Assembly (NCBI RefSeq): GCF_000758525.1
Contig: NZ_CP009241.1
Coordinates: 1,488,001 to 1,552,000 of the forward strand
From: Paenibacillus sp. FSL H7-0357
GTDB lineage: Bacteria > Bacillota > Bacilli > Paenibacillales > Paenibacillaceae
Length of the DNA: 64,000 bases
Direction of reading: 5' to 3'
In this document: positions 1-64,000 of the stretch, piece after piece
How the letters are laid out: each line of letters begins with the position of its first letter
How positions within the stretch are numbered: the stretch's first letter is position 1
Position numbers and translations under genes: made by a program
The notes under the pieces: generated by a model
What the model saw: the letters and a program-made list of their open reading frames with translations, nothing else
Database searches by the model: none
Told to the model about the DNA's origin: nothing

Positions 1-759
1 GGAGTAACCATGGAGCGGGACGGCATCCACCTCGGTGAACTGAAACGGGCGCTGGAGGAGCGGGAGTATGACTGCGCGTATTTTGTGCCTTCCTATCACA
101 ATCCCACCGGCATCGTCATGTCCCCCGAAAAAAGACAAGGGCTGATGAAGCTGATGGCGGAGTACAAGGTGCCGGTCATCGAGGACGGCTTCAACGAAGA
201 GCTGCGCTATTCGGGCTCACATGTAGCCCCGTTAATCGCGGCCGCGGGCGGCGGGAACAGCGTCGTCTATCTTGGCAGCTTCTCCAAGGTGTTGTTTCCC
301 GGACTGCGTGTAGGCTGGGTGCTGGCTGATCAGGAGCTGATCTATTATCTGGAAAGTGTCAAAAGAGCCCGAAGTATTCATACTTCAACGCTGGATCAAT
401 CCATTCTGTATCAATATCTGCTCGGCGGCCATCTGGAAAAATACCTCAAACGTGCGCGAACGGAATATAGACGGAAATACGAGCTGACGCTGGAATGCTG
501 CAAGGAGTATTTGCCGTATGTTGGGCTAAGCGGAGACGGCGGACTGCATCTTTTTGTAACATTTCCCGAAGGCTTTAGTACAAGAGAGCTGCTGGATGCC
601 TGCCGTGAGCGGGGGGTTATTTTTACAGCGGGGGATATCTTCTTCACGAATGGAACAGGACAAAACACGCTGCGCCTGGGCTTCTCCAGGGTGGCTGACG
701 GGGATATCCGCAGGGGAATTGAGATTATCGGCAGGGCAGCACGGCAACTACTGGGATGA
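1..759 (+). CDS. PLP-dependent aminotransferase domain, MocR/GntR-like regulator or aminotransferase (5' truncated)
   Basis: The reading frame is open from the first base, so the gene begins upstream of the window and only about 252 C-terminal residues are visible. They form the large and C-terminal parts of a fold-type I PLP enzyme: a PSYHNPTG substrate loop, an Asp in VIEDG that contacts the pyridine nitrogen, and the PLP-binding lysine in GSFSKVLFPG. A late TLRLGFSRV segment carries the carboxylate-binding Arg. This arrangement is typical of MocR regulators (GntR winged helix plus aminotransferase domain) and of LysN-type aminotransferases. The DNA-binding half would lie outside the window, so the choice is open. 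ddl starts 9 bp downstream. Confidence 0.8.
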   Translation, partial: GVTMERDGIHLGELKRALEEREYDCAYFVPSYHNPTGIVMSPEKRQGLMKLMAEYKVPVIEDGFNEELRYSGSHVAPLIAAAGGGNSVVYLGSFSKVLFPGLRVGWVLADQELIYYLESVKRARSIHTSTLDQSILYQYLLGGHLEKYLKRARTEYRRKYELTLECCKEYLPYVGLSGDGGLHLFVTFPEGFSTRELLDACRERGVIFTAGDIFFTNGTGQNTLRLGFSRVADGDIRRGIEIIGRAARQLLG

Positions 760-768
760 AAAGGGGTT

Positions 769-1764
769 ATGGGGATGATAAAAGTAGGCGTAATAATGGG
801 CGGAGTTTCCTCTGAATATGAAGTGTCGCTGAATACCGGCAGAGAAATGCTGAAGCACCTGGACCGGAGCAAATATGAGGTTGTCCCGGTGGTTATTACA
901 GAGCGTGAACAGCTGATCGGACAGGTAAAAGGTCTGGATTTTGCGCTGCTTGCCCTTCATGGAACCTATGGTGAGGATGGAACGGTTCAGGGGACGCTGG
1001 AGACGCTTGGCATCCCATATTCCGGGAGTGGCATGCTGTCCAGCAGCCTGTGCATGGATAAACATCTGTCCAAAACAATTCTCCGCAGCAAAGGTGTTCC
1101 TACGCCTGACTGGCTGTGCTGGGACCGGACGGAGGATGTTGCGCCGGAAGCCGTGGAACGGCTCGGTTACCCGGTGATGGTGAAGCCGAACTCAGGCGGT
1201 TCCAGCATCGGGATGACCAAAGTGAATAGCTCGCAGGAGCTGCGGAGCGCGGTGGAGAAAGCTTTTGCCGCAGACCAGTCGGTACTCGTCGAATCGTATA
1301 CCGAAGGTCAGGAGATTACCTGCCCGATCCTCGGCGGAACTCTTCTGCCCGTTATCGGCATCCATGCGCTGGGCGCGGACTGGTTCGATTACAGCTCCAA
1401 ATATGAGCAGGGCGGAGCCGACGAACGGGTAATTCAGCTGCCTGCCGAGATCCTGGAGCGGGTGCAAACGGCAGCGCTGGCCTGTTATCATGCGCTGAAA
1501 TGCTCGGTATATGCACGGGTGGATATGCTGCTGAAGAATGGGATTCCCTACGTACTTGAGGTCAATACACTGCCGGGCATGACCGAAACGAGCCTGCTGC
1601 CCAAAAGCGCACTTGCGGCCGGATTCACCTTCAGCAGTCTGCTGGATGAGATTATCGCGGGTTCTCTGAAGGAACGGCGAGCGAATCAGGCAGTCCAAGT
1701 AACGCAAGAGGTAACGGAGACGAAGATGGAAGAAGAAAGGCAAGAGGTAGCAGGTCATGCTTAA
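769..1764 (+). CDS. ddl: D-alanine--D-alanine ligase
   Basis: ATP-grasp enzyme that joins two D-alanines for the peptidoglycan stem peptide in the cytoplasm. Visible signatures are GGVSSEYEVS near residue 10, ALHGTYGEDG near 60, the ATP-grasp lysine and Gly-rich loop VKPNSGGSSIG near 140, and the C-terminal EVNTLPGMTE metal/phosphate motif near 265. A purine-rich AAAAGGGG lies just before the ATG; a second ATG two codons later is also possible. At about 331 residues it is slightly long because the last 30 residues form a Glu/Thr/Val-rich tail after the conserved domain. The stop codon lies just before the RBS of the next aminotransferase gene, so the two are probably cotranscribed. Confidence 0.93.
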   Translation: MGMIKVGVIMGGVSSEYEVSLNTGREMLKHLDRSKYEVVPVVITEREQLIGQVKGLDFALLALHGTYGEDGTVQGTLETLGIPYSGSGMLSSSLCMDKHLSKTILRSKGVPTPDWLCWDRTEDVAPEAVERLGYPVMVKPNSGGSSIGMTKVNSSQELRSAVEKAFAADQSVLVESYTEGQEITCPILGGTLLPVIGIHALGADWFDYSSKYEQGGADERVIQLPAEILERVQTAALACYHALKCSVYARVDMLLKNGIPYVLEVNTLPGMTETSLLPKSALAAGFTFSSLLDEIIAGSLKERRANQAVQVTQEVTETKMEEERQEVAGHA

Positions 1765-1777
1765 GGAGAACCGCAAG

Positions 1778-2941
1778 ATGGCAGAGGATTGGATAGCTCC
1801 CCGTGTGCGGGAGATTGCGCCTTCGGGCATCCGGGCTTTTTTTGATCTCACTGCCGGTAACAACGATATTATATCACTGGGCGTAGGTGAACCGGATTTC
1901 GCTACACCTGAGCATGTAAGAGCTGCCTGCGTCCGCGCTTTGAACCGCGGGGAAACGATGTACACCCCGAATGCCGGACTGCTGGAGCTTAGAGAAGAGA
2001 TCGCCCAATATCTGGGGAGCAGCTTTGGACTGCAGTATCATCCGGCGGACGAGATCATGGTTACGGTGGGCAGCAGTGAAGCCCTTGATCTGGCACTGCG
2101 CGCTTTCACGGCTCCGGGTGATGAGATCATCATCCCTTCTCCCAGCTATATTGCCTATTCGCCGATTGCCCACTTAAACGGAGGGGCGCTGGTTGAGGTG
2201 GAAGCTACGGCAGAGCAGGGCTTCAAGCTTACAGCGGAAGCGCTGCGTAAGGCCATCACCCCACGCTCGAAGCTGCTGGTAGTGAATTTCCCGAATAATC
2301 CTACGGGAGCAGTCATGTCCTATGAGGACTGGCTGCCGATTGCAGAAGTTGTAAAAGAGCATAATCTGCTCGTGCTTTCGGATGAAATCTATGCGGAGCT
2401 TACCTATGACAGCACTCATGTTAGTATCGCTTCGCTCCCCGGCATGCAGGAGCGGACGATAGTGATCAGCGGCTTCTCGAAGGCATTCGCCATGACCGGC
2501 TGGCGTGTCGGTTATGTCTGCGGGAATCATGAGCTGCTGGCAGCGATGCTGAAGATTCATCAGTATACCGCGATGTGTGCGCCGGTGCTGGGCCAGATTG
2601 CCGCGATCGAATCCCTGCGTAGCGGGCTGCCCGACAAAGACCGGATGAAGGCATGCTTCCGGCAGCGCAGAACCCTGTTTGTGGAGGGCCTCAGAACCAT
2701 CGGACTTCACTGCCATCAGCCGCAGGGTGCGTTCTATGCCTTCCCGTCCATCGCTCATACCGGACTGAAATCGGAGGAATTTGCTTTGCGCCTCCTGCGG
2801 GAGGCTGGAGTCGCCGCAGTTCCGGGACATGTGTTCGGAAGCGGCGGCGAGGGGCATATTCGCTGCTCCTATTCGACATCCACAGAGAGGCTGACCGAAG
2901 CGCTGGAGCGGATGGAAGGGTTTATGAAAGTAAGAATATGA
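1778..2941 (+). CDS. class I/II pyridoxal-phosphate aminotransferase
   Basis: Fold-type I aminotransferase of the aspartate/alanine/aromatic group (AlaT/PatA-like), about 387 residues. It shows the N-terminal IISLGVGEPDF motif, NFPNNPTGAV, the SDEIYAELTY Asp/Tyr pair and the Schiff-base lysine in SGFSKAFAMTGWRVGY. The start at 1778 is preferred because TTAAGGAG, overlapping the ddl stop codon, lies 7-9 bases upstream. An earlier in-frame ATG at 1757 would overlap ddl and lacks such a site. Coupling to ddl suggests a role in amino-acid or D-amino-acid supply, but the substrate cannot be read from the sequence. Confidence 0.9.
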   Translation: MAEDWIAPRVREIAPSGIRAFFDLTAGNNDIISLGVGEPDFATPEHVRAACVRALNRGETMYTPNAGLLELREEIAQYLGSSFGLQYHPADEIMVTVGSSEALDLALRAFTAPGDEIIIPSPSYIAYSPIAHLNGGALVEVEATAEQGFKLTAEALRKAITPRSKLLVVNFPNNPTGAVMSYEDWLPIAEVVKEHNLLVLSDEIYAELTYDSTHVSIASLPGMQERTIVISGFSKAFAMTGWRVGYVCGNHELLAAMLKIHQYTAMCAPVLGQIAAIESLRSGLPDKDRMKACFRQRRTLFVEGLRTIGLHCHQPQGAFYAFPSIAHTGLKSEEFALRLLREAGVAAVPGHVFGSGGEGHIRCSYSTSTERLTEALERMEGFMKVRI

Positions 2942-3087
2942 ATGTAAACGAAAATGCAAGTGTGAATGAATGTGTAAATGCAAATGATCATACGTGTGAA
3001 GAAATTCTCCACAAGACAGTATTAAAGCTCTGCAACCGGAAGCAGCGGTATAGACAGCTTTCCAAGTGCATGAAGGTAAAAATGTAA
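2938..3087 (+). CDS. possible 49-codon ORF overlapping the aminotransferase stop (doubtful)
   Basis: An ATG overlaps the aminotransferase stop codon (ATGA) and opens a 49-residue frame rich in Asn, Val, Cys, Lys and Arg. Its first 45 bases are a near-periodic run built of AATG and GTAAA-type words. No family is recognisable and there is no independent RBS, although translational coupling is possible. It could equally be chance reading through untranslated DNA. Confidence 0.15.
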   Translation: MNVNENASVNECVNANDHTCEEILHKTVLKLCNRKQRYRQLSKCMKVKM

Positions 3088-3116
3088 TTGTATGATCCTG
3101 CTATATCACCTATAAT
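3088..3116 (+). promoter_or_regulatory. probable sigma-A promoter of the cob operon
   Basis: TTGTAT (3088-3093) and TATAAT (3111-3116) are separated by 17 bases, about 150 bp upstream of cobT and on the same strand. No experimental support is available. Confidence 0.5.
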
Positions 3117-3172
3117 CCTTAAGGAAGAAATAGGGGTATGCACTAAAATAGTTCGCGGCAGCAGCAGTGGCA

Positions 3173-3209
3173 GCACAAAGCCCCCTTCTTTGGAGAGGGG
3201 GCTTTGTGC
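3173..3209 (+). terminator. 14-bp hairpin in the cob operon leader
   Basis: A perfect 14-bp stem (GCACAAAGCCCCCT pairing with AGGGGGCTTTGTGC) closes a 9-base loop. No U-run follows, so it is a weak terminator at best; it may be an attenuator or mRNA stability element between the promoter and cobT. The leader is too short for a cobalamin riboswitch, and no B12-box sequence is present on this strand. Confidence 0.45.
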
Positions 3210-3265
3210 CGTGGAGCTACGGTTATTTAAATAGAGTTGTAATAGAAGAAACAGGAGGAGTAACT

Positions 3266-4327
3266 ATGATTTCAGCTTTGGAAGAAGTGATTGGGCGGAT
3301 TGTCCCCGCCGATGAACAAGCGATACTGCGCGCCGAGGACCGGCTGAACAGCCTGACCAAGCCGCCGGGAAGCCTTGGCCGGCTGGAGGCATTAGCCGTC
3401 CGGCTGGCGGGAATCTCCGGTGTGGAACAGCCAAGCTACGGCAAACGCACCGTAGTGGTCATGGCTGCAGACCACGGTGTCTGCAGTGAGGGAGTCAGCG
3501 CATTTCCGCAGGAGGTTACGGTGCAGATGGCCCATAATTTCCTCAGCGGCGGCGCAGCGGTGAATGTGCTGGCCCGCCAAGGCGGGGCAGAGGTGAAGCT
3601 GGTGGATATCGGGATAGGCGGTGACCTGAGCCATCCGGAGCTGATTGACCGCAAGGTGCGGCGTGGAACCTGCAATATGGCGCAGGGACCGGCGATGAGC
3701 CGGGAGGAAGCGCTGAGAGCCATTTTGGCCGGAGTGAGCGTGGCGGAGGAAGCGGTGAAGAGTGGAACGGAGATACTTATCACCGGCGAAATGGGCATCG
3801 GCAATACGACAGCCAGCGCTGCGGTGCTGTGTGCACTGGAAGGTATCCCGGCAGAGACCGCTGTAGGCCGGGGGACTGGCATTGACGATGAGCGGCTGCG
3901 CCATAAAATCGCAGTGGTGGAACGGGCGCTGCAGATCAATGCACCGGATACGGACGATGCTATCGACGTGTTAGCTAAGGTAGGTGGTCTTGAAATCGCC
4001 GGTCTGGCCGGGCTTATTCTGGGTGCAGCCGCTGCACGGGTTCCCGTTGTGCTTGACGGCTTCATCTCCGGCGCCGCAGCGCTTGCGGCCAAAGCACTTG
4101 CACCGGAGTCCATCCATTATATGATTGCCTCGCATGTCTCAGGGGAGCAGGGGCATAAGCTGATGCTGGAGCGGCTGGGGCTGGAAGCGCTGCTCGACCT
4201 TGGGCTGCGTCTTGGCGAAGGAACAGGGGGCGCCCTCTGCCTTCATCTGATTGAGGCGGTGTGCCGGATTATGCGCGAAATGGCCACCTTCGAAAGCGCA
4301 GGGGTATCCGGGGCGGAGAACCGATGA
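3266..4327 (+). CDS. cobT: nicotinate-nucleotide--dimethylbenzimidazole phosphoribosyltransferase
   Basis: Makes alpha-ribazole 5'-phosphate from nicotinate mononucleotide and 5,6-dimethylbenzimidazole for the lower ligand of cobalamin. The roughly 353-residue protein matches the family length. It shows LNSLTKPPGSLGRLE near the N terminus, MAADHGVCSEGVSAFPQEV, GEMGIGNTTAS, GRGTGIDDE and a C-terminal LGEGTGGAL carrying the catalytic Glu region. The ATG at 3266 is chosen for the AGGAGGAG 5 bases upstream; the frame runs further 5' through the leader hairpin without an RBS. It overlaps cobU by ATGA. First gene of a cobT-U-S-Q unit. Confidence 0.95.
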   Translation: MISALEEVIGRIVPADEQAILRAEDRLNSLTKPPGSLGRLEALAVRLAGISGVEQPSYGKRTVVVMAADHGVCSEGVSAFPQEVTVQMAHNFLSGGAAVNVLARQGGAEVKLVDIGIGGDLSHPELIDRKVRRGTCNMAQGPAMSREEALRAILAGVSVAEEAVKSGTEILITGEMGIGNTTASAAVLCALEGIPAETAVGRGTGIDDERLRHKIAVVERALQINAPDTDDAIDVLAKVGGLEIAGLAGLILGAAAARVPVVLDGFISGAAALAAKALAPESIHYMIASHVSGEQGHKLMLERLGLEALLDLGLRLGEGTGGALCLHLIEAVCRIMREMATFESAGVSGAENR

Positions 4328-4872
4328 GCATCCTTGTAACAGGCGGCGCGCGCAGCGGCAAAAGCAGCTTTGCCGAACGCCTGACACTGTCGCTGGCCGG
4401 TCAGGCTTTCTATGTGGCGACCGGGCAAGCGTTCGATGAAGAGATGAAGGCGCGGATTGCCCTGCACCGGCAGCAGCGCGAAGAAAGCGGCGGCCAGTGG
4501 GAGACGCTGGAGGAGCCGCTGGATTTGCCGGCTCTGCTGGAGCGTCTCTCCGGGGGAAAGGCGGTGCTTGTAGACTGCCTGACCCTGTGGCTCTCCAATG
4601 TACTGCTGGCCGTGGAAGGGCAGGCGGACAGACAAGAGCGGATGGAGCAGGAAATCGCCAGGCTGGAGCACAGTGTGGCGTCTTTCCAGGGGACGCTCGT
4701 TCTGGTTACGAACGAGGTTGGTGACGGCATCGTGCCGGAATATGCACTGGGACGGCTGTACCGTGATCTCGCCGGACGGATGAATGCGCTGCTGGCCCGG
4801 CAGTGCCAGCAGGTCTTTCTCGTCACTGCCGGTATACCGGTTGAGCTGAAGAGCAGGGAGTATCTGCTATGA
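4324..4872 (+). CDS. cobU: adenosylcobinamide kinase / adenosylcobinamide-phosphate guanylyltransferase
   Basis: Bifunctional enzyme that phosphorylates adenosylcobinamide and then attaches GMP to give AdoCbi-GDP. Residues 4-16 hold the P-loop TGGARSGKSSFAE. A Walker-B-like VDCLTLWLSN lies near residue 85, followed by VTNEVGDGIVPE and GRLYRDLAGRMN, both typical of CobU. At 182 residues it has the expected size. The start overlaps the cobT stop (ATGA), and the stop overlaps the cobS start in the same way, indicating tight translational coupling through the operon. Confidence 0.95.
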   Translation: MSILVTGGARSGKSSFAERLTLSLAGQAFYVATGQAFDEEMKARIALHRQQREESGGQWETLEEPLDLPALLERLSGGKAVLVDCLTLWLSNVLLAVEGQADRQERMEQEIARLEHSVASFQGTLVLVTNEVGDGIVPEYALGRLYRDLAGRMNALLARQCQQVFLVTAGIPVELKSREYLL

Positions 4873-5681
4873 GTGCGCGGGAGGATGCCGCCGCCGCTTT
4901 TCAGTTCCTGTCGCGTTTTCCGGTAAAGGGCGGCGGTGACTTTTCCCGTGATTTGCTGCGGCGCAGCGTGGTCTATTATCCGCTCGTCGGTGCGGCGATC
5001 GGGGGGAGTGCTGCGCTATGCGCCGCTGGAGCGGCTTGGCTGCTGCCGGCATGGCCTGCCGCTGTAATCACCCTCATCCTGTGGGTAGGGCTGACCGGCG
5101 GGCTGCACCTGGACGGCTGGATGGACAGCGCCGACGCACTGCTCAGCTACCGCTCGCGGGAGCGGATGCTGGAGATCATGAAGGACAGCCGCGTAGGAGC
5201 GATGGGCGTCCTGGCCTGCGTGCTGCTATTGCTGCTGAAGGCCGCCTTGCTGGCGGCATTTATTGAAGGCGGCACCTATTACGAGCTGCCGCTGCTGTTA
5301 TTGCCGCCGGTCTGGAGCCGCTGGTATATGGTGCGGGCGATGGCCCGCTATCCTGTTGCCCGCGGCAATGAGGGGTTGGCAGCCAGCTTCGCAGAGCTGC
5401 AGCCCCGGCAGGAGCGGCGCGCGCTGCTCACCGCCGCGCTGCTCTCACTGGCCGCTGCCGCTGCGCCACTTGCGCTCGGCGCGGCAAGCGGCACCTGGCC
5501 GCAGCATCTGGCGGCGGCCTGCCTTGCCCCGGTGGCCGCAGTGCTCTGCGGCCATCTCGCGGCGCGGCGGATCAGCAGCCGGCTCGGCGGGCTCACCGGC
5601 GATGTATACGGCGCGCTGAACGAGCTGCTGGAGGTAGCGCTGCTGCTCCTGCTGGTGCTGCTGCAGCACAACCTGATGTAG
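4869..5681 (+). CDS. cobS: adenosylcobinamide-GDP ribazoletransferase (cobalamin synthase)
   Basis: Integral membrane enzyme that joins AdoCbi-GDP to alpha-ribazole (phosphate). It begins with the family signature FQFLSRFPV. It contains GGLHLDGWMDSADALLS with the metal-binding Asp residues near 78-90, then IMKDSRVGAMGV. Several Leu/Ala-rich hydrophobic stretches follow, the last at the C terminus (LLEVALLLLLVLL). It is 270 residues, slightly above typical, and very GC-rich. It overlaps cobU by 4 bases. A gap of 100 bp without visible features separates it from cobQ. Confidence 0.94.
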   Translation: MSAREDAAAAFQFLSRFPVKGGGDFSRDLLRRSVVYYPLVGAAIGGSAALCAAGAAWLLPAWPAAVITLILWVGLTGGLHLDGWMDSADALLSYRSRERMLEIMKDSRVGAMGVLACVLLLLLKAALLAAFIEGGTYYELPLLLLPPVWSRWYMVRAMARYPVARGNEGLAASFAELQPRQERRALLTAALLSLAAAAAPLALGAASGTWPQHLAAACLAPVAAVLCGHLAARRISSRLGGLTGDVYGALNELLEVALLLLLVLLQHNLM

Positions 5682-5781
5682 CCGGAAGGTTCTGCGGAGA
5701 GCTACATTTCCGGCGTATGCTAGAACAAGAACAACTGCTTCGCCAGTACTCCGGCAGCAGGAAGAAAGCGGGGAGAAGAGC

Positions 5782-7386
5782 ATGAAGAACCAAGCGGACA
5801 CACAAGAGAAGAAACAGCGGGCGGCCGTGCTGATGATGCAGGGAACGGCTTCGGATGTCGGCAAGAGCCTCGTTACTGCAGCCATCGGGCGGATTATGAC
5901 ACAGGACGGCTACCGGACGGCGCCCTTCAAGTCGCAGAATATGGCGCTGAATTCCTATGTCACCGTGGACGGAAAAGAAATCGGGCGTGCCCAGGGCATG
6001 CAGGCCGAAGCATTCGGCATTACGGCTACCAGCGACATGAATCCGATTCTGCTGAAGCCATCGGGCGAGATGAGCGCGCAAATCGTCGTCCATGGCGTAC
6101 CGCACACGGCGCTGAGCGCGCGGGAATACCGCGAGAAGTTTCTGCCGGAAGCCAAAGGGACGGTGCTGGACGCGCTGGATCGTCTGCGGGCGGCTTATGA
6201 TATCGTGCTGATGGAAGGGGCGGGAAGTCCGGCCGAGATCAACCTGAAGGCACGGGATATCGTCAATATGAATCTCGCAGGCTGGGCGGATGCGCCGGTG
6301 CTGCTGATCGCAGACATTGACAGAGGCGGCGTATTCGCCTTTCTGGTGGGTACACTCGAACTCTTGGAGCCGCATGAGCGGGCGCGTGTCAAAGGCTTCA
6401 TTATCAATAAATTCCGCGGCGATCTCTCCTTGCTGCAGCCCGGTCTGGATTGGCTGGAGCAGCGCACCGGGATCCCGGTGCTTGGTGTGCTGCCGTTTCT
6501 GCCGCAGCTGCGGATAGAGGCGGAGGATTCCGTAGTACTGGAAGGGACTTCGGGCCGTATGCAGCCCGGCAGCGCGAAGGAGCTGGATATTGCAGTCATC
6601 CGCTACCCGAGAATATCGAACTTCACCGACTTCGATCCGTTGGAGGATGAGCCGGATACCGCTGTGCGTTATGTGACCTCCGTAGAGGAGCTGGGCACAC
6701 CGGATGCCATCATTCTGCCGGGTACGAAGAATACGGCGGCAGACCTGAATTATTTGCGGGAGCAGGGCTTCCCTGAAGCAATAACGAATGCGCTGGAGTA
6801 CGGAACATCGCAGCTTACCGGCATTTGCGGAGGTTACCAGATGCTGGGGCGGAGGCTGCTCGATCCGCATGCTGTTGAAAATGCGGAGCCGGGGGATAGT
6901 GACGGGCTGGGCTATCTGCCCCTGTCCACGGAATTTCTGCCGCATAAGACGACGGTGCGTGTAAGCGGCACGCTGGCTGAGGATCATCCGCTGCAATTAT
7001 GCGGCCTTGACCCCGGAGCGGCTGAGGAAATTCCCGTTGCCGGATATGAGATTCATATGGGTACCACGACAAAACATGAAGGTGCAGGCGTCAGAAGCCT
7101 GTTCCACCTGACGGGACCGGATGGGGAGACGTTGCCTGAAGGTTGGGGTACGCCAGACGGCAAGATATGGGGAACTTATCTGCATGGTTTGTTTCATAAT
7201 GATAGCCTGCGCAGAGCCTGGCTTGACGGAATACGGCAGGCCAAAGGTCTTGCCCCGCTGGCCAGGACCTTCTCGTCGGCAGCGCTCCGCGAGCAGGAAT
7301 TCGACCGCCTGGCAGATGCCGTAAGAGCCAGCCTTGATATGGAGGCAGTTTACAGAATAATGGGTCTTCCCGGAGAAGAGGGGTAA
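5782..7386 (+). CDS. cobQ: cobyric acid synthase
   Basis: ATP- and glutamine-dependent amidase acting on adenosylcobyrinic acid a,c-diamide side chains b, d, e and g. The N-terminal dethiobiotin-synthetase-like domain has the P-loop MQGTASDVGKSLVTAA and MEGAGSPAEINL. The C-terminal class I glutamine amidotransferase domain has GTKNTAADL and the nucleophile motif GICGGYQMLG with its cysteine near residue 349. GGGGAGAA precedes the ATG. Because no corrin-ring genes lie next to it, this cluster looks like a late-step/salvage unit, with cbiB, cobD and adenosyltransferase presumably elsewhere. Confidence 0.94.
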   Translation: MKNQADTQEKKQRAAVLMMQGTASDVGKSLVTAAIGRIMTQDGYRTAPFKSQNMALNSYVTVDGKEIGRAQGMQAEAFGITATSDMNPILLKPSGEMSAQIVVHGVPHTALSAREYREKFLPEAKGTVLDALDRLRAAYDIVLMEGAGSPAEINLKARDIVNMNLAGWADAPVLLIADIDRGGVFAFLVGTLELLEPHERARVKGFIINKFRGDLSLLQPGLDWLEQRTGIPVLGVLPFLPQLRIEAEDSVVLEGTSGRMQPGSAKELDIAVIRYPRISNFTDFDPLEDEPDTAVRYVTSVEELGTPDAIILPGTKNTAADLNYLREQGFPEAITNALEYGTSQLTGICGGYQMLGRRLLDPHAVENAEPGDSDGLGYLPLSTEFLPHKTTVRVSGTLAEDHPLQLCGLDPGAAEEIPVAGYEIHMGTTTKHEGAGVRSLFHLTGPDGETLPEGWGTPDGKIWGTYLHGLFHNDSLRRAWLDGIRQAKGLAPLARTFSSAALREQEFDRLADAVRASLDMEAVYRIMGLPGEEG

Positions 7387-7388
7387 GG

Positions 7389-7715
7389 ATGGTGCTGGCG
7401 GTTCTGCTGTTTATTGTTGCCGGTCTGGCTGAAATCGGCGGCGGTTATTTGATCTGGCTGTGGCTGCGGGAGTCGCGGCCGCTCTGGTACGGCCTCGTTG
7501 GTGCACTAATTCTGATTGTGTACGGCATCATCCCCACCTTGCAGAAGTTCCCTTCTTTCGGCAGGGTGTACGCCGCCTATGGCGGTGTGTTCATCGTGCT
7601 TGCCGTTCTTTGGGGCTGGCTGGTGGACAAGAAGACACCGGATCTGTATGACTGGATCGGTGCAGGTATTTGTGTGATTGGGGTATCGGTTATCCTGTGG
7701 GCACCGAGACACTGA
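7389..7715 (+). CDS. YnfA/UPF0060 family small membrane protein
   Basis: A 108-residue protein made almost entirely of four hydrophobic helices, with the family-typical segments GLAEIGGGYLIWLWLRE, YGIIPTLQ, FGRVYAAYGGVFI and DWIGAGICVIGVSVILW. UPF0060 members resemble small multidrug-resistance transporters, but no transport function is established. The gene starts 2 bases after the cobQ stop and is therefore probably read from the cob operon. No functional link to cobalamin is known, and read-through may be incidental. It ends before a strong bidirectional terminator. Confidence 0.88.
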   Translation: MVLAVLLFIVAGLAEIGGGYLIWLWLRESRPLWYGLVGALILIVYGIIPTLQKFPSFGRVYAAYGGVFIVLAVLWGWLVDKKTPDLYDWIGAGICVIGVSVILWAPRH

Positions 7716-7758
7716 TCTGGAGGGGAAGAGCGTTATTAAATTGCAGCGCAATCTAACA

Positions 7759-7799
7759 AAAAGGCAGTCCAAGCTTTGATAAGCTGTGGACTGCCTTTT
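7759..7799. terminator. bidirectional terminator between ynfA and the chemoreceptor gene
   Basis: A 12-bp stem (AAAAGGCAGTCC with GGACTGCCTTTT) lies around a 17-base loop. The A-run on one side and T-run on the other serve both converging transcripts. Confidence 0.85.
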
Positions 7800-7827
7800 G
7801 ATATGGTTCGAAAGAAGCGGGTTCTCT

Positions 7828-9516
7828 TTAAATCTTGAACTGTTTCACAGCTTCCTGCAGCTTCACCGCTTGTTCATGCAGATGCTCCACAGTCAGGGAG
7901 TGGCCATCCAGCTCCTCATGCTGCCGTGAGGAGTTCTCCGCAAGCAATTCTGCACTGGCTTGCGATTTGCCGGTGATTTGTGCGGTTTCCTCCACCGAGG
8001 CGCTTACTTCTTCGGTGCCGGCCGAAATCTGCTGGGTGGCGGCAGATACGGACTGAATGCTGTGATTGATGCTTTGAATAAGAATAAGCAGTTGATTAAA
8101 GGCATTGCCGGCTTCCACCGCTTTGCCTACGCCCGAGGCTACTTCCGAGTTCACATGATTCATTTCTTCCACCGAACGGTTCATATCCTCCTGCAGGCTA
8201 AGCAGGAAGTCGCGGATCTGCTCATTGGATTCCTTGGACTGCTCGGACAACTTGCGGACTTCTCCGGCTACAACAGCAAAACCGCGGCCATGCTCGCCTG
8301 CGCGTGCCGCTTCAATGGAAGCATTCAGCGAAAGCATCTGAATCTGCTTGGTTATTTCGGTGATGCCCTGGACAACCCCGCCAATCATCAGGGAACGTTC
8401 ATTCATGATGCGGAACTGCTCCAGCGACTTCTGAGAGGCATGCTCCACCTGACGCATTTGCTGTACGGCACTCTGGGCAACCTCATTGCCGCCCATGGCT
8501 TCCGCTGCAGCTTCACTGATCTGCTCGGTGACTTCACCGGCTGCGGATGCGATATGCTGAATGCCGAAATTGATTTCTTCCATGGCTCTGGAGTTCTCCA
8601 GTGCGCTGCTGGCAATAGTTGTACTGCCTTTGCCGATCTCCGTAACGGATAGCGCCGAACGCTCGGCCATTTCGCCCAGCACTTCAACACGCGCTTTCAG
8701 ATCATTGGCATCGGCGACGACACTGCCTGAAGTATCGAGCACCTGCCCGATCATTTCCTTAAGCCGTTGTCCCATACTTTGGAAGCTCACCGACAACTGG
8801 CCGACCTCATCGTTGCCCTTGATAACCAGATTCTGCGTGAAATCACCGGCAGCGAGCTTATTGCTATAAGCGGTAAGCTGAGAGAGCGGCCGTGTGATTT
8901 TCCGGCTCATAAAGGTCGCGGCGGCGGTTCCAATGATCAGCGACAGCAGTGTAATTCCTATACTTGCCCAAACGATGCTGTTTATCTTGTCTTCAACAAA
9001 ACCAACGTCAGAACTTACTCCGATGACCATCTTGCTGCCAGGAACACTGACATAGGCGGTCTTATGTATACCGTGACTGTCACTATAGATTTCACTAAGC
9101 CCCGTTTTTCCTTTAGCGGCTTGTTCCATAGCGGGCAATACCTTAAGGCTTTCTTCAGCCTTCAGCTTTGAGCCGTGATCTGCGGCCAGTACGGTGGCCT
9201 TTCCATCTTTCATTTCGATGAGGAAAATGGTCTCCACATCATGCAGCTTTCTTTTTTCCTGGAAATAGTATTCGACATTCGTGGTGGCCTGTGCACTCTT
9301 ACTCAGGGTCTGCTGGGCGTGGGTTGCGTTCAAATTCTTGTAGACATCCTGAGCGGCCCCGGTCAGAAGCTTGTTAATTTGCGGCATTACGTAGCCGTCG
9401 ATGGTACTCATTGATATAAAGTAGAAGCTGATACTTAACACAAGAGATGTGAGCAATAGGACGACAAACAACAAAAGTGTAAATTTGCGGCTGATTGAAT
9501 TCTTAAAGCGTGACAT
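7828..9516 (-). CDS. methyl-accepting chemotaxis protein
   Basis: Transmembrane chemoreceptor of about 562 residues. An N-terminal helix (FTLLLFVVLLLTSLVLSISF) is followed by an extracytoplasmic sensor of about 150 residues, a second membrane helix (near 190-210), a HAMP linker (SRKITRPLSQLTAYSNKL) and the coiled-coil signalling domain. The hairpin tip shows the conserved SLNASIEAARAGEHGRGFAV motif that binds CheA/CheW. The start at 9516 is preferred because AGGAG lies 9 bases upstream; the ATG two codons earlier is only 3 bases from it. The ligand cannot be deduced. It is divergent from queT. Confidence 0.93.
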   Translation of the reverse strand: MSRFKNSISRKFTLLLFVVLLLTSLVLSISFYFISMSTIDGYVMPQINKLLTGAAQDVYKNLNATHAQQTLSKSAQATTNVEYYFQEKRKLHDVETIFLIEMKDGKATVLAADHGSKLKAEESLKVLPAMEQAAKGKTGLSEIYSDSHGIHKTAYVSVPGSKMVIGVSSDVGFVEDKINSIVWASIGITLLSLIIGTAAATFMSRKITRPLSQLTAYSNKLAAGDFTQNLVIKGNDEVGQLSVSFQSMGQRLKEMIGQVLDTSGSVVADANDLKARVEVLGEMAERSALSVTEIGKGSTTIASSALENSRAMEEINFGIQHIASAAGEVTEQISEAAAEAMGGNEVAQSAVQQMRQVEHASQKSLEQFRIMNERSLMIGGVVQGITEITKQIQMLSLNASIEAARAGEHGRGFAVVAGEVRKLSEQSKESNEQIRDFLLSLQEDMNRSVEEMNHVNSEVASGVGKAVEAGNAFNQLLILIQSINHSIQSVSAATQQISAGTEEVSASVEETAQITGKSQASAELLAENSSRQHEELDGHSLTVEHLHEQAVKLQEAVKQFKI

Positions 9517-9561
9517 ATCCATTCTCTCCTTTTCTATTTGAATGCATCGATCCCATGCCAA

Positions 9562-9852
9562 CGCTTATAAGCGGGCACACAGCTATATACTCCATTGATG
9601 TTGGTCATATATCAGGCTATCGTTCCGGGGATATGATTGATAACTATTCTATAGAATTAACCTCCGGTTGAATAGTGAAAAAATTGAATTATAACGCATA
9701 TTTTCAGAAAAATATGAATAATTGTCGAATGAACCATTTATTTACCGAAAATAAGTGACAACATTCTTCTTTTCTGAAAATTTAAAATTCTCATAGAATG
9801 TTAGCTTTTTATATGGTAGAGTATTAATGTTTTGTTCCAATAAACAAAATAT
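9562..9852. promoter_or_regulatory. AT-rich divergent regulatory region with two CodY-box-like sites
   Basis: Between the divergent chemoreceptor and queT genes the DNA becomes strongly AT-rich. Two 15-base sites, 9699-9713 and 9768-9782, contain TTTTCAGAAAA and TTTTCTGAAAATT. Each matches about 13 of 15 positions of the known CodY consensus (AATTTTCWGAAAATT). Chance occurrence in AT-rich DNA is possible. Confidence 0.35.
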
Positions 9853-9892
9853 CCGCGGTTCGTAACCATCCCGCGTAACCAAAACTAGGAGG
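9853..9892 (+). promoter_or_regulatory. preQ1-I riboswitch overlapping the RBS of queT
   Basis: The P1 stem is CGCGG (9854-9858) with CCGCG (9871-9875), around a TTCGTAACCATC-type loop. It is followed by the A-rich tail TAACCAAAAC, which runs into AGGAGG (9887-9892). This is the compact H-type pseudoknot layout of class I preQ1 aptamers, with the Shine-Dalgarno at its 3' end. It predicts translational repression of the downstream queuosine-precursor transporter when preQ1 is bound. The gene identity supports the call. Confidence 0.88.
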
Positions 9893-9904
9893 AAGTATAG
9901 AAAA

Positions 9905-10630
9905 ATGTTTAATTTGTTGTGGGGAATTTTGTTCGTTATTGTCAACTTCGGCCTATTTCTGCTCTGTTACCGTCTCTTTGGTAAAAAGGGGCTGTATGCC
10001 TGGGTTGGAGTTGCTACGGTCATCGCCAATATTCAAGTGGCCAAGACGATTGCCATGCCGCTGGACATCGTGATGACGCTGGGCAATACGATGTATGTAA
10101 CGCTGTATATGACCAGCGATTTGCTTAATGAACGGTACGGGCGGAAGGAAGCGCGCAATGCCGTATGGTTCGGCTTTTTCACCCTGCTGATGACTACGGT
10201 GATTATGCAGATGGCGCTGGTGTTCAAACCGCAGGGAGATCCCATTTTCCAGACCTCGCTGGAAACGATCTTTGGACTGATGCCGCGTCTGGCGCTGGGA
10301 AGCCTTGCTGCCTATTTCATCAGCCAGTTCCTCGACGTGCGCCTGTATTCGTGGATCCGCAAATACTACAGCACCTCGCGCCAGCTTTGGATCCGCTCCA
10401 ACGGCAGTACGATGATCAGCTCATTTGTTGATACGCTGATTTTTTGCACCATTGCGTTTGCCGGCAGATTCGATATACAGGTGTGGATCGAAATTTTGCT
10501 GACTACCTACGTAGTGAAATTCCTGCTGACCGGTGCAGGCACGCCAATCCTTTACATTGCCCGCTCCTTTAAGTTTGCTGAAGAGGAAGAGCCGGCCCTG
10601 AAGGATGCGGAAAGCCGCAGCATTTCATAG
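9905..10630 (+). CDS. queuosine precursor transporter (YhhQ/DUF165 family)
   Basis: Integral membrane protein of 241 residues with about six hydrophobic helices. It has the family-typical internal sequences VANIQVAKTIAM-like (residues 37-51), TSDLLNERYGRKEARNAVW and STMISSFVDTLIFCTIAF. YhhQ/QPTR proteins import queuosine precursors (preQ0/preQ1/queuine) for tRNA modification. A preQ1-I riboswitch sits directly on its ribosome-binding site, which fits this role well. Translation starts 12 bases after AGGAGG. It is monocistronic, ending at a strong bidirectional hairpin. Confidence 0.92.
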   Translation: MFNLLWGILFVIVNFGLFLLCYRLFGKKGLYAWVGVATVIANIQVAKTIAMPLDIVMTLGNTMYVTLYMTSDLLNERYGRKEARNAVWFGFFTLLMTTVIMQMALVFKPQGDPIFQTSLETIFGLMPRLALGSLAAYFISQFLDVRLYSWIRKYYSTSRQLWIRSNGSTMISSFVDTLIFCTIAFAGRFDIQVWIEILLTTYVVKFLLTGAGTPILYIARSFKFAEEEEPALKDAESRSIS

Positions 10631-10641
10631 ATTGTGACCAT

Positions 10642-10690
10642 AAAAAAAGCAGTGAGTCTCCCGTTATGGGGTCGGCTCACTGCTTTTTTT
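10642..10690. terminator. bidirectional terminator
   Basis: A stem of AAAAAAGCAGTGAG with CTCACTGCTTTTTT, with flanking A/T runs, lies between the converging queT and M24 peptidase genes. Confidence 0.88.
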
Positions 10691-10718
10691 GATGGACATA
10701 TCTTATATTGGAATGCTG

Positions 10719-11813
10719 TTACAAATGGAGGATAGTCAGCTCTTTCGGGAAGCTGGTCAGCGTTACGGGACCTTCTGCTGTAATAAAGACATCATCTTCA
10801 ATACGTACACCGCCTACGCCCGGCACATAGATGCCCGGTTCCACGGTGAATACGTTGCCGTTCTCGATAATATCCGTATTTAAACCGTGAAGGGAAGGAT
10901 ACTCATGGGTATCCATGCCAAGTCCATGGCCGACACGGTGCATGAAATATTCCCCGTACCCCGCATTTTCGATCACTTCACGCGCTGCCCGGTCCACTGA
11001 GCCGAAGGTAGCTCCTGCTCGGGAAGCGGCAATGCCTGCCAGGTTAGCGGCCAGCACCGTGTTGTAGATTTCGGTCAGCTTGCTGTCCGCTTCCTCCACG
11101 GCAAAGGTCCGTGTGATGTCGGAAGCATACCCGGCGGCATATACGCCAAGGTCGAACATCAGGAAATCACCCGGCTGGATGATGCGGTCTCCCGGCACAC
11201 CATGCGGAAGGGCAGTGTTAGAACCACTGAGGACCATAGTGTCGAAGGAAGGACCGGAGGCGCCGACCTTTTTCATCAGATATTCCAGCTCGGCTACCAG
11301 CTCAATTTCGCTGACTCCGCTTTTCACATGTTTTAGACCGCGGCGCAGAACCTCCTCCACCAGCTCGGCGGCATGTTTCATCCGGCTGACTTCCTCCGGT
11401 GTCTTCTTGGCGCGCATCGCCCGGAGCAGGGGACCGATATCGCTAAATTGCGCTGCAGGCACAGAATCGGCGAGCAGCTCATACCGGCTTACGGAGAAAT
11501 GCTCTTTCTCTATACCGAGTGTTCCAGGTGTTTTGCCGCCAAATTGCGACTTTAGCAGCTCATACGGATTATCGGTATCGCTGTGTGTCAGGATCGTCGT
11601 GACGGAGGAAGCCGCATGAGCTGCTTCGGCATCCAGTGCCGGAACAATCAGGACGGGCTCCTCTCCGCGAATCAGCAGCAGGCCAAGAAAACGTTCATGC
11701 GGATTGCTGGCAAACCCGGTCAAGTAGTAGACATGTTTGGGATCGGTGACGAGCAGAGCGTCCAGCCCTTCTCCCGCCATTCCCCCAGCCAAACTTTGTA
11801 GAGCCTCATTCAT
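10719..11813 (-). CDS. M24 family Xaa-Pro peptidase (aminopeptidase P/prolidase type)
   Basis: Cytoplasmic dinuclear metallopeptidase cleaving bonds involving proline. The N-terminal half is a creatinase-like domain with YYLTGFASNPHERF. The C-terminal pita-bread domain shows the metal ligands: Asp in FDLGVYAAGYASDITRTF, His in HRVGHGLGMDTHE, Glu in VEPGIYVPG and Glu in VRIEDDV. At about 364 residues it matches PepQ-like proteins. The start at 11813 has GGGGAA 8 bases upstream; the longer open frame to 12050 runs into the upstream intergenic region and is unlikely to be translated. Confidence 0.92.
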   Translation of the reverse strand: MNEALQSLAGGMAGEGLDALLVTDPKHVYYLTGFASNPHERFLGLLLIRGEEPVLIVPALDAEAAHAASSVTTILTHSDTDNPYELLKSQFGGKTPGTLGIEKEHFSVSRYELLADSVPAAQFSDIGPLLRAMRAKKTPEEVSRMKHAAELVEEVLRRGLKHVKSGVSEIELVAELEYLMKKVGASGPSFDTMVLSGSNTALPHGVPGDRIIQPGDFLMFDLGVYAAGYASDITRTFAVEEADSKLTEIYNTVLAANLAGIAASRAGATFGSVDRAAREVIENAGYGEYFMHRVGHGLGMDTHEYPSLHGLNTDIIENGNVFTVEPGIYVPGVGGVRIEDDVFITAEGPVTLTSFPKELTILHL

Positions 11814-12023
11814 TTCAGGTGTTCCCCTTTCGTGATCACGATAAAAAAAAGCAATGTTTTCATTATAGATCATTAGCCGGCAGGGTGCACGTCTCTGTAG
11901 ATTTGCTTGACCAAAGGGTTTAGCGAACCGCAAGGCCGGGTAATAGTTGCCCAAATTGATTGCAGACTGAACATAACAAGCTTTGAAGCCAGTGTTCATA
12001 TATTCTTTCAGGAGGTGACAGCC

Positions 12024-13373
12024 ATGTCCGGCAAAAGAAAAGTCCACCACAGCCTTCTAGGGTGCTGTATGTTGATCCTGCTGACAGAAGGGTTGTCAGC
12101 CTGCACAGCTTCTTCCGAAACCAGTAATGCGGGGGAAACGCTGAAGAGTGCAGGGCCGCACCTCTCGGAAAACCCTGCAGAGAGCGCAGATCCATCCCTG
12201 GTTTCTCCGTCAAATAATACTGCGGATGGAAAATCGGGTCAGCAGGCAGAGGCGCAGGTCTCACCGGGTCCCGCTCCCTCTGCAGAACCAACCCCATTTA
12301 CAGTATCCGAGGATCCTGCAACAACAGCTTCTGTAAAGTCCAAAGCATCCTTCCCCTATACAGCTCAAACAGTAGCAACGGGGCTGAATGTCCCTTGGGA
12401 AATGGCATTTGCTCCGGATGGGCGGATTTTTTTTACTGAACGGCCCGGCAGCCTGCGGGTGATTGAGAATGGTAAACTGAGAAAGGCTCCGCTGCTGGAG
12501 CTTCTTGCGCCGTTTGTCAGCAAGGGGGAGGGCGGTCTCTTGGGACTTGCGCTGGATCCGGCGTTTGAAAAAAGCGGGTATGCCTACGTCTACCATTCCT
12601 ATCTCCATACAGACGGCGGAGTGCAGAACCGTGTACTGCGGCTCAAGATCAGCAGCGGCAAAGCGGAGATTAACAAGGTGATGCTGGATGGCATCCCTGG
12701 AGACATCAATCATAACGGCGGCAGGATTAAAGTAGGACCGGACGGATATCTGTACGTCACTGCCGGTGAACGATATAAGCCGGAGCTGGCACAGGATAAA
12801 GACAGTCTGGGCGGAAAAATCCTGCGAATCTCCCTTGACGGGTCCATCCCGCAGGATAACCCTTGGCCGGATTCTCCCGTCTACAGCTGGGGCCACCGCA
12901 ACCCGCAAGGGTTGGCCTGGCAGCCGGACACTGGAGTGCTTTACAGCTCGGAGCATGGCCAGTCCAGCCATGATGAAATCAATATCATTGAGGCAGGCGC
13001 CAATTACGGCTGGCCGCTTATTGAGGGCGATGAAACCGCAGGCAAAGGTGAGGTGAGTCTGAGGCTTCCGCTCCTGCATAGCGGCAGCCAAACCTGGGCT
13101 CCGTCGGGAATGGCTTTTATTACACAGGGTCCATGGAGCGGCGAACTGCTGGTTGCCGGGCTGGCCGGAGAACAGCTGCTGTGGATTTCCCCGTCGTCCA
13201 GAGGGGGGAAGACTAAGGCAACAGCATTATTCCAGGAGAAATGGGGACGGCTCCGCAATGTGGCCGAGGGTCCGGATGGTACCTTATATGTAATGACGAA
13301 TAACCGGGATGGCAGGGGCGAGCCCGGAAACAATGACGACAAGCTGATTGCCCTGAAGCCAAACTGGAAATGA
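12024..13373 (+). CDS. lipoprotein PQQ-dependent-type sugar (glucose/sorbosone) dehydrogenase
   Basis: A predicted exported lipoprotein of about 449 residues: a basic N terminus, a hydrophobic core, and lipobox LSAC at about residues 24-27. A Ser/Pro/Glu-rich linker of about 75 residues follows, then a six-bladed beta-propeller. The propeller shows NVPWEMAFAPDGRIFFTERPG, GEGGLLGLALDP, INHNGGRIKVGPDGYLYV and EHGQSSHDEINIIEAGANYGWP, all typical of soluble aldose dehydrogenase/hedgehog-interacting-like proteins. Whether PQQ is available is unknown. The ATG at 12024 follows CAGGAGGTGAC. It is divergent from the peptidase gene. Confidence 0.88.
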   Translation: MSGKRKVHHSLLGCCMLILLTEGLSACTASSETSNAGETLKSAGPHLSENPAESADPSLVSPSNNTADGKSGQQAEAQVSPGPAPSAEPTPFTVSEDPATTASVKSKASFPYTAQTVATGLNVPWEMAFAPDGRIFFTERPGSLRVIENGKLRKAPLLELLAPFVSKGEGGLLGLALDPAFEKSGYAYVYHSYLHTDGGVQNRVLRLKISSGKAEINKVMLDGIPGDINHNGGRIKVGPDGYLYVTAGERYKPELAQDKDSLGGKILRISLDGSIPQDNPWPDSPVYSWGHRNPQGLAWQPDTGVLYSSEHGQSSHDEINIIEAGANYGWPLIEGDETAGKGEVSLRLPLLHSGSQTWAPSGMAFITQGPWSGELLVAGLAGEQLLWISPSSRGGKTKATALFQEKWGRLRNVAEGPDGTLYVMTNNRDGRGEPGNNDDKLIALKPNWK

Positions 13374-13413
13374 GCCTAGTGCCGCTCCTCGTTTGATATC
13401 CCATCATGATAAA

Positions 13414-13457
13414 AAATCAGGCCCGCTCGTAGATTACTCTACTTGCGGGCCTGATTT
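13414..13457. terminator. bidirectional terminator
   Basis: AAATCAGGCCCGC pairs with GCGGGCCTGATTT, with an inner GTAG/CTAC extension, between converging genes. Confidence 0.85.
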
Positions 13458-13487
13458 ATGTCTGGACTATAAGCCGGACATGCTCTG

Positions 13488-14216
13488 TTAGAGCGCATCC
13501 GTCAATTGGTTGATAAGCTCCTGCGGACTGCCGTCGTAGAGTCCGCCGTGGTAACAGAGGACGGACTGGATTAACCGTCCTTCCAGCTTGTGCAGGCTGC
13601 GCAGCGCCTGTGGCATGTCCGGTGTGGCCGACTCTGCCGGTCCGGTCAGCTGTCCGTCTACGACGAGCAGCTCATCGACTGCCAGCAGCAGCGCTTGTTC
13701 CTGCACATAAAGGCAGATATGCCCCGGCGTATGGCCGGGGGTATGAATAATTTCGATGCCGCCGCCCCACGGCAGCCGCTGGCCGTCATGCAGCTCCGTG
13801 AAGCTGCCGAGCTGTGCCAGCTGCTCCAGAAACGCATGGAACTGCTCCTGAAATGCCTGCGGCATCTGCGCGACCCGCTGCGGATTCATTTTCAGCATCG
13901 GCTGGCTGTTCGTGATTGCCGGAATATCGCCCGGATGGGCGAATAGCTCAACGCCGGGGAGCTTCTGCACGAGCAAAGGGAGATTGCCGATATGATCAAT
14001 ATCCTGATGAGTAAGGATGATGCGTTTAATGCTGGAAAGCTGTTCGCCCGCTTGCTCTATAGCTTGCAGCAGAGCATCATATTGGCCGAACATGCCGGTG
14101 TCTATGAGGGTCAAGTCCTCCCCATCTTTCAGCAGCACCGGATAAATCTTGGTAGGGCCCATTACGGGTGAGATCATGGGGACAGTCAGTACGATAACAT
14201 TTGGGCCAATATTCAT
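13488..14216 (-). CDS. MBL-fold metallo-hydrolase
   Basis: Metallo-beta-lactamase-fold hydrolase of 242 residues. It has the early LTLIDTGMFGQYD strand-turn, the metal motif LTHQDIDHIGN (a variant of HxHxDH with Gln at the second position), a later HTPGHTPGHICLY with His ligands, and CYHGGLYDG near the C terminus. The replaced second histidine (HQDIDH) is common in the glyoxalase-II-like/YflN branch. The substrate is unknown. The ATG at 14216 lies near the gene-free stretch 14217-14841. Confidence 0.87.
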   Translation of the reverse strand: MNIGPNVIVLTVPMISPVMGPTKIYPVLLKDGEDLTLIDTGMFGQYDALLQAIEQAGEQLSSIKRIILTHQDIDHIGNLPLLVQKLPGVELFAHPGDIPAITNSQPMLKMNPQRVAQMPQAFQEQFHAFLEQLAQLGSFTELHDGQRLPWGGGIEIIHTPGHTPGHICLYVQEQALLLAVDELLVVDGQLTGPAESATPDMPQALRSLHKLEGRLIQSVLCYHGGLYDGSPQELINQLTDAL

Positions 14217-14267
14217 AGTTCAGCTCCGGGAATAGGATTCCCGGAATTCACCTCCATATAAGTTTTC

Positions 14268-14378
14268 TCAGTTAGCAATCGGCGTTCCGTTCGGGACCTT
14301 GCGGTCCGGAGCCAGCAGGATGACCTCGCCTTTCTCCGCATGCGTTGCGTAACCCGCCAATCGTATATCCATGAGCAT
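14268..14378 (-). pseudogene. C-terminal remnant resembling a CsaA/MetRS-type tRNA-binding (EMAP-II-like OB) domain
   Basis: The minus frame ends with GEVILLAPDRKVPNGTPI followed by a stop, closely resembling the last strand of CsaA-like tRNA-binding proteins, which typically end VVLLxPDxxVPNGTxI. Only about 36 residues remain. A short LVMGF string in another frame near 14440, where the preceding conserved segment would fall, may be a second fragment. The rest is replaced by palindromic repeat-like DNA. The identification is by eye and tentative. Confidence 0.35.
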
Positions 14379-14453
14379 GGTTTTGGTGCTGTTTCTGCTC
14401 GGCGGACTGTATGTTCTTTATTTGGCTCAAATCCCATGACCAGCACTGTACGC

Positions 14454-14577
14454 GGACTGCATAGCCCTTATTTGCCTGGAAAACAGGCTAACCCACCCAT
14501 TTTCAATGAGATAGCGGCGCTGGTGTCCGTTCGAAGAGTCAGGAGTTCTTTTTGTACAAAATAACGTCTCCTGAGTC
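14454..14577. repeat. probable palindromic intergenic repeat (two inverted-repeat modules)
   Basis: Two adjacent foldable modules. The first runs 14454-14528 with GGAC/GTCC ends. The second runs 14539-14574 and pairs TCAGGAG with CTCCTGA around a loop containing TTGTACAA. The region is non-coding in all frames that make sense and abuts the csaA-like remnant. Similar palindromic blocks recur between genes in Paenibacillus, to my recollection. No second copy is visible in this window. Confidence 0.35.
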
Positions 14578-14841
14578 CGCGAGACAGTCTGAGCCGCTAG
14601 ATGCTGATTGCTGGCTGACTTATGCTTTACTCCATTCGATTGACGCCGTATCCTATTCAAATAAGGATACAATTACAGGACTGCAGCAATCTGGACGAGC
14701 GATTCACACAGCTGAATAGCCATATGTACTGAAAGGCTTTTCTTGTACACCTGATTTGATGTAACATAATCTTAAAACATATGCTGTGGAAAGGCCAGGC
14801 TGGCAGTTGTAATTGGCAGGTTGCTAGAGAGGGGATTGGCC
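14578..14841. other. gene-free stretch before the SDR gene
   Basis: No convincing reading frame, RNA or hairpin terminator is visible. It includes a short GTATCCTTAT/ATAAGGATAC inverted repeat near 14648-14670 and AT-rich DNA that may hold the SDR promoter. Confidence 0.5.
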
Positions 14842-15702
14842 ATGAATGGAAAGACGGTGCTTGTAACCGGAGGCAACTCCGGGATGGGATTGGCAACGAC
14901 GATTGAAATGGCCCGCCAGGGAGCAACGGTGGTGATGGCCTGCCGCAGCCGCAAGCGCGGGGAAGAGGCGCTGGCGGAAGCCAAGCGGGAAAGCGGATCT
15001 GACCATATCACGCTGATGTTATGCGATTTGGCTTCGTTTCAGAGCATCCGCGGGTTTGCAGCGGAATTCAAGGCGAGCCACCTCATACTCGACGTATTGA
15101 TTAACAATGCCGGTGTAGTGGCCGTTAGACGTGAGCTTACGGCGGACGGCTTCGAGCAGGACTTCGGGGTGAACCATTTGGGACACTTCTTGCTGACCCG
15201 TCTGCTGCTGGATCAGCTAAAGGCGGCAGAGCAAGGCAGGATCGTGGTCGTTGCTTCCGGGGCCTACAAGATCGGAAAGCTGTATTTGAATGATCATACT
15301 CTGTCGCGCGGTTTCAATCCGGCCAAGGCTTACGCGCGTTCCAAGCTGGCCAATATCCTTTTTACGAGAGAGCTGTCCAAGCGCCTGCAGGGCACGGAAG
15401 TTACGGTCAATGCTGTACATCCGGGTGCTGTGGGGACCAGTATCGGGGTTAACCGGGAGACAGGCTTTGGCCGCTCGGTGCTGAAGCTGTTATCCTATTT
15501 CTTCCTGACACCCGAGCAGGGGGCGGACACGGCAATCTATCTCGCGACGGCGCCGGAGCTGCTGGGAGTGACCGGACAATATTATTACCGCCGAAAGATC
15601 AAAGAGCTGTCACCGAGGGCACTGAATCAGGAAGATGCCGAACGTTTGTGGCAGTGGAGCCTGGAACAGACCGGAGCAGACAAGGGCTTACACAACTTTT
15701 AG
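14842..15702 (+). CDS. short-chain dehydrogenase/reductase (retinol-dehydrogenase-like)
   Basis: NAD(P)-dependent Rossmann-fold oxidoreductase of about 286 residues. It has the cofactor motif VTGGNSGMG at residues 7-15, an Arg/Lys-rich RSRKRG after the second strand (suggesting NADPH), NNAGVV, the catalytic Ser in VVVASGAYKIG, and YARSKLAN with the Tyr-x-x-x-Lys pair. It resembles the WW-domain oxidoreductase/retinol dehydrogenase branch. The start at 14842 follows AGAGAGGGG; an upstream TTG at 14821 is less likely. A GNAT gene follows 13 bases downstream with a strong RBS. Confidence 0.9.
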   Translation: MNGKTVLVTGGNSGMGLATTIEMARQGATVVMACRSRKRGEEALAEAKRESGSDHITLMLCDLASFQSIRGFAAEFKASHLILDVLINNAGVVAVRRELTADGFEQDFGVNHLGHFLLTRLLLDQLKAAEQGRIVVVASGAYKIGKLYLNDHTLSRGFNPAKAYARSKLANILFTRELSKRLQGTEVTVNAVHPGAVGTSIGVNRETGFGRSVLKLLSYFFLTPEQGADTAIYLATAPELLGVTGQYYYRRKIKELSPRALNQEDAERLWQWSLEQTGADKGLHNF

Positions 15703-15715
15703 GAGGATCTGAAGA

Positions 15716-16219
15716 ATGGCTTGGCACAATTACAGCATTGAAGATGCAACACTAGAGAATTTAGGGGCAATTGTGGAGATTTATAATTCGACGGTAGCCG
15801 GACGGATGGTTACTGCTGACCTGGAGCCGGTTCGGGTGGAGGACCGCTTGCACTGGTTCCATGAGCATAACAGCCATCATCGCCCGCTGTGGGTACTGAA
15901 GCAGGACGGCGAGGTTGCCGCCTGGTTCAGCTTCCAGTCGTTCTATGGCCGTCCCGCCTATAATGGAACCGCAGAAGTCAGTGTATATGTAAGCGGGAAG
16001 TTCCGCGGCAGCGGTGCCGGGAGTATCCTGCTGACCAAGGCACTGGAAGAATGCCCGCGCCTTGGTCTTCAGAATTTAGTTGGTTTTGTATTCGGCCACA
16101 ACGAGCCAAGCCTGGCTCTGCTGCGGAAATTTGGTTTTGAACAATGGGGACTGCTGCCTGGAGTTGCTGAAATGGACGGCATTCAACGTGATCTGGTCAT
16201 TATCGGCCGCAAGCTGTAA
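15716..16219 (+). CDS. GNAT N-acetyltransferase, phosphinothricin acetyltransferase-like
   Basis: A 167-residue acetyl-CoA-dependent N-acetyltransferase. The layout is that of the Pat/YwnH branch: [21 protein letters not shown] at the N terminus, [21 protein letters not shown] with the acetyl-CoA pyrophosphate-binding loop near residues 85-105, and [27 protein letters not shown]. The substrate in this organism is unknown. AGGAGG, overlapping the SDR stop, precedes the ATG by 8 bases, indicating cotranscription with the SDR gene. Confidence 0.9.
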
Positions 16220-16262
16220 GGAGCAGCGCACCATTGTTTGTGCAGTATGTGAAGGCTAACCT

Positions 16263-16607
16263 TTACTCTGGAGGAATTCCTTCAGGCCCGCAGCCTTCCG
16301 ATTCAATCCAGGATTCCGACCATTCCTGCAGATCACGGATGACCGATTCCAGCGCCCGCCCTTTATCCGTCAAGGAGTATTGAATTCTTACGGGTGTCTC
16401 GGGAAATACTTCGCGGAGGACAATGCCTTCCAGCTCCAGTTCCTTAAGCCGTTCGGACAAGAGTCTGCCGCTGACGGGCAGAGAAGACTCGATAACACTG
16501 AAGCGCTGTGGTCCCTGAAGGAGCTGATAGATGATTAAGCCTGTCCAACGTCTGCCGATGATTTCCATGCTTTTCTGTAACTTTGGACACAAATCTAGGG
16601 ATTTCAT
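16263..16607 (-). CDS. HxlR-family winged helix-turn-helix regulator
   Basis: A small transcription factor of about 114 residues. The MarR/HxlR core begins with the conserved Cys in LDLCPKLQKSMEIIGRRW, then IIYQLLQGPQRFSVIES, the recognition helix SGRLLSERLKELELEGIVLRE and a wing ending in VRIQYSLTDKG. HxlR proteins often sense electrophiles or redox through the N-terminal cysteine. The start at 16607 has GAGGTGA 5 bases upstream. It converges on the GNAT gene, so its target is not obvious. Confidence 0.9.
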   Translation of the reverse strand: MKSLDLCPKLQKSMEIIGRRWTGLIIYQLLQGPQRFSVIESSLPVSGRLLSERLKELELEGIVLREVFPETPVRIQYSLTDKGRALESVIRDLQEWSESWIESEGCGPEGIPPE

Positions 16608-16697
16608 AAGGCTCACCTCTTACTGAACATTATAAACGAAAAGACCTATAACTAAAACAAATTTGAACTACATGCAATGCCCGAAAGGATGAGCTAC

Positions 16698-16958
16698 ATG
16701 GCCAAAAAAAAGAAAATAACCCCTGCTCCACGTCCCGCTGCATCGGATGCTCCGGCAACACTCCGGGATCTCCTCAGCAGTGATGTGCTTGACAAGCTGA
16801 AGGCGCAGTCCGATGCGCTCAAAGCCGAGGAGAATGACAAGAAAGAGGCAGCCCGCAAAGCGGTAGAGGATCAGCGGAAAGCCGAGCAGAAGCGGCTGGA
16901 GAATGATTTTGCCCATTTGCTGGAGAACAGCAAACAGGATTGGCATAAATTCAAGTAA
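16698..16958 (+). CDS. YqkE-family (DUF3886) protein
   Basis: An 86-residue, highly charged protein beginning MAKKKKITPAPRP. It continues with TLRDLLSSDVLDKLKAQ and a long Lys/Glu/Ala-rich helix (ENDKKEAARKAVEDQRKAEQ) ending FAHLLENSKQDWHKFK. This matches the small YqkE/DUF3886 proteins of Bacilli, whose function is unknown. The start at 16698 is preferred because AAAGGATGAG lies 6 bases before it; two in-frame ATGs further upstream have no RBS. A coiled coil is likely. Confidence 0.82.
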   Translation: MAKKKKITPAPRPAASDAPATLRDLLSSDVLDKLKAQSDALKAEENDKKEAARKAVEDQRKAEQKRLENDFAHLLENSKQDWHKFK

Positions 16959-17052
16959 ACAAATAACCTATGAAGAGGGCGCCTGGGAGGGTGTCTTCTT
17001 TTTTTGCGTGCAGGGGAAATAGTCCTTTTGATGTATTTTTTACACAGGTGAG

Positions 17053-17084
17053 CCGCAGAATTCAGTAGATTCTGCGGTTTTTTT
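17053..17084 (+). terminator. intrinsic terminator
   Basis: CCGCAGAAT pairs with ATTCTGCGG around a 7-base loop and is followed by seven T residues. A weaker hairpin with T7 lies just upstream near 16975-17005. Confidence 0.85.
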
Positions 17085-17117
17085 GCAGCCTGGCGGACAG
17101 GACTTCCAATATTAGGG

Positions 17118-17147
17118 TTGACAATCTGCAGCAGAGCCATATATTAT
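17118..17147 (+). promoter_or_regulatory. strong sigma-A-type promoter of a small transcript
   Basis: TTGACA (17118-17123), an 18-base spacer and TATTAT (17142-17147). Confidence 0.65.
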
Positions 17148-17153
17148 TGGGTT

Positions 17154-17402
17154 TATCATTTAGAGAAGGGAGGCCGATGGGCCATGATTGGAACTATTGT
17201 ACTGGAATTGTTGCCTTGCCACATTACAACCGCATATGAACCATCTGATCTCATCGCCTTCGTCCGGGAGACATGATGTGCCCTTGGCTCATCCTGTCGC
17301 ATTCTTGCACACATGGGTAAGCTTTAAATTATGTTAGGTAATTTTGAAGCAATGATTAGCTCTTCAGGAGCCGTGGATCAGAACTGATCTGCGGCTTTTT
17401 TT
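17154..17402 (+). ncRNA. candidate small RNA or short mRNA bounded by promoter and terminator
   Basis: A transcript of about 250 nt is implied by the promoter at 17118-17147 and an intrinsic terminator at 17370-17402 (GCCGTGGATCAG with CTGATCTGCGGC, then seven T). It contains two short frames behind GGGAGG: 17177-17236 (19 codons) and 17184-17276 (30 codons, beginning MIGTIVLELL). I do not recognise it as 6S, SRP, tmRNA or any riboswitch. Because it terminates before rtcB it is probably independent of that gene. Confidence 0.4.
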
Positions 17403-17489
17403 GCGTACCTGAAACACTAAAGATTTCACGAACGGAAAGATAATTTAATTTAACTTATTAACGAACTTGAGAGGAATTGAAAATAACTT

Positions 17490-18941
17490 ATGAATAGTAA
17501 TTCACAACAAGCGGGCTTCGATGAGCCGCAATATAAACACCGGGTGGCTCTTCCGGGAGGCGACCTGAAGGTCTATGCCAGCGGGCAATTATTTGCCACA
17601 CTGGACTATAAGGTTATGGAAATGGCGAACAACAACCTGCAAATCCCGAATATTGAATATATGAGCTATACACCGGATGTGCATGTAGGCGTCGGCACCT
17701 GCATCGGCACAACTGCGGTATGGGATGCGGCAGGAGGATATGTGTCGCCCTCTATCGTGGGCAGCGACATCGGCTGCGGAATGCGCGTGCATCTCACCAA
17801 TCTGCACAAGGATGATCTGCGTGAGGTTAAGCTGCGGAGAAAGCTGGTCCGCGCCATCGAGAAATATTTGCCGATGGAGGCGCAGCAGCGGGGCCATTAC
17901 AGCGATATCCGGCTGGAGAATGTGGTCCGCAAGGGGCTGCACGGGCTGCCGAACAAATATGTGCCCGACAGCTACACTCCGAAGAAATCAAGCGCGCTTT
18001 CCCATGTGGAGATCAGCAAGCTGGCGTTTGACGAGGAGATCCTGAATGAGCTGCCCGATATGGCCTGGCACCGCGGACACCGCCAGCTGGGTACCCTTGG
18101 AGGAGGCAATCATTTCGTCGAGATTCAGGCGATTGAGATTGCGGAGGAACAGCGGGAGGTGGCGGAAGCCTGGGGGCTGCAGGACGGGCAGGTTGCCGTG
18201 ATGATCCATTCCGGCTCACGGGCCTGGGGCGGCATGGTCAACCAGTTCTGCACCCCGGCCTTCGCCAAGGTGATGGGGCAGCTAGGACTTGGCAGCGCCG
18301 ATCCGCGCCTGATCTTTGCCCCGCTGGAACATCCGCAAGGCCAGCGTTATGTTAATCTGATGTACTCCGCCTTGAACTACGCTGTCGTGAACCGGCATCT
18401 GATCGCCTACGGTGTCCGCGAAGCGTTCCGTGAGGTGTTCGGCACGAAATGTGAGCTGCGCACCCTGTATGACCTGATGCACAATTATGCCTGGAAGGAA
18501 GAGACCTCTTCGGGGACCAAATTTGTGCACCGCAAGGGGGCTACCCGTGCCTTGCCGGCTCAGCATCCGGACAATCCGCGGCCTTATGCCGCGACCGGTC
18601 ACCCGGCGCTGATTCCCGGCTCAATGGGCACCGCCTCTTATATCATGGTCGGCCAGCCCGGCGGAGAAGAGAACTTTTATTCCATCTGCCACGGTGCAGG
18701 GCGGATCCGTTCACGCACGGCAACGAAACGGCTGGTGTCTGTTCATGAATTTTCCCAGTCGCTAAAGGTAGGCAAAGAAGATGAGATTGTAGTAAACCAG
18801 CATTCCCTGGAATCTATCATTGACGAATCTCCCCAAGCCTATAAGAATGTAGATGAGATCATAGAAAGCGTTACGGGCGCCGGCCTGGCTGCCGTTGTGG
18901 CCAAGTGCAAGCCGCTCGCAGCGATAAAGGGGACCAAATAG
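17490..18941 (+). CDS. rtcB: RtcB-family RNA ligase
   Basis: GTP/Mn-dependent ligase joining RNA 2',3'-cyclic phosphate or 3'-phosphate ends to 5'-OH ends. In the 483-residue protein the metal-site motifs are visible: [30 protein letters not shown] with the Cys, [14 protein letters not shown] with Asn/His/Glu ligands and [11 protein letters not shown]. The guanylylated-His region is [17 protein letters not shown] near residue 395. The RBS (GAGAGG) is somewhat far from the ATG. An AAA+ ATPase gene starts 1 base after the stop, so the pair is likely an RNA-repair or processing operon. Confidence 0.93.
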
Positions 18942-18942
18942 G

Positions 18943-20229
18943 ATGGAGCAGGAGTGCAAGAAACAGGCTGTGATTTACGAATACGATGGAGGCACGAGTG
19001 GCATGATCAAAGGGTACGACGTCTACGCCCGCCTAGTAGACGGTATCCTTGAAGCTCTTTATGCCCGCTATGGTGTCCGCTATGAGCTGTACGCCAGCGA
19101 CGACCCCAACAGTGAGTATTGGAAGCTGCTGGAGAATGATGTGCAGTCCGGCAACCCCGGAGTAGAGCATGTGGCGCGGATATTTGACCGGCTGGAGGAC
19201 CGTACCTTTGTCTACGACGATGACAAGGAGCAGCCGGAATATAATATTCACCTGTCGATCCGCAACAATGTGCTGGCTTATCCTGCAATGGGCGTGGCGC
19301 TGGCACGCGTGCCCGTATTTCAGGAGAACGGCATTAACTTTCAGGATTTTGTATTTGCCGCCTCCGACGCGCAGCTGCAGGCTTTCCTGAGCAATGTGCG
19401 CACGCGGCAGCGGGAGCAGAATATCAATAAGGTGACGGTGTTCACCGATCGGCGCAACGGTATTTTCCGGGAAGATGAGCCAATCACCCGTTCTGTCGGA
19501 CGGGAGGAAGTGGTGCTGGATGTCGCGATCAAAAAGGAAATCTACCGCTCGCTCGACCAGTTTTTCGATTCTGACCGCAGCTTCTATGTGACCTATGACA
19601 TCCCTTATAAACGGGGGATTCTGCTCTACGGGCATCCGGGAAACGGCAAGACGACGCTCGTCAAGTCCATCGCCGGAAGTGTGCCCGGACCGGTGATCTA
19701 TTGGCAGATCACCGAATATACAAGCAGCGAGTCGGTAGGCGAGGTGTTTGAAGCCGCAGCCCGGCTGGCACCGATGGTGCTGGTGATTGAGGATATCGAC
19801 TCTATGCCGCAGGAGGTCAGATCCTTTTTCCTGAATACTTTGGACGGGGCGACCTCTAAGGAAGGTATCTTTCTGATCGGCACGACCAACTATCCGGAAA
19901 AGATAGATCCCGGACTGATGAACCGCGCCGGACGTTTTGACCGGGCCTATGAGATCAAAATGCCGAATGAGGAGCTAAGGCTGGAGTATTTGCGGCTGCG
20001 CGGCTTCTCCACCTTTGCCGGTGATGAGGGAGTTGACCTGGCCGCACGCTTGACCGGAGATTTCTCCCTGACCCAGCTTGGCGAGCTGTATGTCAGTGCG
20101 GCACTGGAATGGCATGAGAACGGCAGAGCCGATGTGGAGGCGCTTGTCCGCGGAATGCGCGGGGAGCTGGACAAAGGACGCAAGCGCGAATGGATGAAGG
20201 ACGGCTCGTCCACGATTGGATTTTACTGA
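18943..20229 (+). CDS. AAA+ ATPase coupled to RtcB
   Basis: A 428-residue protein. The N-terminal 190 residues show no family I recognise. They are followed by a classic AAA module: Walker [14 protein letters not shown] near 227, Walker [10 protein letters not shown] near 283, sensor 1 [11 protein letters not shown] and arginine fingers in [14 protein letters not shown]. The C-terminal lid helix ends in [14 protein letters not shown]. It resembles BCS1/katanin-like or archaeal remodelling ATPases rather than the sigma54 activator RtcR usually linked to rtcB. AAAGGGGA at the end of rtcB acts as RBS. A role in remodelling RNA or RNP substrates for RtcB is inference. Confidence 0.82.
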
Positions 20230-20245
20230 TTTTATTTGGCAAAGA

Positions 20246-20279
20246 AGCCCGGGTCCTGGAGACACCGGGCTATCTTTTT
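20246..20279 (+). terminator. intrinsic terminator of the rtcB operon
   Basis: AGCCCGG pairs with CCGGGCT over a loop of about 12 bases, followed by TATCTTTTT. Confidence 0.75.
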
Positions 20280-20451
20280 GTATTTGCGTTTCATTATCTT
20301 GGTTAGGGCACCCGTCTGCCTACCGAAAGATTGTACGCGGTATTTTTTGCATCGATGGACCGGGTTATCGTGATTGATTCATCTTGGATGAATATCTGAT
20401 TGGCCTTTTGCTCCTCACCTGTTTAATCAGCAAAAATTATTATCCTGACCA

Positions 20452-20476
20452 TGTAACTTTTTCCAATCTTATACGT
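20452..20476 (+). promoter_or_regulatory. ECF-sigma-type promoter (probable autoregulation)
   Basis: TGTAAC (20452-20457), a 16-base spacer and CGT (20474-20476) match the known TGAAAC-N16-CGT class recognised by Bacillus ECF sigma factors. It lies 22 bp before the start of the ECF sigma gene. Confidence 0.6.
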
Positions 20477-20498
20477 GGTTAGAGTAAGGGGGGAGGGA

Positions 20499-21002
20499 AT
20501 GAAGCCAAATTCGCTGGATGATCTTTATGAGAGTTATGTTCAGGATATTTACCGCTATTTGCGCTCCCTCTGTCATGATCACCATGTGGCCGAAGATTTA
20601 ATGCAGGAGACTTTTTACCGGGCTTATCTGTACCTGGAGAATTGCCGTGAAGACACCATCAAGCCGTGGCTGTTCCGCGTTGCCTATAATGCTTTTGTGG
20701 ATTACAAGCGGAAAGAGAGCCGGAGTGTCACCAAAGAAGCGGGTTATTTCAATGAGCTGGCCCATCCGGATACGACCGAAGGCACCCTGCTGCGGCAGGA
20801 ACGTCTGGAAGAGATGGCCCTGTCTGTAGACAGCCTGCCGGAGGGGCAGCGCCACGCGCTGCTGTTGTACGATTTTCACGGAATGTCTTACAAGGAAGCG
20901 GCGGAGATCATGGATGTGGGGCTGTCTCAATATAAAATATTGTTATTCCGCGCCAGACAGCGGCTGCGGGAGGCAGAGCGGAGGAGGAGCAGGCATGAGT
21001 GA
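20499..21002 (+). CDS. ECF-type RNA polymerase sigma factor
   Basis: A sigma-70 family factor of 167 residues with region 2 (LYESYVQDIYRYLRSLC through VAEDLMQETFYRAYLYL, and PWLFRVAYNAFVDYKRK for -10 melting) and region 4 (LPEGQRHALLLYDFHGMSYKEAAEIMD, LLFRARQRLREAERR). The ATG at 20499 has an AGGGGGGAGG RBS; an upstream in-frame GTG at 20475 overlaps the -10 element and is unlikely. It overlaps the anti-sigma gene by 8 bases, implying coupled synthesis. An ECF-type promoter just upstream suggests positive autoregulation, probably in cell-envelope stress. Confidence 0.92.
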   Translation: MKPNSLDDLYESYVQDIYRYLRSLCHDHHVAEDLMQETFYRAYLYLENCREDTIKPWLFRVAYNAFVDYKRKESRSVTKEAGYFNELAHPDTTEGTLLRQERLEEMALSVDSLPEGQRHALLLYDFHGMSYKEAAEIMDVGLSQYKILLFRARQRLREAERRRSRHE

Positions 21003-22203
21003 GGAGTTCAAGGAGAAGCTGCGGAAGTACAGCGAGGGGACGCTGCCGGAAGAGGAACGGACTGAACTGGAGCAAGAGCTGGAGAAGCTGGAGGCCTATC
21101 AGGTCTATGTGGATGAGCTGATGGAACGGGAAGACCACATGTCTGAACATCAGGAGGTAGATCTCTCCGACGGCAAGAGCAAGGGTAAGGGAAAAAGAAA
21201 GAGGAAATCTGCGTCCGGCAGGGAAAAGGGCATTATACGCCGCGGCAAATGGAGGGCGCGAATAGCCAATACGTTTACTGTACTGGCGGCATTTCTGGCA
21301 TTTTGGATCATCAGCGGTATCATCACTGCAGTGTTCTATAGTACCGGTGGCCGGGGGGAGACTTACAGTGATGTAGTATCTTCAGCGGTAGCTGTCTCCC
21401 GCCCGAATACGATTGTCCATTTGAGCAGCAACACGAAGTTCTTTTTCAGAATGGAAATGTCAGGTAAGCTGCTGAAGCAAATCGGCGGGGAAACGGTGGA
21501 TGTGGGAAGCTACTCCACTCCGTTTCTGCTGGGGCTGGGCGGTGTAGGCAAGTTCTCCTGGACGGATGAACGGAGTGGCGGGAATTATTACTTTCAATAC
21601 CCGGAAACAGGGAAGAACTCAGGCAGTCTGCGCAGCGACGGGGTGGAGTGGCGGATGCTGGAGAAGCTTCACGAGGGCACCGTGGCTGAAGCTTATCTGT
21701 CTTTAGACCGGTTATACACAACGGATGAGCTGCTGAAGAAGCTGGAGCCATTGAATCTGCTGCCTGTGTGGTTCGCTGCAGATGCCGGTCAATTCTCGCG
21801 TGAACGCTTTGCCGGCACTCCCCTTGGATTTCCTTATACACCGCTGTGGCATGCCGATGACATGAAGGTAACAAAGATCTCGGAAGAGAAATCGGGCTGG
21901 TTCAGCAAGGTGACTTCAAGCAGTTCGGTCTCTCCACCTGTTGAATCCTACGGGGACGGCGCTTTGCGTGAGGAGAACTTCATGGATACCTTGCGGCTAA
22001 TGCAGCAGCATAAAAAAATATCAAACAACGTAGCCCCATTCATTAATCTGGATGAATCCATAAGTTATCTCGGGGAGCACGGCGTTAAGCTGTATGGAGT
22101 TGTTGTTACGGGTCCGGTAAAGGAGCTCCTGAAGCTCCGGGAGGATACATGGATCAGCAATATCCGGATTGGGGAAGTTCGGCTGTGGAACTGGCGGGAA
22201 TAG
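20995..22203 (+). CDS. membrane anti-sigma factor with sigma-regulator N/C-terminal domains
   Basis: About 402 residues. A cytoplasmic Glu/Lys-rich N-terminal segment (EEFKEKLRKYSEGTLPEEE, residues 1-45) is followed by a very basic stretch, one transmembrane helix at about 91-115 (VLAAFLAFWIISGIITAVFY) and a large extracytoplasmic domain. The two-part layout matches proteins with Sigma_reg_N and Sigma_reg_C domains encoded next to ECF sigma factors in Paenibacillus. It presumably holds the upstream sigma at the membrane until an external signal arrives. The start at 20995 follows GGAGGAGGAGC inside the sigma gene. Confidence 0.85.
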   Translation: MSEEFKEKLRKYSEGTLPEEERTELEQELEKLEAYQVYVDELMEREDHMSEHQEVDLSDGKSKGKGKRKRKSASGREKGIIRRGKWRARIANTFTVLAAFLAFWIISGIITAVFYSTGGRGETYSDVVSSAVAVSRPNTIVHLSSNTKFFFRMEMSGKLLKQIGGETVDVGSYSTPFLLGLGGVGKFSWTDERSGGNYYFQYPETGKNSGSLRSDGVEWRMLEKLHEGTVAEAYLSLDRLYTTDELLKKLEPLNLLPVWFAADAGQFSRERFAGTPLGFPYTPLWHADDMKVTKISEEKSGWFSKVTSSSSVSPPVESYGDGALREENFMDTLRLMQQHKKISNNVAPFINLDESISYLGEHGVKLYGVVVTGPVKELLKLREDTWISNIRIGEVRLWNWRE

Positions 22204-22370
22204 GGAACTGAACTATAGAGGTAATCATGCATTTTGGACTCGATCGCTTAAGGGAAACAACCGGTTTACTTGCTTCTCCCACGCGCAAATCGTACAATTA
22301 GCAGAATATTAATGATTATGGCTGCTTGCGATACTTGCGCGGGCAATATGGGGATTAGGAGCTGAAGCTG

Positions 22371-22877
22371 ATGAAAATAGGAGTTGTATCGGATACGCAT
22401 ATGTCACGGAATGCGAAGTCGCTGCCGCAGGCGCTTGTGGCGGAATTCCGCCATGTTGACCAGATTCTGCATCTCGGCGATTGGGTGGCGCTGGAGATCT
22501 ATGAAATGCTGTCGCAGCTCGCGACGGTCGAGGGAATTGCCGGCAATAATGATGGAGCCGAGATTATTCAGCGGTTCGGAGAGCGCAAGATCATTACGCT
22601 GGAAGGTGTGCGTATCGGGATGATCCACGGACATGCCCCGTATTCGCGCAAAGGTACGGACGGGAATGCACTGCTCGCTTTTGAAGGCGATGAGGTGGAC
22701 TGCATTCTATTCGGTCATTCTCATCAGCCGCTGATGCGCAGGGAAAACGGTATTCTGCTGTTTAATCCCGGATCACCGACCGACAAGCGGCGGGAGAAGC
22801 AGTATTCATTCGGGCTGCTGGACATCGAAGACGGCATAATCAGTGCCCGGCATGTCTTCTATGACTCCAGGGACTAA
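22371..22877 (+). CDS. YfcE/MJ0936-type metallophosphoesterase
   Basis: A calcineurin-like phosphodiesterase of 168 residues with all the metal motifs: VVSDTHMSR (Asp8, His10), ILHLGDWVAL, GNNDGAEI, IGMIHGHAPYS and ILFGHSHQPLM. Family members hydrolyse phosphodiester bonds with Mn or Ni; the physiological substrate is not known. TAGGAG precedes the ATG by about 9 bases. The 167 bp before it, after the anti-sigma gene, contain no obvious element. Confidence 0.92.
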   Translation: MKIGVVSDTHMSRNAKSLPQALVAEFRHVDQILHLGDWVALEIYEMLSQLATVEGIAGNNDGAEIIQRFGERKIITLEGVRIGMIHGHAPYSRKGTDGNALLAFEGDEVDCILFGHSHQPLMRRENGILLFNPGSPTDKRREKQYSFGLLDIEDGIISARHVFYDSRD

Positions 22878-22993
22878 GTAAGGAAATAGGAAGCATTGTC
22901 CAAACTAAAATGCATTCTCTCCATGTTCACCTGGCAGCTGAACTTTTAAAATAATGTATACATCTTATTATTGGCTGTTGCCGGAAAGTTGGA

Positions 22994-23476
22994 ATGATGA
23001 TGCCGGAGTATCGTTTGGAACGTGCTGGCCTTGAAGACCTTGAACAGATTGCTCTGCTGTTTGATGAATATCGCGTGTATTATGGCCAGGTTTCCGATCT
23101 TCAAGGAGTCCAGTTTTTCCTGAAAGCCAGACTGGAGGCGGATGAGTCCGCAATTTGGATGGCTGTAACGGGGAACGGCGCTAATAAGGAGGCCGGAGGG
23201 TTTGCCCAGCTCTATCCATCCTTCTCCTCGGTGAGCATGCAGCGGCTCTGGATACTGAATGATCTGTATGTGGCCGCGGAGCTGCGCGGACAGGGTTTGG
23301 GCTCCTTACTGCTGGACGGTGCCCGGGAGTTCGCTTTGAGCACTGGAAGCAAAGGGCTGACCTTGACTACGATGACAGATAATACTACTGCGCAGCGTCT
23401 ATACGTTGCGAAAGGCTATGTCCGGGATGATGAGTTCTACACTTATAATCTATTTTTGAATACCAAGCAGGAATAG
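22994..23476 (+). CDS. GNAT family N-acetyltransferase
   Basis: 160 residues with ERAGLEDLEQIALLFDEYRVYYG at the N terminus, the acetyl-CoA site LNDLYVAAELRGQGLGSLLLDGARE near residues 88-110, and the C-terminal TTMTDNTTAQRLYVAKGYVRDDEFYTYNL. This organisation is typical of GNAT proteins of unspecified substrate. Three consecutive Met codons open the frame and the RBS is weak, so the exact start is uncertain by up to two codons. A HAD hydrolase gene follows after 14 bases, suggesting an operon. Confidence 0.88.
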   Translation: MMMPEYRLERAGLEDLEQIALLFDEYRVYYGQVSDLQGVQFFLKARLEADESAIWMAVTGNGANKEAGGFAQLYPSFSSVSMQRLWILNDLYVAAELRGQGLGSLLLDGAREFALSTGSKGLTLTTMTDNTTAQRLYVAKGYVRDDEFYTYNLFLNTKQE

Positions 23477-23490
23477 TAAGGGGCGTTAAT

Positions 23491-24201
23491 GTGGATAACA
23501 GCAATAAACTGGCGGTTTTTTTTGATTTGGATGATACTTTGTACGATCATTTGGTGCCTTTCCGGGAAGCGGTACGCGAGGTTTTGGCCCCGGATGAGGA
23601 CAGTCTGGACTATGCGGAGCTATTTTATAAAGTGAGGCATCACAGTGACCAGCTCTGGCCAAAGTATTTGCGGGGCGAGCTTGAGCTGGAGGAGACACGG
23701 GTGCAGCGTCTGGAGCTGGCTTTTGCCGAATACGGGATGGACCTTAGCCGGGAGCAGGCAGCCCAAGTTCAGGCGTCCTACATTGGCCGGCAGTATTCCA
23801 TTCAGTTCATAGACGGTGTAGAAGAGCAGCTGCGGCGGTTCATCGCTCTTGGGCACAAGGTGGGGATTATCACCAATGGCCCGAAGGCTCACCAGATGAG
23901 CAAGCTGCGCGGACTTGGCATCGACAAGCTGATTTCGGAAGAGATGATCTTCATCTCGGATGCCGTTGGGCTGGCCAAGCCGGACCCGGAGATCTTTGCC
24001 CATGTTAACCGCGTGAGCGGAACAACAGCGGAGAACTCGCTGTATGTCGGAGATACCTGGAACAATGATGTAGTTGGCGCGCTTGCAGCAGGCTGGAAAG
24101 TATGCTGGTACAATCCGCGCGGCAGACAGCCGGGAACCGGTCATAGCCCAAGCTTCACCTTTGCCAGTTACCAAGAATTCAGCGAGCTTCCGCTGATCTG
24201 A
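23491..24201 (+). CDS. HAD-superfamily hydrolase (YjjG/pyrimidine-nucleotidase-like)
   Basis: A 236-residue phosphatase with the four HAD motifs: FFDLDDTLYDH (nucleophile and acid Asp), IITNGPKAHQ, the Lys in LAKPDPEIFAH, and YVGDTWNNDVVGA. The helical cap between residues 20 and 95 places it in subfamily IA, near YjjG/YsbA nucleotidases. It starts at GTG (23491), with TAAGGGG 7 bases upstream; the overlapping ATG is out of frame. It ends before a strong bidirectional terminator. Confidence 0.9.
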   Translation: MDNSNKLAVFFDLDDTLYDHLVPFREAVREVLAPDEDSLDYAELFYKVRHHSDQLWPKYLRGELELEETRVQRLELAFAEYGMDLSREQAAQVQASYIGRQYSIQFIDGVEEQLRRFIALGHKVGIITNGPKAHQMSKLRGLGIDKLISEEMIFISDAVGLAKPDPEIFAHVNRVSGTTAENSLYVGDTWNNDVVGALAAGWKVCWYNPRGRQPGTGHSPSFTFASYQEFSELPLI

Positions 24202-24224
24202 GGAGTAAGCGATACGGAATACAA

Positions 24225-24258
24225 AATAAGCGGCGGAGCCTCAGCTCCGCCGCTTATT
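24225..24258. terminator. bidirectional terminator
   Basis: AATAAGCGGCGGAGC pairs with GCTCCGCCGCTTATT around a 4-base loop, between the converging HAD and apbE genes. Confidence 0.85.
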
Positions 24259-24330
24259 CGTTCTATGGTTCCGAAAGACAAGGGTATATAGGCTTCGGAT
24301 TATGAATGCCCCTTATCTTCTTCTTCTTAG

Positions 24331-25449
24331 TTACTCCGCAAAGCTATACGTTGGATCCGTGAGCTGCAGTCTCTCTCTAATGCCTGAAGTGGCATAGATT
24401 TTGTTGTCATCGGTAATGAAGAAGGCTTCCACGTCCTCCGGCAGAGCTTCAAGGTAGGCCATGCCTTCCTCAAGCCCCATCAGGAATACGCCGGTGGACA
24501 AGGCATCCGCATCCGTTGCGTTCGGGCTCATAATCGTAATGCTCTTTAAGCCGTTCTGGGAAGGGAATCCTGTACGCGGGTCAAGTATATGGTGATAGCG
24601 AATATTATCCTGCATGAAGTAACGCTCATAAACGCCGGAAGCATCGATGACCTCATTGGAAATCTTGATAGTGCCCAGCTGTGTGCCGCGGGTCTTATCG
24701 GGGTCCTGCAGGCCGATGTTCCACTGCGATCCATTCGGCTTGTTGCCGAGGGCAATGATGCTGCTGCCGCCGAGGTTGATCATCGCACTGTCCAGACCTT
24801 GCTCCTTCAAATAATCGGCGATCCGGTCAGCGGCATAACCTTTGCCGATTCCGCCCATATCGAGCACCATGCCTTCTTTAGCCAGCTTCACGGTCTTCGC
24901 GGCTTCATCAACAATAATGTCCTTGTAATTGGTCAGGCTCTTGGCTTGTTCGATATCTGCTTGCGGAGGAACCTGCTCGCCGCCGTTGCCGATTTTCCAC
25001 AGATCCACCAGCGGCCCAATCGTCGGATCGAACAGCCCGTCCATCTCTTCGGCATATTTAATCGAAAGCTTGACGATGTCCAGAGTTTCGTCTGAGACAG
25101 TAACAGCTTCCTTACCTGCTGCCTGGTTGACCGCGTAGATTTCTCCATTTTCCTTAGTGCGGCTGAACTCTATATCCATCCGTTCCAGCATGGCCTGAAT
25201 GTCGTCCATATTTTTCTGCTCGGCATGATCGCCGAAGACCTTAATGTTAACGACCGTATCATAAATGTAAAAAGTCTGCTCAAGGGATTTCGTTCCGCCT
25301 TGTTCCGAAACTTTTGCACCGCCTGAGGTATCGGAGGTACTGGCAGCGTCTTTATCCTTGTTGCCTGTAAGCATCCAGATGCCGGCAACGGCAACGATAA
25401 TGATGACGAGAGCGACCAGAATTATCGCCGTTTTTTTGTTTTTAAACAT
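24331..25449 (-). CDS. apbE: FAD:protein FMN transferase
   Basis: Membrane-anchored flavin transferase that attaches FMN covalently to Thr/Ser of exported or membrane redox proteins. An N-terminal uncleaved helix (AIILVALVIIIVAVAGIWML) has no lipobox cysteine, so it is an anchor rather than a lipoprotein signal. Catalytic-domain signatures are FYIYDTVVNIKVFG, FDPTIGPLVDLWKIG, LDMGGIGKGYAADRI, INLGGSSIIALG, HHILDPRTGFPSQ and ATDADALSTGVFLMG, which hold the Mg and FAD sites. The 372-residue form starting at 25449, behind GGATGGTGG, is preferred over an upstream ATG. It is a lone gene here; its flavoprotein partner is not in the window. Confidence 0.92.
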   Translation of the reverse strand: MFKNKKTAIILVALVIIIVAVAGIWMLTGNKDKDAASTSDTSGGAKVSEQGGTKSLEQTFYIYDTVVNIKVFGDHAEQKNMDDIQAMLERMDIEFSRTKENGEIYAVNQAAGKEAVTVSDETLDIVKLSIKYAEEMDGLFDPTIGPLVDLWKIGNGGEQVPPQADIEQAKSLTNYKDIIVDEAAKTVKLAKEGMVLDMGGIGKGYAADRIADYLKEQGLDSAMINLGGSSIIALGNKPNGSQWNIGLQDPDKTRGTQLGTIKISNEVIDASGVYERYFMQDNIRYHHILDPRTGFPSQNGLKSITIMSPNATDADALSTGVFLMGLEEGMAYLEALPEDVEAFFITDDNKIYATSGIRERLQLTDPTYSFAE

Positions 25450-25575
25450 ATTCCACCATCCATAAAAGTAGTTTCTTGAACTCATCTTTACTATCATACC
25501 CCAGAAAGAATGGCAATGGATACTAATTTCATGACATTTTGCGGATTAAGAAGATCGGAAGAAGCAGTCCGCAGA

Positions 25576-25626
25576 AACAGCAGAAACACCCGCTTCCCGA
25601 AAGGGCAGGCAGGTGTTTCTGCTGTT
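25576..25626 (-). terminator. long hairpin downstream of the glycosyltransferase gene
   Basis: A perfect 15-bp stem (AACAGCAGAAACACC with GGTGTTTCTGCTGTT) lies between the glycosyltransferase stop and the apbE start region. It lacks a good U-run, so it may be a terminator or an mRNA 3' stabiliser. Confidence 0.55.
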
Positions 25627-25654
25627 GTCCATTATGAAGTTTGTGTGGAGAGCG

Positions 25655-26587
25655 TTAGTCCAGCATATATTCGCTGTATTTATTCTTGCGGGGATTGAGT
25701 ACAAAGAGGATGCCGCTGATATAGCCTGAAACCGCATTGAAGTTGCGCTTCAGAGTTGATTTGCCGGCCAAATAAGTCAGCGTCCACAGCAGGGCAACGT
25801 AGTTCTTCACCGGGGCTTTGCGCAGATTGAGCAGGTAATAATGGTTCACCGCGGTTGCACGGGCGACGCGTCCCGCTTTATCACGGGAGCTTGGGGATTC
25901 ATGATGGGTAATCTTCATATCCGGGTTGATTACAAGCTTGCCGTATTTGCTGGCCAGATGGCACATATAAATATCATCAGCCACGGCATAGCTGGTCATC
26001 CAGGGGTAAGGTTTCATATCCCTCAACGCCTCACGTTTGAAAGACATATTGCAGCCGTGGAAGAAATCCGTTTCAAAGGTATCCTCCGTTTCTCCCCAGA
26101 GCAGCAGTGAGCCTGCCAGCGTGCTGGCCGACAGTCTGCCGGGCGAAGCCGACATTTGGCAGGTAAGCACGCCGAGCAGCTTGCCGGATTTGCTGCTGGA
26201 GAGGCCTTTGGCGATGCCGCCTACTCCGACAATCGCCGGATCGGCCGCATAGGTGTCCAGCATCCGGCGGATATACAGCGGATCATCCAGCTCGGCGTCA
26301 TCATCGAAGCTGAGCACAATGTCTCCGTCGATCAGGTTCAGCGCTTCGTAACGGGAGAGCCAGACGCCAGGTTTGGTTTTGCGGTAATAACGCAGCTCAG
26401 CACTTGGCATCTGCGCCAGCACCTTGCGCAAATAGTCCAGGACATTCTCCTCAATATCGCCATCATCAACAATCAATAGCTCGATCGAGACGTCTTCCAG
26501 CTCTGTCTGCCTGCCGATGGATTCAATACACAGCGTAAGATCGCTGATCCGGTTGCGCGTGGGAATTACTATAGACACATCATGCAT
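25655..26587 (-). CDS. family 2 glycosyltransferase
   Basis: A GT-A fold transferase of 310 residues. It shows VSIVIPTRNRISDLTLCIES at the N terminus, LLIVDDGD, the metal/nucleotide motif VLSFDDDAELDD near residue 95, a variable-acceptor segment DFFHGCNMSFKREAL and the ADDIYMCHLASKYG region in the position of the family's ED motif. The C-terminal 60 residues are basic with a weak hydrophobic stretch (YVALLWTLTYLAG), possibly membrane-associated. AAGGAG precedes the ATG. The sugar and acceptor are unknown, and there are no neighbouring polysaccharide genes. Confidence 0.87.
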   Translation of the reverse strand: MHDVSIVIPTRNRISDLTLCIESIGRQTELEDVSIELLIVDDGDIEENVLDYLRKVLAQMPSAELRYYRKTKPGVWLSRYEALNLIDGDIVLSFDDDAELDDPLYIRRMLDTYAADPAIVGVGGIAKGLSSSKSGKLLGVLTCQMSASPGRLSASTLAGSLLLWGETEDTFETDFFHGCNMSFKREALRDMKPYPWMTSYAVADDIYMCHLASKYGKLVINPDMKITHHESPSSRDKAGRVARATAVNHYYLLNLRKAPVKNYVALLWTLTYLAGKSTLKRNFNAVSGYISGILFVLNPRKNKYSEYMLD

Positions 26588-26727
26588 GCCGCTGGCTCCT
26601 TCTGGGACGCCTATCGTCCGCTAGTAATAGTAGTAATGATGTAAAGCACCGAAAGTACGTGTTGATCTAATTTTACTCCCCCATAAGTAGGGCGTATATA
26701 CCACTTTCGTTTACTTTTATTTAGCAT

Positions 26728-26756
26728 TTGTGTTTTTTGGTTTTTAACTATATAAT
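26728..26756 (+). promoter_or_regulatory. probable promoter of the DsbA/FrnE gene
   Basis: TTGTGT (26728-26733), a 17-base spacer and TATAAT (26751-26756), 68 bp upstream of the GTG start. Confidence 0.5.
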
Positions 26757-26824
26757 TGTAAGTGACGTATTATTTGTTAATGGTAATATCAATGTATTCA
26801 CAATCCCATTAGGAGGAATTCAAT

Positions 26825-27547
26825 GTGAGAATAGATATATGGTCCGATTACGCCTGTCCGTTCTGTTATATCGGCAAAAGACGGCTTGAACACGCGCTGA
26901 GCCAATTTCCTGACCGCGACAAGGTGGAAGTGGTGTACCGCAGCTTTCAGCTGGATCCGAATGCCCGTGCAGATGCAAGCAGGGATATTCATGATCAGCT
27001 GGCCGCCAAATACGGCATGACCCGCGAGAAGGCCAAAGCGATGAACGAACAGCTGGCGGAGCAAGCCAGAGGTGTCGGCCTGGAGTTCAACTTCGATACG
27101 GTGGTGCATACCAATACCTTCGACAGCCACCGGTTGAGCCATTATGCCGCTGCTCAAGGAAAGGCAGCGGCAATGACCGAGCGGCTGCTGCGCGCTTATT
27201 TTACCGATACGGTTAATATTGGAGAGCGCAGTGTTCTGGTTTCGCTGGCCGGCGAGGTTGGACTGGACGCTGCCGAAACCGCAGCGATGCTGGAAAGCGA
27301 TGCCTACGCGGCTGAAGTGAATGAAGATATTGAAGAAGGGCAACGCCTGAACATTACCGGCGTCCCCTTCTTCGTATTCAACAATAAATATGCGGTATCC
27401 GGTGCACAGCCCGGCCCGGTATTTTCCGAGGTGCTGGAGACAGTATGGGCGGAGGAGAAGAGCGCTCCGGTACTGCAGGTTGTCGGCAAACCACAGTCAC
27501 AAGCACCGGATGCCGAAGGCTGCGATGACGGTTCTTGCAGCATCTGA
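26825..27547 (+). CDS. DsbA-family FrnE-like oxidoreductase
   Basis: A cytoplasmic thioredoxin-fold protein of 240 residues with the CPFC redox motif in SDYACPFCYIGKRRLE (Cys11, Cys14), a helical insertion and the cis-Pro loop NITGVPFFVFNNKYAVSGAQ near residue 180. This is the FrnE/polyketide-isomerase-like branch. The last residues, CDDGSC, add two further cysteines. The start is GTG at 26825, 8-10 bases after AGGAGG; the overlapping ATG is followed immediately by a stop in its own frame. It is monocistronic. Confidence 0.92.
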   Translation: MRIDIWSDYACPFCYIGKRRLEHALSQFPDRDKVEVVYRSFQLDPNARADASRDIHDQLAAKYGMTREKAKAMNEQLAEQARGVGLEFNFDTVVHTNTFDSHRLSHYAAAQGKAAAMTERLLRAYFTDTVNIGERSVLVSLAGEVGLDAAETAAMLESDAYAAEVNEDIEEGQRLNITGVPFFVFNNKYAVSGAQPGPVFSEVLETVWAEEKSAPVLQVVGKPQSQAPDAEGCDDGSCSI

Positions 27548-27593
27548 TTGAGCTCGTTAGGGTCCATATAACCCCATAGTTAGTCAATGCACA

Positions 27594-27633
27594 AAGAAAC
27601 CTCTCCCTTGCGTGATCAAGGGAGAGGTTTCTT
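27594..27633. terminator. bidirectional terminator
   Basis: A 16-bp perfect stem (AAGAAACCTCTCCCTT with AAGGGAGAGGTTTCTT) and 8-base loop, between the converging frnE-like and oleate hydratase genes. Confidence 0.88.
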
Positions 27634-27650
27634 GATTATCTATGATTTTA

Positions 27651-29231
27651 TTATCTTAATGAAGTCACAAGGCTCGAAAGTAATGTCCGAACATCATACT
27701 GGTACTGATTGATTGGCTCAACCGGACGGTTGATGCCGAGCAGGGTGTAGACGGCGATTCTGGCCGCTCTGACGGAATATTCCTCGGTGAACACCACATC
27801 GTCTGGAATTTCGCAATATTGACCGACGAATGCGAGGTTGGTAGAGCCCTCTGGCACGACCAGTGGTCTGTCGCTGCCGAGTCTCGGCATGAACTGGGAA
27901 GTAATATACGGCATCATGCACGGGATACAGTTGGCGGTTGCCATAATCTCAGCTTTATGCTCTTCAAAGTGCAGATGTCCGATCAGCTCTTCCATGATTT
28001 CTGCCCCGGTACAGTCGCTCATTTTCTTCTTGACGAAATCGCCTACCTTGTCAGGATACAGCCCATAGCCCCAGAATACCGTAACATGCTCAGGCTGATC
28101 GCGGAAATGCGGCTGGAACGCCAGCACTACGGACATGAACCAGCTCGAATCCTTGAAGGTGACGAGTGCGCCGGTGCCGGCCCGGTTGCGTGTGAATTTC
28201 TCCATCAGATCAAAGAATTTGGAGTCTTCGAACGTAACGGTGAACGATTCCCACTTGGAGCCGTCGACATGATCGTCGAAGGAAGATGGATTGCCGAGGC
28301 CAGGTTTTTTGGCGGCAATGTTCTCCCAGAGCTTCCACGAGCTGCCTTTGCCGTTGAGACGCGGTGCGGTGCTCATCGAACCGAGGCTGGAGCCTTCGGT
28401 CATGGAGCCGTTAGTGACGATAACCAGATCGCCATCTTTCACTTCAATGACATCTTCCACGCCTTGACGCAGCACGTTCATCTTCGTGACGGTGATGCCG
28501 TCGCCGTCTTTGAACTGTAGGTCAGTTACTGTACATTTCAGCGTAAAGTCTACACCGAACGGCTCCAGATATTTGTGCAGCGGAAGGATGATCGAATCGT
28601 ATTGATTATAAGGTGTGCGGGTGACACCTTCGAGCGTTTGAATTCTTGGGAATTCGTGAATAAAGCGCAGCATGTATCTTTTGAACTCAATGGCGCTGTG
28701 CCAAGGCTGGAAGGCGAAGGTGGTCGCCCACATATACCAGAAATTCGTCTCGAAAAAGTGCGGAGCGAACCAGTCGTTAATCCGGGCCTTGCCCATCTTT
28801 TCCTCTGGTGTAATAATCAGCTTGCCCATTGCCAGCCGGTCGGCCATATCGAACCCCATCGACAATACGTCTTCAACTTCACCCTTGCTGTTCACCAGTC
28901 TGGCGTTGGAATGGGTAGGGTTGGCGTCGTCGAATTCGGTAATTTCTTCCCGGACGGACTTTCCCGGATGGTCGATCGAAGGGATGGTGTTGAGAAGCTC
29001 CCATAAATTCTCATAGGCTTCATCGTTGAGCATCCGTCCGCCGCGAATGACATATCCATGCTCTACACTGCCTGCGCCGTCATTGCTGCCGCCGAGGATC
29101 TTCATCTCTTCAATAATGTGGATGTTCTTTCCCGGAAAATCGCAGTCTCTGACGAGGTATGCCGCACCCGCAAGGGATGCAATCCCGCCTCCGACAAAAT
29201 AAACCTGTTGGTTACCGTACTCTCTTTTCAC
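27651..29231 (-). CDS. oleate hydratase (myosin-cross-reactive-antigen family)
   Basis: FAD-containing enzyme adding water to the cis-9 double bond of unsaturated fatty acids (oleate to 10-hydroxystearate), acting at the membrane surface. The N-terminal dinucleotide-binding fold is VYFVGGGIASLAGAAYLVRD. The substrate/FAD motif GGSNDGAGSVEHGYVIRGGRML follows near residues 47-68, and an RTPYNQYDSIILPLHKYLE segment near 205. At 526 residues it belongs to the shorter subfamily compared with about 590 for some homologues. The first ATG is retained. It lies downstream of the HIT gene on the same strand with a 142-bp gap. Confidence 0.92.
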   Translation of the reverse strand: MKREYGNQQVYFVGGGIASLAGAAYLVRDCDFPGKNIHIIEEMKILGGSNDGAGSVEHGYVIRGGRMLNDEAYENLWELLNTIPSIDHPGKSVREEITEFDDANPTHSNARLVNSKGEVEDVLSMGFDMADRLAMGKLIITPEEKMGKARINDWFAPHFFETNFWYMWATTFAFQPWHSAIEFKRYMLRFIHEFPRIQTLEGVTRTPYNQYDSIILPLHKYLEPFGVDFTLKCTVTDLQFKDGDGITVTKMNVLRQGVEDVIEVKDGDLVIVTNGSMTEGSSLGSMSTAPRLNGKGSSWKLWENIAAKKPGLGNPSSFDDHVDGSKWESFTVTFEDSKFFDLMEKFTRNRAGTGALVTFKDSSWFMSVVLAFQPHFRDQPEHVTVFWGYGLYPDKVGDFVKKKMSDCTGAEIMEELIGHLHFEEHKAEIMATANCIPCMMPYITSQFMPRLGSDRPLVVPEGSTNLAFVGQYCEIPDDVVFTEEYSVRAARIAVYTLLGINRPVEPINQYQYDVRTLLSSLVTSLR

Positions 29232-29247
29232 TGAATACTCGCCTCCA

Positions 29248-29288
29248 TAGGGTTGCTGATTGCTGTTGCTAACCCTAATGTAACCCTA
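29248..29288 (-). promoter_or_regulatory. cluster of TAACCCTA / TAGGGTT repeats upstream of oleate hydratase
   Basis: TAGGGTT (29248-29254), AACCCTA (29271-29277) and AACCCTA (29282-29288) form one inverted and one direct repeat, the direct copies 11 bp apart. This suggests a regulator-binding site in the oleate hydratase leader. The regulator is unknown. Confidence 0.4.
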
Positions 29289-29373
29289 GGCCGGTCCAGA
29301 AGGTATAATCAAAACCGCCAGAGTGTATGGATTTTGGTCACTTTAGGCAAAGTGTATAGTTTTTTTACAGTAA

Positions 29374-29730
29374 TTAACAAGGTTCTACAGGGAAGGAAGG
29401 TGATCTGAGCGGGTCGCCAAAGGCAATATGCCAATGCAGGTGCTTGGAATCCTGATAATTGCCTAAGTTCGTGAGAACTCTGCAAGCTCCGTGCTCTTGC
29501 GTTACCATGGCGGCGACCTGCTTGATAACGCCAATTAACTCAAGAAATAATTCAGTGTCCTCTTCTTCAAGGGTGAGAAGTGAGGAGATATGCTTTTTGG
29601 GGATAGCTACAATATGCACGGGATAAAAAGGTTTCGTATGATAATAGGCTAGCACATTTTCTGTCTCCAGCACTTTATGTACCTGGGTTTTGCCGTTCAA
29701 TACCTCATCGCAATAAAAGTCCTCTGTCAT
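29374..29730 (-). CDS. HIT family nucleotide-binding protein
   Basis: A 118-residue histidine-triad hydrolase or transferase. The catalytic triad HLHWHIAFG lies near residue 98, preceded by VHIVAIPKKHISSLLTLEEED and GACRVLTNLGNYQDSKHLHWH. HIT proteins cleave nucleoside phosphoramidates or related nucleotidyl conjugates. The short form here matches Hint-like proteins. CAGGAGGCC precedes the ATG. It may share a transcript with the downstream oleate hydratase, but the 142-bp gap with repeat motifs suggests separate control. Confidence 0.92.
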   Translation of the reverse strand: MTEDFYCDEVLNGKTQVHKVLETENVLAYYHTKPFYPVHIVAIPKKHISSLLTLEEEDTELFLELIGVIKQVAAMVTQEHGACRVLTNLGNYQDSKHLHWHIAFGDPLRSPSFPVEPC

Positions 29731-29828
29731 GGTGGCCTCCTGATTTTTGCATATTTTTCACTTCAAAGTCTTAAATTCCGCATCGTTTCTGCTATTCTTG
29801 CCCAATAGATTGCCAACTGGATCCAATT

Positions 29829-29923
29829 AGCCAAGTGGAAACGGCTTTGCCGTCCTCAAAAGGACGGTATCCGTTTCAGCGAGAAATAGAAGGATAAGTT
29901 ATCGTGTGAAACATATAAATTCT
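29829..29923 (-). repeat. palindromic intergenic repeat, copy 1 (interrupted by IS110)
   Basis: Bases 29829-29884 are identical over 56 nt to the reverse complement of 58597-58652. The core folds as nested stems: AAACGG/CCGTTT outside and CCGTCCT/AGGACGG inside, with a CAAA loop. After a short variable stretch, homology resumes at 29906-29923 (GTGAAACATATAAATTCT) and, beyond the IS, at 31721-31726 (TATATT). Both parts are contiguous in copy 2. Confidence 0.9.
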
Positions 29924-30036
29924 GGCGTAATATATAATCCTTGTAGAAAAGGAAAATCCCCAGCGACTATCGAAGAAAGAAGCACCTGACAAAGAGCTTC
30001 AATCGTACCTACCCTACCACAGGAGGTTGAAGTCGC

Positions 30037-31410
30037 ATGGGGAAATCCCTACACATTCAAGGCTTAAAGGGAACCAAGTTCAGTCAACAACTACGGGGTG
30101 TTAACCTGGAGCAGGTCCTCATCGTTGCTATCGATGCGGCCAAACTCCACCAAAAAGCCCTGATCTGCAATTATTTCGGCGACATCCTTGCAAAACCCTT
30201 TTTCTTTTCCGTCAATCAATCCGGCATGCAGACTCTATACCATGCCATCGAACAAGCGGTGGCCTCCACTGGGGCCGTACGCCTGTTTTTAGGAATTGAA
30301 GCTACTGGCCATTACTATGAAGATATCGTTAGAGAAATGGCCAAGCAAGGCTACCTCGTCCAGATTCTCAACGCGTATACGACTTTCGAAGAGCGGGCAA
30401 GTGCGCTGAACTGGTGTAAAACCGATGACCTCGATCTAGTCGCTATCGCTCATGCGCTGAAGAGCAATAAAGCCACCGAGTTTCGTTTGGCCGAGGGCCT
30501 TCAACGGCAGTTGCATGTTCTCACCCGGGCCAGACGCTCGGAGATCCGCAAACGCTCCACTCTGCGGATGGAAATCCGAACACTCATGGACATCGTTTGG
30601 CGCGAATTTCAGGGCTATGCCGACCATCAGAATGGGCGGGCTCGGAAAATCAAGGTGTTTAGCAACTTTTGGGGAAAGGCCTCCCTTTTCTTCATGGAGC
30701 ACTATCCACATCCTGCTGCGATTTGTAAGCTGGGGGAAACGGGACTCCGGAGGTTGTCCATCCAGCATAACCTGAAGCTTCGAGTCGCTGCGATTCGCAA
30801 GCTCCTTCTGGTGGCTGCGGAGTCGCTCTCATCTGACGAACAAACGCTTCGTCCCGAACTCCTTCTGCTGCGAATGAAGCTGCAGGATCTTCGCGCCTTT
30901 GACGCTAAGATCGATACGCTTGAGCAGGAGATCGAAGCCCTTTTGCTTCAGACCGACGGGCGGGTTTTACTTACCGTTCCAGGCCTTGGCGTTTCCACTG
31001 CAGCCGAGCTCTACGCTGAGATTGGCGATGTGTCCCATTACACTCATGCCGGACAGTTGATTAAGAAAGCAGGAACGAATCCCGTCGTTAAGCAAACGGG
31101 CGGAAGTGCCGGATCTTATGGAAAAATTTCCAAGCAAGGGAACTCTCATTTGCGCTATGTTGCCTACTTAGCCGGTCGAAGCCTCTGCCTGCATAACCCG
31201 GATCTCAAACCGTTTTACGAGCGGTTAAAGAGCCGCGGGAAGCATCCTCGCTCCATTTTTGTAGCTATGGGGAATAAGATGCTGAAAATTGCATTTGCGA
31301 TGCTACGTGACAAGAAGCCCTTTCTCTCCACCAAGCCCTCTTGTCCGTTTGCCAAGGAGATCAATAAGAAGCTCCGTTTTAGCTGTTTCATTACGCTGGA
31401 TGTTGCCTGA
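30037..31410 (+). CDS. IS110-family DEDD recombinase/transposase
   Basis: A 457-residue transposase that inserts DNA without a DDE mechanism. The N-terminal RuvC-like domain has Asp33 (VAIDAAKLH), Glu88 (LGIEATGHYYED) and Asp130/Asp133 (CKTDDLDLVAIAHAL). A helical coiled linker of about 150 residues follows (LRMKLQDLRAFDAKIDTLEQ). The C-terminal Tnp2 domain starts at LLTVPGLGVSTAAELYAE and includes TGGSAGSYGKISKQGNS, where the catalytic serine is expected. The frame is intact, so the element may be active. AGGAGGTTGAAG precedes the ATG. Confidence 0.95.
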   Translation: MGKSLHIQGLKGTKFSQQLRGVNLEQVLIVAIDAAKLHQKALICNYFGDILAKPFFFSVNQSGMQTLYHAIEQAVASTGAVRLFLGIEATGHYYEDIVREMAKQGYLVQILNAYTTFEERASALNWCKTDDLDLVAIAHALKSNKATEFRLAEGLQRQLHVLTRARRSEIRKRSTLRMEIRTLMDIVWREFQGYADHQNGRARKIKVFSNFWGKASLFFMEHYPHPAAICKLGETGLRRLSIQHNLKLRVAAIRKLLLVAAESLSSDEQTLRPELLLLRMKLQDLRAFDAKIDTLEQEIEALLLQTDGRVLLTVPGLGVSTAAELYAEIGDVSHYTHAGQLIKKAGTNPVVKQTGGSAGSYGKISKQGNSHLRYVAYLAGRSLCLHNPDLKPFYERLKSRGKHPRSIFVAMGNKMLKIAFAMLRDKKPFLSTKPSCPFAKEINKKLRFSCFITLDVA

Positions 31411-31430
31411 ACAAGCCTGAAATGACTGAA

Positions 31431-31582
31431 CCGGTGGGTCTGGGACTGAGGGAAGATCGGATTAAATTCTAGAGGCCCAGACCTCGTAAATAAGCCTTAT
31501 CCACCTCGTCCTGTTAATGCGAATTGTACGTTAGATCTCGATCTGCACTCAGCCAGATTGCATAACAGGATTGAACACGAGG
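31431..31582 (+). ncRNA. candidate IS110 bridge RNA (target and donor binding loops)
   Basis: Two structured loops lie in the 3' non-coding end. Loop 1 has an outer GGTGG (31433-31437) with CCACC (31501-31505) and an inner hairpin GAGG/CCTC (31472-31485). On its left it carries TAAATTCT (31463-31470), identical to the left target plus core (29916-29923). On its right it carries TAAATAAG (31487-31494), whose AATAAG end is complementary for 5 bases to core plus right target. Loop 2 is closed by CCTGTTAATGC/GCATAACAGG (31510-31569). It has GTACGTT (31526-31532), against the right IS end GTACGCT, and GCCAG (31552-31556), complementary to CTGGC at the left IS end. An outer CCTCGT/ACGAGG encloses loop 2. 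Confidence 0.7.
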
Positions 31583-31745
31583 CTATTTCCTTTCAAGTTC
31601 GAGACCTTCCGGTTCTGTCCATCGCTCTTCGTCAGTTGCTAACTATTTTTTGGAAAACAAAGAGTTAGGTGTGTTTGAGTTGCTTTTATAGTCAGTTTTA
31701 GCTTGTTGACATAGTACGCTTATATTTCCAAAAAAGCTGCGCACC

Positions 31746-32321
31746 CTAAGGTAACGACAGCTTCTTCTCGTATTTATGCAGCGCCTTCAGAAAATTCCCT
31801 TCAATCAGCACACTGAGCTGCTCAATCATATGCTTCGGCTGATCCTTCATCCCGTCGCGCATCCACTGAATGATGAGTCCGGTAAAGGCGAGAGTGTAGA
31901 AGTTGGCGATGAACCGCTTGTCTTCGGCACTAACCTCCATTCCGCTTGACAGCTCCTGAATGACGCCCATAACCAGGCCGTTGGTCACGTCGTACAGATA
32001 AGCATCAAGGTGGGATCTGCCGAGAGAATCCAGCGTATTGCAGCAGAAGGTTCTATTGCTCTCAATATAACAAAAGATTCTGTAGAACCCGTCCGTCCAT
32101 GTGTTGTAGCTCCGGTACTCAGCAATGCTCTCTACCGCCTCTGTCTTGTAAATCCAGCCCAGCAGCTCAAAAATATCCTGAAAATGATAGTAGAACGTCT
32201 GCCTGTTCAGCCCGCAATCGTCGACAAGATGCTTTACCGAGATTTTATTGAGCGGGGTGTGCTCCATTAAGTGCTTTAACGACTGGGCCAGCGCTTTTTT
32301 GGTCAAATAGGAAGTGGACAT
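31746..32321 (-). CDS. TetR/AcrR-family regulator (DhaS-like)
   Basis: 191 residues. The N-terminal helix-turn-helix comprises ALAQSLKHLMEHTPLNKISVKHLVDDCGLNRQTFYYHF, with recognition helix GLNRQTFYYHF. The C-terminal part (DGFYRIFCYIESNRTFCCNTL, NFYTLAFTGLIIQWMRDGMKD) resembles the DhaS/YcnC-type TetR C-terminal domain rather than the drug-binding type. Divergent or adjacent targets are not evident; the small membrane protein gene at 32384-32782 is immediately upstream on the same strand. The IS110 element ends 25 bp beyond its stop codon, so its 3' end and any terminator may have been altered by the insertion. Confidence 0.88.
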   Translation of the reverse strand: MSTSYLTKKALAQSLKHLMEHTPLNKISVKHLVDDCGLNRQTFYYHFQDIFELLGWIYKTEAVESIAEYRSYNTWTDGFYRIFCYIESNRTFCCNTLDSLGRSHLDAYLYDVTNGLVMGVIQELSSGMEVSAEDKRFIANFYTLAFTGLIIQWMRDGMKDQPKHMIEQLSVLIEGNFLKALHKYEKKLSLP

Positions 32322-32383
32322 GGCAATATCACCTCATCATTTGTTCGGATTATTCAATTGTTTCGCCTGTGGACCCCGTGGAT

Positions 32384-32782
32384 CTAAGGTTTCCGCAGCT
32401 TCCTGGTCAGCAGATAACTGCCTTCGACGATAAGACCCAGAACGAAGCCGCCCGCTGTAAACACGATCAAAGACAGAAATCCCGCAAGATCCTCCCAGCC
32501 GGACATGTCCTGGTAAGTGTATTGATACATGGTGCCCAGTCCGAAAACAATGCCAATGGTGCTGATCAGCCATACCAGCTTGGCGCCAAACCACCCGAAG
32601 CTGTGCAGAATTCCGGAGACTACAAGGGCGAGCGCCGCAAAACGGGCAAAGACCGGAAGGTCGAAGTTTTCCCCGAGCAGCAGAAACCGGTGCAGAGCCA
32701 GCAGCAGCCAGAGAATCAAGGTATAAATCAGGTACCAGACGAACCAGCGATTGCTTTTGGCGGGAGGCAGGAACTTTAACAT
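32384..32782 (-). CDS. small four-helix membrane protein, unknown function
   Basis: 132 residues with four predicted transmembrane helices: FVWYLIYTLILWLLLALHRFLLL, FARFAALALVVSGILHSFGWF, LVWLISTIGIVFGLG and LAGFLSLIVFTAGGFVLGLIVEG. The termini are basic (LPPAKSNR and LLTRKLRKP), suggesting cytoplasmic ends. I recognise no family. GAGGTGA lies 5 bases before the ATG. It sits between a TetR regulator and an unknown gene on the same strand, 62 bp from the former, so the TetR protein may control it. Confidence 0.75.
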   Translation of the reverse strand: MLKFLPPAKSNRWFVWYLIYTLILWLLLALHRFLLLGENFDLPVFARFAALALVVSGILHSFGWFGAKLVWLISTIGIVFGLGTMYQYTYQDMSGWEDLAGFLSLIVFTAGGFVLGLIVEGSYLLTRKLRKP

Positions 32783-32802
32783 GGCTTCACCTCACTGTGA
32801 TA

Positions 32803-33318
32803 TTAGACCTTCTCCAGTTCCTCAGCGCTTCTAAGCAGAAACTCGAGCAGCTCCGGCAGATCGTCCATTTGCTCTTCATTAATTTGTCTCTTGAATGCGA
32901 GAGAGACGCAGCAGGTGTATAGGCCGCTATTGCTGCCGAAGGGGAAGCTTAGCGATTGCACGGGAGTAAGCTCCGGGCCCCAAATCCCGGTGAGAATCTG
33001 TTCGATAGCAGAGCATTGGGTGGGGATATCCCCGATTTCCAAATGAAAACGCAGCAGTAGATTACAGCCGGGAACGGAATCCGGGACTTCCAGTATTTCA
33101 TCACTGAGATCCTTCACCGACGAGTGGAGAACCAGTTCACTTGTTACCTTGCTGCTGCCGGCCAGCTTGAAGGAGAGGGTGAATTCCCTGGACATCAACG
33201 CCAGGTCCAGCAGATCGGAACGGTTCGTGACTACCAGAATTCCATCCAGATTATCATAGTCATAGATCTGATTCTCTAAGGAAACCTTAATATTCTCAAA
33301 GACAGTAGGGTGGAACAC
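32803..33318 (-). CDS. protein of unknown function
   Basis: I do not recognise this protein. About 171 residues, acidic, with no membrane helix or signal. Features are SLENQIYDYDNLDGILVVTN, a Cys in VPGCNLLLRFHLEIGD, a FPFGSNSGLYTCCVSLAF stretch with two adjacent cysteines and an acidic helical C terminus (LPELLEFLLRSAEELEKV). The frame is open back to a TTG at 33396. Starting there would put the first codons over the divergent TTGACA promoter of the ABC operon. A GTG at 33318 with AAGAAGGTG 6 bases upstream is a better start. Confidence 0.6.
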   Translation of the reverse strand: MFHPTVFENIKVSLENQIYDYDNLDGILVVTNRSDLLDLALMSREFTLSFKLAGSSKVTSELVLHSSVKDLSDEILEVPDSVPGCNLLLRFHLEIGDIPTQCSAIEQILTGIWGPELTPVQSLSFPFGSNSGLYTCCVSLAFKRQINEEQMDDLPELLEFLLRSAEELEKV

Positions 33319-33389
33319 TGAAAGCACCTTCTTGATTTTCTCTACATTGTACCATGTGGGGAATGAGAGTGAAAATTCACAAAACACAG

Positions 33390-33418
33390 TTGACAAGTAG
33401 GCATTATGAGAATAAGAT
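33390..33418 (+). promoter_or_regulatory. promoter of the amino-acid ABC transporter operon
   Basis: TTGACA (33390-33395), a 17-base spacer and TAAGAT (33413-33418). The roughly 180-nt leader before the first permease shows no recognised riboswitch or T-box. Confidence 0.6.
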
Positions 33419-33602
33419 GATTACCACATTATGTGAGGTTTTTGGTTAAATTTTAAATATTTACAATAAGCTAGAATAGCCATTGAAAGGGCTGCAGTCC
33501 TTTGAGTGTCAGCTGATACTCATGGCCGATTATATAGCCGACTATACACATTTATATAGTTGTATATTATGGGTTGATTTTACGACAGAGGGTTGTGCAC
33601 TT

Positions 33603-34268
33603 ATGAATTTGGATTGGGATTTTATACTGGAGAGCTTGCCGCTTTACGGGGATGCGATGTGGCTGACAGTGAAGCTGGCATTCTGGGCGATTCTGTTCTC
33701 CACTGTTCTGGGACTGCTGTTCAGCATTATTTTGTATTACAAGGTGCGGGGGCTCCGGATGGTGATTCATGCCTACGTCGAGCTGTCGAGAAATACGCCT
33801 CTGCTGGTCCAGCTGTTCTTTCTCTATTATGGCTTGCCCAAGGTAGGCCTTCGCCTGAGCGAAGTGACCTGTGCCATTGTCGGCCTGACCTTTTTGGGCG
33901 GCAGCTATATGACCGAGGCGTTCCGCAGCGGAATTGAAGCGGTAAGCCGAACGCAGCTGGAATCCGGGCTCAGCATCGGGCTATCCAAATTTCAGCTCGC
34001 CAGGTATGTGATTTTTCCGCAGGCGTTTGCAATCAGCATTCCTTCTCTGGGAGCCAACGTGATATTTTTGCTGAAGGAAACCTCGATTGTCGGCGCCATT
34101 GCTTTAATGGACCTGATGAATGTGGCGAAGGATCTGATCGGCATGCATTACAAAACAGCGGAATCCCTGTCGCTTCTGGTGTTGTCCTATCTTGTCCTTG
34201 TGCTTCCACTGTCGCTGGTCCTGACATGGCTGGAAAGGAAGGTAAGATATGCAGAATTCGGGGATTGA
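33603..34268 (+). CDS. polar amino-acid ABC transporter permease
   Basis: A 221-residue HisM/GlnP-type permease. The N-terminal segment WLTVKLAFWAILFSTVLGLLFSI is followed by the polar amino-acid signature ELSRNTPLLVQLFFLYYGLPKVG. Next comes the EAA loop that contacts the ATPase (EAFRSGIEAVSRTQLESGLSIGLS), then LIGMHYKTAESLSLLVLSYL. The ATG at 33603 is chosen; the frame extends 40 codons further but without an RBS. The gene overlaps the next permease by 20 bases. The operon order is permease-permease-ATPase-binding protein. Confidence 0.93.
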   Translation: MNLDWDFILESLPLYGDAMWLTVKLAFWAILFSTVLGLLFSIILYYKVRGLRMVIHAYVELSRNTPLLVQLFFLYYGLPKVGLRLSEVTCAIVGLTFLGGSYMTEAFRSGIEAVSRTQLESGLSIGLSKFQLARYVIFPQAFAISIPSLGANVIFLLKETSIVGAIALMDLMNVAKDLIGMHYKTAESLSLLVLSYLVLVLPLSLVLTWLERKVRYAEFGD

Positions 34269-34926
34269 GGTGCTGTTTGAAGGATCGAATTTTGAGCGGC
34301 TGCTGGGCGGTCTGCTGGTCACGATAGAGATTTCGTTCATTTCCATTGCAATTGCAATGGTGCTTGGCATTGTGATGGGGCTCTTGAGAACCCTGAATTC
34401 GAAACCGCTAAGATTTGTCCTGCGGCTCTATCTGGAGGCCTTCAGAATCATTCCGATTCTGGTCTGGCTCTACGTGGTACATTTTAGTTTTACTCCCCTG
34501 CTCGATATCGATATCAGCGGAGAGGCTACCTCTATCCTGGTATTTAGTTTATGGGGAGCAGCCGAAATCGGAGATATCGTACGCGGGGCATTGGAATCGA
34601 TGCCAAAACATCAGGACGAATCCGGCAAAGCGCTGGGCCTCAGCAAAGGGCAGCTGTACCGGTATATTCTGATTCCGCAAGCGGTCCGCAGAATGGTGCC
34701 GGGTTCGATCAATCTGGCCACACGCATGGTAAAAACTACCTCGCTTGTTGTGCTGATCGGAGTGATCGAGGTGGTGAAGATCGGACAGCAGATTATTGAG
34801 CTTGGCGTGATCAAGGCGCCGAATGCTTCCTTTTGGGTCTACGGCTTTATATTCATTCTTTATTTCGCCGTATGTTTTCCGTTGTCCAGGATTTCCAAGA
34901 GAATAGAGCGCAGATGGCAAAATTAG
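34249..34926 (+). CDS. polar amino-acid ABC transporter permease (second subunit)
   Basis: A 225-residue partner permease of the HisQ type. It has [41 protein letters not shown] and a coupling loop with [19 protein letters not shown] followed by [21 protein letters not shown]. It is expected to form a heterodimer with the preceding permease in the membrane. It overlaps that gene by 20 bases, with its ATG inside the upstream coding sequence. The ATPase gene starts 22 bases later behind AGGAAGGAAG. Confidence 0.93.
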
Positions 34927-34948
34927 CATTCAGGAAGGAAGAAGGGCG

Positions 34949-35695
34949 ATGGCAGATTCCAGAGAGATTTTGCTGGAGGTAAAAGGGCTGGAGAAAAGCT
35001 TTGGAGACCGGAAGGTTCTGAATAATATAGAGCTGCAGGTGGCGAAGGGGGAAGTTACAGTTATTCTGGGCCCGTCGGGCTGCGGGAAGAGTACCTTCCT
35101 GCGATGTCTAAACGGCCTGGAGCCGATTCAGGGGGGAGAAATTCGGTACCGGGGGCAGAATCTTGCCGGGAACGCTGTAGATTGGCGTGAAGTAAGGCAG
35201 CATATCGGCATGGTTTTTCAAAATTATGAGCTGTTTCCCCACATGACGGTTATAGACAACATTCTGCTCGGCCCGCTTAAGGTACAGAAGAGAGACGGCA
35301 AGGAAGCGCTGAAGCAGGCAGAAGAGCTGCTTAGCAGGGTTGGACTGCTGGACCGCAAGGATGCGTATCCCCGTCAATTGTCCGGGGGGCAGAAGCAGAG
35401 AATCGCGATTGTCAGAGCGTTATGCATGAATCCGGAAATTATGCTGTTCGATGAAGTGACGGCCTCTCTTGATCCCGAGATGGTGCGGGAAGTGCTGGAT
35501 GTCATTCTGGGTCTGGCCCAGCAGGGAATGACCATGATCATTGTGACCCATGAAATGGGTTTTGCCAAGTCTGTTGGAGACCGGGTCATATTTATGGACC
35601 AAGGTAAAATTTGCGAAACTGCGGCTCCGCAGCAATTTTTCACCAAACCGGCGACAGAGCGTGCCCAGCACTTTCTGGATATATTTCAGTATTAA
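34949..35695 (+). CDS. amino-acid ABC transporter ATP-binding protein
   Basis: A GlnQ/ArtP-type ATPase of 248 residues. It has Walker [18 protein letters not shown], a Q-loop in [13 protein letters not shown], the signature [16 protein letters not shown], Walker [16 protein letters not shown] and the switch His in [15 protein letters not shown]. The variant [10 protein letters not shown] (Val for Pro/Ala) is within the usual range of this family. It energises the two preceding permeases. Confidence 0.95.
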
Positions 35696-35726
35696 CAAAC
35701 TATATAGAAATTGGGGATGAAGAGGG

Positions 35727-36599
35727 ATGAAAAAGAGTTTGAAATTTGCAGTATCGGTTATGGCAGCTGGAATGCTTTTGCTGGGTTTGACCGCATGCGG
35801 CAATTCGGGGAACAACAAGGAAGGGGCCGCTTCTTCAAAGTTTGCTTCTATTGAAGAGCTTAAGAAAAACGACAAGATCCGGATCGGTGTGTTCGCCGAC
35901 AAGCCGCCGTTTGGTTATGTGGACTCCGAAGGCAAAAACCAGGGGTTCGACGTTTATATCGCCAAAAGATTTGCCAAGGATTTGCTGGGGGATGAATCCA
36001 AGGCAGAGTTTGTGCTTGTGGATGCAGCCAGCCGTGTGGCCTATCTGGAATCCAATAAGGTTGATATCATTATGGCTAACTTCACAGTAACCGATGAACG
36101 CAAAGAAAAAGTGGATTTTGCCGCTCCTTACATGAAGTTGTCCTTTGGGATCGTTTCTCCTGACAGCGCGCCGATCACTTCCATTGACCAGCTGAAAGAA
36201 AAGGGCCAAAAGCTGATCGTAGCCAAAGGTACAACTGCCGAAACCTACTTCACAAAAGAACATCCGGAAATCGAGCTGCTTAAATTCGACCAGTACACAG
36301 AGATTTTTGCGGCACTTAAAGACGGACGCGGCGCAGCTATTGCCAATGATAATACGGAACTGATCGCGTGGGCTAAATCCAACCCCGGCTTTACCGTAAG
36401 CATCCCGGCTTTTGGCGGCCAGGATACGATAGCACCGGCAGTTGCCAAGGGCAATACGGAATTGCTGAACTGGATCAACACCGAACTTGAGACGCTGGGG
36501 AAAGAGCAGTTTATTCATCAGGCGTATAAAGAAACATTAAATGAAGTATATGGGGAAGGCTACACCGATGATTTGGTCGTTGAAGGCGGAAAGATCTAG
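35727..36599 (+). CDS. amino-acid ABC transporter substrate-binding lipoprotein
   Basis: A 290-residue lipoprotein with signal MKKSLKFAVSVMAAGMLLL and lipobox LTAC (Cys at about 25). A family 3 solute-binding fold follows: IRIGVFADKPPFGYVDSEG, FDVYIAKRFAKDLLG, MANFTVTDERKEKVDFAAPY, IVAKGTTAETYF and the C-terminal FIHQAYKETLNEVYG. The overall pattern resembles the cysteine/cystine or Asp/Glu-binding CjaA/PEB1 branch. The specificity is not certain from sequence. It is last in the operon and followed by a terminator. Confidence 0.92.
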   Translation: MKKSLKFAVSVMAAGMLLLGLTACGNSGNNKEGAASSKFASIEELKKNDKIRIGVFADKPPFGYVDSEGKNQGFDVYIAKRFAKDLLGDESKAEFVLVDAASRVAYLESNKVDIIMANFTVTDERKEKVDFAAPYMKLSFGIVSPDSAPITSIDQLKEKGQKLIVAKGTTAETYFTKEHPEIELLKFDQYTEIFAALKDGRGAAIANDNTELIAWAKSNPGFTVSIPAFGGQDTIAPAVAKGNTELLNWINTELETLGKEQFIHQAYKETLNEVYGEGYTDDLVVEGGKI

Positions 36600-36609
36600 T
36601 AGCACAGAG

Positions 36610-36635
36610 AAAGACACCCGGGAGGGTGTCTTTTT
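36610..36635 (+). terminator. intrinsic terminator of the ABC operon
   Basis: AAAGACACCC pairs with GGGTGTCTTT over a 4-base loop, followed by a T-run. Confidence 0.88.
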
Positions 36636-36703
36636 GCATCCATGCGGGGCCACCGAAATAACGATAACGGGTCTGAAATACAGGTGCTTGGTGTGATCAG
36701 GAA

Positions 36704-37729
36704 TCAGTTGGTTGGCGCAGGGGCTGTGTATTTCAGGAACGTCTTGGGAATGGCGCTTTCAAAGGTCAGCAGTTCTCCTGAAGTCGGATGAACGAAGGAA
36801 AGCACGCGGGCATGAAGGCCAAGGCGGCCTACGGCCTTAGTCTCTGCGCCGTATTTTTTGTCACCGGCGATAGGGTGGCCGATGTCAGCCATATGCACAC
36901 GGATTTGATTTTTGCGTCCGGTTTCCAGTTGTACCTCCAGCAGAGAGAAATGGCGGTTGGCTTGAATAAGCTTGTAATGAGTTATGGCATGAAGCCCGTC
37001 GCCTTCATGGGGACTGGAATACATTTTGAGGGTCGAAGTTTCCTTCAGCCAGGAGCTGATAGTCCCTTCGGCCTTTTTGACGGCCCCTTCCACGAGTGCC
37101 ACGTAGGAACGTTCCTTTACAGTTTCCTTCCACGTATTTTGCAGCTTCTGCTGAATGGCTTCACTCTTGGCAAACATCATCACGCCTGAAGTATCACGGT
37201 CCAGCCGGTGAACGACATAAATACGGTTGCGCGGATTGGTGAGGCGGACATGCTCCATCAGCTGGCGGTATGCCGTTAATTCATTGTCTTCCCCGGTGGC
37301 GATGGACAGCAGTCCTGCATCCTTCTGGATAATAATCAGATCATCGTCCTCATGAACGATGGTCAGCAGGGTCATCTCTTTGGCCTGTACTTGCTTCTCT
37401 TGGTCTATGGTTACAGTCTGACCCGGATGCAGCTGGAAATTGTGCCGGGTTATCGGTTTGCCGTTTACGGAGACCTGTCCGCGGGAGAGCAGTGACTTGA
37501 CGGAGTTCCGTCCCTTGTTTGTGATTACGCTAAGCAAAAAAGGCAGCAGCTCTGCGGGCTCAGTTATGGAATAGCTTTTGACGGCAGCCTGTCCCTTCGC
37601 TTTGGCAGTGATGCCAGGCTTAGCGCCTGATTTATGGTTTCTTGCCCCTGATTTTGGCTGTGATTGGGAGGGGCCTCCGGGCTTGCCGCCCCGTTTGCTT
37701 GCCTCTTTGGGATTTCGTCTGGTGTTCAT
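36704..37729 (-). CDS. RluA-family pseudouridine synthase
   Basis: RNA uridine isomerase of 341 residues. A disordered, very basic and Gly/Ser/Pro-rich N-terminal tail (about residues 1-50) precedes an S4-like RNA-binding segment (SVKSLLSRGQVSVNGKPI). The catalytic domain has the RluA signature VVHRLDRDTSGVMMFAK with its catalytic Asp, and later LLEVQLETGRKNQIRVHMADIGHPI. The S4 domain suggests a RluC/RluD-like rRNA role, but the site is not predictable. It is divergent from recQ across a 315-bp gap. Confidence 0.92.
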   Translation of the reverse strand: MNTRRNPKEASKRGGKPGGPSQSQPKSGARNHKSGAKPGITAKAKGQAAVKSYSITEPAELLPFLLSVITNKGRNSVKSLLSRGQVSVNGKPITRHNFQLHPGQTVTIDQEKQVQAKEMTLLTIVHEDDDLIIIQKDAGLLSIATGEDNELTAYRQLMEHVRLTNPRNRIYVVHRLDRDTSGVMMFAKSEAIQQKLQNTWKETVKERSYVALVEGAVKKAEGTISSWLKETSTLKMYSSPHEGDGLHAITHYKLIQANRHFSLLEVQLETGRKNQIRVHMADIGHPIAGDKKYGAETKAVGRLGLHARVLSFVHPTSGELLTFESAIPKTFLKYTAPAPTN

Positions 37730-38044
37730 GCCTGCATTCTCCGTCCTCTAATATTGTATTCCTCAATATACCATGGGCCGTGAAGAAATACTATGGAGGG
37801 GTCCCTACATAACACTAATCAGCCCGACAATAATGAGGATAGAGAGGGCTCCATAGATCCAGCCAGCACAAAGGCCAATTTTTCTGGAAAGGAAAATTGC
37901 GGATATCTATCAAGTGTTGCTTTGAACGGTGATTTTTATGTAATGATTTGAATATGAACCTCCGGTTTTACCACTCCGGTTGTTGCTCATTAGTCTTTTG
38001 CCCGGTAAACTAAAGAGAGAAAGTTCTAAGGAGTTTTGAGAGAT
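37730..38044. other. divergent intergenic region between the pseudouridine synthase and recQ genes
   Basis: 315 bp without a supported gene. On the minus strand, about 37805-37900, a start-less frame ends in a hydrophobic WIYGALSILIIVGLISV stretch and stop, which may be the tail of a decayed small membrane protein. The right part is AT-rich and ends in the recQ RBS AAGGAG. No strong promoter hexamer pair is evident. Confidence 0.4.
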
Positions 38045-39880
38045 ATGAAGATGCAAGCACCTACTATGGAACAGGCGCAGGCTGAACTGCAAAAATATTA
38101 CGGCTATCCCGACTTCCGGGAGGGCCAGAAAAAGATTGTCGAGAGCTTGCTGGAGGGTCATGATACGCTGGGCATCATGCCAACCGGAGGCGGAAAATCG
38201 ATCTGCTATCAGGTTCCGGCGCTGCTGCAGCCGGGGCTGACGCTGGTCATCTCGCCTCTGATCTCGCTGATGAAGGATCAGGTGGATGCACTGACCACTG
38301 CGGGGATACCTGCTGCCTATATCAACAGCACCTTAAGCGGCAAGGAAGTGAATGAGCGCATCCGGGCTGCGCGCCGCGGCGAGCTGAAGCTGCTTTATGT
38401 TGCACCCGAGCGGCTGGAGCTGGACTGGTTCCGGTTAGAGATGGCCGGGTTATCCATCTCATGCGTGGCTGTGGATGAAGCGCACTGTGTATCCCAGTGG
38501 GGCCATGATTTCCGTACAAGCTACCTCGCGGTATCCCCTTTTGTAGAGGAACTGCCGCAGCGGCCGATTCTTGCCGCATTTACCGCGACTGCTACCCCGG
38601 AGGTCATGGAGGATATGGTCCGGCTGCTGCGTCTGCGCCAGCCGGGCGTCTTCATGACCGGGCTTGGACGGGATAATCTGGCGATGTCTGTGCTGCGCGG
38701 GGAGAACAAACGCGAATTCGTTCTGGATTATACCGCTACTCATTCTCATCAGCCGGGTATTGTATATGCGGCTACCCGCAAAGAGGTTGATGATCTCTAT
38801 CAAAGACTGCAGGCGTCGGGAATCGCTGCCGGACGCTATCATGCCGGAATGAATGACCAGGAACGGGCAGAGAGCCAGGAAGGTTTCCTGTATGACGACA
38901 TCCGTGTGATGGTCGCCACCAATGCCTTCGGGATGGGGATCGACAAGTCCAACGTACGTTATGTTATCCATTACAATATGCCGAAGAATATGGAAGCTTA
39001 TGTTCAGGAAGCCGGACGTGCCGGACGGGATGGTGAGCCGAGTGAGTGTATCCTGCTCTTCAGCGCGCAGGACATTATGACGCAGAAATTTCTGATTGAA
39101 CAGAATCCGCAGGACCCGGAGCGAAAGGCGAATGAATACCGCAAGCTGCAGCAGATGATCGATTACTGCTACACCACCCGCTGCCTGCGCAGTGCACAGC
39201 TGAATTATTTCGGTGAAGATCACGGGGACAAGCCCTGCGGCATCTGCAGCTCCTGTACGGATGAACGGGAACTGGTAGACATGACAGTGGATGCGCAGAA
39301 GATTTTCTCCTGCATCCACCGCATGCGTGAACGTTACGGTGTGGCGCTGGTTGCTTCGGTGCTCAAGGGCTCACGCAACCAGAAGGTGCTGCAATACGGC
39401 TTCGAGCAGCTGCCGACTCATGGCGCGATGTCGAGCCGTACGGAGAAAGAGATTACCGAGAGCATCAATGTGCTGATCTCGGAGGGATATCTGGCCCTGA
39501 CAGAAGGCCAATATCCTGTGGTGCGGCTGCAGCCGCTGGCTGCCGAGGTACTGCGCGGCCAGCGTGAGGTGCAGCAGCGTGTGGCCCGTCCTTCACGCAC
39601 CGGCGGAGCCTCCGGCGGGCGGGACCGCAGCCGGTCGCGGGATCTTTCGCCGTCGGCCGTCAATGAGACGGTCTTCGAGCAGCTGCGCCTGATCCGCCGC
39701 GAGCTGGCGGGACGCGAGCATGTCCCGTCCTATATCATTTTTAATGATGCGACCCTGCGTGAGATGAGTGTGGTTTGCCCGCAGACCGAAGCGGAGATGC
39801 TGAGGGTGAAGGGTGTCGGGGAAGTGAAGTACCGGAAATACGGCAAGCCGTTTCTGGAGTTTTTTCAAAATGAAATGTAA
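38045..39880 (+). CDS. recQ: ATP-dependent DNA helicase RecQ
   Basis: A 3'-5' DNA helicase of 611 residues in recombination and repair. Domains in order: helicase core (FREGQKKIVESLLEGHDTLG, Walker A MPTGGGKSICYQ, motif II AVDEAHCVSQWGHDFR, motif VI QEAGRAGRDGEPSE), the zinc-binding RQC region (CYTTRCLRSAQLNYFGED, CGICSSC), winged helix, and a C-terminal HRDC domain (FEQLRLIRRELAGREHVPSY). The start at 38045 is chosen because AAGGAG lies 11 bases upstream; a TTG at 38036 would be too close to it. A radical SAM gene follows after 15 bases. Confidence 0.95.
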   Translation: MKMQAPTMEQAQAELQKYYGYPDFREGQKKIVESLLEGHDTLGIMPTGGGKSICYQVPALLQPGLTLVISPLISLMKDQVDALTTAGIPAAYINSTLSGKEVNERIRAARRGELKLLYVAPERLELDWFRLEMAGLSISCVAVDEAHCVSQWGHDFRTSYLAVSPFVEELPQRPILAAFTATATPEVMEDMVRLLRLRQPGVFMTGLGRDNLAMSVLRGENKREFVLDYTATHSHQPGIVYAATRKEVDDLYQRLQASGIAAGRYHAGMNDQERAESQEGFLYDDIRVMVATNAFGMGIDKSNVRYVIHYNMPKNMEAYVQEAGRAGRDGEPSECILLFSAQDIMTQKFLIEQNPQDPERKANEYRKLQQMIDYCYTTRCLRSAQLNYFGEDHGDKPCGICSSCTDERELVDMTVDAQKIFSCIHRMRERYGVALVASVLKGSRNQKVLQYGFEQLPTHGAMSSRTEKEITESINVLISEGYLALTEGQYPVVRLQPLAAEVLRGQREVQQRVARPSRTGGASGGRDRSRSRDLSPSAVNETVFEQLRLIRRELAGREHVPSYIIFNDATLREMSVVCPQTEAEMLRVKGVGEVKYRKYGKPFLEFFQNEM

Positions 39881-39895
39881 AGAAGGTTATGAGGC

Positions 39896-41797
39896 ATGAG
39901 AATCGTCCTGGCCACATTAAACGCCAAGTATATCCACACCTCGCTTGCCATCCGTCTTCTGAAGGCGTACAGCGAGCATGAATTCGAAGATATCCTTCTG
40001 GCGGAATACACTATCAAAGATCCCGTGATGAATATCGTGTCAGACCTATTCCAGAAGAAGCCCGATGTTATCGGCTTTTCCTGTTATATATGGAACATCG
40101 AGGAGACCGTCAAGCTGATTGGCATACTCAAACAGGTGATGCCGGAGGTCACTATCGTGCTAGGCGGGCCGGAGGTGTCTTACGAGCCGCTGTACTGGAT
40201 GAAGCGGGAAGCCGGGATTGATTTTGTTGTAAACGGCGATGGGGAAGAGACCTTCCACCATCTGCTGCAGGAATTGCGGGATGAGCGCAAGTTCCATTTT
40301 GTATACGGTGCGGCTTACCGTAAGGGCGAAGAGCTGATTGTCAATCCGCCGCGTCCGAAGACGGATCTGAATACACTGCCGACACCGCACCGGTTTCCGG
40401 ATGATCTGCCGGATCTCAGCAAGCGGATCGTTTATTTTGAGACCAGCAGGGGCTGTCCCTTCAACTGTCAATTCTGCTTGTCCAGCATTGAGGTAGGCGT
40501 ACGCTATTATGATATCGAACGGGTCAAATCCGATTTGCTGTATCTGATCGAGAACGGAGCCAAGGTTATCAAGTTTCTTGACCGTACCTTTAATATCAAC
40601 CGCAGCTATGCCATGGAGATGTTCCAGTTTCTGATTGATAACCACCAGGGCTGCGTGTTCCAGTTCGAGATTACCGCGGACATCATGCGGCCCGAGGTCC
40701 TGGATTTTCTGGCCCAGAACGCTCCTCCCGGCGTCTTTAGATTCGAGATTGGCGTGCAGTCAACCAATGACGAGACCAACGAGCTGGTCAAACGCCGCCA
40801 GAATTTCACGAAGCTATCGCGTACGGTGATGAAGATTAAGGCCAGCGGCAATATCGATCAGCATCTCGATTTAATTGCCGGACTGCCCATGGAGGATTAT
40901 TCCACTTTCCGTAAAACCTTCAACGATGTATTTGCCATGGAGCCGGAGGAGCTGCAGCTTGGGTTCCTGAAAATGCTGCGCGGCACCGGTCTGCGTGCCC
41001 AGGCAGCCAAATATGACTATACCTATATGGAACATGCCCCGTATGAGATTCTCAGCAGCCATGTGATGCCGTTCTCCGATATTATCCGGCTCAAACGGCT
41101 GGAGGATGTGCTGGAGAAATACTGGAACAGCCATCGGCTCGACCATACTGTAAAATACCTGATCCGCCATGTGTTCCAGTCGCCGTTTGATTTCTTTCAG
41201 GAATTCGGGGATTACTGGGAAGATCGGGGCTGGCAGAAGATCGGCCACCAGCTGGAGGATTTGTTCACCCGTCTGCATGCCTTCCTTACAGATCGCGGGA
41301 CAGATGCCATGAATATCATTACCGGGCTGATGAAGCTTGATTATTTCCTGGGGCACAAATATAAGCCGCGCAAAATCTGGTGGGATGTCTTGCTGGATAA
41401 AGCGGATTGGTCCAAACATATGAAGGATATCGCTGCTCATCCGGGATTGATATCCCCGCAGCTGGCGGAGGCCGGATACAGTGAACGTGAACTGCAGAAG
41501 TTCATGATGCTGGAAGTGCTGCCTTTCCGTTTGGAGACGGTACTGGATTCGATCAGCGGCCTGCGGGCCGATGAAGGATTGGCTGATGCAGAAGCGAATA
41601 CAGAACCGAATGTGGAGATGAGTGGTGTGTCTGGCAATATCGGTGAAGCGAACGCAGCAGCGGCGGCCGTAGCGGTAAATGACAGGGCCACGGCTGTGGC
41701 CGAAGCTGAGGCAGGAGTGGGAGGAAACACGCTGCTGATTGTGCTGTACCAGCAGGACGACAGCCAGCGGGCACAGTATTATACACTGCCTTTGTAG
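39896..41797 (+). CDS. B12-binding-domain radical SAM protein (DUF4080 type)
   Basis: 633 residues. Residues 1-140 form a cobalamin-binding Rossmann-like domain (LLAEYTIKDPVMNIV, DVIGFSCYIWNIEET, VLGGPEVSYEP, DGEETFHHLL) without an obvious DxHxxG motif. Residues 170-400 hold the radical SAM barrel with the [4Fe-4S] motif TSRGCPFNCQFC and later DLIAGLPMEDYSTF. The C-terminal part matches the DUF4080 pattern (FLGHKYKPRKIWWDVLLDK). Residues of about 560-610 are an Ala/Glu/Asn-rich low-complexity insertion. The reaction is unknown. It is coupled to recQ upstream and GNAT downstream. Confidence 0.87.
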   Translation: MRIVLATLNAKYIHTSLAIRLLKAYSEHEFEDILLAEYTIKDPVMNIVSDLFQKKPDVIGFSCYIWNIEETVKLIGILKQVMPEVTIVLGGPEVSYEPLYWMKREAGIDFVVNGDGEETFHHLLQELRDERKFHFVYGAAYRKGEELIVNPPRPKTDLNTLPTPHRFPDDLPDLSKRIVYFETSRGCPFNCQFCLSSIEVGVRYYDIERVKSDLLYLIENGAKVIKFLDRTFNINRSYAMEMFQFLIDNHQGCVFQFEITADIMRPEVLDFLAQNAPPGVFRFEIGVQSTNDETNELVKRRQNFTKLSRTVMKIKASGNIDQHLDLIAGLPMEDYSTFRKTFNDVFAMEPEELQLGFLKMLRGTGLRAQAAKYDYTYMEHAPYEILSSHVMPFSDIIRLKRLEDVLEKYWNSHRLDHTVKYLIRHVFQSPFDFFQEFGDYWEDRGWQKIGHQLEDLFTRLHAFLTDRGTDAMNIITGLMKLDYFLGHKYKPRKIWWDVLLDKADWSKHMKDIAAHPGLISPQLAEAGYSERELQKFMMLEVLPFRLETVLDSISGLRADEGLADAEANTEPNVEMSGVSGNIGEANAAAAAVAVNDRATAVAEAEAGVGGNTLLIVLYQQDDSQRAQYYTLPL

Positions 41798-41816
41798 AAG
41801 GAGGATTCTTCCGGCT

Positions 41817-42365
41817 ATGAGCAATCAACCACCGGTCAGATTGACTTTGTATGAAGAGAAGCTGCGGGAAGAGCTGCTGGCGTTTCAGCTTCCTGCGGAG
41901 CAGGCGGAATTCACTGGCTTGCCTGAGGAGACTATAGATGGTGCCTTGCAGGACGAGGGGAAGGTTCCGGTTGTTATTGTTGCTGGAGAAAAGCCGGTGG
42001 GATTCTTCATCCTGCATACCGGAGCGGGTATCGCCGACTTCTACAACCATTGGTCTGAAGCGTTGCTGCTGCGTGCGTTCCTTGTTGACTATGCCAGCCA
42101 GGGACAAGGGTTTGCCAAGGCTGCAATGGCTTTGCTGCCGGGTTTTGTCCGTATTCATTTTCCGGCAGTCCGTGAGGTGGTGCTGGCTGTGAATGAGCGC
42201 AATCTCCCGGCAGGAAATCTCTATCTGCGTGCTGGTTTTCGGGATTACGGTCTGCGCAGGAGCGGTGCAAAAGGATCGCAGATGATTCTGCAGTATTCGC
42301 TTGAGGAATTCAGCGCAGGTTCTGGCGGGGGCATGAACAACGGGGACGGCTGCGGGAGCGGCTAA
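41817..42365 (+). CDS. GNAT family N-acetyltransferase
   Basis: 182 residues. An N-terminal substrate-binding part (LTLYEEKLREELLAFQLPAEQ) precedes the GNAT core: PVGFFILHTG, LLRAFLVDYASQGQGFAKAAMALLPGF for acetyl-CoA, and VVLAVNERNLPAGNLYLRAGFRDYG. The C terminus is a Gly/Ser/Asn-rich tail. The ATG at 41817 follows AAGGAGGATTC; the open frame extends back into the radical SAM gene without a start signal. It probably belongs to the recQ transcript, ending at the terminator at 42477. Confidence 0.87.
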   Translation: MSNQPPVRLTLYEEKLREELLAFQLPAEQAEFTGLPEETIDGALQDEGKVPVVIVAGEKPVGFFILHTGAGIADFYNHWSEALLLRAFLVDYASQGQGFAKAAMALLPGFVRIHFPAVREVVLAVNERNLPAGNLYLRAGFRDYGLRRSGAKGSQMILQYSLEEFSAGSGGGMNNGDGCGSG

Positions 42366-42478
42366 TCAGAGCATGACCCGCAGTCCGCTGTTTGCAACGT
42401 TCTCAACGGAGTGTCAGTTACATTATTCTGTTTGTTTATATGCTGGACTTTCGACGGCTTGACTAAAAGTTTGTTCAA

Positions 42479-42517
42479 AAAAACAGGCATTCCATTATTT
42501 CTGGAATGCCTGTTTTT
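42479..42517. terminator. bidirectional terminator
   Basis: AAAAACAGGCATTCC pairs with GGAATGCCTGTTTTT around a 9-base loop, between converging genes. Confidence 0.88.
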
Positions 42518-42525
42518 GTTCGCTT

Positions 42526-43485
42526 TTATATTGCATTCGATTGAAGCAGAGACTCGGCAGGGAGGTGCCGGACCAGCCAGTCTAACACGTCGGCTGTGAC
42601 CTCGTTATGATTCACTTCGTTCAGCATTTCATGTCTGCCTTCCGGATACAGCCTGTACTCCACATCGCCTAATCCTTGCTCCTTGTAGATGCTGGCCAAT
42701 CGCAGCACACCTTGTCCCTGCATGCCCACAGGGTCCTTGGCCCCGGAGAACAGATACACTGGCTTATTCTTGCATAATGTCAGCAGTGTTTCGCGGGACT
42801 GGATTTCGCGCAGCAGCCGGAAGAAATCCCGGAAGAAGCGGGTGGTGCAGATCGCACCGCAGAAAGGATCGGCGATGTAACGGTCCACCTCCTGCGTGTC
42901 ACTGCTCAGCCAGTCAAAAGCCGTTCTTACCGGAGAGAAGGAACGGTTGTAAGGGCCGAATACGAGGCCGTTCAGCATTACGCTGCGATGAAGGGCTCCC
43001 TGCAGTCTGAACTGCATCCCGGCCAGTGTTTCCCCGGCTCTCAGCATATTGCGCGGACCATTGGTGCCGCTGAGAATAAAGCCGGTGTATATTTCATTGC
43101 CATGCTCACACATCAGCTTCTGTGCCAGGAAGGAGCTCATGCTGTGGGCGAGCAGGAAGATCGGCAGACCTTCATGCCGGGAAGAGGCAATCCCGGCAAG
43201 CTGGAGCATATCGCGCCGCATCCAGTAGAATCCGTTCTCCCCGGTATCGCCAAGCAGGTTGACCTTCCCGGCAGTTTTGCCGTGCCCACGGTGATCATTG
43301 GCATAAACTGCATATCCGGCCCCGGTGAGCGCTAATGCGAAGCGGGTATAACGTGCAGCCGTCTCACACATGCCATGTGCAATTTGCACGATGCCCCTGA
43401 CCGGAGCTTCTGGCTCCGGCAGCCATTCGTACACATGAATATTCACGCCGAGGGGATCGGTCATTGTAAAGCTGTTTTCCTGCAT
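42526..43485 (-). CDS. alpha/beta hydrolase, monoacylglycerol lipase/lysophospholipase-like
   Basis: A serine hydrolase of 319 residues. The oxyanion region is IVQIAHGMCETAARYTRFA, followed by YAVYANDHRGHGKTAG, the nucleophile elbow FLLAHSMSSFLAQ, the acid in VYLFSGAKDPVG and the catalytic His in YPEGRHEMLNEVN. This is the Hydrolase_4 (PldB/YtpA) pattern. The elbow reads H-S-M-S where most homologues have G-H-S-M-G, a small variation. TTAGGAGG precedes the ATG. It is monocistronic; the 290 bp upstream show no further gene. Confidence 0.9.
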   Translation of the reverse strand: MQENSFTMTDPLGVNIHVYEWLPEPEAPVRGIVQIAHGMCETAARYTRFALALTGAGYAVYANDHRGHGKTAGKVNLLGDTGENGFYWMRRDMLQLAGIASSRHEGLPIFLLAHSMSSFLAQKLMCEHGNEIYTGFILSGTNGPRNMLRAGETLAGMQFRLQGALHRSVMLNGLVFGPYNRSFSPVRTAFDWLSSDTQEVDRYIADPFCGAICTTRFFRDFFRLLREIQSRETLLTLCKNKPVYLFSGAKDPVGMQGQGVLRLASIYKEQGLGDVEYRLYPEGRHEMLNEVNHNEVTADVLDWLVRHLPAESLLQSNAI

Positions 43486-43774
43486 TATCCTGCCCTCCTA
43501 AAAGTTTGTAAAACATCTGCTTCCTTGATCATACGCCGTACCCACTCCGCTCTGAAGCATTAGCTTGTTATGTGAGTGATACATCTGAGTATTGTAGGAA
43601 TCGCTGATACAGCTCTTTATCGGAAAGAGTAACGAGAGAAAACCCCGCTTTACACTGATTCCCTGCTGCGGGTGTCTTAGTCTAATGGAACAGATGAAAG
43701 CGGAACCCACGGCTGATCTTAGTTCTCGACTTCTGGCTTAGGCTTAACCTCTAGTTGCCTTATAAGTATGAATT

Positions 43775-44743
43775 TTAGGGCAAATAAGAACGTAGCACGG
43801 TAGAGTGGCCTTCGATTCCGTAAGAGCCAAGGGTTGCCGGAAGCAGATAACATTCTCCTGCGGCATAAGGCTGGGAACCGCCCTCCCACGTCAGGTGTCC
43901 GCTGCCTTCGCAGATGACGAGAATGGTGAAGCTGTCCGGAGTCGTGGCAAGCTCCCATTGTCCGTTTACGAGGCCTTTTTCAACGATGAAATAAGGAGAG
44001 GAGGCGATTTGCAGCCATTCCCCGGGAACGGCGCCGTCTGTCTTCATCGAGGTGGCCCCCGCACCTTCATAGGCGGTTACATTCAATGAATCCTCAATAT
44101 GAAGCTCACGCGGCTTGCCGTCCAGTCCCGGACGGTCATAATCATAAATCCGGTATGTAGTGTCAGAGTTTTGCTGGATTTCGGCAACAACGACTCCTGC
44201 GCAGAGAGCGTGAACGGTGCCCGCAGGAATATAGAAGGAATCCCCGGCAGAGACGGTAATCTCCTGAAGACTGTCCATAACGGTTCCATTCTCCAGTGCA
44301 TCACGCAGTGTTTCCCTGGTGACATTTTCTTTCAGGCCGTAAATGATCTTGGCACCCGGCTTGGCGTCCAGCACGTACCACATTTCTGTCTTGCCCAGTT
44401 CACCCTTCGGCAATCCTTCATAGTCATCTGTAGGATGCACTTGCACGGAAAGGTTATCATTGCAGTCCAGCAGCTTGATCAGCAGGGGGAATCTTCCGCC
44501 TTCTTCGCTGATGCCTTTGCTGCCGAACCATTCCTGTCCAAACTGCTCACGGATTTGATCGAGCCCCTGTCCGGCGAGTTCGCCGTTTACGACGGAAGAG
44601 GTGCCGTTCGGGTGATCGGCGATCATCCAGCCTTCGCCAATATGGCCCTCCGGCAGTTCGAGCCCGAATTTCTCCAGTGCGCGGCCGCCCCAGACGCGTT
44701 CTTTAAACTCCGGCTGAAATTTTAAAGGATATGGTTTTGTCAT
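43775..44743 (-). CDS. manA: mannose-6-phosphate isomerase, class I
   Basis: Zinc enzyme interconverting fructose-6-phosphate and mannose-6-phosphate; 322 residues. It has the N-terminal KERVWGGRALEKFG, zinc ligands in VQVHPTDDYE and KTEMWYVLDA, and FYIPAGTVHALCAG with the catalytic-site His. The C-terminal cupin contains LLVICEGSG-like ILVICEGSGHLTW. This is the short type I Bacillus ManA/YvyI form. The ATG at 43775-44743 is chosen over an adjacent GTG because of AAGGAAG 8 bases upstream. Confidence 0.93.
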   Translation of the reverse strand: MTKPYPLKFQPEFKERVWGGRALEKFGLELPEGHIGEGWMIADHPNGTSSVVNGELAGQGLDQIREQFGQEWFGSKGISEEGGRFPLLIKLLDCNDNLSVQVHPTDDYEGLPKGELGKTEMWYVLDAKPGAKIIYGLKENVTRETLRDALENGTVMDSLQEITVSAGDSFYIPAGTVHALCAGVVVAEIQQNSDTTYRIYDYDRPGLDGKPRELHIEDSLNVTAYEGAGATSMKTDGAVPGEWLQIASSPYFIVEKGLVNGQWELATTPDSFTILVICEGSGHLTWEGGSQPYAAGECYLLPATLGSYGIEGHSTVLRSYLP

Positions 44744-44848
44744 CACAACATCTTCCTTCCAAATTGTAATATTTACTTGCTTCTGTTACTTACAGCGTGT
44801 CAATTTTGTGAGCTGAATGCCAAAATGCCCGATTTTACTCATTGCTAT

Positions 44849-45454
44849 TTAGGCTTCAGTTCCTTTTTTCTTCTCTACGGCTACTACGTAGGGAGCAGAA
44901 GACCGCTGCAGCTGGCGGTACACAATGCTCTGCGCCTCCTGCTGGGCAAGCCCTGCCGCCCATGACTCTACGGCGGAGGCTTCGCGGTCTCCGCCGTCAT
45001 GGCCCGGGTAGAGCACCGCCGTGACGATGCCGCCCGGGCGCACCAGCGAGAGCGCGGCCTCCAAGGCGGCCAGCGTGCTCTCCGGCTCGGTGATGATGGT
45101 CTTGTCGGCATCGCCGGAAGGCAGGTAGCCGAGGTTGAACATCACCGCCGACACCGTTCCGCGCCACTCCGGCGGAACGGCATCCGCCATCGCTGCATGG
45201 CTGCGCTCCAGCAGCGTCACGGGAGAAAGCGCTGACGGCGCTTCCTCCCGGGCCAGCCGCAGGCGCTCTTCCGCAAGCTTCAGCGCCGCAGGCTGAATGT
45301 CGAAGCCGTACACCCCGCCTCGCGGCCCGGCCGCCTTGGCGAGGAACAGCGTATCGGCACCGGTGCCCACGGTGGCGTCAATGGCTCTGCCGCCGGACAA
45401 TAGGCGTTCGGCGGTTAATTTATGAGCAAAGCTAAGGACGGACATAAAGCCCAT
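44849..45454 (-). CDS. mnmM: SAM-dependent methyltransferase MnmM (YtqB)
   Basis: A class I methyltransferase of 201 residues. It opens with MGFMSVLSFAHKLTAERLL and has motif I AIDATVGTGADTLFLA, motif II GVYGFDIQPAALK, the VMFNLGYLPSGDADKTIIT segment characteristic of the YtqB family, and PYVVAVEKK at the end. YtqB of Bacillus was recently identified as MnmM, which methylates nm5(s2)U34 to mnm5(s2)U34 in tRNA. The ATG overlaps the stop of the upstream ytqA-like gene (TAATG), an arrangement that supports joint function. GGAGGA serves as RBS. Confidence 0.9.
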   Translation of the reverse strand: MGFMSVLSFAHKLTAERLLSGGRAIDATVGTGADTLFLAKAAGPRGGVYGFDIQPAALKLAEERLRLAREEAPSALSPVTLLERSHAAMADAVPPEWRGTVSAVMFNLGYLPSGDADKTIITEPESTLAALEAALSLVRPGGIVTAVLYPGHDGGDREASAVESWAAGLAQQEAQSIVYRQLQRSSAPYVVAVEKKKGTEA

Positions 45455-46407
45455 TAGCTCTTCCTCCAGTACTTACCCTGCCAGGTGTCGCGTGCAACCA
45501 GCTCATCATCAATTGCGTTCAGCACTTCCCATTTCTTAAGGCTCCACATAGGCCCGATCAGCAGATCGCGCGGGGCATCCCCGGTCAGACGATGAACAAT
45601 CATCTCCGGCGGCAGGATTTCCAGCGAGTCGGCGATCAGCTTGACATATTCGTCCTGCTCCAAAAACCGCAGGAGGCCGGCCTCATATTGCTTGACCATC
45701 GGCGTTTTGCGCATGAGATGCAGCAGATGGATTTTGATGCCCTGAACACCCATGCGGGCAACAGCCGAAACAGTTTCCAGCATCATTTCATGAGTTTCCT
45801 GCGGAAGCCCGTGGATAATATGGGTACAGACGCGGATGCCGTGACGGCGCAGCTTCTCGACAGCCTCGACATAACACTTGGTATCATGGGCGCGGTTGAT
45901 CAGTTCGGAAGTGGAATCATGAATGGTCTGCAGACCCATCTCCACCCACAGGTACGTACGCTGGTTCAGCTCGGCGAGATATTCGACGACATCATCCGGC
46001 AGGCAATCCGGACGTGTGGCGATGGCAAGTCCGACCACACCCGGCTGCTGCAGAATCACTTCATAATATTCTCTCAGCTCCTCGACCGGAGCGTACGTAT
46101 TGGTGTAGGCCTGGAAATAACCGATATACTTTGCATTCGGCCATTTCAGATGCTGTCTGTCGCGCACATTGTTGAACTGGGTAACCAGATCATCGCGGCG
46201 GCTTCCGGCGAAATCGCCTGATCCTCTGGCGCTGCAGAAGGTGCAGCCTCCTTTGGCGATAGAGCCGTCACGGTTAGGGCAGGTAAAACCGGCGTCGAGC
46301 ATTACTTTGAATACCTTGGTATCCATCTGTTCGCGCATTTCGTAGTTCCAGGTATGAAATCGTTTATCTCCCCACAGCAGTGGAGAAGAGGTCTCTAGAA
46401 GACTCAA
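45454..46407 (-). CDS. mnmL: TIGR01212-family radical SAM protein MnmL (YtqA)
   Basis: 317 residues with the unusually spaced cluster-binding cysteines of the TIGR01212 family: CPNRDGSIAKGGCTFC near residue 43, preceded by KVFKVMLDAGFT and followed by SGDFAGSRRD. Later segments are TYLWVEMGLQTIHDSTSELINR and HIIHGLPQETHEMM. In Bacillus, YtqA (MnmL) converts cmnm5U34 to nm5U34 and hands the tRNA to MnmM, substituting for MnmC. The start is TTG at 46407 with AGGAG 9 bases upstream. It is translationally coupled to mnmM. Confidence 0.9.
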   Translation of the reverse strand: MSLLETSSPLLWGDKRFHTWNYEMREQMDTKVFKVMLDAGFTCPNRDGSIAKGGCTFCSARGSGDFAGSRRDDLVTQFNNVRDRQHLKWPNAKYIGYFQAYTNTYAPVEELREYYEVILQQPGVVGLAIATRPDCLPDDVVEYLAELNQRTYLWVEMGLQTIHDSTSELINRAHDTKCYVEAVEKLRRHGIRVCTHIIHGLPQETHEMMLETVSAVARMGVQGIKIHLLHLMRKTPMVKQYEAGLLRFLEQDEYVKLIADSLEILPPEMIVHRLTGDAPRDLLIGPMWSLKKWEVLNAIDDELVARDTWQGKYWRKS

Positions 46408-46688
46408 CAGGTGCAGCTCCTCTCTTAAATATAAGAACGTTTATTTTTAGGGCTGAATGACTGCTTCCCCCCCGAAGTTATCCTTATATTGTCGCTAAAA
46501 TGACGGTGTTCCGGAAAGGCAACGTAGAGCCATTTTATTTTAACCTATCCATTGTATCAAAAAACAGCACCCAGCGTAACATTGGCGCCTGCGGAATCTG
46601 TGAAAAAAAGGCTAAAAATAAAGGGTTTTCACTTGTTAATGCTTACACATTATGTTATATTTAAATTGTAAAAAACCTGATACAGCAA
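46408..46688. other. AT-rich divergent spacer
   Basis: No gene or RNA is recognised between mnmL and the sigma-G-like promoter. AT-rich, with several A-runs. Confidence 0.5.
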
Positions 46689-46718
46689 GCATAATTTTCA
46701 TTTATTGAATTCATAATT
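46689..46718 (+). promoter_or_regulatory. sigma-G-like (forespore) promoter
   Basis: GCATA (46689-46693), an 18-base spacer and CATAATT (46712-46718) match the known sigma-G consensus GHATR-N18-CATWHTA except at the last base. Confidence 0.55.
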
Positions 46719-46760
46719 TCGTGTCGTCCGATCCATAATAAAACCCAAGAGGTGATCACG

Positions 46761-46943
46761 ATGAATTCTCAAACATCATATGCCGAAGGCAAAGGCTCCA
46801 TTGATGTGCAATTGACTCCTGATGAAGCGCTTGCGCTTACGGGCGTGGAGTTTAATGGCAACCATAAGATTAAGACAGAAGCGCAGCGCAAGATCAGAAA
46901 TGCGTTCGAGAAGAAATTTGATTTTAATACACCGGCAAGGTAG
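46761..46943 (+). CDS. 60-residue protein, probably sporulation-related
   Basis: A small soluble protein with sequence features IDVQLTPDEALALTGVEFNG and a basic C-terminal helix (TEAQRKIRNAFEKKFDF). It does not have the GGEITKRLV motif of alpha/beta small acid-soluble spore proteins, and I do not recognise the family. AAGAGGTGATC lies 5 bases before the ATG at 46761. The sigma-G-like promoter 40 bases upstream and the strong terminator downstream make it a self-contained unit, suggesting forespore expression. Confidence 0.7.
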   Translation: MNSQTSYAEGKGSIDVQLTPDEALALTGVEFNGNHKIKTEAQRKIRNAFEKKFDFNTPAR

Positions 46944-46989
46944 ACTATGAACTGTTGAACTAGTGGACCCCAATTCCAAATACAACATA

Positions 46990-47038
46990 AAGGGAATTCT
47001 CCGGCGGTTTTTTTGCCCCCGTCGGAGAATTCCCTTTT
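46990..47038 (+). terminator. intrinsic terminator
   Basis: AAGGGAATTCTCCG pairs with CGGAGAATTCCCTT, with a T-run following. Confidence 0.88.
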
Positions 47039-47172
47039 CCTTTTGGCAAATATATGTAGAAAATGACGGAATCAGCATCTCTTCACTGAAATCCCTTTAC
47101 TTTTGCAGATAAGTTCGGCACAATATTGCAAGTGATAGTTATTGTAATAAGTGAATAAGCGGAGGAATACCT

Positions 47173-47889
47173 ATGCGTTTACGCGGAAGAAAAGGAATAC
47201 GTGAAAGCCTGGAGGAACAGACCGATCTGGTAATCCTCGATCCACGCAGCCTCAAGGGGCGGTGGTCTGAATTGTTCGGCAACGATCATCCGATTCATGT
47301 GGAATTCGGAATGGGCAAAGGACAGTTCATTAGTCAAATGAGCTTCAAATATCCCGATATTAATTTTATCGGCGTTGATATGTACGATGAATTGATCCGC
47401 CGCGCGGCTGAGAAAGCCCGTTTGGTGTGGGAGCCGGCAGGACATGAGACGCCGCCTAACCTTAGAGTGGCACTCGCCAATATTAACTACGCGGAGGAAG
47501 TGTTTGCTCCAGGAGAGCTGGAACGTATCTATCTGAACTTCAGCGATCCCTGGCCGAAGAGCAAGCATGCCCGCCGCCGCCTGACGCATCCGCGTTTTCT
47601 TGACAAATACCGCGGGTTACTCAGTCCGTTGGGGGAAATTCATCTGAAGACGGATTCCCGGAGCCTGTTTGAGTTCTCCCTTAATGCGTTTGCCGACTAT
47701 GGGCTGCAAATGAAGAATATCTCTCTTGACCTGCATGCGGACGGTGTCATTAATGAGGAGCATGTCATGACGGAATATGAGACCAAATTTTACGGCCGTG
47801 GCGTTAATATCCAGCGCTGCGAAGCGATTGTCGGGGCAGAGGCGCTGGAGCGGTATCAGGCCGCCCGGCTGGATAAATACCGGCTGTAG
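47173..47889 (+). CDS. trmB: tRNA (guanine46-N7)-methyltransferase
   Basis: SAM-dependent enzyme methylating G46 in the tRNA variable loop; 238 residues. It begins MRLRGRKGIRESLEE. Motif I is HVEFGMGKGQFISQM, then FIGVDMYDELIRRA, the family signature LNFSDPWPKSKHARRRLTHPRFL and HLKTDSRSLFEFSL, and the C-terminal TEYETKFYGRG. GGAGGAATACC precedes the ATG. It is a single gene ending at a terminator. Confidence 0.95.
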   Translation: MRLRGRKGIRESLEEQTDLVILDPRSLKGRWSELFGNDHPIHVEFGMGKGQFISQMSFKYPDINFIGVDMYDELIRRAAEKARLVWEPAGHETPPNLRVALANINYAEEVFAPGELERIYLNFSDPWPKSKHARRRLTHPRFLDKYRGLLSPLGEIHLKTDSRSLFEFSLNAFADYGLQMKNISLDLHADGVINEEHVMTEYETKFYGRGVNIQRCEAIVGAEALERYQAARLDKYRL

Positions 47890-47933
47890 AACAGTTAATG
47901 CCGATTTATGTCTCCACCAAAGCAGAAGTATAT

Positions 47934-47975
47934 AAAAATGGCAGTCCAAGGAGAAATTCCCGGACTGCCATTTTT
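47934..47975. terminator. bidirectional terminator
   Basis: AAAAATGGCAGTCC pairs with GGACTGCCATTTTT, between the converging trmB and glycosyltransferase genes. Confidence 0.88.
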
Positions 47976-48000
47976 ATATGTCCCCTTGTTCTTGTGGGCG

Positions 48001-49182
48001 TTATTCGAGCATATCAATAATGCTTTGGGCGCTTTGCAGCGGATGAAACCTGGCGATCTCTTCCAGATGGGTTTTTCGTTTGGCCTGCACGTCCTCATAG
48101 TTGTAGAGCAGCCGCTCCATCCGTTTGTCGACTACATCCAGCGATGAAATCGGTTCTCCAAGACCTGCAGCCGTGAAGTAGCGGCAGTTCTCCTCTTCCT
48201 GACCTGGCAGGGGGTGATGGAAGAGCATGGGGATACCCTTGGCCAGCCCTTCGCTGCAGGTCATTCCTCCTGGCTTGGTAACGAGCAGATCGGATACCTC
48301 CATCAGCTTGTCAATCTCGCGGGTAAACCCGATCAGGGAGATATTGGGATGAATGTACCGGTGGTCCTCGTTCATCTCGCTCAGCAGTTTATCATTCGTG
48401 CCGAGACAAAAGACAATCTGGACTTTCTCCCGCCAGCTCGCCAGCGCTTCGTTCACGACCTCATCGTTCATCATGCCCCAGCCCCCGCCCATAACCATAA
48501 CCGTCGGCAAGTCCTGCAGGCCGAATTGCTCCAGAATTTCCGCTCTTCCGGGATGCTCCCAGAAGTTGGGGTGAACCGGCATGCCGGTAACCTGGATTTT
48601 GGCGGCGGATACGTTTCGCCGGCGCAGCTTGGCTTTGACCTCCGGAGTGGACACCAGATACCGGTCTACCTCAGGGCTGATCCAGGTGGCATGGGCATCA
48701 TAATCCGTGATCACCGTAACGAGCGGCGCTTTGAAGGCCGGATCCAGCCGTTTCAGGCGGGACACCACAGCGCTGGGAATAAAGTGGGTGCAGACGATAA
48801 TATCGGGCTTCAGCTGCTTCACAATATTTTGCGTATGTGTATAAAATAAGCGGTGCAAGGCAAGCGTGGTAAGACGATTAAATGATTTCTGGTGACGGTA
48901 CACGTACCCCATCAAGCGGGGCTGGGTCGTCACTGTTTTGCGGTATGCCGACACAACAAGAGGCGCCAGCTTTGGATTCAGGAAATTTCCTAGCTCCAGC
49001 ACCTTCGTTTGCACTTGGGGCGATAACTTGCGCAGGCTGCTCGACAGCGCGTAAGCTGCCTGCGTATGTCCTGCGCCAAAACCTTCCGACAGCAATAAAA
49101 CTCTTTTTTTGCGCAATGTTGGATTCACCTGTTCCCGGATGGATTTCGCCGATATGACTTGTGATGCAGGCTTCAGATCCAT
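48001..49182 (-). CDS. MGDG synthase/UgtP-type glycosyltransferase
   Basis: A family GT28 transferase of 393 residues, related to processive diacylglycerol glucosyltransferase. The MGDG-synthase N-terminal domain opens with VLLLSEGFGAGHTQAAYALSS and includes PDIIVCTHFIPSAVVSRL and VTVITDYDAHATWISPEVD. The nucleotide-sugar domain has VMVMGGGWGMMNDEVV and the donor loop LVTKPGGMTCSEGLAKGIPM. Members make membrane glycolipids or lipoteichoic acid anchors. Its ATG overlaps the end of the upstream PAP2 gene by 10 bases, tying it to lipid phosphate metabolism. Confidence 0.9.
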   Translation of the reverse strand: MDLKPASQVISAKSIREQVNPTLRKKRVLLLSEGFGAGHTQAAYALSSSLRKLSPQVQTKVLELGNFLNPKLAPLVVSAYRKTVTTQPRLMGYVYRHQKSFNRLTTLALHRLFYTHTQNIVKQLKPDIIVCTHFIPSAVVSRLKRLDPAFKAPLVTVITDYDAHATWISPEVDRYLVSTPEVKAKLRRRNVSAAKIQVTGMPVHPNFWEHPGRAEILEQFGLQDLPTVMVMGGGWGMMNDEVVNEALASWREKVQIVFCLGTNDKLLSEMNEDHRYIHPNISLIGFTREIDKLMEVSDLLVTKPGGMTCSEGLAKGIPMLFHHPLPGQEEENCRYFTAAGLGEPISSLDVVDKRMERLLYNYEDVQAKRKTHLEEIARFHPLQSAQSIIDMLE

Positions 49183-49700
49183 AAAACAACGGTGCCTGCC
49201 GCAACGCCAGTGCCGATAACTGCTCCTGCAAGAACGTCAGAAGGGTAATGCAGTCCCAAATAAATGCGGGAGAAACCGACAATAGCGGCCAGCGGCAGCA
49301 GGAAAACGGTCAAGGCAGGGTAAGCCGCCATATAAGGTACCGTTGAGGCGAAGATAGCTGTAGTATGACCTGATGGAAAAGAATGATCTTTAAGCGGATT
49401 GTGAAACGTATTCGTTCCCGGCAGCGCCAGATAAGGACGCATGCGCGGGTATAACTTTTTAGCAACAGCGACGGGCAGGTGGCTGACAGCCAGAGCCGTG
49501 AGAGCCTGGAGTCCCGTTGTTCTCAAAGGCTGGGGTGAGAGCGCCCAGATCAGCACATTGATACCGATGGCGCTTGTTGCTCCGCCCAGGTGGGTAAGAT
49601 AGAAAAGCCAAAAGTTCAAAAAAGGGTTGTGCAATCGTCCGTTGATCCACTTGAAAACTTGCCGTTCCCAGAGATGTAGTTTCATGAATAAATGTTTCAT
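49173..49700 (-). CDS. PAP2-family membrane phosphatase
   Basis: An acid phosphatase/undecaprenyl- or phosphatidyl-phosphate phosphatase with the three catalytic motifs: KKLYPRMRPY, SFPSGHTTAIFA and SRIYLGLHYPSDVLAG. About 175 residues with several helices (FWLFYLTHLGGATSAIGINVLIW, ALTVFLLPLAAIVGF). The start at 49700 is preferred for GGAGGGA 7 bases before it; the open frame reaches 49784 without an RBS. It shares a bicistronic unit with the downstream glycolipid synthase, so diacylglycerol supply is a plausible role. Confidence 0.9.
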   Translation of the reverse strand: MKHLFMKLHLWERQVFKWINGRLHNPFLNFWLFYLTHLGGATSAIGINVLIWALSPQPLRTTGLQALTALAVSHLPVAVAKKLYPRMRPYLALPGTNTFHNPLKDHSFPSGHTTAIFASTVPYMAAYPALTVFLLPLAAIVGFSRIYLGLHYPSDVLAGAVIGTGVAAGTVVLWI

Positions 49701-50115
49701 ACTTTGTCCCTCCGATAGTCCGGCTGAGGATAATAAACGCAGCAGCAGCCACTCGATCCAAGACCTGAAAGCTGTCTTTATCATACGTTTTTAAAGCAGT
49801 CCATTTCAAGAAAAAGCTCGGTTAAGGTCGGAAAATGCCAGTTTTGACTTAACAACCCCTTACACCTTACAATGATTCAAGTAGGCTAAACATGTTTATA
49901 AGGTTACAGAGAATTGAGGAGTCCGCCATTTGGTATCTCTATAACATCTTTATAAACGGGATAGATATAAATTGAAGCCTACTCCACAAAAAAGGGGAAA
50001 CTCTTGGTCTACTGTAAGGAATGCAACAAAAGGGTCAGAAAGAACGTTTAATAAGACAGAGAGAGAAAAAAAGAAAAAAGCACACCAAGAGTGAAAAAGG
50101 GGGCATCAAAAGATC
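49701..50115. other. divergent region upstream of the membrane glycosyltransferase
   Basis: About 400 bp, AT-rich, with a long purine-rich run (GAGAGAGAAAAAAAGAAAAAAG-like) near 50060-50105 directly before the RBS. No supported gene or RNA is present. Confidence 0.5.
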
Positions 50116-51354
50116 ATGACAGACGCATTGTTTGTTACGCTCCAAGTGATCTTGGCGGCAATCGCAGTCTATCAGTTCACATTATCGTTGTTTGGACTGC
50201 GCAAGAAAAAGAATAAGGTACAGTTCGGGCCGGAAAAATCATTTGCTGTATTGGTTGCCGCGCACAACGAGGAAGAAGTCGTCGGCGCATTGATGGAGAA
50301 TTTGAAACAGCTTAATTATCCCCAAGAGTTGTACGATGTATTTGTCATCTGCGACAATTGTACAGACGGCACCGCAAGAATTGTGCGCGAGCACGGAATG
50401 AATGCCTGTGTCCGCACCAATACCAACCTTCGGGGCAAGGGTTACGCAATCGAATGGATGCTCAAGGAACTATGGGCGATGCCGAGACAGTATGATGCAG
50501 TTGTCATGTTCGACGCCGACAACCTTGCACATACCGAATTCCTCACAGAGATGAATAATGATCTCTGCGCAGGCGGGCGCGTAATTCAAGGCTATATTGA
50601 TACAAAGAATCCGGAGGATTCATGGATTACTGCTGCATACGGTGTATCTTACTGGTACATCAACCGTTTGTGGCAGCTGTCGCGCCATAATTTGAACATG
50701 GCCAACTTCCTGGGCGGAACCGGCATGTGCTTCGAAACCAATCTGCTTAAAGAGATGGGCTGGGGAGCAACAAGCCTTGTCGAGGATTTGGAGTTTACGA
50801 TGCGCAGCGCATCCAAAGGCGTATTTCCAAAATTCAACTATGACGCCAAGGTATTTGATGAGAAGCCGCTCACGTTCAAAGCATCCTCCAGACAGCGGCT
50901 GCGCTGGATGCAGGGACACTTTACAGTGGCCCGCCGCTACTTCTTCCCTTTGCTGTGGCAAGCCATTAAAGAACGCAGCCTGACGAAGCTGGATCTCGCG
51001 CTGTATGGGGTGAATGTCTACATCGTGCTGCTGACGTTCCTGATGACTGCTGTAATGTGGGTAGATACTTCGCTGCTTAATGGTCCGCATATTGCCAATA
51101 TTTATGGTTATTTGCCGTTGTGGCTCAGCTTCTTTGCAGTCGGCGCCAATATTATCACCTTCCTGCTGGCCATGGCGCTGGAGAAGGTCAAGTTCAAAAA
51201 AGTGTATCTTTACCTGCTGGTCTTTCCGGTGTATCTGCTTTCCTGGTATCCAATTACGTTCTATGCCTTCTTCACGCAGAACAACAAGCAATGGAGCCAT
51301 ACCAAGCACACGCGTGTCGTGAGGCTTGAGGAAGTTCAGAGCAAGCAAGGATAA
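50116..51354 (+). CDS. membrane-bound family 2 glycosyltransferase
   Basis: A 412-residue processive-type GT2. An N-terminal helix (LFVTLQVILAAIAVYQFTL) is followed by the GT-A domain: FAVLVAAHNEEEVVGALMEN, DNCTDGTARIV, VVMFDADNLAHTEF, the acceptor-site SLVEDLEFTMR and the QRLRWMQG motif (as in Q-x-x-R-W of cellulose/hyaluronan-type synthases). Two to three C-terminal helices follow (VYIVLLTFLMTAVMWV, FFAVGANIITFLLAMAL, VYLYLLVFPVYLLSWY). The polymer or lipid product is unknown. It stands alone before the infC operon promoter. Confidence 0.9.
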   Translation: MTDALFVTLQVILAAIAVYQFTLSLFGLRKKKNKVQFGPEKSFAVLVAAHNEEEVVGALMENLKQLNYPQELYDVFVICDNCTDGTARIVREHGMNACVRTNTNLRGKGYAIEWMLKELWAMPRQYDAVVMFDADNLAHTEFLTEMNNDLCAGGRVIQGYIDTKNPEDSWITAAYGVSYWYINRLWQLSRHNLNMANFLGGTGMCFETNLLKEMGWGATSLVEDLEFTMRSASKGVFPKFNYDAKVFDEKPLTFKASSRQRLRWMQGHFTVARRYFFPLLWQAIKERSLTKLDLALYGVNVYIVLLTFLMTAVMWVDTSLLNGPHIANIYGYLPLWLSFFAVGANIITFLLAMALEKVKFKKVYLYLLVFPVYLLSWYPITFYAFFTQNNKQWSHTKHTRVVRLEEVQSKQG

Positions 51355-51379
51355 GCCCGGATTTTCACAAAAGAACATG

Positions 51380-51408
51380 TTGACACTCCTTGCGGAGTAT
51401 TGTATAGT
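51380..51408 (+). promoter_or_regulatory. promoter of the infC-rpmI-rplT operon
   Basis: TTGACA (51380-51385), a 17-base spacer and TATAGT (51403-51408). Confidence 0.75.
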
Positions 51409-51414
51409 ATTCAA

Positions 51415-51568
51415 GTATGCAAAACATAGGGATTGCAAGCAGAAGCACCGGCTTCTCACCTGACTGGCAAATACGCCAGCTGGTTTTGATCTCAATGCTT
51501 TATGAATGGTTATAATTCATGAACGTTGATCAAACGGGGTGTCGGGGAGTTACCGGCATCCCTTTTTT
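51415..51568 (+). promoter_or_regulatory. L20-type ribosomal protein leader with attenuator
   Basis: The leader folds into AGAAGC/GCTTCT (51441-51456) and CTGGC/GCCAG (51464-51479), then further stems. It ends in a terminator GGGGTGTCGG with CCGGCATCCC (51536-51562) plus T6. It occupies the position of the L20 leader of Bacillus, through which excess L20 causes premature termination of the operon. Confidence 0.75.
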
Positions 51569-51617
51569 ATGGAGAACCGTAAATAAAATAATTGTAAAGT
51601 AGATCCGGAGGTGGAGT

Positions 51618-52133
51618 ATTATCAGTAAGGAACATATGATCAATGATGAAATTCGGGCCAAAGAGGTTCGGTTGGTTGGAGCGGAAGGCGAGCAAATCGG
51701 AATTAAGCCGATCCGCGAAGCGTTGCAAATGGCGATTGATCTTAATCTTGATTTAGTCAACGTAGCACCGCAGGCGAAACCGCCGGTATGCCGCATCATG
51801 GATTACGGCAAGTTCCGTTATGAAACACAGAAGAAAGAGAAGGAAGCACGCAAGAACCAGAAGATCGTGGATCTTAAAGAAGTATGGTTCCGTGCCAACA
51901 TTGAGGAACATGATTACCAAACCAAGTTCCGCAATGTGATTAAGTTCCTGGGCGAAGGCGATAAAGTGAAGTGCTCCGTTCGTTTCCGCGGACGTGAGAT
52001 TACCCACGCTAGCATCGGCCAGAAAATCCTGGAACGTGTTAAGACCGAAGTGGAAGATATCTCTGTTGTTGAGCGCCAGCCTAAGCTGGAAGGCCGCAGC
52101 ATGATTATGATTCTGGCTCCTAAAGCCCAATAA
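51618..52133 (+). CDS. infC: translation initiation factor IF-3
   Basis: IF-3 binds the 30S subunit and checks initiator tRNA and start codons. The 171-residue protein has the N-terminal INDEIRAKEVRLVG, PVCRIMDYGKFRYE, a lysine-rich linker and the C-terminal EHDYQTKFRNVIKFLGEGDKVK and LEGRSMIMILAP. Translation very probably starts at ATT (51618), 4-5 bases after GGAGGTG, giving M-I-S-K-E-H-M-I-N. This matches Bacillus IF-3, where the rare AUU start mediates IF-3 autoregulation. The ATG at 51636 lacks an RBS at the right distance. Confidence 0.95.
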   Translation: MISKEHMINDEIRAKEVRLVGAEGEQIGIKPIREALQMAIDLNLDLVNVAPQAKPPVCRIMDYGKFRYETQKKEKEARKNQKIVDLKEVWFRANIEEHDYQTKFRNVIKFLGEGDKVKCSVRFRGREITHASIGQKILERVKTEVEDISVVERQPKLEGRSMIMILAPKAQ

Positions 52134-52189
52134 TTTGGAGTCACTTGCACAGCAATTTGGCGCCGCATAATATTCAAGGAGGAAACACC

Positions 52190-52390
52190 ATGCCTAAAAT
52201 GAAAACACATAGCAGCCTGAAAGGCCGCTTCAAAATTACCGGAACTGGTAAAGTACTGCGTTACAAAGCTCACAAGAACCACTTGCTGTCCCACAAATCG
52301 AAACGCGCTAAACGCGTATTGAACGGCAATCCAGTAATGGCCCCTGGGGATGTAAGACGTTTGAAACAAGGACTCGCTAACTTGAAATAG
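52190..52390 (+). CDS. rpmI: 50S ribosomal protein L35
   Basis: A 66-residue, strongly basic protein with the full L35 pattern: [36 protein letters not shown] and [14 protein letters not shown] at the end. CAAGGAGG precedes the ATG. Second gene of the infC operon. Confidence 0.97.
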
Positions 52391-52422
52391 TTTTATCACA
52401 CATTTTTGGGAGGTTTATTAAT

Positions 52423-52782
52423 ATGGCAAGAGTTAAAGGCGGATTTGTAGTTCGTCGTAGACATAAAAAAGTGTTGAAATTGGCAAAGGGTTATTTCGGT
52501 TCCAAGCACCGCATTTTCAAAACAGCTAACGAGCAAGTAATGAAATCGATGGTTTACGCATACCGTGACCGTCGTCAAACTAAACGTAACTTCCGCAGAC
52601 TGTGGATCGTTCGTATTAACGCAGCAGCTCGTTTGAACGGCCTGTCCTACAGCAAGCTTGTATTCGGCCTTAAATTGGCTGGCGTAGAAGTGAACCGTAA
52701 AATGCTGGCTGACCTGGCAGTAAACGATCTTAACGCATTCAACTCCCTGGCTGTTGTAGCCAAAGAGAAGATTAACGCGTAA
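52423..52782 (+). CDS. rplT: 50S ribosomal protein L20
   Basis: 119 residues, starting [20 protein letters not shown]. It includes [39 protein letters not shown] and the C-terminal domain [19 protein letters not shown]. It assembles early on 23S rRNA and is the expected repressor of its own operon through the leader. TGGGAGGTTT precedes the ATG, and a strong terminator follows. Confidence 0.97.
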
Positions 52783-52800
52783 GAGGGATAAATAAACCGA

Positions 52801-52830
52801 AAAGCACCACCTGCGGGTGGTGCTTTTTTT
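52801..52830 (+). terminator. intrinsic terminator of the infC operon
   Basis: AGCACCACC pairs with GGTGGTGCT across a short loop, followed by seven T. Confidence 0.9.
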
Positions 52831-52848
52831 GCGCGGTGACATTCAGAG

Positions 52849-52887
52849 AAGCCCCCTGCCGGCCAGATTCTGTAAGGGAGGGGGCTT
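52849..52887 (-). terminator. hairpin at the 3' end of the thioesterase gene
   Basis: AAGCCCCCT pairs with AGGGGGCTT just after the thioesterase stop. The U-run is weak. Confidence 0.55.
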
Positions 52888-52899
52888 GCAGCTGAAATT

Positions 52900-53442
52900 T
52901 TATTCCCAGTACTTGGTGGTGCTCAATTGTGAAGCCAGCTTTTTGCTGTTTGTCCGTCTTAGTTTGCGCAGCTCTGAACGTTCATTGGCAGATTCGCTGA
53001 TCAGCTTCTCTTCATCGGTCTCGGGGATAATAGCCGGAACTGGAGCAGGTGTGCCATCCTCGTGCACCGCTACAAAGGTCAGGAATGACGTAGCGGCGAC
53101 AACACGCTCGCCTGTGTATAAGTTCTCCGAGATAATCTTCACAAACACCTCGATACTTGTGCGTCCTGTCCAGGAGACGAAGGATTCGAAGCACACGGAG
53201 TCCGTAGGTCTGATTGGCAGAAGAAAGTCAACGGAGTCAGCAGAGGCGGTTACCACATTCGTGCGGCAATGGCGCATAGCCGAGATAGAGGCAACTTCAT
53301 CAATGGTGCTCATCAGCTTGCCGCCAAACAGGGTTTTGTGGTTGTTGACATCATTCGGGAAGACGCGGCCGGTTTTGAACACGCGGGATTCACGGCTGTA
53401 TTTAAAGGCGGGCGCGACTTGTGGGGTGTTTTGTTCATCCAT
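52900..53442 (-). CDS. acyl-CoA thioesterase (hotdog fold)
   Basis: A YkhA/BACH-type thioesterase of about 180 residues. It shows VFPNDVNNHKTLFGGKLMSTIDEVASISAMRH, with Asn/Asp and Gly-Gly of the active site. DSVDFLLPIRPTDSVCFESFVSWTGRTSIEV and AATSFLTFVAVHEDGTPAPVP follow. The C-terminal 35 residues are a charged helix. The ATG at 53442 has GGGAG about 12 bases upstream; the frame extends 23 codons further (including Met at 53484) so the start is somewhat uncertain. It releases fatty acids from acyl-CoA in the cytoplasm. Confidence 0.88.
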   Translation of the reverse strand: MDEQNTPQVAPAFKYSRESRVFKTGRVFPNDVNNHKTLFGGKLMSTIDEVASISAMRHCRTNVVTASADSVDFLLPIRPTDSVCFESFVSWTGRTSIEVFVKIISENLYTGERVVAATSFLTFVAVHEDGTPAPVPAIIPETDEEKLISESANERSELRKLRRTNSKKLASQLSTTKYWE

Positions 53443-53634
53443 ATTTTTCAGTACTCCCTTTTCATGCAAGATATAAACAATCATGATAATAGAAAATACA
53501 TTTGTGTGCAATAATATTTATAAGGTTTTAGGAATATGTTTAACTATTTCGAGCTTTCCTAACATCAAATAGACATAAATATAACACTTTGTGTCAGGGT
53601 AAGCGTTTTCTTGGTGAAAAATGCAAATTATTAT

Positions 53635-53685
53635 TGACCTGAGGTCATTTATAGACTGGATTTTAGGTTTTTTTACAGTTATAAT
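53635..53685 (+). promoter_or_regulatory. palindromic operator and promoter of the nucleoside importer operon
   Basis: A perfect 13-base palindrome TGACCTGAGGTCA (53635-53647) lies just upstream of a probable promoter, TGGATT-N17-TATAAT (53657-53685). No purine riboswitch motifs are present. Confidence 0.45.
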
Positions 53686-53751
53686 TTGATCTAATGGTAT
53701 GTCCAAGCAAAACACAGAAGACATCCAATTTCTTAAGGGGGATCACATTCG

Positions 53752-54753
53752 ATGAAAAAGGTTTTCAAATTGTCGCTCGTTATGTTGATGGCAACCAGTG
53801 TCATTTTGGCAGGTTGCGGTAACAAAAAAGACGGCGCATCCGACGTTAAGGTAGGGCTGGTTACAGACGTAGGCGGGGTAAACGATAAATCGTTTAACCA
53901 ATCTGCCTGGGAAGCCCTGGAAGCTCTTAATAAAGAATCCGGTGTGGAAATTAAATATCTGCAAAGTAAAGCCAACGCAGACTATGTGCCAAACCTTAAC
54001 CAATTCGTAAAAGGCGGCTACGATCTGACTTGGGGGATCGGCTTTGACCTTGGAGACGCTTTGCTGGAAGTAGCTAAAGCCAATCCGGATGCCAAACTGG
54101 CAATCATCGATAGCGTTGTAGACGCTCCAAATGTTGAGTCCGTTACTTTCTCTGAGAATGAAGGTTCCTTCCTGGTGGGTGTTGTTGCCGGTTTGACAAC
54201 TAAAACTAACAAAGTGGCCTTTATAGGCGGTATGGACAGCCCGGTTATCAAACGTTTTGAAGTTGGCTTCACGGCTGGCGTAGAAGCAGTTAATCCTGAA
54301 GCAACAGTAACGAATACTTATGCAGGCGCTTATGACAAGCCTGATACAGGTAAATCCCTGGCTGCTACCCTGTACGATGCCGGTAACGACATCATCTTCC
54401 CTGCTGCCGGCGCAACTGGCAACGGCGTGTTCAATGAAGCTAAATCCCGCAATGATGCAGGCGGCGATAAAGTATGGGTAATCGGTGTAGACAAAGACCA
54501 ATCCATAGAATTTGGCGACGATGTAACTTTGACTTCCATGATCAAACGTGTTGACGAAGCAGTTAAGAAGGTTTCCCAACAAGTAGTTGACGGAACATTC
54601 AAAGGCGGCACTACAACCGTACTGGGTCTGAAAGACAACGGCGTGGGCCTTCCTGAAACATCAAAAGCCAACGTATCCGAAGAAATTCTGGCTAAAGTTG
54701 AGGATTTCAAAAAACAAATCATCGATGGCAAGATTACTGTTCCATCCGAGTAA
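53752..54753 (+). CDS. BMP/PnrA-family nucleoside-binding lipoprotein
   Basis: A substrate-binding lipoprotein of 333 residues. It has signal MKKVFKLSLVMLMATSVIL with lipobox LAGC (Cys near 22) and the Bmp domain: KVGLVTDVGGVNDKSFNQSAWE, YVPNLNQFVKGGYDLTWGIGF, NKVAFIGGMDSPVIKRFEVGF, DIIFPAAGATGNGVFNEAK and VIGVDKDQSIEFGDDVTLTS. Homologues (PnrA, BmpA of the yufN type) bind purine nucleosides, especially guanosine. It heads the operon with nupOPQ-like genes. A hairpin follows it. Confidence 0.93.
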   Translation: MKKVFKLSLVMLMATSVILAGCGNKKDGASDVKVGLVTDVGGVNDKSFNQSAWEALEALNKESGVEIKYLQSKANADYVPNLNQFVKGGYDLTWGIGFDLGDALLEVAKANPDAKLAIIDSVVDAPNVESVTFSENEGSFLVGVVAGLTTKTNKVAFIGGMDSPVIKRFEVGFTAGVEAVNPEATVTNTYAGAYDKPDTGKSLAATLYDAGNDIIFPAAGATGNGVFNEAKSRNDAGGDKVWVIGVDKDQSIEFGDDVTLTSMIKRVDEAVKKVSQQVVDGTFKGGTTTVLGLKDNGVGLPETSKANVSEEILAKVEDFKKQIIDGKITVPSE

Positions 54754-54791
54754 GCGTTGAGTCATTCTTAAAGCTTTACAATAACGTAATA

Positions 54792-54827
54792 AGGAACAAG
54801 GCCGGTTCTAAAGCTGGCCTTGTTCCC
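54792..54827 (+). terminator. intercistronic hairpin after the binding-protein gene
   Basis: GGAACAAGGCC pairs with GGCCTTGTTCC and only a poor U-run follows. This suggests partial termination or mRNA stabilisation, giving more binding protein than transporter. Confidence 0.6.
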
Positions 54828-54925
54828 TGTTAAAAGTTATACGTGAACACAGCAGTGCCGCCTCGCAAGGGGCGGTACAGCCGTGTCTGTATGTCTATTA
54901 TATATTCTGTGATGAGGGTGATTCC

Positions 54926-56464
54926 ATGAGTGCTGCGGCTCCTGTCGTAGAGTTGAAGCAAATTACAAAACGCTTTCCCGGTATTGTAGCGAACGACTCT
55001 ATAAGTCTGACGCTGGAAAAAGGGGAGATCCATGCGCTGCTCGGTGAGAACGGTGCAGGCAAGTCCACCTTGATGAATATCGTATTCGGACTATACCAGC
55101 CCGATGAAGGCAGCATCGAAATCGACGGGAAACCGGTTATTATCGATAGCCCTAATAAAGCTATTGAGCTTGGCATTGGTATGGTCCACCAACATTTCAA
55201 GCTTGTAGAGCCTTTTACGGTCACCGAGAACATTGTTCTGGGCATGGAACCGAAAAAAGGACTTAAAATCGACTATAAATCCGCTTCTGAGCAGGTTCGC
55301 AAACTATCGGAGCAATATGGCTTGCAGGTCAATCCGAATGCCAAAATTCATGACATTTCGGTCGGCATGCAGCAGCGGGTAGAGATTATGAAAACCCTGT
55401 ATCGCGGAGCGGATATACTTATATTCGACGAGCCTACCGCTGTATTGACGCCGCAGGAGATTACTGAGCTTATGGCGATCATGAAGCGGCTCGTTGCAGA
55501 GGGCAAATCCATTATTCTAATTACACATAAGCTTAAAGAAATCATGCAGATTTCCGATCGGGTTACAATCATCCGTCGTGGTAAGGTGATTGATACCGTT
55601 AAGACTGCCGGGACGAATCCGAATGAGCTGGCCGAAAAAATGGTCGGACGCGGCGTGACATTCAAAGTGGACAAGCAGGCTCCGCATGTGGGATCCAGCG
55701 TCCTTAAGCTATCCAATGTCAGCAGCAAGAGCAAGGAAGGCGTATCTGTGCTGAATGGCCTCAGCTTTGAAGTGAAGGCCGGTGAAATCCTTGGGATTGC
55801 AGGCGTTGACGGCAACGGACAAAGTGAGCTGATCCAGGCCATCACGGGACTCCGCAAAATTGATTCCGGTTCTATTACCGTATCCGGCAAAGAAATTTCC
55901 AACCTGTCTCCACGCAAAATCTCGGAAATGAATGTATCCCATATTCCGGAAGACCGTCATAAACACGGGCTTGTGCTCGATTTCAGTGTAAGTGAAAATA
56001 TGGTATTGGAAACGTACTACAAGAGTCCGTATAACCAGTCTGGCTTCCTGAAGAAAGACGTAATCAATCAGCATGCCGAAGATTTGGTCAAACAGTTTGA
56101 TGTGCGTACGCCTTCCATTGAGAACAAAGCCCGCTCTTTGTCAGGCGGTAATCAGCAAAAAGCGATTATTGCGCGGGAAATAGACAAAAATCCGACACTC
56201 CTGATTGCGGCTCAGCCGACACGTGGTCTTGATGTCGGAGCGATTGAGTTCGTTCAGAAGCAACTGATTGCCCAACGTGATCAGGGCAAAGCTGTGCTGC
56301 TGATTTCTTTCGAGCTGGATGAGATTATGAATGTTTCCGACAGAATAGCCGTTATCTATGAAGGGCAAATCGTCGGCGAAGTATTGCCGCAGGATACGAA
56401 TGACCAGGAACTGGGTCTGATGATGGCGGGCAGCTTGAAGCGGGGGGGGAAAGCGGGTGCATAG
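54926..56464 (+). CDS. nucleoside ABC transporter ATP-binding protein (NupO-like, duplicated ATPase)
   Basis: A 512-residue protein with two ATPase modules. The first has Walker A LGENGAGKSTLMNI, signature DISVGMQQRVEIMKTLYRG and Walker B DILIFDEPTAVLTPQE. The second has a degenerate Walker A (AGVDGNGQSELIQA, Lys replaced by Gln), signature LSGGNQQKAIIAREI and LLIAAQPTRGLDVGAIE. This tandem, asymmetric type is standard for Rbs/Nup carbohydrate and nucleoside importers. The end overlaps the permease gene by 8 bases. Confidence 0.93.
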   Translation: MSAAAPVVELKQITKRFPGIVANDSISLTLEKGEIHALLGENGAGKSTLMNIVFGLYQPDEGSIEIDGKPVIIDSPNKAIELGIGMVHQHFKLVEPFTVTENIVLGMEPKKGLKIDYKSASEQVRKLSEQYGLQVNPNAKIHDISVGMQQRVEIMKTLYRGADILIFDEPTAVLTPQEITELMAIMKRLVAEGKSIILITHKLKEIMQISDRVTIIRRGKVIDTVKTAGTNPNELAEKMVGRGVTFKVDKQAPHVGSSVLKLSNVSSKSKEGVSVLNGLSFEVKAGEILGIAGVDGNGQSELIQAITGLRKIDSGSITVSGKEISNLSPRKISEMNVSHIPEDRHKHGLVLDFSVSENMVLETYYKSPYNQSGFLKKDVINQHAEDLVKQFDVRTPSIENKARSLSGGNQQKAIIAREIDKNPTLLIAAQPTRGLDVGAIEFVQKQLIAQRDQGKAVLLISFELDEIMNVSDRIAVIYEGQIVGEVLPQDTNDQELGLMMAGSLKRGGKAGA

Positions 56465-57530
56465 ACTGAAAAAAATATTTGCGACAGACAGCTATATTGT
56501 GCCGATTGTTGCAATAATAATGGGTTTCCTGGTAGGAGCTGTCGTGATGCTGGTCGGCGGATATGACCCTATCCTCGCTTATTCATCCCTGTTCCAGCGT
56601 GTATTTGGCAGTGCTTATGATTTCGGTGAGGCAATACGTGAAATGACGCCGCTGATGTTTACCGGGCTTGCCGTAGCATTTGCCTTCCGCTCAGGAATGT
56701 TTAACATTGGTGCGGATGGTCAAGTGCTTATCGGTATGACCGCCGCTTCAGTGATCGGTATTAAGCTGGCTGGCCTGCCGCCATTCTTGCTGGTCCCGCT
56801 TGCTGTTATCGCTGCAGGGCTCTGCGGCGGTCTGTGGGCCGGAATAGCCGGATTCCTTAAGGCGAAACGCGGCATTAATGAAGTTATCACTACCATTATG
56901 CTGAACTGGATCGCGCTCTATCTGGCAAATTACATTGTCAAAACATTTTTGCTCCTTCCAAAGCAAAACCGTTCGGAGGATATTCCCGCTTCGCTTTCCA
57001 TGAACTTCTTGAATTCTCTGTTTGATAACGCCCGTCTGCACTGGGGTACAGTTATTGCGCTTGCTGCAGCGCTGTTCTTCTACGTGTACTTATGGAAGAC
57101 CAAACAGGGATATGAAATGCGTGCGGTTGGACTCAATCCGCATGCCGCAGAATATGCCGGGATGAATGTTGGACGCAATGTAGTGAAGGCGATGTTCATC
57201 AGTGGCGCCTTCGCCGGGCTGGCGGGAGCAGGTGAGGTGCTGGGCGTATTCCACTATCAATCTGTCTTCGCAGCCTCGCCGGGTTATGGATTTGACGGCA
57301 TCGCCGTCGCGCTTCTTGGACTGACTCATCCGCTTGGAGTCGTACTGGCCGCTATCCTATATGGAATACTGACGTATGGTTCGGCAGGCATGAGCTTTGG
57401 AGCAGATGTTCCACCGGACCTGATCCGTATCGTAATCGGTTCAATTATATTCTTTATTGCGGCACAAGGAATTGTCCGCTGGGTGCTTAAACCGTTTTAC
57501 TTCAAGCGCAAGAAAGAGAAGGTGTTATAG
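56457..57530 (+). CDS. nucleoside ABC transporter permease (NupP-like)
   Basis: A 357-residue BPD-transporter-2 permease with about 8-10 hydrophobic helices. Characteristic stretches are YSSLFQRVFGSAYDFGEAIREMTPLMFTGLAVAFAFRSGMFNIGADGQ, RGINEVITTIMLNWIALYLANYIV, YAGMNVGRNVVKAMFISGAFAGLAGAGEVLG and GFDGIAVALLGLTHPLGVV, each typical of the family. The start is GTG at 56457, inside the ATPase gene, preceded by a G-rich run. It ends directly before the second permease. Confidence 0.92.
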   Translation: MHRLKKIFATDSYIVPIVAIIMGFLVGAVVMLVGGYDPILAYSSLFQRVFGSAYDFGEAIREMTPLMFTGLAVAFAFRSGMFNIGADGQVLIGMTAASVIGIKLAGLPPFLLVPLAVIAAGLCGGLWAGIAGFLKAKRGINEVITTIMLNWIALYLANYIVKTFLLLPKQNRSEDIPASLSMNFLNSLFDNARLHWGTVIALAAALFFYVYLWKTKQGYEMRAVGLNPHAAEYAGMNVGRNVVKAMFISGAFAGLAGAGEVLGVFHYQSVFAASPGYGFDGIAVALLGLTHPLGVVLAAILYGILTYGSAGMSFGADVPPDLIRIVIGSIIFFIAAQGIVRWVLKPFYFKRKKEKVL

Positions 57531-58487
57531 ATGGATCTGCAGACGTTAGGACAACTGCTCAATACAACGCTTGTATTCTCCACAGCGCTCATTTTTGCCG
57601 CGCTGGGCGGCATCTTCTCTGAACGCTCCGGGGTAGTTAATATCGGTCTTGAAGGTTTGATGATGTTTGGTGCCTTTGCGGCAGCCGTGGGCGGATATTA
57701 TGCCCAGGATGCCGGAATGGGGGCATGGGCTCCGTGGGTTGGTGTGATTTGCGCTATGGCTGTGGGTGTGATTGGCTCATTGATTCATGCGGTGGCCGCA
57801 ATTACCTTTAAAGCCGATCAGACGATCAGCGGTACGGTAATTAACTTCCTTGCTGCCGGCAGCACGCTTTATATAGTTAAGCTGCTTTTTGACGGCGCTG
57901 GTGAAACACCGCTGCTGGATGGCTTCAAAAAAATACCGGTGCCAGGTCTTTCGAAGATTCCGGTTATTGGCGAAGGGATTTTTAATTCCTATCCAACAAC
58001 CTATTTGGCGATTGTGCTGGTTATTGTCATTTACTTTGTGCTGTTTAAGACTCCGTTTGGCCTTCGCTTGCGCGCAGTTGGCGAACATCCGAGTGCTGCA
58101 GATACGCTGGGTGTCAATGTAAAGCGGATGAGATATATCGGAGTTATGCTGAGTGGCCTGCTGGCCGGTATCGGCGGAGCGACAATTACGCTGACGACTA
58201 CAGGTACCTTTGGGCACAATACGATCTCCGGTCAAGGTTTTATCGCCATTGCAGCGATGATCTTCGGCAAATGGAATCCGCTTGGTGCATTTGCAGCCGC
58301 AGTATTCTTCGGATTCTCCCAGGCTATCCGCAACTATGTGCAGTTGTTTGAATGGTCCAATAGTATCCCTCAGGAATTTATCTTTATGATTCCTTATGTA
58401 TTGACGATTATAGTACTGGTAAGTGCTGTCGGCCGCTCTTCGGCGCCAAAAGCGCTCGGTGAGCCATACGATCCCAGCAAACGTTAG
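57531..58487 (+). CDS. nucleoside ABC transporter permease (NupQ-like)
   Basis: A 318-residue second permease whose ATG follows the previous stop with no gap. It shows TLVFSTALIFAALGGIFSERSGVVNIGLEGLMMFGAFAA, ADQTISGTVINFLAAGSTLYIVKLLF, AVGEHPSAADTLGVNVKRMRYIGVMLSGLLAGIGGA and ISGQGFIAIAAMIFGKWNPLGAFAAAVFFGFSQA. It forms the membrane channel with the preceding protein. It is last in the operon, with a terminator 34 bases later. Confidence 0.92.
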   Translation: MDLQTLGQLLNTTLVFSTALIFAALGGIFSERSGVVNIGLEGLMMFGAFAAAVGGYYAQDAGMGAWAPWVGVICAMAVGVIGSLIHAVAAITFKADQTISGTVINFLAAGSTLYIVKLLFDGAGETPLLDGFKKIPVPGLSKIPVIGEGIFNSYPTTYLAIVLVIVIYFVLFKTPFGLRLRAVGEHPSAADTLGVNVKRMRYIGVMLSGLLAGIGGATITLTTTGTFGHNTISGQGFIAIAAMIFGKWNPLGAFAAAVFFGFSQAIRNYVQLFEWSNSIPQEFIFMIPYVLTIIVLVSAVGRSSAPKALGEPYDPSKR

Positions 58488-58520
58488 ACCCGCAGTTGAT
58501 TTGAATAGCAGTATTATTCA

Positions 58521-58559
58521 AAAACGCATTTCCGGCTGTTGCTGAAAATGCGTTTTTTT
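58521..58559 (+). terminator. intrinsic terminator of the nucleoside importer operon
   Basis: AAAACGCATTT pairs with AAATGCGTTTT and seven T follow the stem. Confidence 0.88.
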
Positions 58560-58564
58560 GTGCG

Positions 58565-58652
58565 AATATAAGAATTTATATGCTTCACGCTATAAATCTC
58601 GCTGAAACGGATACCGTCCTTTTGAGGACGGCAAAGCCGTTTCCACTTGGCT
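58565..58652 (+). repeat. palindromic intergenic repeat, copy 2 (intact, empty IS110 site)
   Basis: On the complementary strand, 58597-58652 is identical over 56 nt to 29829-29884, and 58565-58588 matches both IS110 flanks at 29829-29923 and 31721-31726 with one mismatch, read as one continuous block. The corresponding core dinucleotide is AG/CT at 58571-58572. The repeat contains nested stems (AAACGG/CCGTTT and CCGTCCT/AGGACGG). It lies 5 bp beyond a terminator, like many intergenic repeats. Confidence 0.9.
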
Positions 58653-58833
58653 TTGAGCCATATCTGCAGAGGATGCAGTGTGGCTAAACCGCAAGTTATT
58701 GCTACTCTTTCGCTGGACAGGGCATGTGTACAGGCGAACGGCAGACGCGCCGAATAAACTGTGTTGAAACTTATGCGAATGCATATGAGACAGGTGTGTA
58801 AGCAGATGCTTATAAAATTTTAGGAGGGATATT
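58653..58833. other. spacer between repeat copy 2 and the Gly/Tyr-rich gene
   Basis: Non-coding. It may include more of the repeat (its complement contains an AGCAATAACTTGCGG-type segment), but copy 1 shows no matching sequence here. The last 15 bases hold the TAGGAGGG RBS. Confidence 0.4.
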
Positions 58834-59184
58834 ATGGCACAGCCGGTTACAAAGAAACAGGTAATGAAGCTGGTGGGCAGAAATATCGTTGCAGTGAAAA
58901 AAGATGGTTCTAAAGTGACGGGCAAGCTGCTCCGCATTTCTGGAAACCGTCTGATCCTACAGCGTGTCAGCGGTAAGAAAGTACAAACCAAAGCATTGAT
59001 TCCGCTGGTGCTGTTTGATTTGCTTGCCATAGGTACGGCCCCTTATGCTGGCGGATATGGCCCAGGTTATGGAGGCTCCCCGTATGGAGGCAATCCATAT
59101 GGTGGATACGGTTATAACAAGTATGGAGGATATGCTCCTGGACCTTATGGCGGAGCTCTGGTACCTCCGATTGGCTTTTTCTAA
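58834..59184 (+). CDS. small protein with basic N-terminal domain and Gly/Tyr/Pro-rich tail
   Basis: 116 residues. Residues 1-50 (KLVGRNIVAVKKDGSKVTG, RISGNRLILQRVSGKKVQ) look like a small beta-barrel of alternating hydrophobic and Lys residues. A short hydrophobic stretch (LIPLVLFDLLAIG) follows. The last 45 residues are imperfect repeats of GGYGPGYGG, PYGGNPYGG and YNKYGGY, ending LVPPIGFF. Such tails occur in spore-coat and surface proteins of spore formers, so a spore or cell-surface structural role is possible. No family is recognised. TAGGAGGG precedes the ATG. Confidence 0.75.
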   Translation: MAQPVTKKQVMKLVGRNIVAVKKDGSKVTGKLLRISGNRLILQRVSGKKVQTKALIPLVLFDLLAIGTAPYAGGYGPGYGGSPYGGNPYGGYGYNKYGGYAPGPYGGALVPPIGFF

Positions 59185-59204
59185 GAAGTTTATAAGCAGC
59201 AGAG

Positions 59205-59651
59205 TCAATTGAACTGCTTTTCAAACTCATAACAGTAGTTTTGCGCCTGATAACGGGCTACTCTGTAGCCCATTTTTTGATAAAAGGAAATACCGGCAGT
59301 ATTTCCAGTATCAACAGCAACCTTGGCCCGCTGACAACCGCGAGATAATGCAAATCGCTCTGCGCGGTCCATGAGCATATTCCCCCAATGTTTGCGCCTA
59401 GCTGCAGGGGCTACGGCTAGCATATCAATATACAGCAGATCACCGTGCAGCATAAAGTGGACAAACCCCAGCGGATCGCTCTCATAGTCTGGGCAGGCTA
59501 CCAGTGTAACTCCTTGCCCCAAGCGGCGGGGCAGATCTTTTCTTACCTGATTAATTACGGTTTGGGGGAGATGGGATAAAGGGACGAGCTGCTTTTCAAT
59601 CAGATCCAGAATGACGGTGTCGTCCTGCTTGGGTCTACGGTAACGAATCAT
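59205..59651 (-). CDS. GNAT family N-acetyltransferase
   Basis: A 148-residue acetyltransferase. It starts MIRYRRPKQDDTVILDLIEK, with HGDLLYIDMLAVAPAARRKHWGNMLMDRAER holding the acetyl-CoA loop (Arg-Arg-Lys-His-Trp-Gly, a variant of Q/RxxGxG/A). AKVAVDTGNTAGISFYQKMGYRVARYQAQNYCYEF forms the C-terminal strand pair. The start at 59651 follows AAAGGAGG; 26 upstream codons in frame have no start signal. It converges on the Gly/Tyr-rich gene. The substrate is unknown. Confidence 0.87.
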   Translation of the reverse strand: MIRYRRPKQDDTVILDLIEKQLVPLSHLPQTVINQVRKDLPRRLGQGVTLVACPDYESDPLGFVHFMLHGDLLYIDMLAVAPAARRKHWGNMLMDRAERFALSRGCQRAKVAVDTGNTAGISFYQKMGYRVARYQAQNYCYEFEKQFN

Positions 59652-59756
59652 AGAGCGCCTCCTTTCCACGCATTGTCGTACATCATATGCCCAGGGTGGT
59701 GTGGGCGTTACGGTAGAACAGAACAACAATTTGTGTCAGTTACGGAAATAAGGGTA

Positions 59757-59786
59757 TTGACTTAACCGTGTGAGGAATCATATAAT
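59757..59786 (+). promoter_or_regulatory. promoter of the ilv-leu T-box operon
   Basis: TTGACT (59757-59762), an 18-base spacer and TATAAT (59781-59786). Confidence 0.75.
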
Positions 59787-59792
59787 GTGTCT

Positions 59793-60158
59793 AAACATTT
59801 TATCGAACATACATGCATCGGCAATGATGAGGACGAAGTTTTAAGGGCTCTTTTGCTCAGAGAGTGAGAGGAATTGCTGCAACCTCCACCAGAATCCCTT
59901 ATATACGAGCTCACCTCGGAGCTGTTTTCCTGAAAGGTCCATCGGCAACAGTGGTGGAATTATTAGGGGGAATCGTTTAGTCCGCGTTAGGGACTTCAGG
60001 TTACAAAGATTTGGGCCCTGCCTACATCGATGGATTTTTGTTACCTGATAAGGCGTTACATCGCGAGATGTAATGCAAACATGGGTGGTACCACGGAAGA
60101 TCAACCTTTCGTCCCTCACGCGCTTCTATTTTGCGCGTGGGTGGCGGAAGGTTTTTTT
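59793..60158 (+). promoter_or_regulatory. T-box riboswitch, leucine specifier
   Basis: A 5' leader with stem I (GATGAGGACGAAG at its base) and a specifier context GAGCTCACCTCGGAGC placing the codon CTC (Leu) at 59910-59912. The T-box TGGGTGGTACCACG (60082-60095) has UGGU to pair with the A-ending tRNA acceptor. The terminator pairs CCTTTCGTCCCTCACGCGC (60105-60123) with GCGCGTGGGTGGCGGAAGG (60133-60151), followed by seven T. Uncharged tRNA-Leu should promote antitermination into ilvB. Confidence 0.93.
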
Positions 60159-60296
60159 GTTGCCCATAAGATGATGGTTAGCTGCACTGGGTTGGTGAAC
60201 ACTAACTTTCAAGGAGCATAGCCAATTCTTACAGCTGTATAAAAGACGGTCTGTCATTTGCATAATGAATGTTAAATATCGAAGGGAGGAATACTG

Positions 60297-62045
60297 ATGA
60301 GCGCGAATATACCGGAAGTGCGGTCTACAGAGCAGTTACGTGAGAAATGGAAGAATCCCGAGGTGATTACGGGATCCGAAGTCCTGCTGCGCAGTCTAGT
60401 ACTGGAAGGTGTTGATACTGTATTCGGATACCCGGGCGGGGCTGTGCTGTACATCTACGATGCGCTTCATGGCTTCGATGATTTCAAACATATTCTGACC
60501 CGGCATGAGCAGGGCGCTATTCACGCGGCTGACGGATATGCCAGAGCGAGCGGCAAAGCGGGAGTATGCATCGCTACCTCCGGACCCGGAGCTACCAACC
60601 TTGTAACCGGCATTGCCACCGCCTTTATGGATTCTGTTCCGCTGGTGGTCATCACCGGGAACGTCTTCTCCAGCCTGATTGGAACCGACGCTTTCCAGGA
60701 AGCGGATATTACAGGCATCACAATGCCGATTACGAAGCATAGCTATCTGGTACGTGATGTTGAGGATCTGCCGCGAATCATTCATGAGGCGTTCCATATT
60801 GCCAATACAGGACGTAAAGGTCCGGTGCTGATTGATATTCCCAAAGATGTCTCGGCAGCCAAAATGTTATTCAATCCGGTGCAGCTGCAAGGCGTTAACC
60901 TTCGTGGTTATAACCCGCGGACCGTTCCGAACAAACTTCAACTCGATAAGCTGATCCGGGCCATTGATGCTGCAGAACGTCCGATTATTATTGCAGGCGG
61001 CGGTGTCATCTACTCCGGAGCGCATGAAGAGATGTATGAATTCGTAAAACGGACGGAAATTCCGATTACGACAACTCTGCTGGGACTGGGCTGTTTCCCG
61101 AGTGCGGATGAGCTATGGATGGGAATGCCGGGCATGCATGGCACATATACCGCAAACAATGCTATTCAACAGTGTGATCTGCTGATTAATATCGGTGCCC
61201 GGTTTGACGACCGTGTTACCGGCAAGCTGGACGGCTTCGCGCCAAAAGCCAAGATTGTTCATATTGATATCGATCCGGCAGAAATCGGCAAAAATGTATC
61301 GCCTGACATTCCGATCGTTGGCGACGTGAAGACAGTGCTGGAGATGCTGATTCCCGATGTACGCCGGGCAGCAGGTGCCGATGCCTGGAGAACACAAATT
61401 GCCCAGTGGAAGCTGGATCAGCCGCTTCGCTACAAGGATTCGGAGACTGAGCTTAAACCGCAATGGGTTATTGAAATGATAAACGACACCACCAAAGGTG
61501 AAGCTATCGTTACTACAGATGTAGGGCAGCATCAGATGTGGGCTGCACAATATTATAAATTTAATCATCCCCGCTCATGGATCACCTCCGGGGGACTTGG
61601 AACAATGGGCTTCGGATTTCCGTCAGCCATCGGAGCGCAAATGGCGCATCCGGACCGGCTGGTTGTCTCGATCAATGGGGACGGCGGCATGCAGATGTGT
61701 TCCCAGGAGCTTGCCATCTGTGCTATCAATAACATTCCGGTCAAGATTGTAGTTATTAACAATCAGGTGCTTGGTATGGTCCGGCAGTGGCAGAATCTGA
61801 TCTATGAGAAGCGTTACAGCTATACCGACCTCGCTGGCAGCCCGGATTTCGTAAAGCTGGCTGAAGCCTATGGCGTCAAGGGACTGCGGGCCACGAACAA
61901 GGAAGAGGCTGGCGCAGCATGGAAGGAAGCTTTGGAAACGCCGGGACCTGTTCTGGTAGAATTCGTTGTTCCCAAAGACGAAAATGTCTACCCGATGGTA
62001 ACTCAAGGGTCAACCATTGATCAAATGCTGATGGGGGATGAATGA
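60297..62045 (+). CDS. ilvB: acetolactate synthase large subunit
   Basis: ThDP/FAD enzyme condensing pyruvate to 2-acetolactate (or with 2-ketobutyrate), the first common step of Val, Leu and Ile synthesis; 582 residues. It shows [35 protein letters not shown] with the catalytic Glu, [32 protein letters not shown] and the ThDP motif [40 protein letters not shown] lies before the ATG. It is controlled by the leucine T-box leader and overlaps ilvN by 4 bases. Confidence 0.97.
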
Positions 62046-62530
62046 CAGTGATGAGACATACGATTGCTGTGCTTGTGAATGACCAGCCAGGTGTGCTGCA
62101 GCGGGTTTCAGGGTTGTTCGGCCGCCGGGGGTTCAATATTGAGAGCATTACTGTGGGCCAATCCGAGGAGGTTGGATTATCCCGGATGGTTATTGTTACA
62201 CTTGGTGACCAGCACACTCTGGAGCAGATTGAGAAGCAGCTCTACAAGCTGATTGATGTTATTAAGGTAGTGGATCTTGGCGCCAAACCGATGGTTGCCC
62301 GTGAATTGGCGCTGATTAAGGTCAAAGCTGATCCGGCTGAACGTCCAGAAATTATGGGCGTAGTCGAAACCTTCCGTGCCTCTGTAGTCGATATCGGTAC
62401 AACAAGCGTGTTGGTGCAGGTTGTGGGAGACACTCAGAAGATTGATGCAATGATTGAACTTCTCAAGCCATACGGCATCAAGGAGCTTTCCCGTACAGGA
62501 GTTACAGCGATGATTCGCGGCAATGCCTAA
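62042..62530 (+). CDS. ilvN: acetolactate synthase small (regulatory) subunit
   Basis: A 162-residue regulatory subunit with an N-terminal ACT domain ([34 protein letters not shown]) that binds valine, and the IlvH C-terminal domain ([50 protein letters not shown]). The ATG at 62042 overlaps the ilvB stop; the ATG at 62051 is an alternative. The 190-nt gap to ilvC contains a CCCCGCT/AGCGGGG hairpin (62600-62617) without a U-run, possibly a stability or processing element. Confidence 0.96.
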
Positions 62531-62707
62531 TTGTCATAATTTACGGCTTTAACGGATTACTGCTGGTTTGCATTAATTTGATAAGATCATTTTGAATTTC
62601 CCCGCTAAAGAGCGGGGACTTGAGGAGCAGCCTGAATCTCAATCCGGATCACCACCGCGAGTTGGCGCTCTTGAAGTACCCGCTCTTTACGATGGGTCCC
62701 AAATTAA

Positions 62708-63715
<1,008 letters not shown>

Positions 63716-63823
63716 GCTCATATACTTAAGATTATTGAAACTATAGTGCAATTCTCAGATGCGGCCGTAACTTTTGCGGGCCGCATTTGAGGGTTTAAGC
63801 ACAATTTTCAGGAGGTGCTCAGC

Positions 63824-64000
63824 ATGCGGAAAATTTATGTGTTCGACACGACGCTGCGTGACGGAGAGCAGTCGCCGGGTGTGAACCTCAACACACGAGA
63901 GAAAGTCGAAATCGCTTACCAGCTGGAAAAGCTGGGCATTGACCGGATGGAGGCGGGATTCCCTGCGGCTTCACCGGGTGATCTGGCAGCGGTAAACGCA
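63824..64000 (+). CDS. leuA: 2-isopropylmalate synthase (3' truncated by the window)
   Basis: The first 59 codons are present, beginning with the signature [19 protein letters not shown] (metal-binding Asp and Arg) and [30 protein letters not shown]. The enzyme condenses 2-ketoisovalerate with acetyl-CoA, committing carbon to leucine, consistent with the leucine specifier in the operon leader. AGGAGGTG lies 9 bases before the ATG. A GC-rich hairpin (ATGCGGCC/GGCCGCAT at 63759-63786) sits between ilvC and leuA with only a weak T-run, so read-through is expected. Confidence 0.95.

Follow-up and report, generated by a model that had tools for sequence, protein, structure and literature searches.

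A Putative IS621-Kind Bridge RNA in the 3' Non-Coding End of an IS110-Family Element from Paenibacillus sp. FSL H7-0357

Introduction

In the vast majority of IS110-group elements, the bridge RNA lies in the left (5') end. The IS110-family element located in the window (the whole stretch of 64,000 nucleotides from Paenibacillus sp. FSL H7-0357 analyzed here) departs from this arrangement, as its structured RNA region, 31431-31612, lies downstream of tnp. This raised the question of whether the 3' non-coding end encodes a guide for insertion and, if so, according to which logic the guide is read. The original prediction proposed a bridge RNA of the IS621 kind, which we regard as very probably correct on sequence grounds: the folded RNA is very probably an insertion guide, because relatives that landed elsewhere keep the fold and change the guides. 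The features are listed in Table 1.

Table 1. Features of the element and its insertion site (positions in the window).
Feature	Positions	Strand	Remark
Left part of interspersed hairpin repeat (target), ending in left target ATATAAATT-CT	29832..29923	+	
Core CT, left junction	29922..29923	+	
IS110-family element, core CT at right end included	29924..31720	+	Identity of six genomic copies stops there on both sides
TATAAT, -10-like half of circle-junction promoter	29933..29938	+	
Transposase/recombinase, 457 aa, DEDD_Tnp_IS110 (PF01548) + Transposase_20 (PF02371)	30037..31410	+	
Predicted bridge RNA, conserved fold bounded by the outer stem	31431..31612	+	
Outer stem P1, 5' arm (partner 31596-31612)	31431..31447	+	11/13 pairs with two-sided changes
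Left target guide TAAATTCT	31463..31470	+	8/8 with left flank
GAGG/CCUC hairpin between the two target guides	31472..31485	+	100% of cells paired; one two-sided pair
Right target guide TAAATAAG	31487..31494	+	6/8, five contiguous from core
Handshake base C of the target loop (partner: donor G preceding CT)	31495	+	
Donor-binding stem-loop (helices P3-P5)	31504..31582	+	
Left donor guide GTACGTT	31526..31532	+	
Right donor guide GCCAG	31552..31556	+	
Handshake base A of the donor loop (partner: target T preceding CT)	31557	+	
Outer stem P1, 3' arm	31596..31612	+	
TTGACA, -35-like half of joined-end promoter	31706..31711	+	
Core CT, right junction	31719..31720	+	
Core plus right target (CTTATATTTCC)	31719..31729	+	

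Element and Insertion Site

The genome (7.69 Mb, one contig) contains six copies of the element, one of them with an internal TGA. All six are inserted in a single register and orientation at ATATAAATT-CT-TAT within an interspersed hairpin repeat. Alignment of the copies with their surroundings reads ...CATATAAATT-CT, element, ...GTACG-CT-TAT, with CT common to both junctions (the bounds 29922-31718 are equivalent to those in Table 1), and thereby bore out the ends and the CT core that had been proposed from the window alone. The copies look like separate insertions, since their flanks differ beyond the shared repeat.

The fixed site, fixed orientation and 2-bp core thus hold for 6/6 copies, and uninterrupted sites were also found: the 18-base uninterrupted target has 16 exact occurrences in the genome, and a hand count placed 28 of the 30 printed empty sites at the end of the hairpin repeat (3 of the 28 shortened or deleted). 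The repeat that provides the target at its end is about 100 bases long and contains a GC-rich hairpin. With a conserved 25-base segment as probe (up to three mismatches), 70 copies were counted in this genome, and the repeat was present in 33 of the 61 genus genomes examined, own genome counted, with a maximum of 216 copies. Visual inspection placed it mostly on opposite strands in the two chromosome halves, often with an adjoining terminator-like hairpin. The same genome also encodes two further IS110-family elements, L007-L010 (four copies) and L011-L012 (two copies), 23-24% identical, in which shared non-coding stretches flank the gene on both sides.

Transposase

The matches of the encoded protein to PF01548 and PF02371 (E values of 4.4e-16 and 5.9e-19) both exceeded the curated cut-off, and the NCBIfam model for IS110 RNA-guided transposases gave 169.8 bits vs. 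a cut-off of 140. The DEDD residues D33, E88, D130 and D133 were unchanged across 22 aligned rows, and ISCro4 and IS621 were nearest to the predicted structural model. Residue 354 (31096-31098), aligned to S241 of IS621, is a threonine. Among 116 sequences (the window protein plus those 115 of the 120 listed homologues whose length is 400-500 aa), this position was Thr in 34 and Ser in 82, with at least four changes on a quick tree, and the five identical copies suggest that the Thr-containing protein is functional. A claim of novelty for Thr in place of the nucleophile was abandoned, as IS4321 has it and TG is mentioned in PMC11187229. Placement of the transposase in the IS110 or the IS1111 group by phylogeny failed; the proteins formed their own clade (100/100), and the deeper forks (41/76) lacked support in a tree with long branches and only one labelled IS1111-group reference.

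Guide Matches in the Window Copy

Four short matches had been proposed to link the 3' non-coding end to the occupied target and to the element's own ends, and each of them was found. The left target guide is identical over 8 nt to the left flank plus core CT (29916-29923), while the right target guide forms five contiguous pairs with CTTAT (31719-31723), the sixth position being mismatched; this five-nt match is the weakest part of the guides of this copy. Further downstream, GTACGTT corresponds to the right end GTACGCT (31714-31720) with one G-U, and GCCAG is complementary to the left end CTGGC (29922-29926). The order of target loop and donor loop, as well as the CT core, agrees with the IS621 model.

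The proposal that these matches go beyond chance was sustained in part. When sets of four ordered matches were scored in the 3' non-coding region, the optimum was 20 (dinucleotide-shuffle mean of 13.1), a value reached in 1/1500 shuffles, which makes coincidence unlikely, and equalled in 1/822 stretches of real window sequence used as controls. If wobble was allowed, the score of 25 was reached in 9/1500 shuffles and 1/822 controls, so the excess is not overwhelming. Further, the optimum without wobble employed a left-donor match other than GTACGTT, and that with wobble employed other matches on both donor sides. The single sequence therefore supports the left-target 8-nt match and little more, and the donor matches in the window are, by themselves, not convincing.

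Relatives and Conserved RNA Fold

Relatives were grouped into two clades. Clade A comprises the window element, L017-L020 from Paenibacillus records (73-82% identical, best segment) and L021 from a Pelotomaculum assembly (56% identical); clade B (43-46% identical) was first detected in a search across the class and extended by a search across the genus and by L085, which was found later than the counted rows. Searches with the window protein in whole-genome sets, which overlap, returned 1/100 genus genomes at E 1e-100 (own genome), 2/394 family genomes at 1e-90 and, at 1e-60, 5/344 genomes of the order, 4/104 of another family and 5/398 of the class. Neither viral contigs nor, at E 1e-40, plasmids yielded relatives. 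Duplicates (L054-L058, L064, L065, L067, L070, L072, L080-L084 and L086-L091) were removed before counting, as were L022 and L023 (without a 3' end) and L062 (stretch with both target guides missing). Elements with a complete 3' end have a common layout after the gene, i.e., left guide, GAGG-hairpin-CCTC, right guide and donor stem-loop, with GGGG-CCCC as a variant of the target hairpin in L071.

Minimum-energy folding of the entire 3' end gave a structure broadly concordant with the comparative one described below (z -3.07). The predicted start at 31431 was kept, but the RNA reaches approximately 31612, about 30 bases beyond the 3' side originally assigned (31582), where the outer stem 31431-31447/31596-31612 closes around both the target and donor loops. 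Of the two consecutive structured loops originally described, the donor part (31501-31583) adopts its fold in isolation (z -2.99), but the target part (31431-31500) does not, giving a z of -1.27 and a different fold; the target guides instead flank the short GAGG/CCUC hairpin within the long outer stem, which closes the target loop. The loop of this hairpin, CCCAGACC (31476-31483), is complementary to GGTCTGGG (31437-31444) in the 5' arm of the outer stem, and therefore an alternative RNA fold is possible, as in the target part folded alone. In clade A, a putative basal stem of the target loop, GGAU/AUCC, was also noted by eye.

RNAalifold analysis of 16 sequences (L075 being omitted from this alignment only) yielded five helices. 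Standard pairs filled 95.3% of 528 cells in the 16 elements, so that the structural conservation which the prediction demanded of relatives is present; when the partner was slid by one to three columns, paired cells fell to 34-44%. Two-sided changes affected 20/33 pairs. In the outer stem, 11/13 pairs were exchanged on both sides in two or more sequences, and in helix 4 three pairs were so exchanged in 8/16 sequences. The count of further pair types was not above that in shuffles (490/500 as high); because relatedness inflates shuffle controls, the slide control together with the two-sided exchanges is the better argument. An Rfam search of 29000-33000 returned one match only, sX5, located inside the gene and far below the cut-off.

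Target Guides and Flanks in Relatives

The original prediction would have failed had relatives at other targets retained the same guide; those found elsewhere carry changed guides that match their flanks. In L019, ATACTTTCT is present in both RNA and flank, and in L020, whose RNA is otherwise similar to that of L019, guide and flank share ATAAATTCT. L021 shows ATTTTCCT vs. ACTTTCCT on the left (one G-U) and has an exact 8-nt right guide, as does L060; guide and flank of L066 share GGTGCCT. By eye, AGGTACCT was recognized in guide and flank of L063; L069 showed AGGTACCT vs. AGATACCT on the left and CTGTGCAA in both on the right; and L085 showed TTTTCCCT vs. GCTTACCT on the left and CTGTGTAA vs. 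CTGTGTAC on the right. L018 is a partial counter-example, where the guide retains AAATTCT and the flank reads TAAAATCT (6/8).

Watson-Crick matches of the left guide, out of 8, were 8 in the window element, L019 and L020, 7 in L021 and 6 in L017 and L018; in clade B, they were 7 in L059, L060, L066, L073 and L074, 6 in L068 and L075, and 2 in L061, a misfit. For the right guide, the values were 6 in the window element, 8 in L021, 4 in L018, L019 and L020, and 3 in L017, right-target pairing thus being poor (3-4 of 8) in these last four of the six clade A elements; in clade B, we counted 8 in L060, 7 in L066, L068, L073 and L074, 6 in L059 and L075, and 5 in L061 and L071. The CT position of the left guide is occupied by CA in L017 and L073-L075 and by GT in L068. 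L061 (clade B) directly abuts TTGACATAGTACG-CT, a sequence that resembles the right end of a window-clade element.

Guide-flank scores outside the core amounted to 69 on the left (14 elements) and 59 on the right (15 elements), vs. permuted means of 34.8 and 33.6, respectively. On either side, 0/100000 permutations were as good (1/100000 with wobble). L063 and L069 stood outside these permutations, as the script patterns missed one side of each. Within clade A, 3444/100000 permutations were as good on the left, a modest result, and 24434/100000 on the right, which is not significant; within clade B, the numbers were 705 and 345 of 100000 for left and right, and in a hand-typed set of subclade B1 alone neither side was significant (about 0.10 left, 0.24 right). 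Guide-flank association is thus strong when groups that differ in target are compared, and within narrow groups it is suggestive at most or missing.

Donor Guides and Handshake Bases

Left donor guides GTACG, AAACG or ATACG match right ends with those letters, while right donor guide GCCAG goes with CTGGC or CTGGT and AATAG with CTATT. Without wobble, 9 (left) and 17 (right) of 50000 permutations scored as high, and with wobble 759 and 14, respectively. The changes of donor guide are few, all between clades; since the script was anchored on ACGT and on the words GCCAG/AATAG, only the surrounding letters constitute a test, and the right donor guide of L061 was misread. Since all 16 RNAs in the alignment share ACGT without variation, U faces the core C, with the exception of L061 (right end T).

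In IS621, strand exchange brings the base that follows each right guide into pairing with the other DNA (PMC11208158). This rule, taken from that source, was applied after the guides had been aligned. In the first position, the target-loop base is an invariant C facing donor G in 15/15 elements, and the donor-loop base fitted in 13/14, L061 being the misfit: the five elements in which T precedes CT in the target carry A at this position, and L021 and clade B, in which C precedes it, carry G. The second handshake position fitted in 13/15 cases for the target loop and 1/14 for the donor loop.

Promoter-Like Junction and Gene Leader

Joining of the element ends creates TTGACA-18-TATAAT, and such a junction was found in 13/15 elements. 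Because the joined ends form this promoter-like junction, a transcript could plausibly start on the circle and run through tnp as far as the RNA. No sigma-70-type promoter preceding the RNA was found in 31100-31800, which is little informative as 0.6 would be expected in shuffles. In addition, the transposase leader (29924-30060) forms a strong predicted hairpin (z -3.96, 0/200 shuffles as low), in which TCCCCAGCGACT (29957-29968) faces AGTCGCATGGGGA (30031-30043), taking in the AGGAGG site and the ATG. Its arms are largely kept in 8 aligned sequences (window + 7 relatives), suggesting translational control.

Discussion

The window element shares with IS621 (PMC11208160 and PMC11208158) the CT core, the succession of target and donor loops, left guides reading the bottom strand and right guides the top strand, the handshake base and a DEDD plus Tnp recombinase fold; to judge from a reference title, a target within a repeated extragenic palindrome is also common to both. 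The RNA has two loops with a bottom- and a top-strand guide each for target and donor, with the right target guide weak in close relatives. It differs from IS621 in the RNA at its 3' end, the one long outer stem round both loops, and its 457-aa recombinase with Thr aligned to S241.

The position of the RNA downstream of the gene is that of the IS1111-group seekRNA elements ISEc11 and ISPa11 (PMC11187229), the latter also targeting REP sequences, and IS4321 of that group has Thr-Gly at the same motif. An RNA of the IS1111 type, which would read the target alone and leave recognition of the ends to the protein via subterminal inverted repeats, has in its favor this downstream position and the exact 7-bp repeat of this kind in 7/9 clade B elements. 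However, the longest exact repeat of the window element is only 5 bp, GCGTA (9/11 by eye, with two mismatches), whereas IS1111 elements are described with 7-17 bp, together with a GL-P----S(t)G motif and transposases of 330-350 aa (PMC11187229). The window transposase has neither this length nor this motif (GTNPVVKQTG, vs. GLVPRQYSTG in the 334-aa IS4321). The bottom-strand match precedes the top-strand match in the RNA, which is the order of the IS110 example and the reverse of the IS1111 ones in the same source; donor guides also vary together with the ends, and the handshake base tracks the target. We judge an IS1111-type guide improbable. Transposase length and motif depart from the IS1111 pattern and the guides are ordered as in IS110, even though the RNA is at the 3' end. 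The same article also mentions IS110-type elements with a downstream non-coding region, i.e., on the side observed here, while ISEc21, the sole IS110 element described as tested there, has it upstream, unlike the window element. Still less credible, and in our estimation very improbable, is recognition of the hairpin repeat by the protein itself, the 3' end being a mere structured untranslated region with guide matches by chance. The location of 6/6 copies beside the repeat and the moderate significance of the single sequence would suit it; it is opposed by relatives at other targets, in which guides vary together with flanks, by two-sided changes that preserve the fold, and by the same tracking of the target by the handshake base.

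Under the favored bridge RNA reading, and by analogy with IS621, the element would circularize and its recombinase would then bind the RNA. In an empty copy of the repeat, the target loop would pair through its left guide with ATAAATT-CT (bottom strand) and through its right guide with CT-TAT (top strand), and the donor loop would pair likewise with the joined ends (GTACG-CT-GGC). Cleavage beside CT, handshake-aided strand exchange and religation would then insert the element, in a single orientation, where the hairpin repeat ends. The RNA-protein complex, circle, cleavage chemistry and strand exchange are the parts that we infer.

There is about an even chance, in our view, that these elements represent a distinct branch in Bacillota, repeatedly retargeted in nature, which would combine IS621 logic, including the handshake, with a 3'-end RNA, both loops within an outer stem, a GAGG/CCUC hairpin between the target guides and, in part of the branch, Thr for the nucleophilic Ser. 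If true, this branch would supply recombinases already directed to different targets. Programmable DNA insertion, excision and inversion depend on bridge RNAs. Because its guide code is readable, its targets are varied and its handshake base tracks the target, the family puts the IS621 rules to the test in a distant branch, where the RNA is at the opposite element end from IS621, and it is a source of candidate recombinases of Gram-positive origin.
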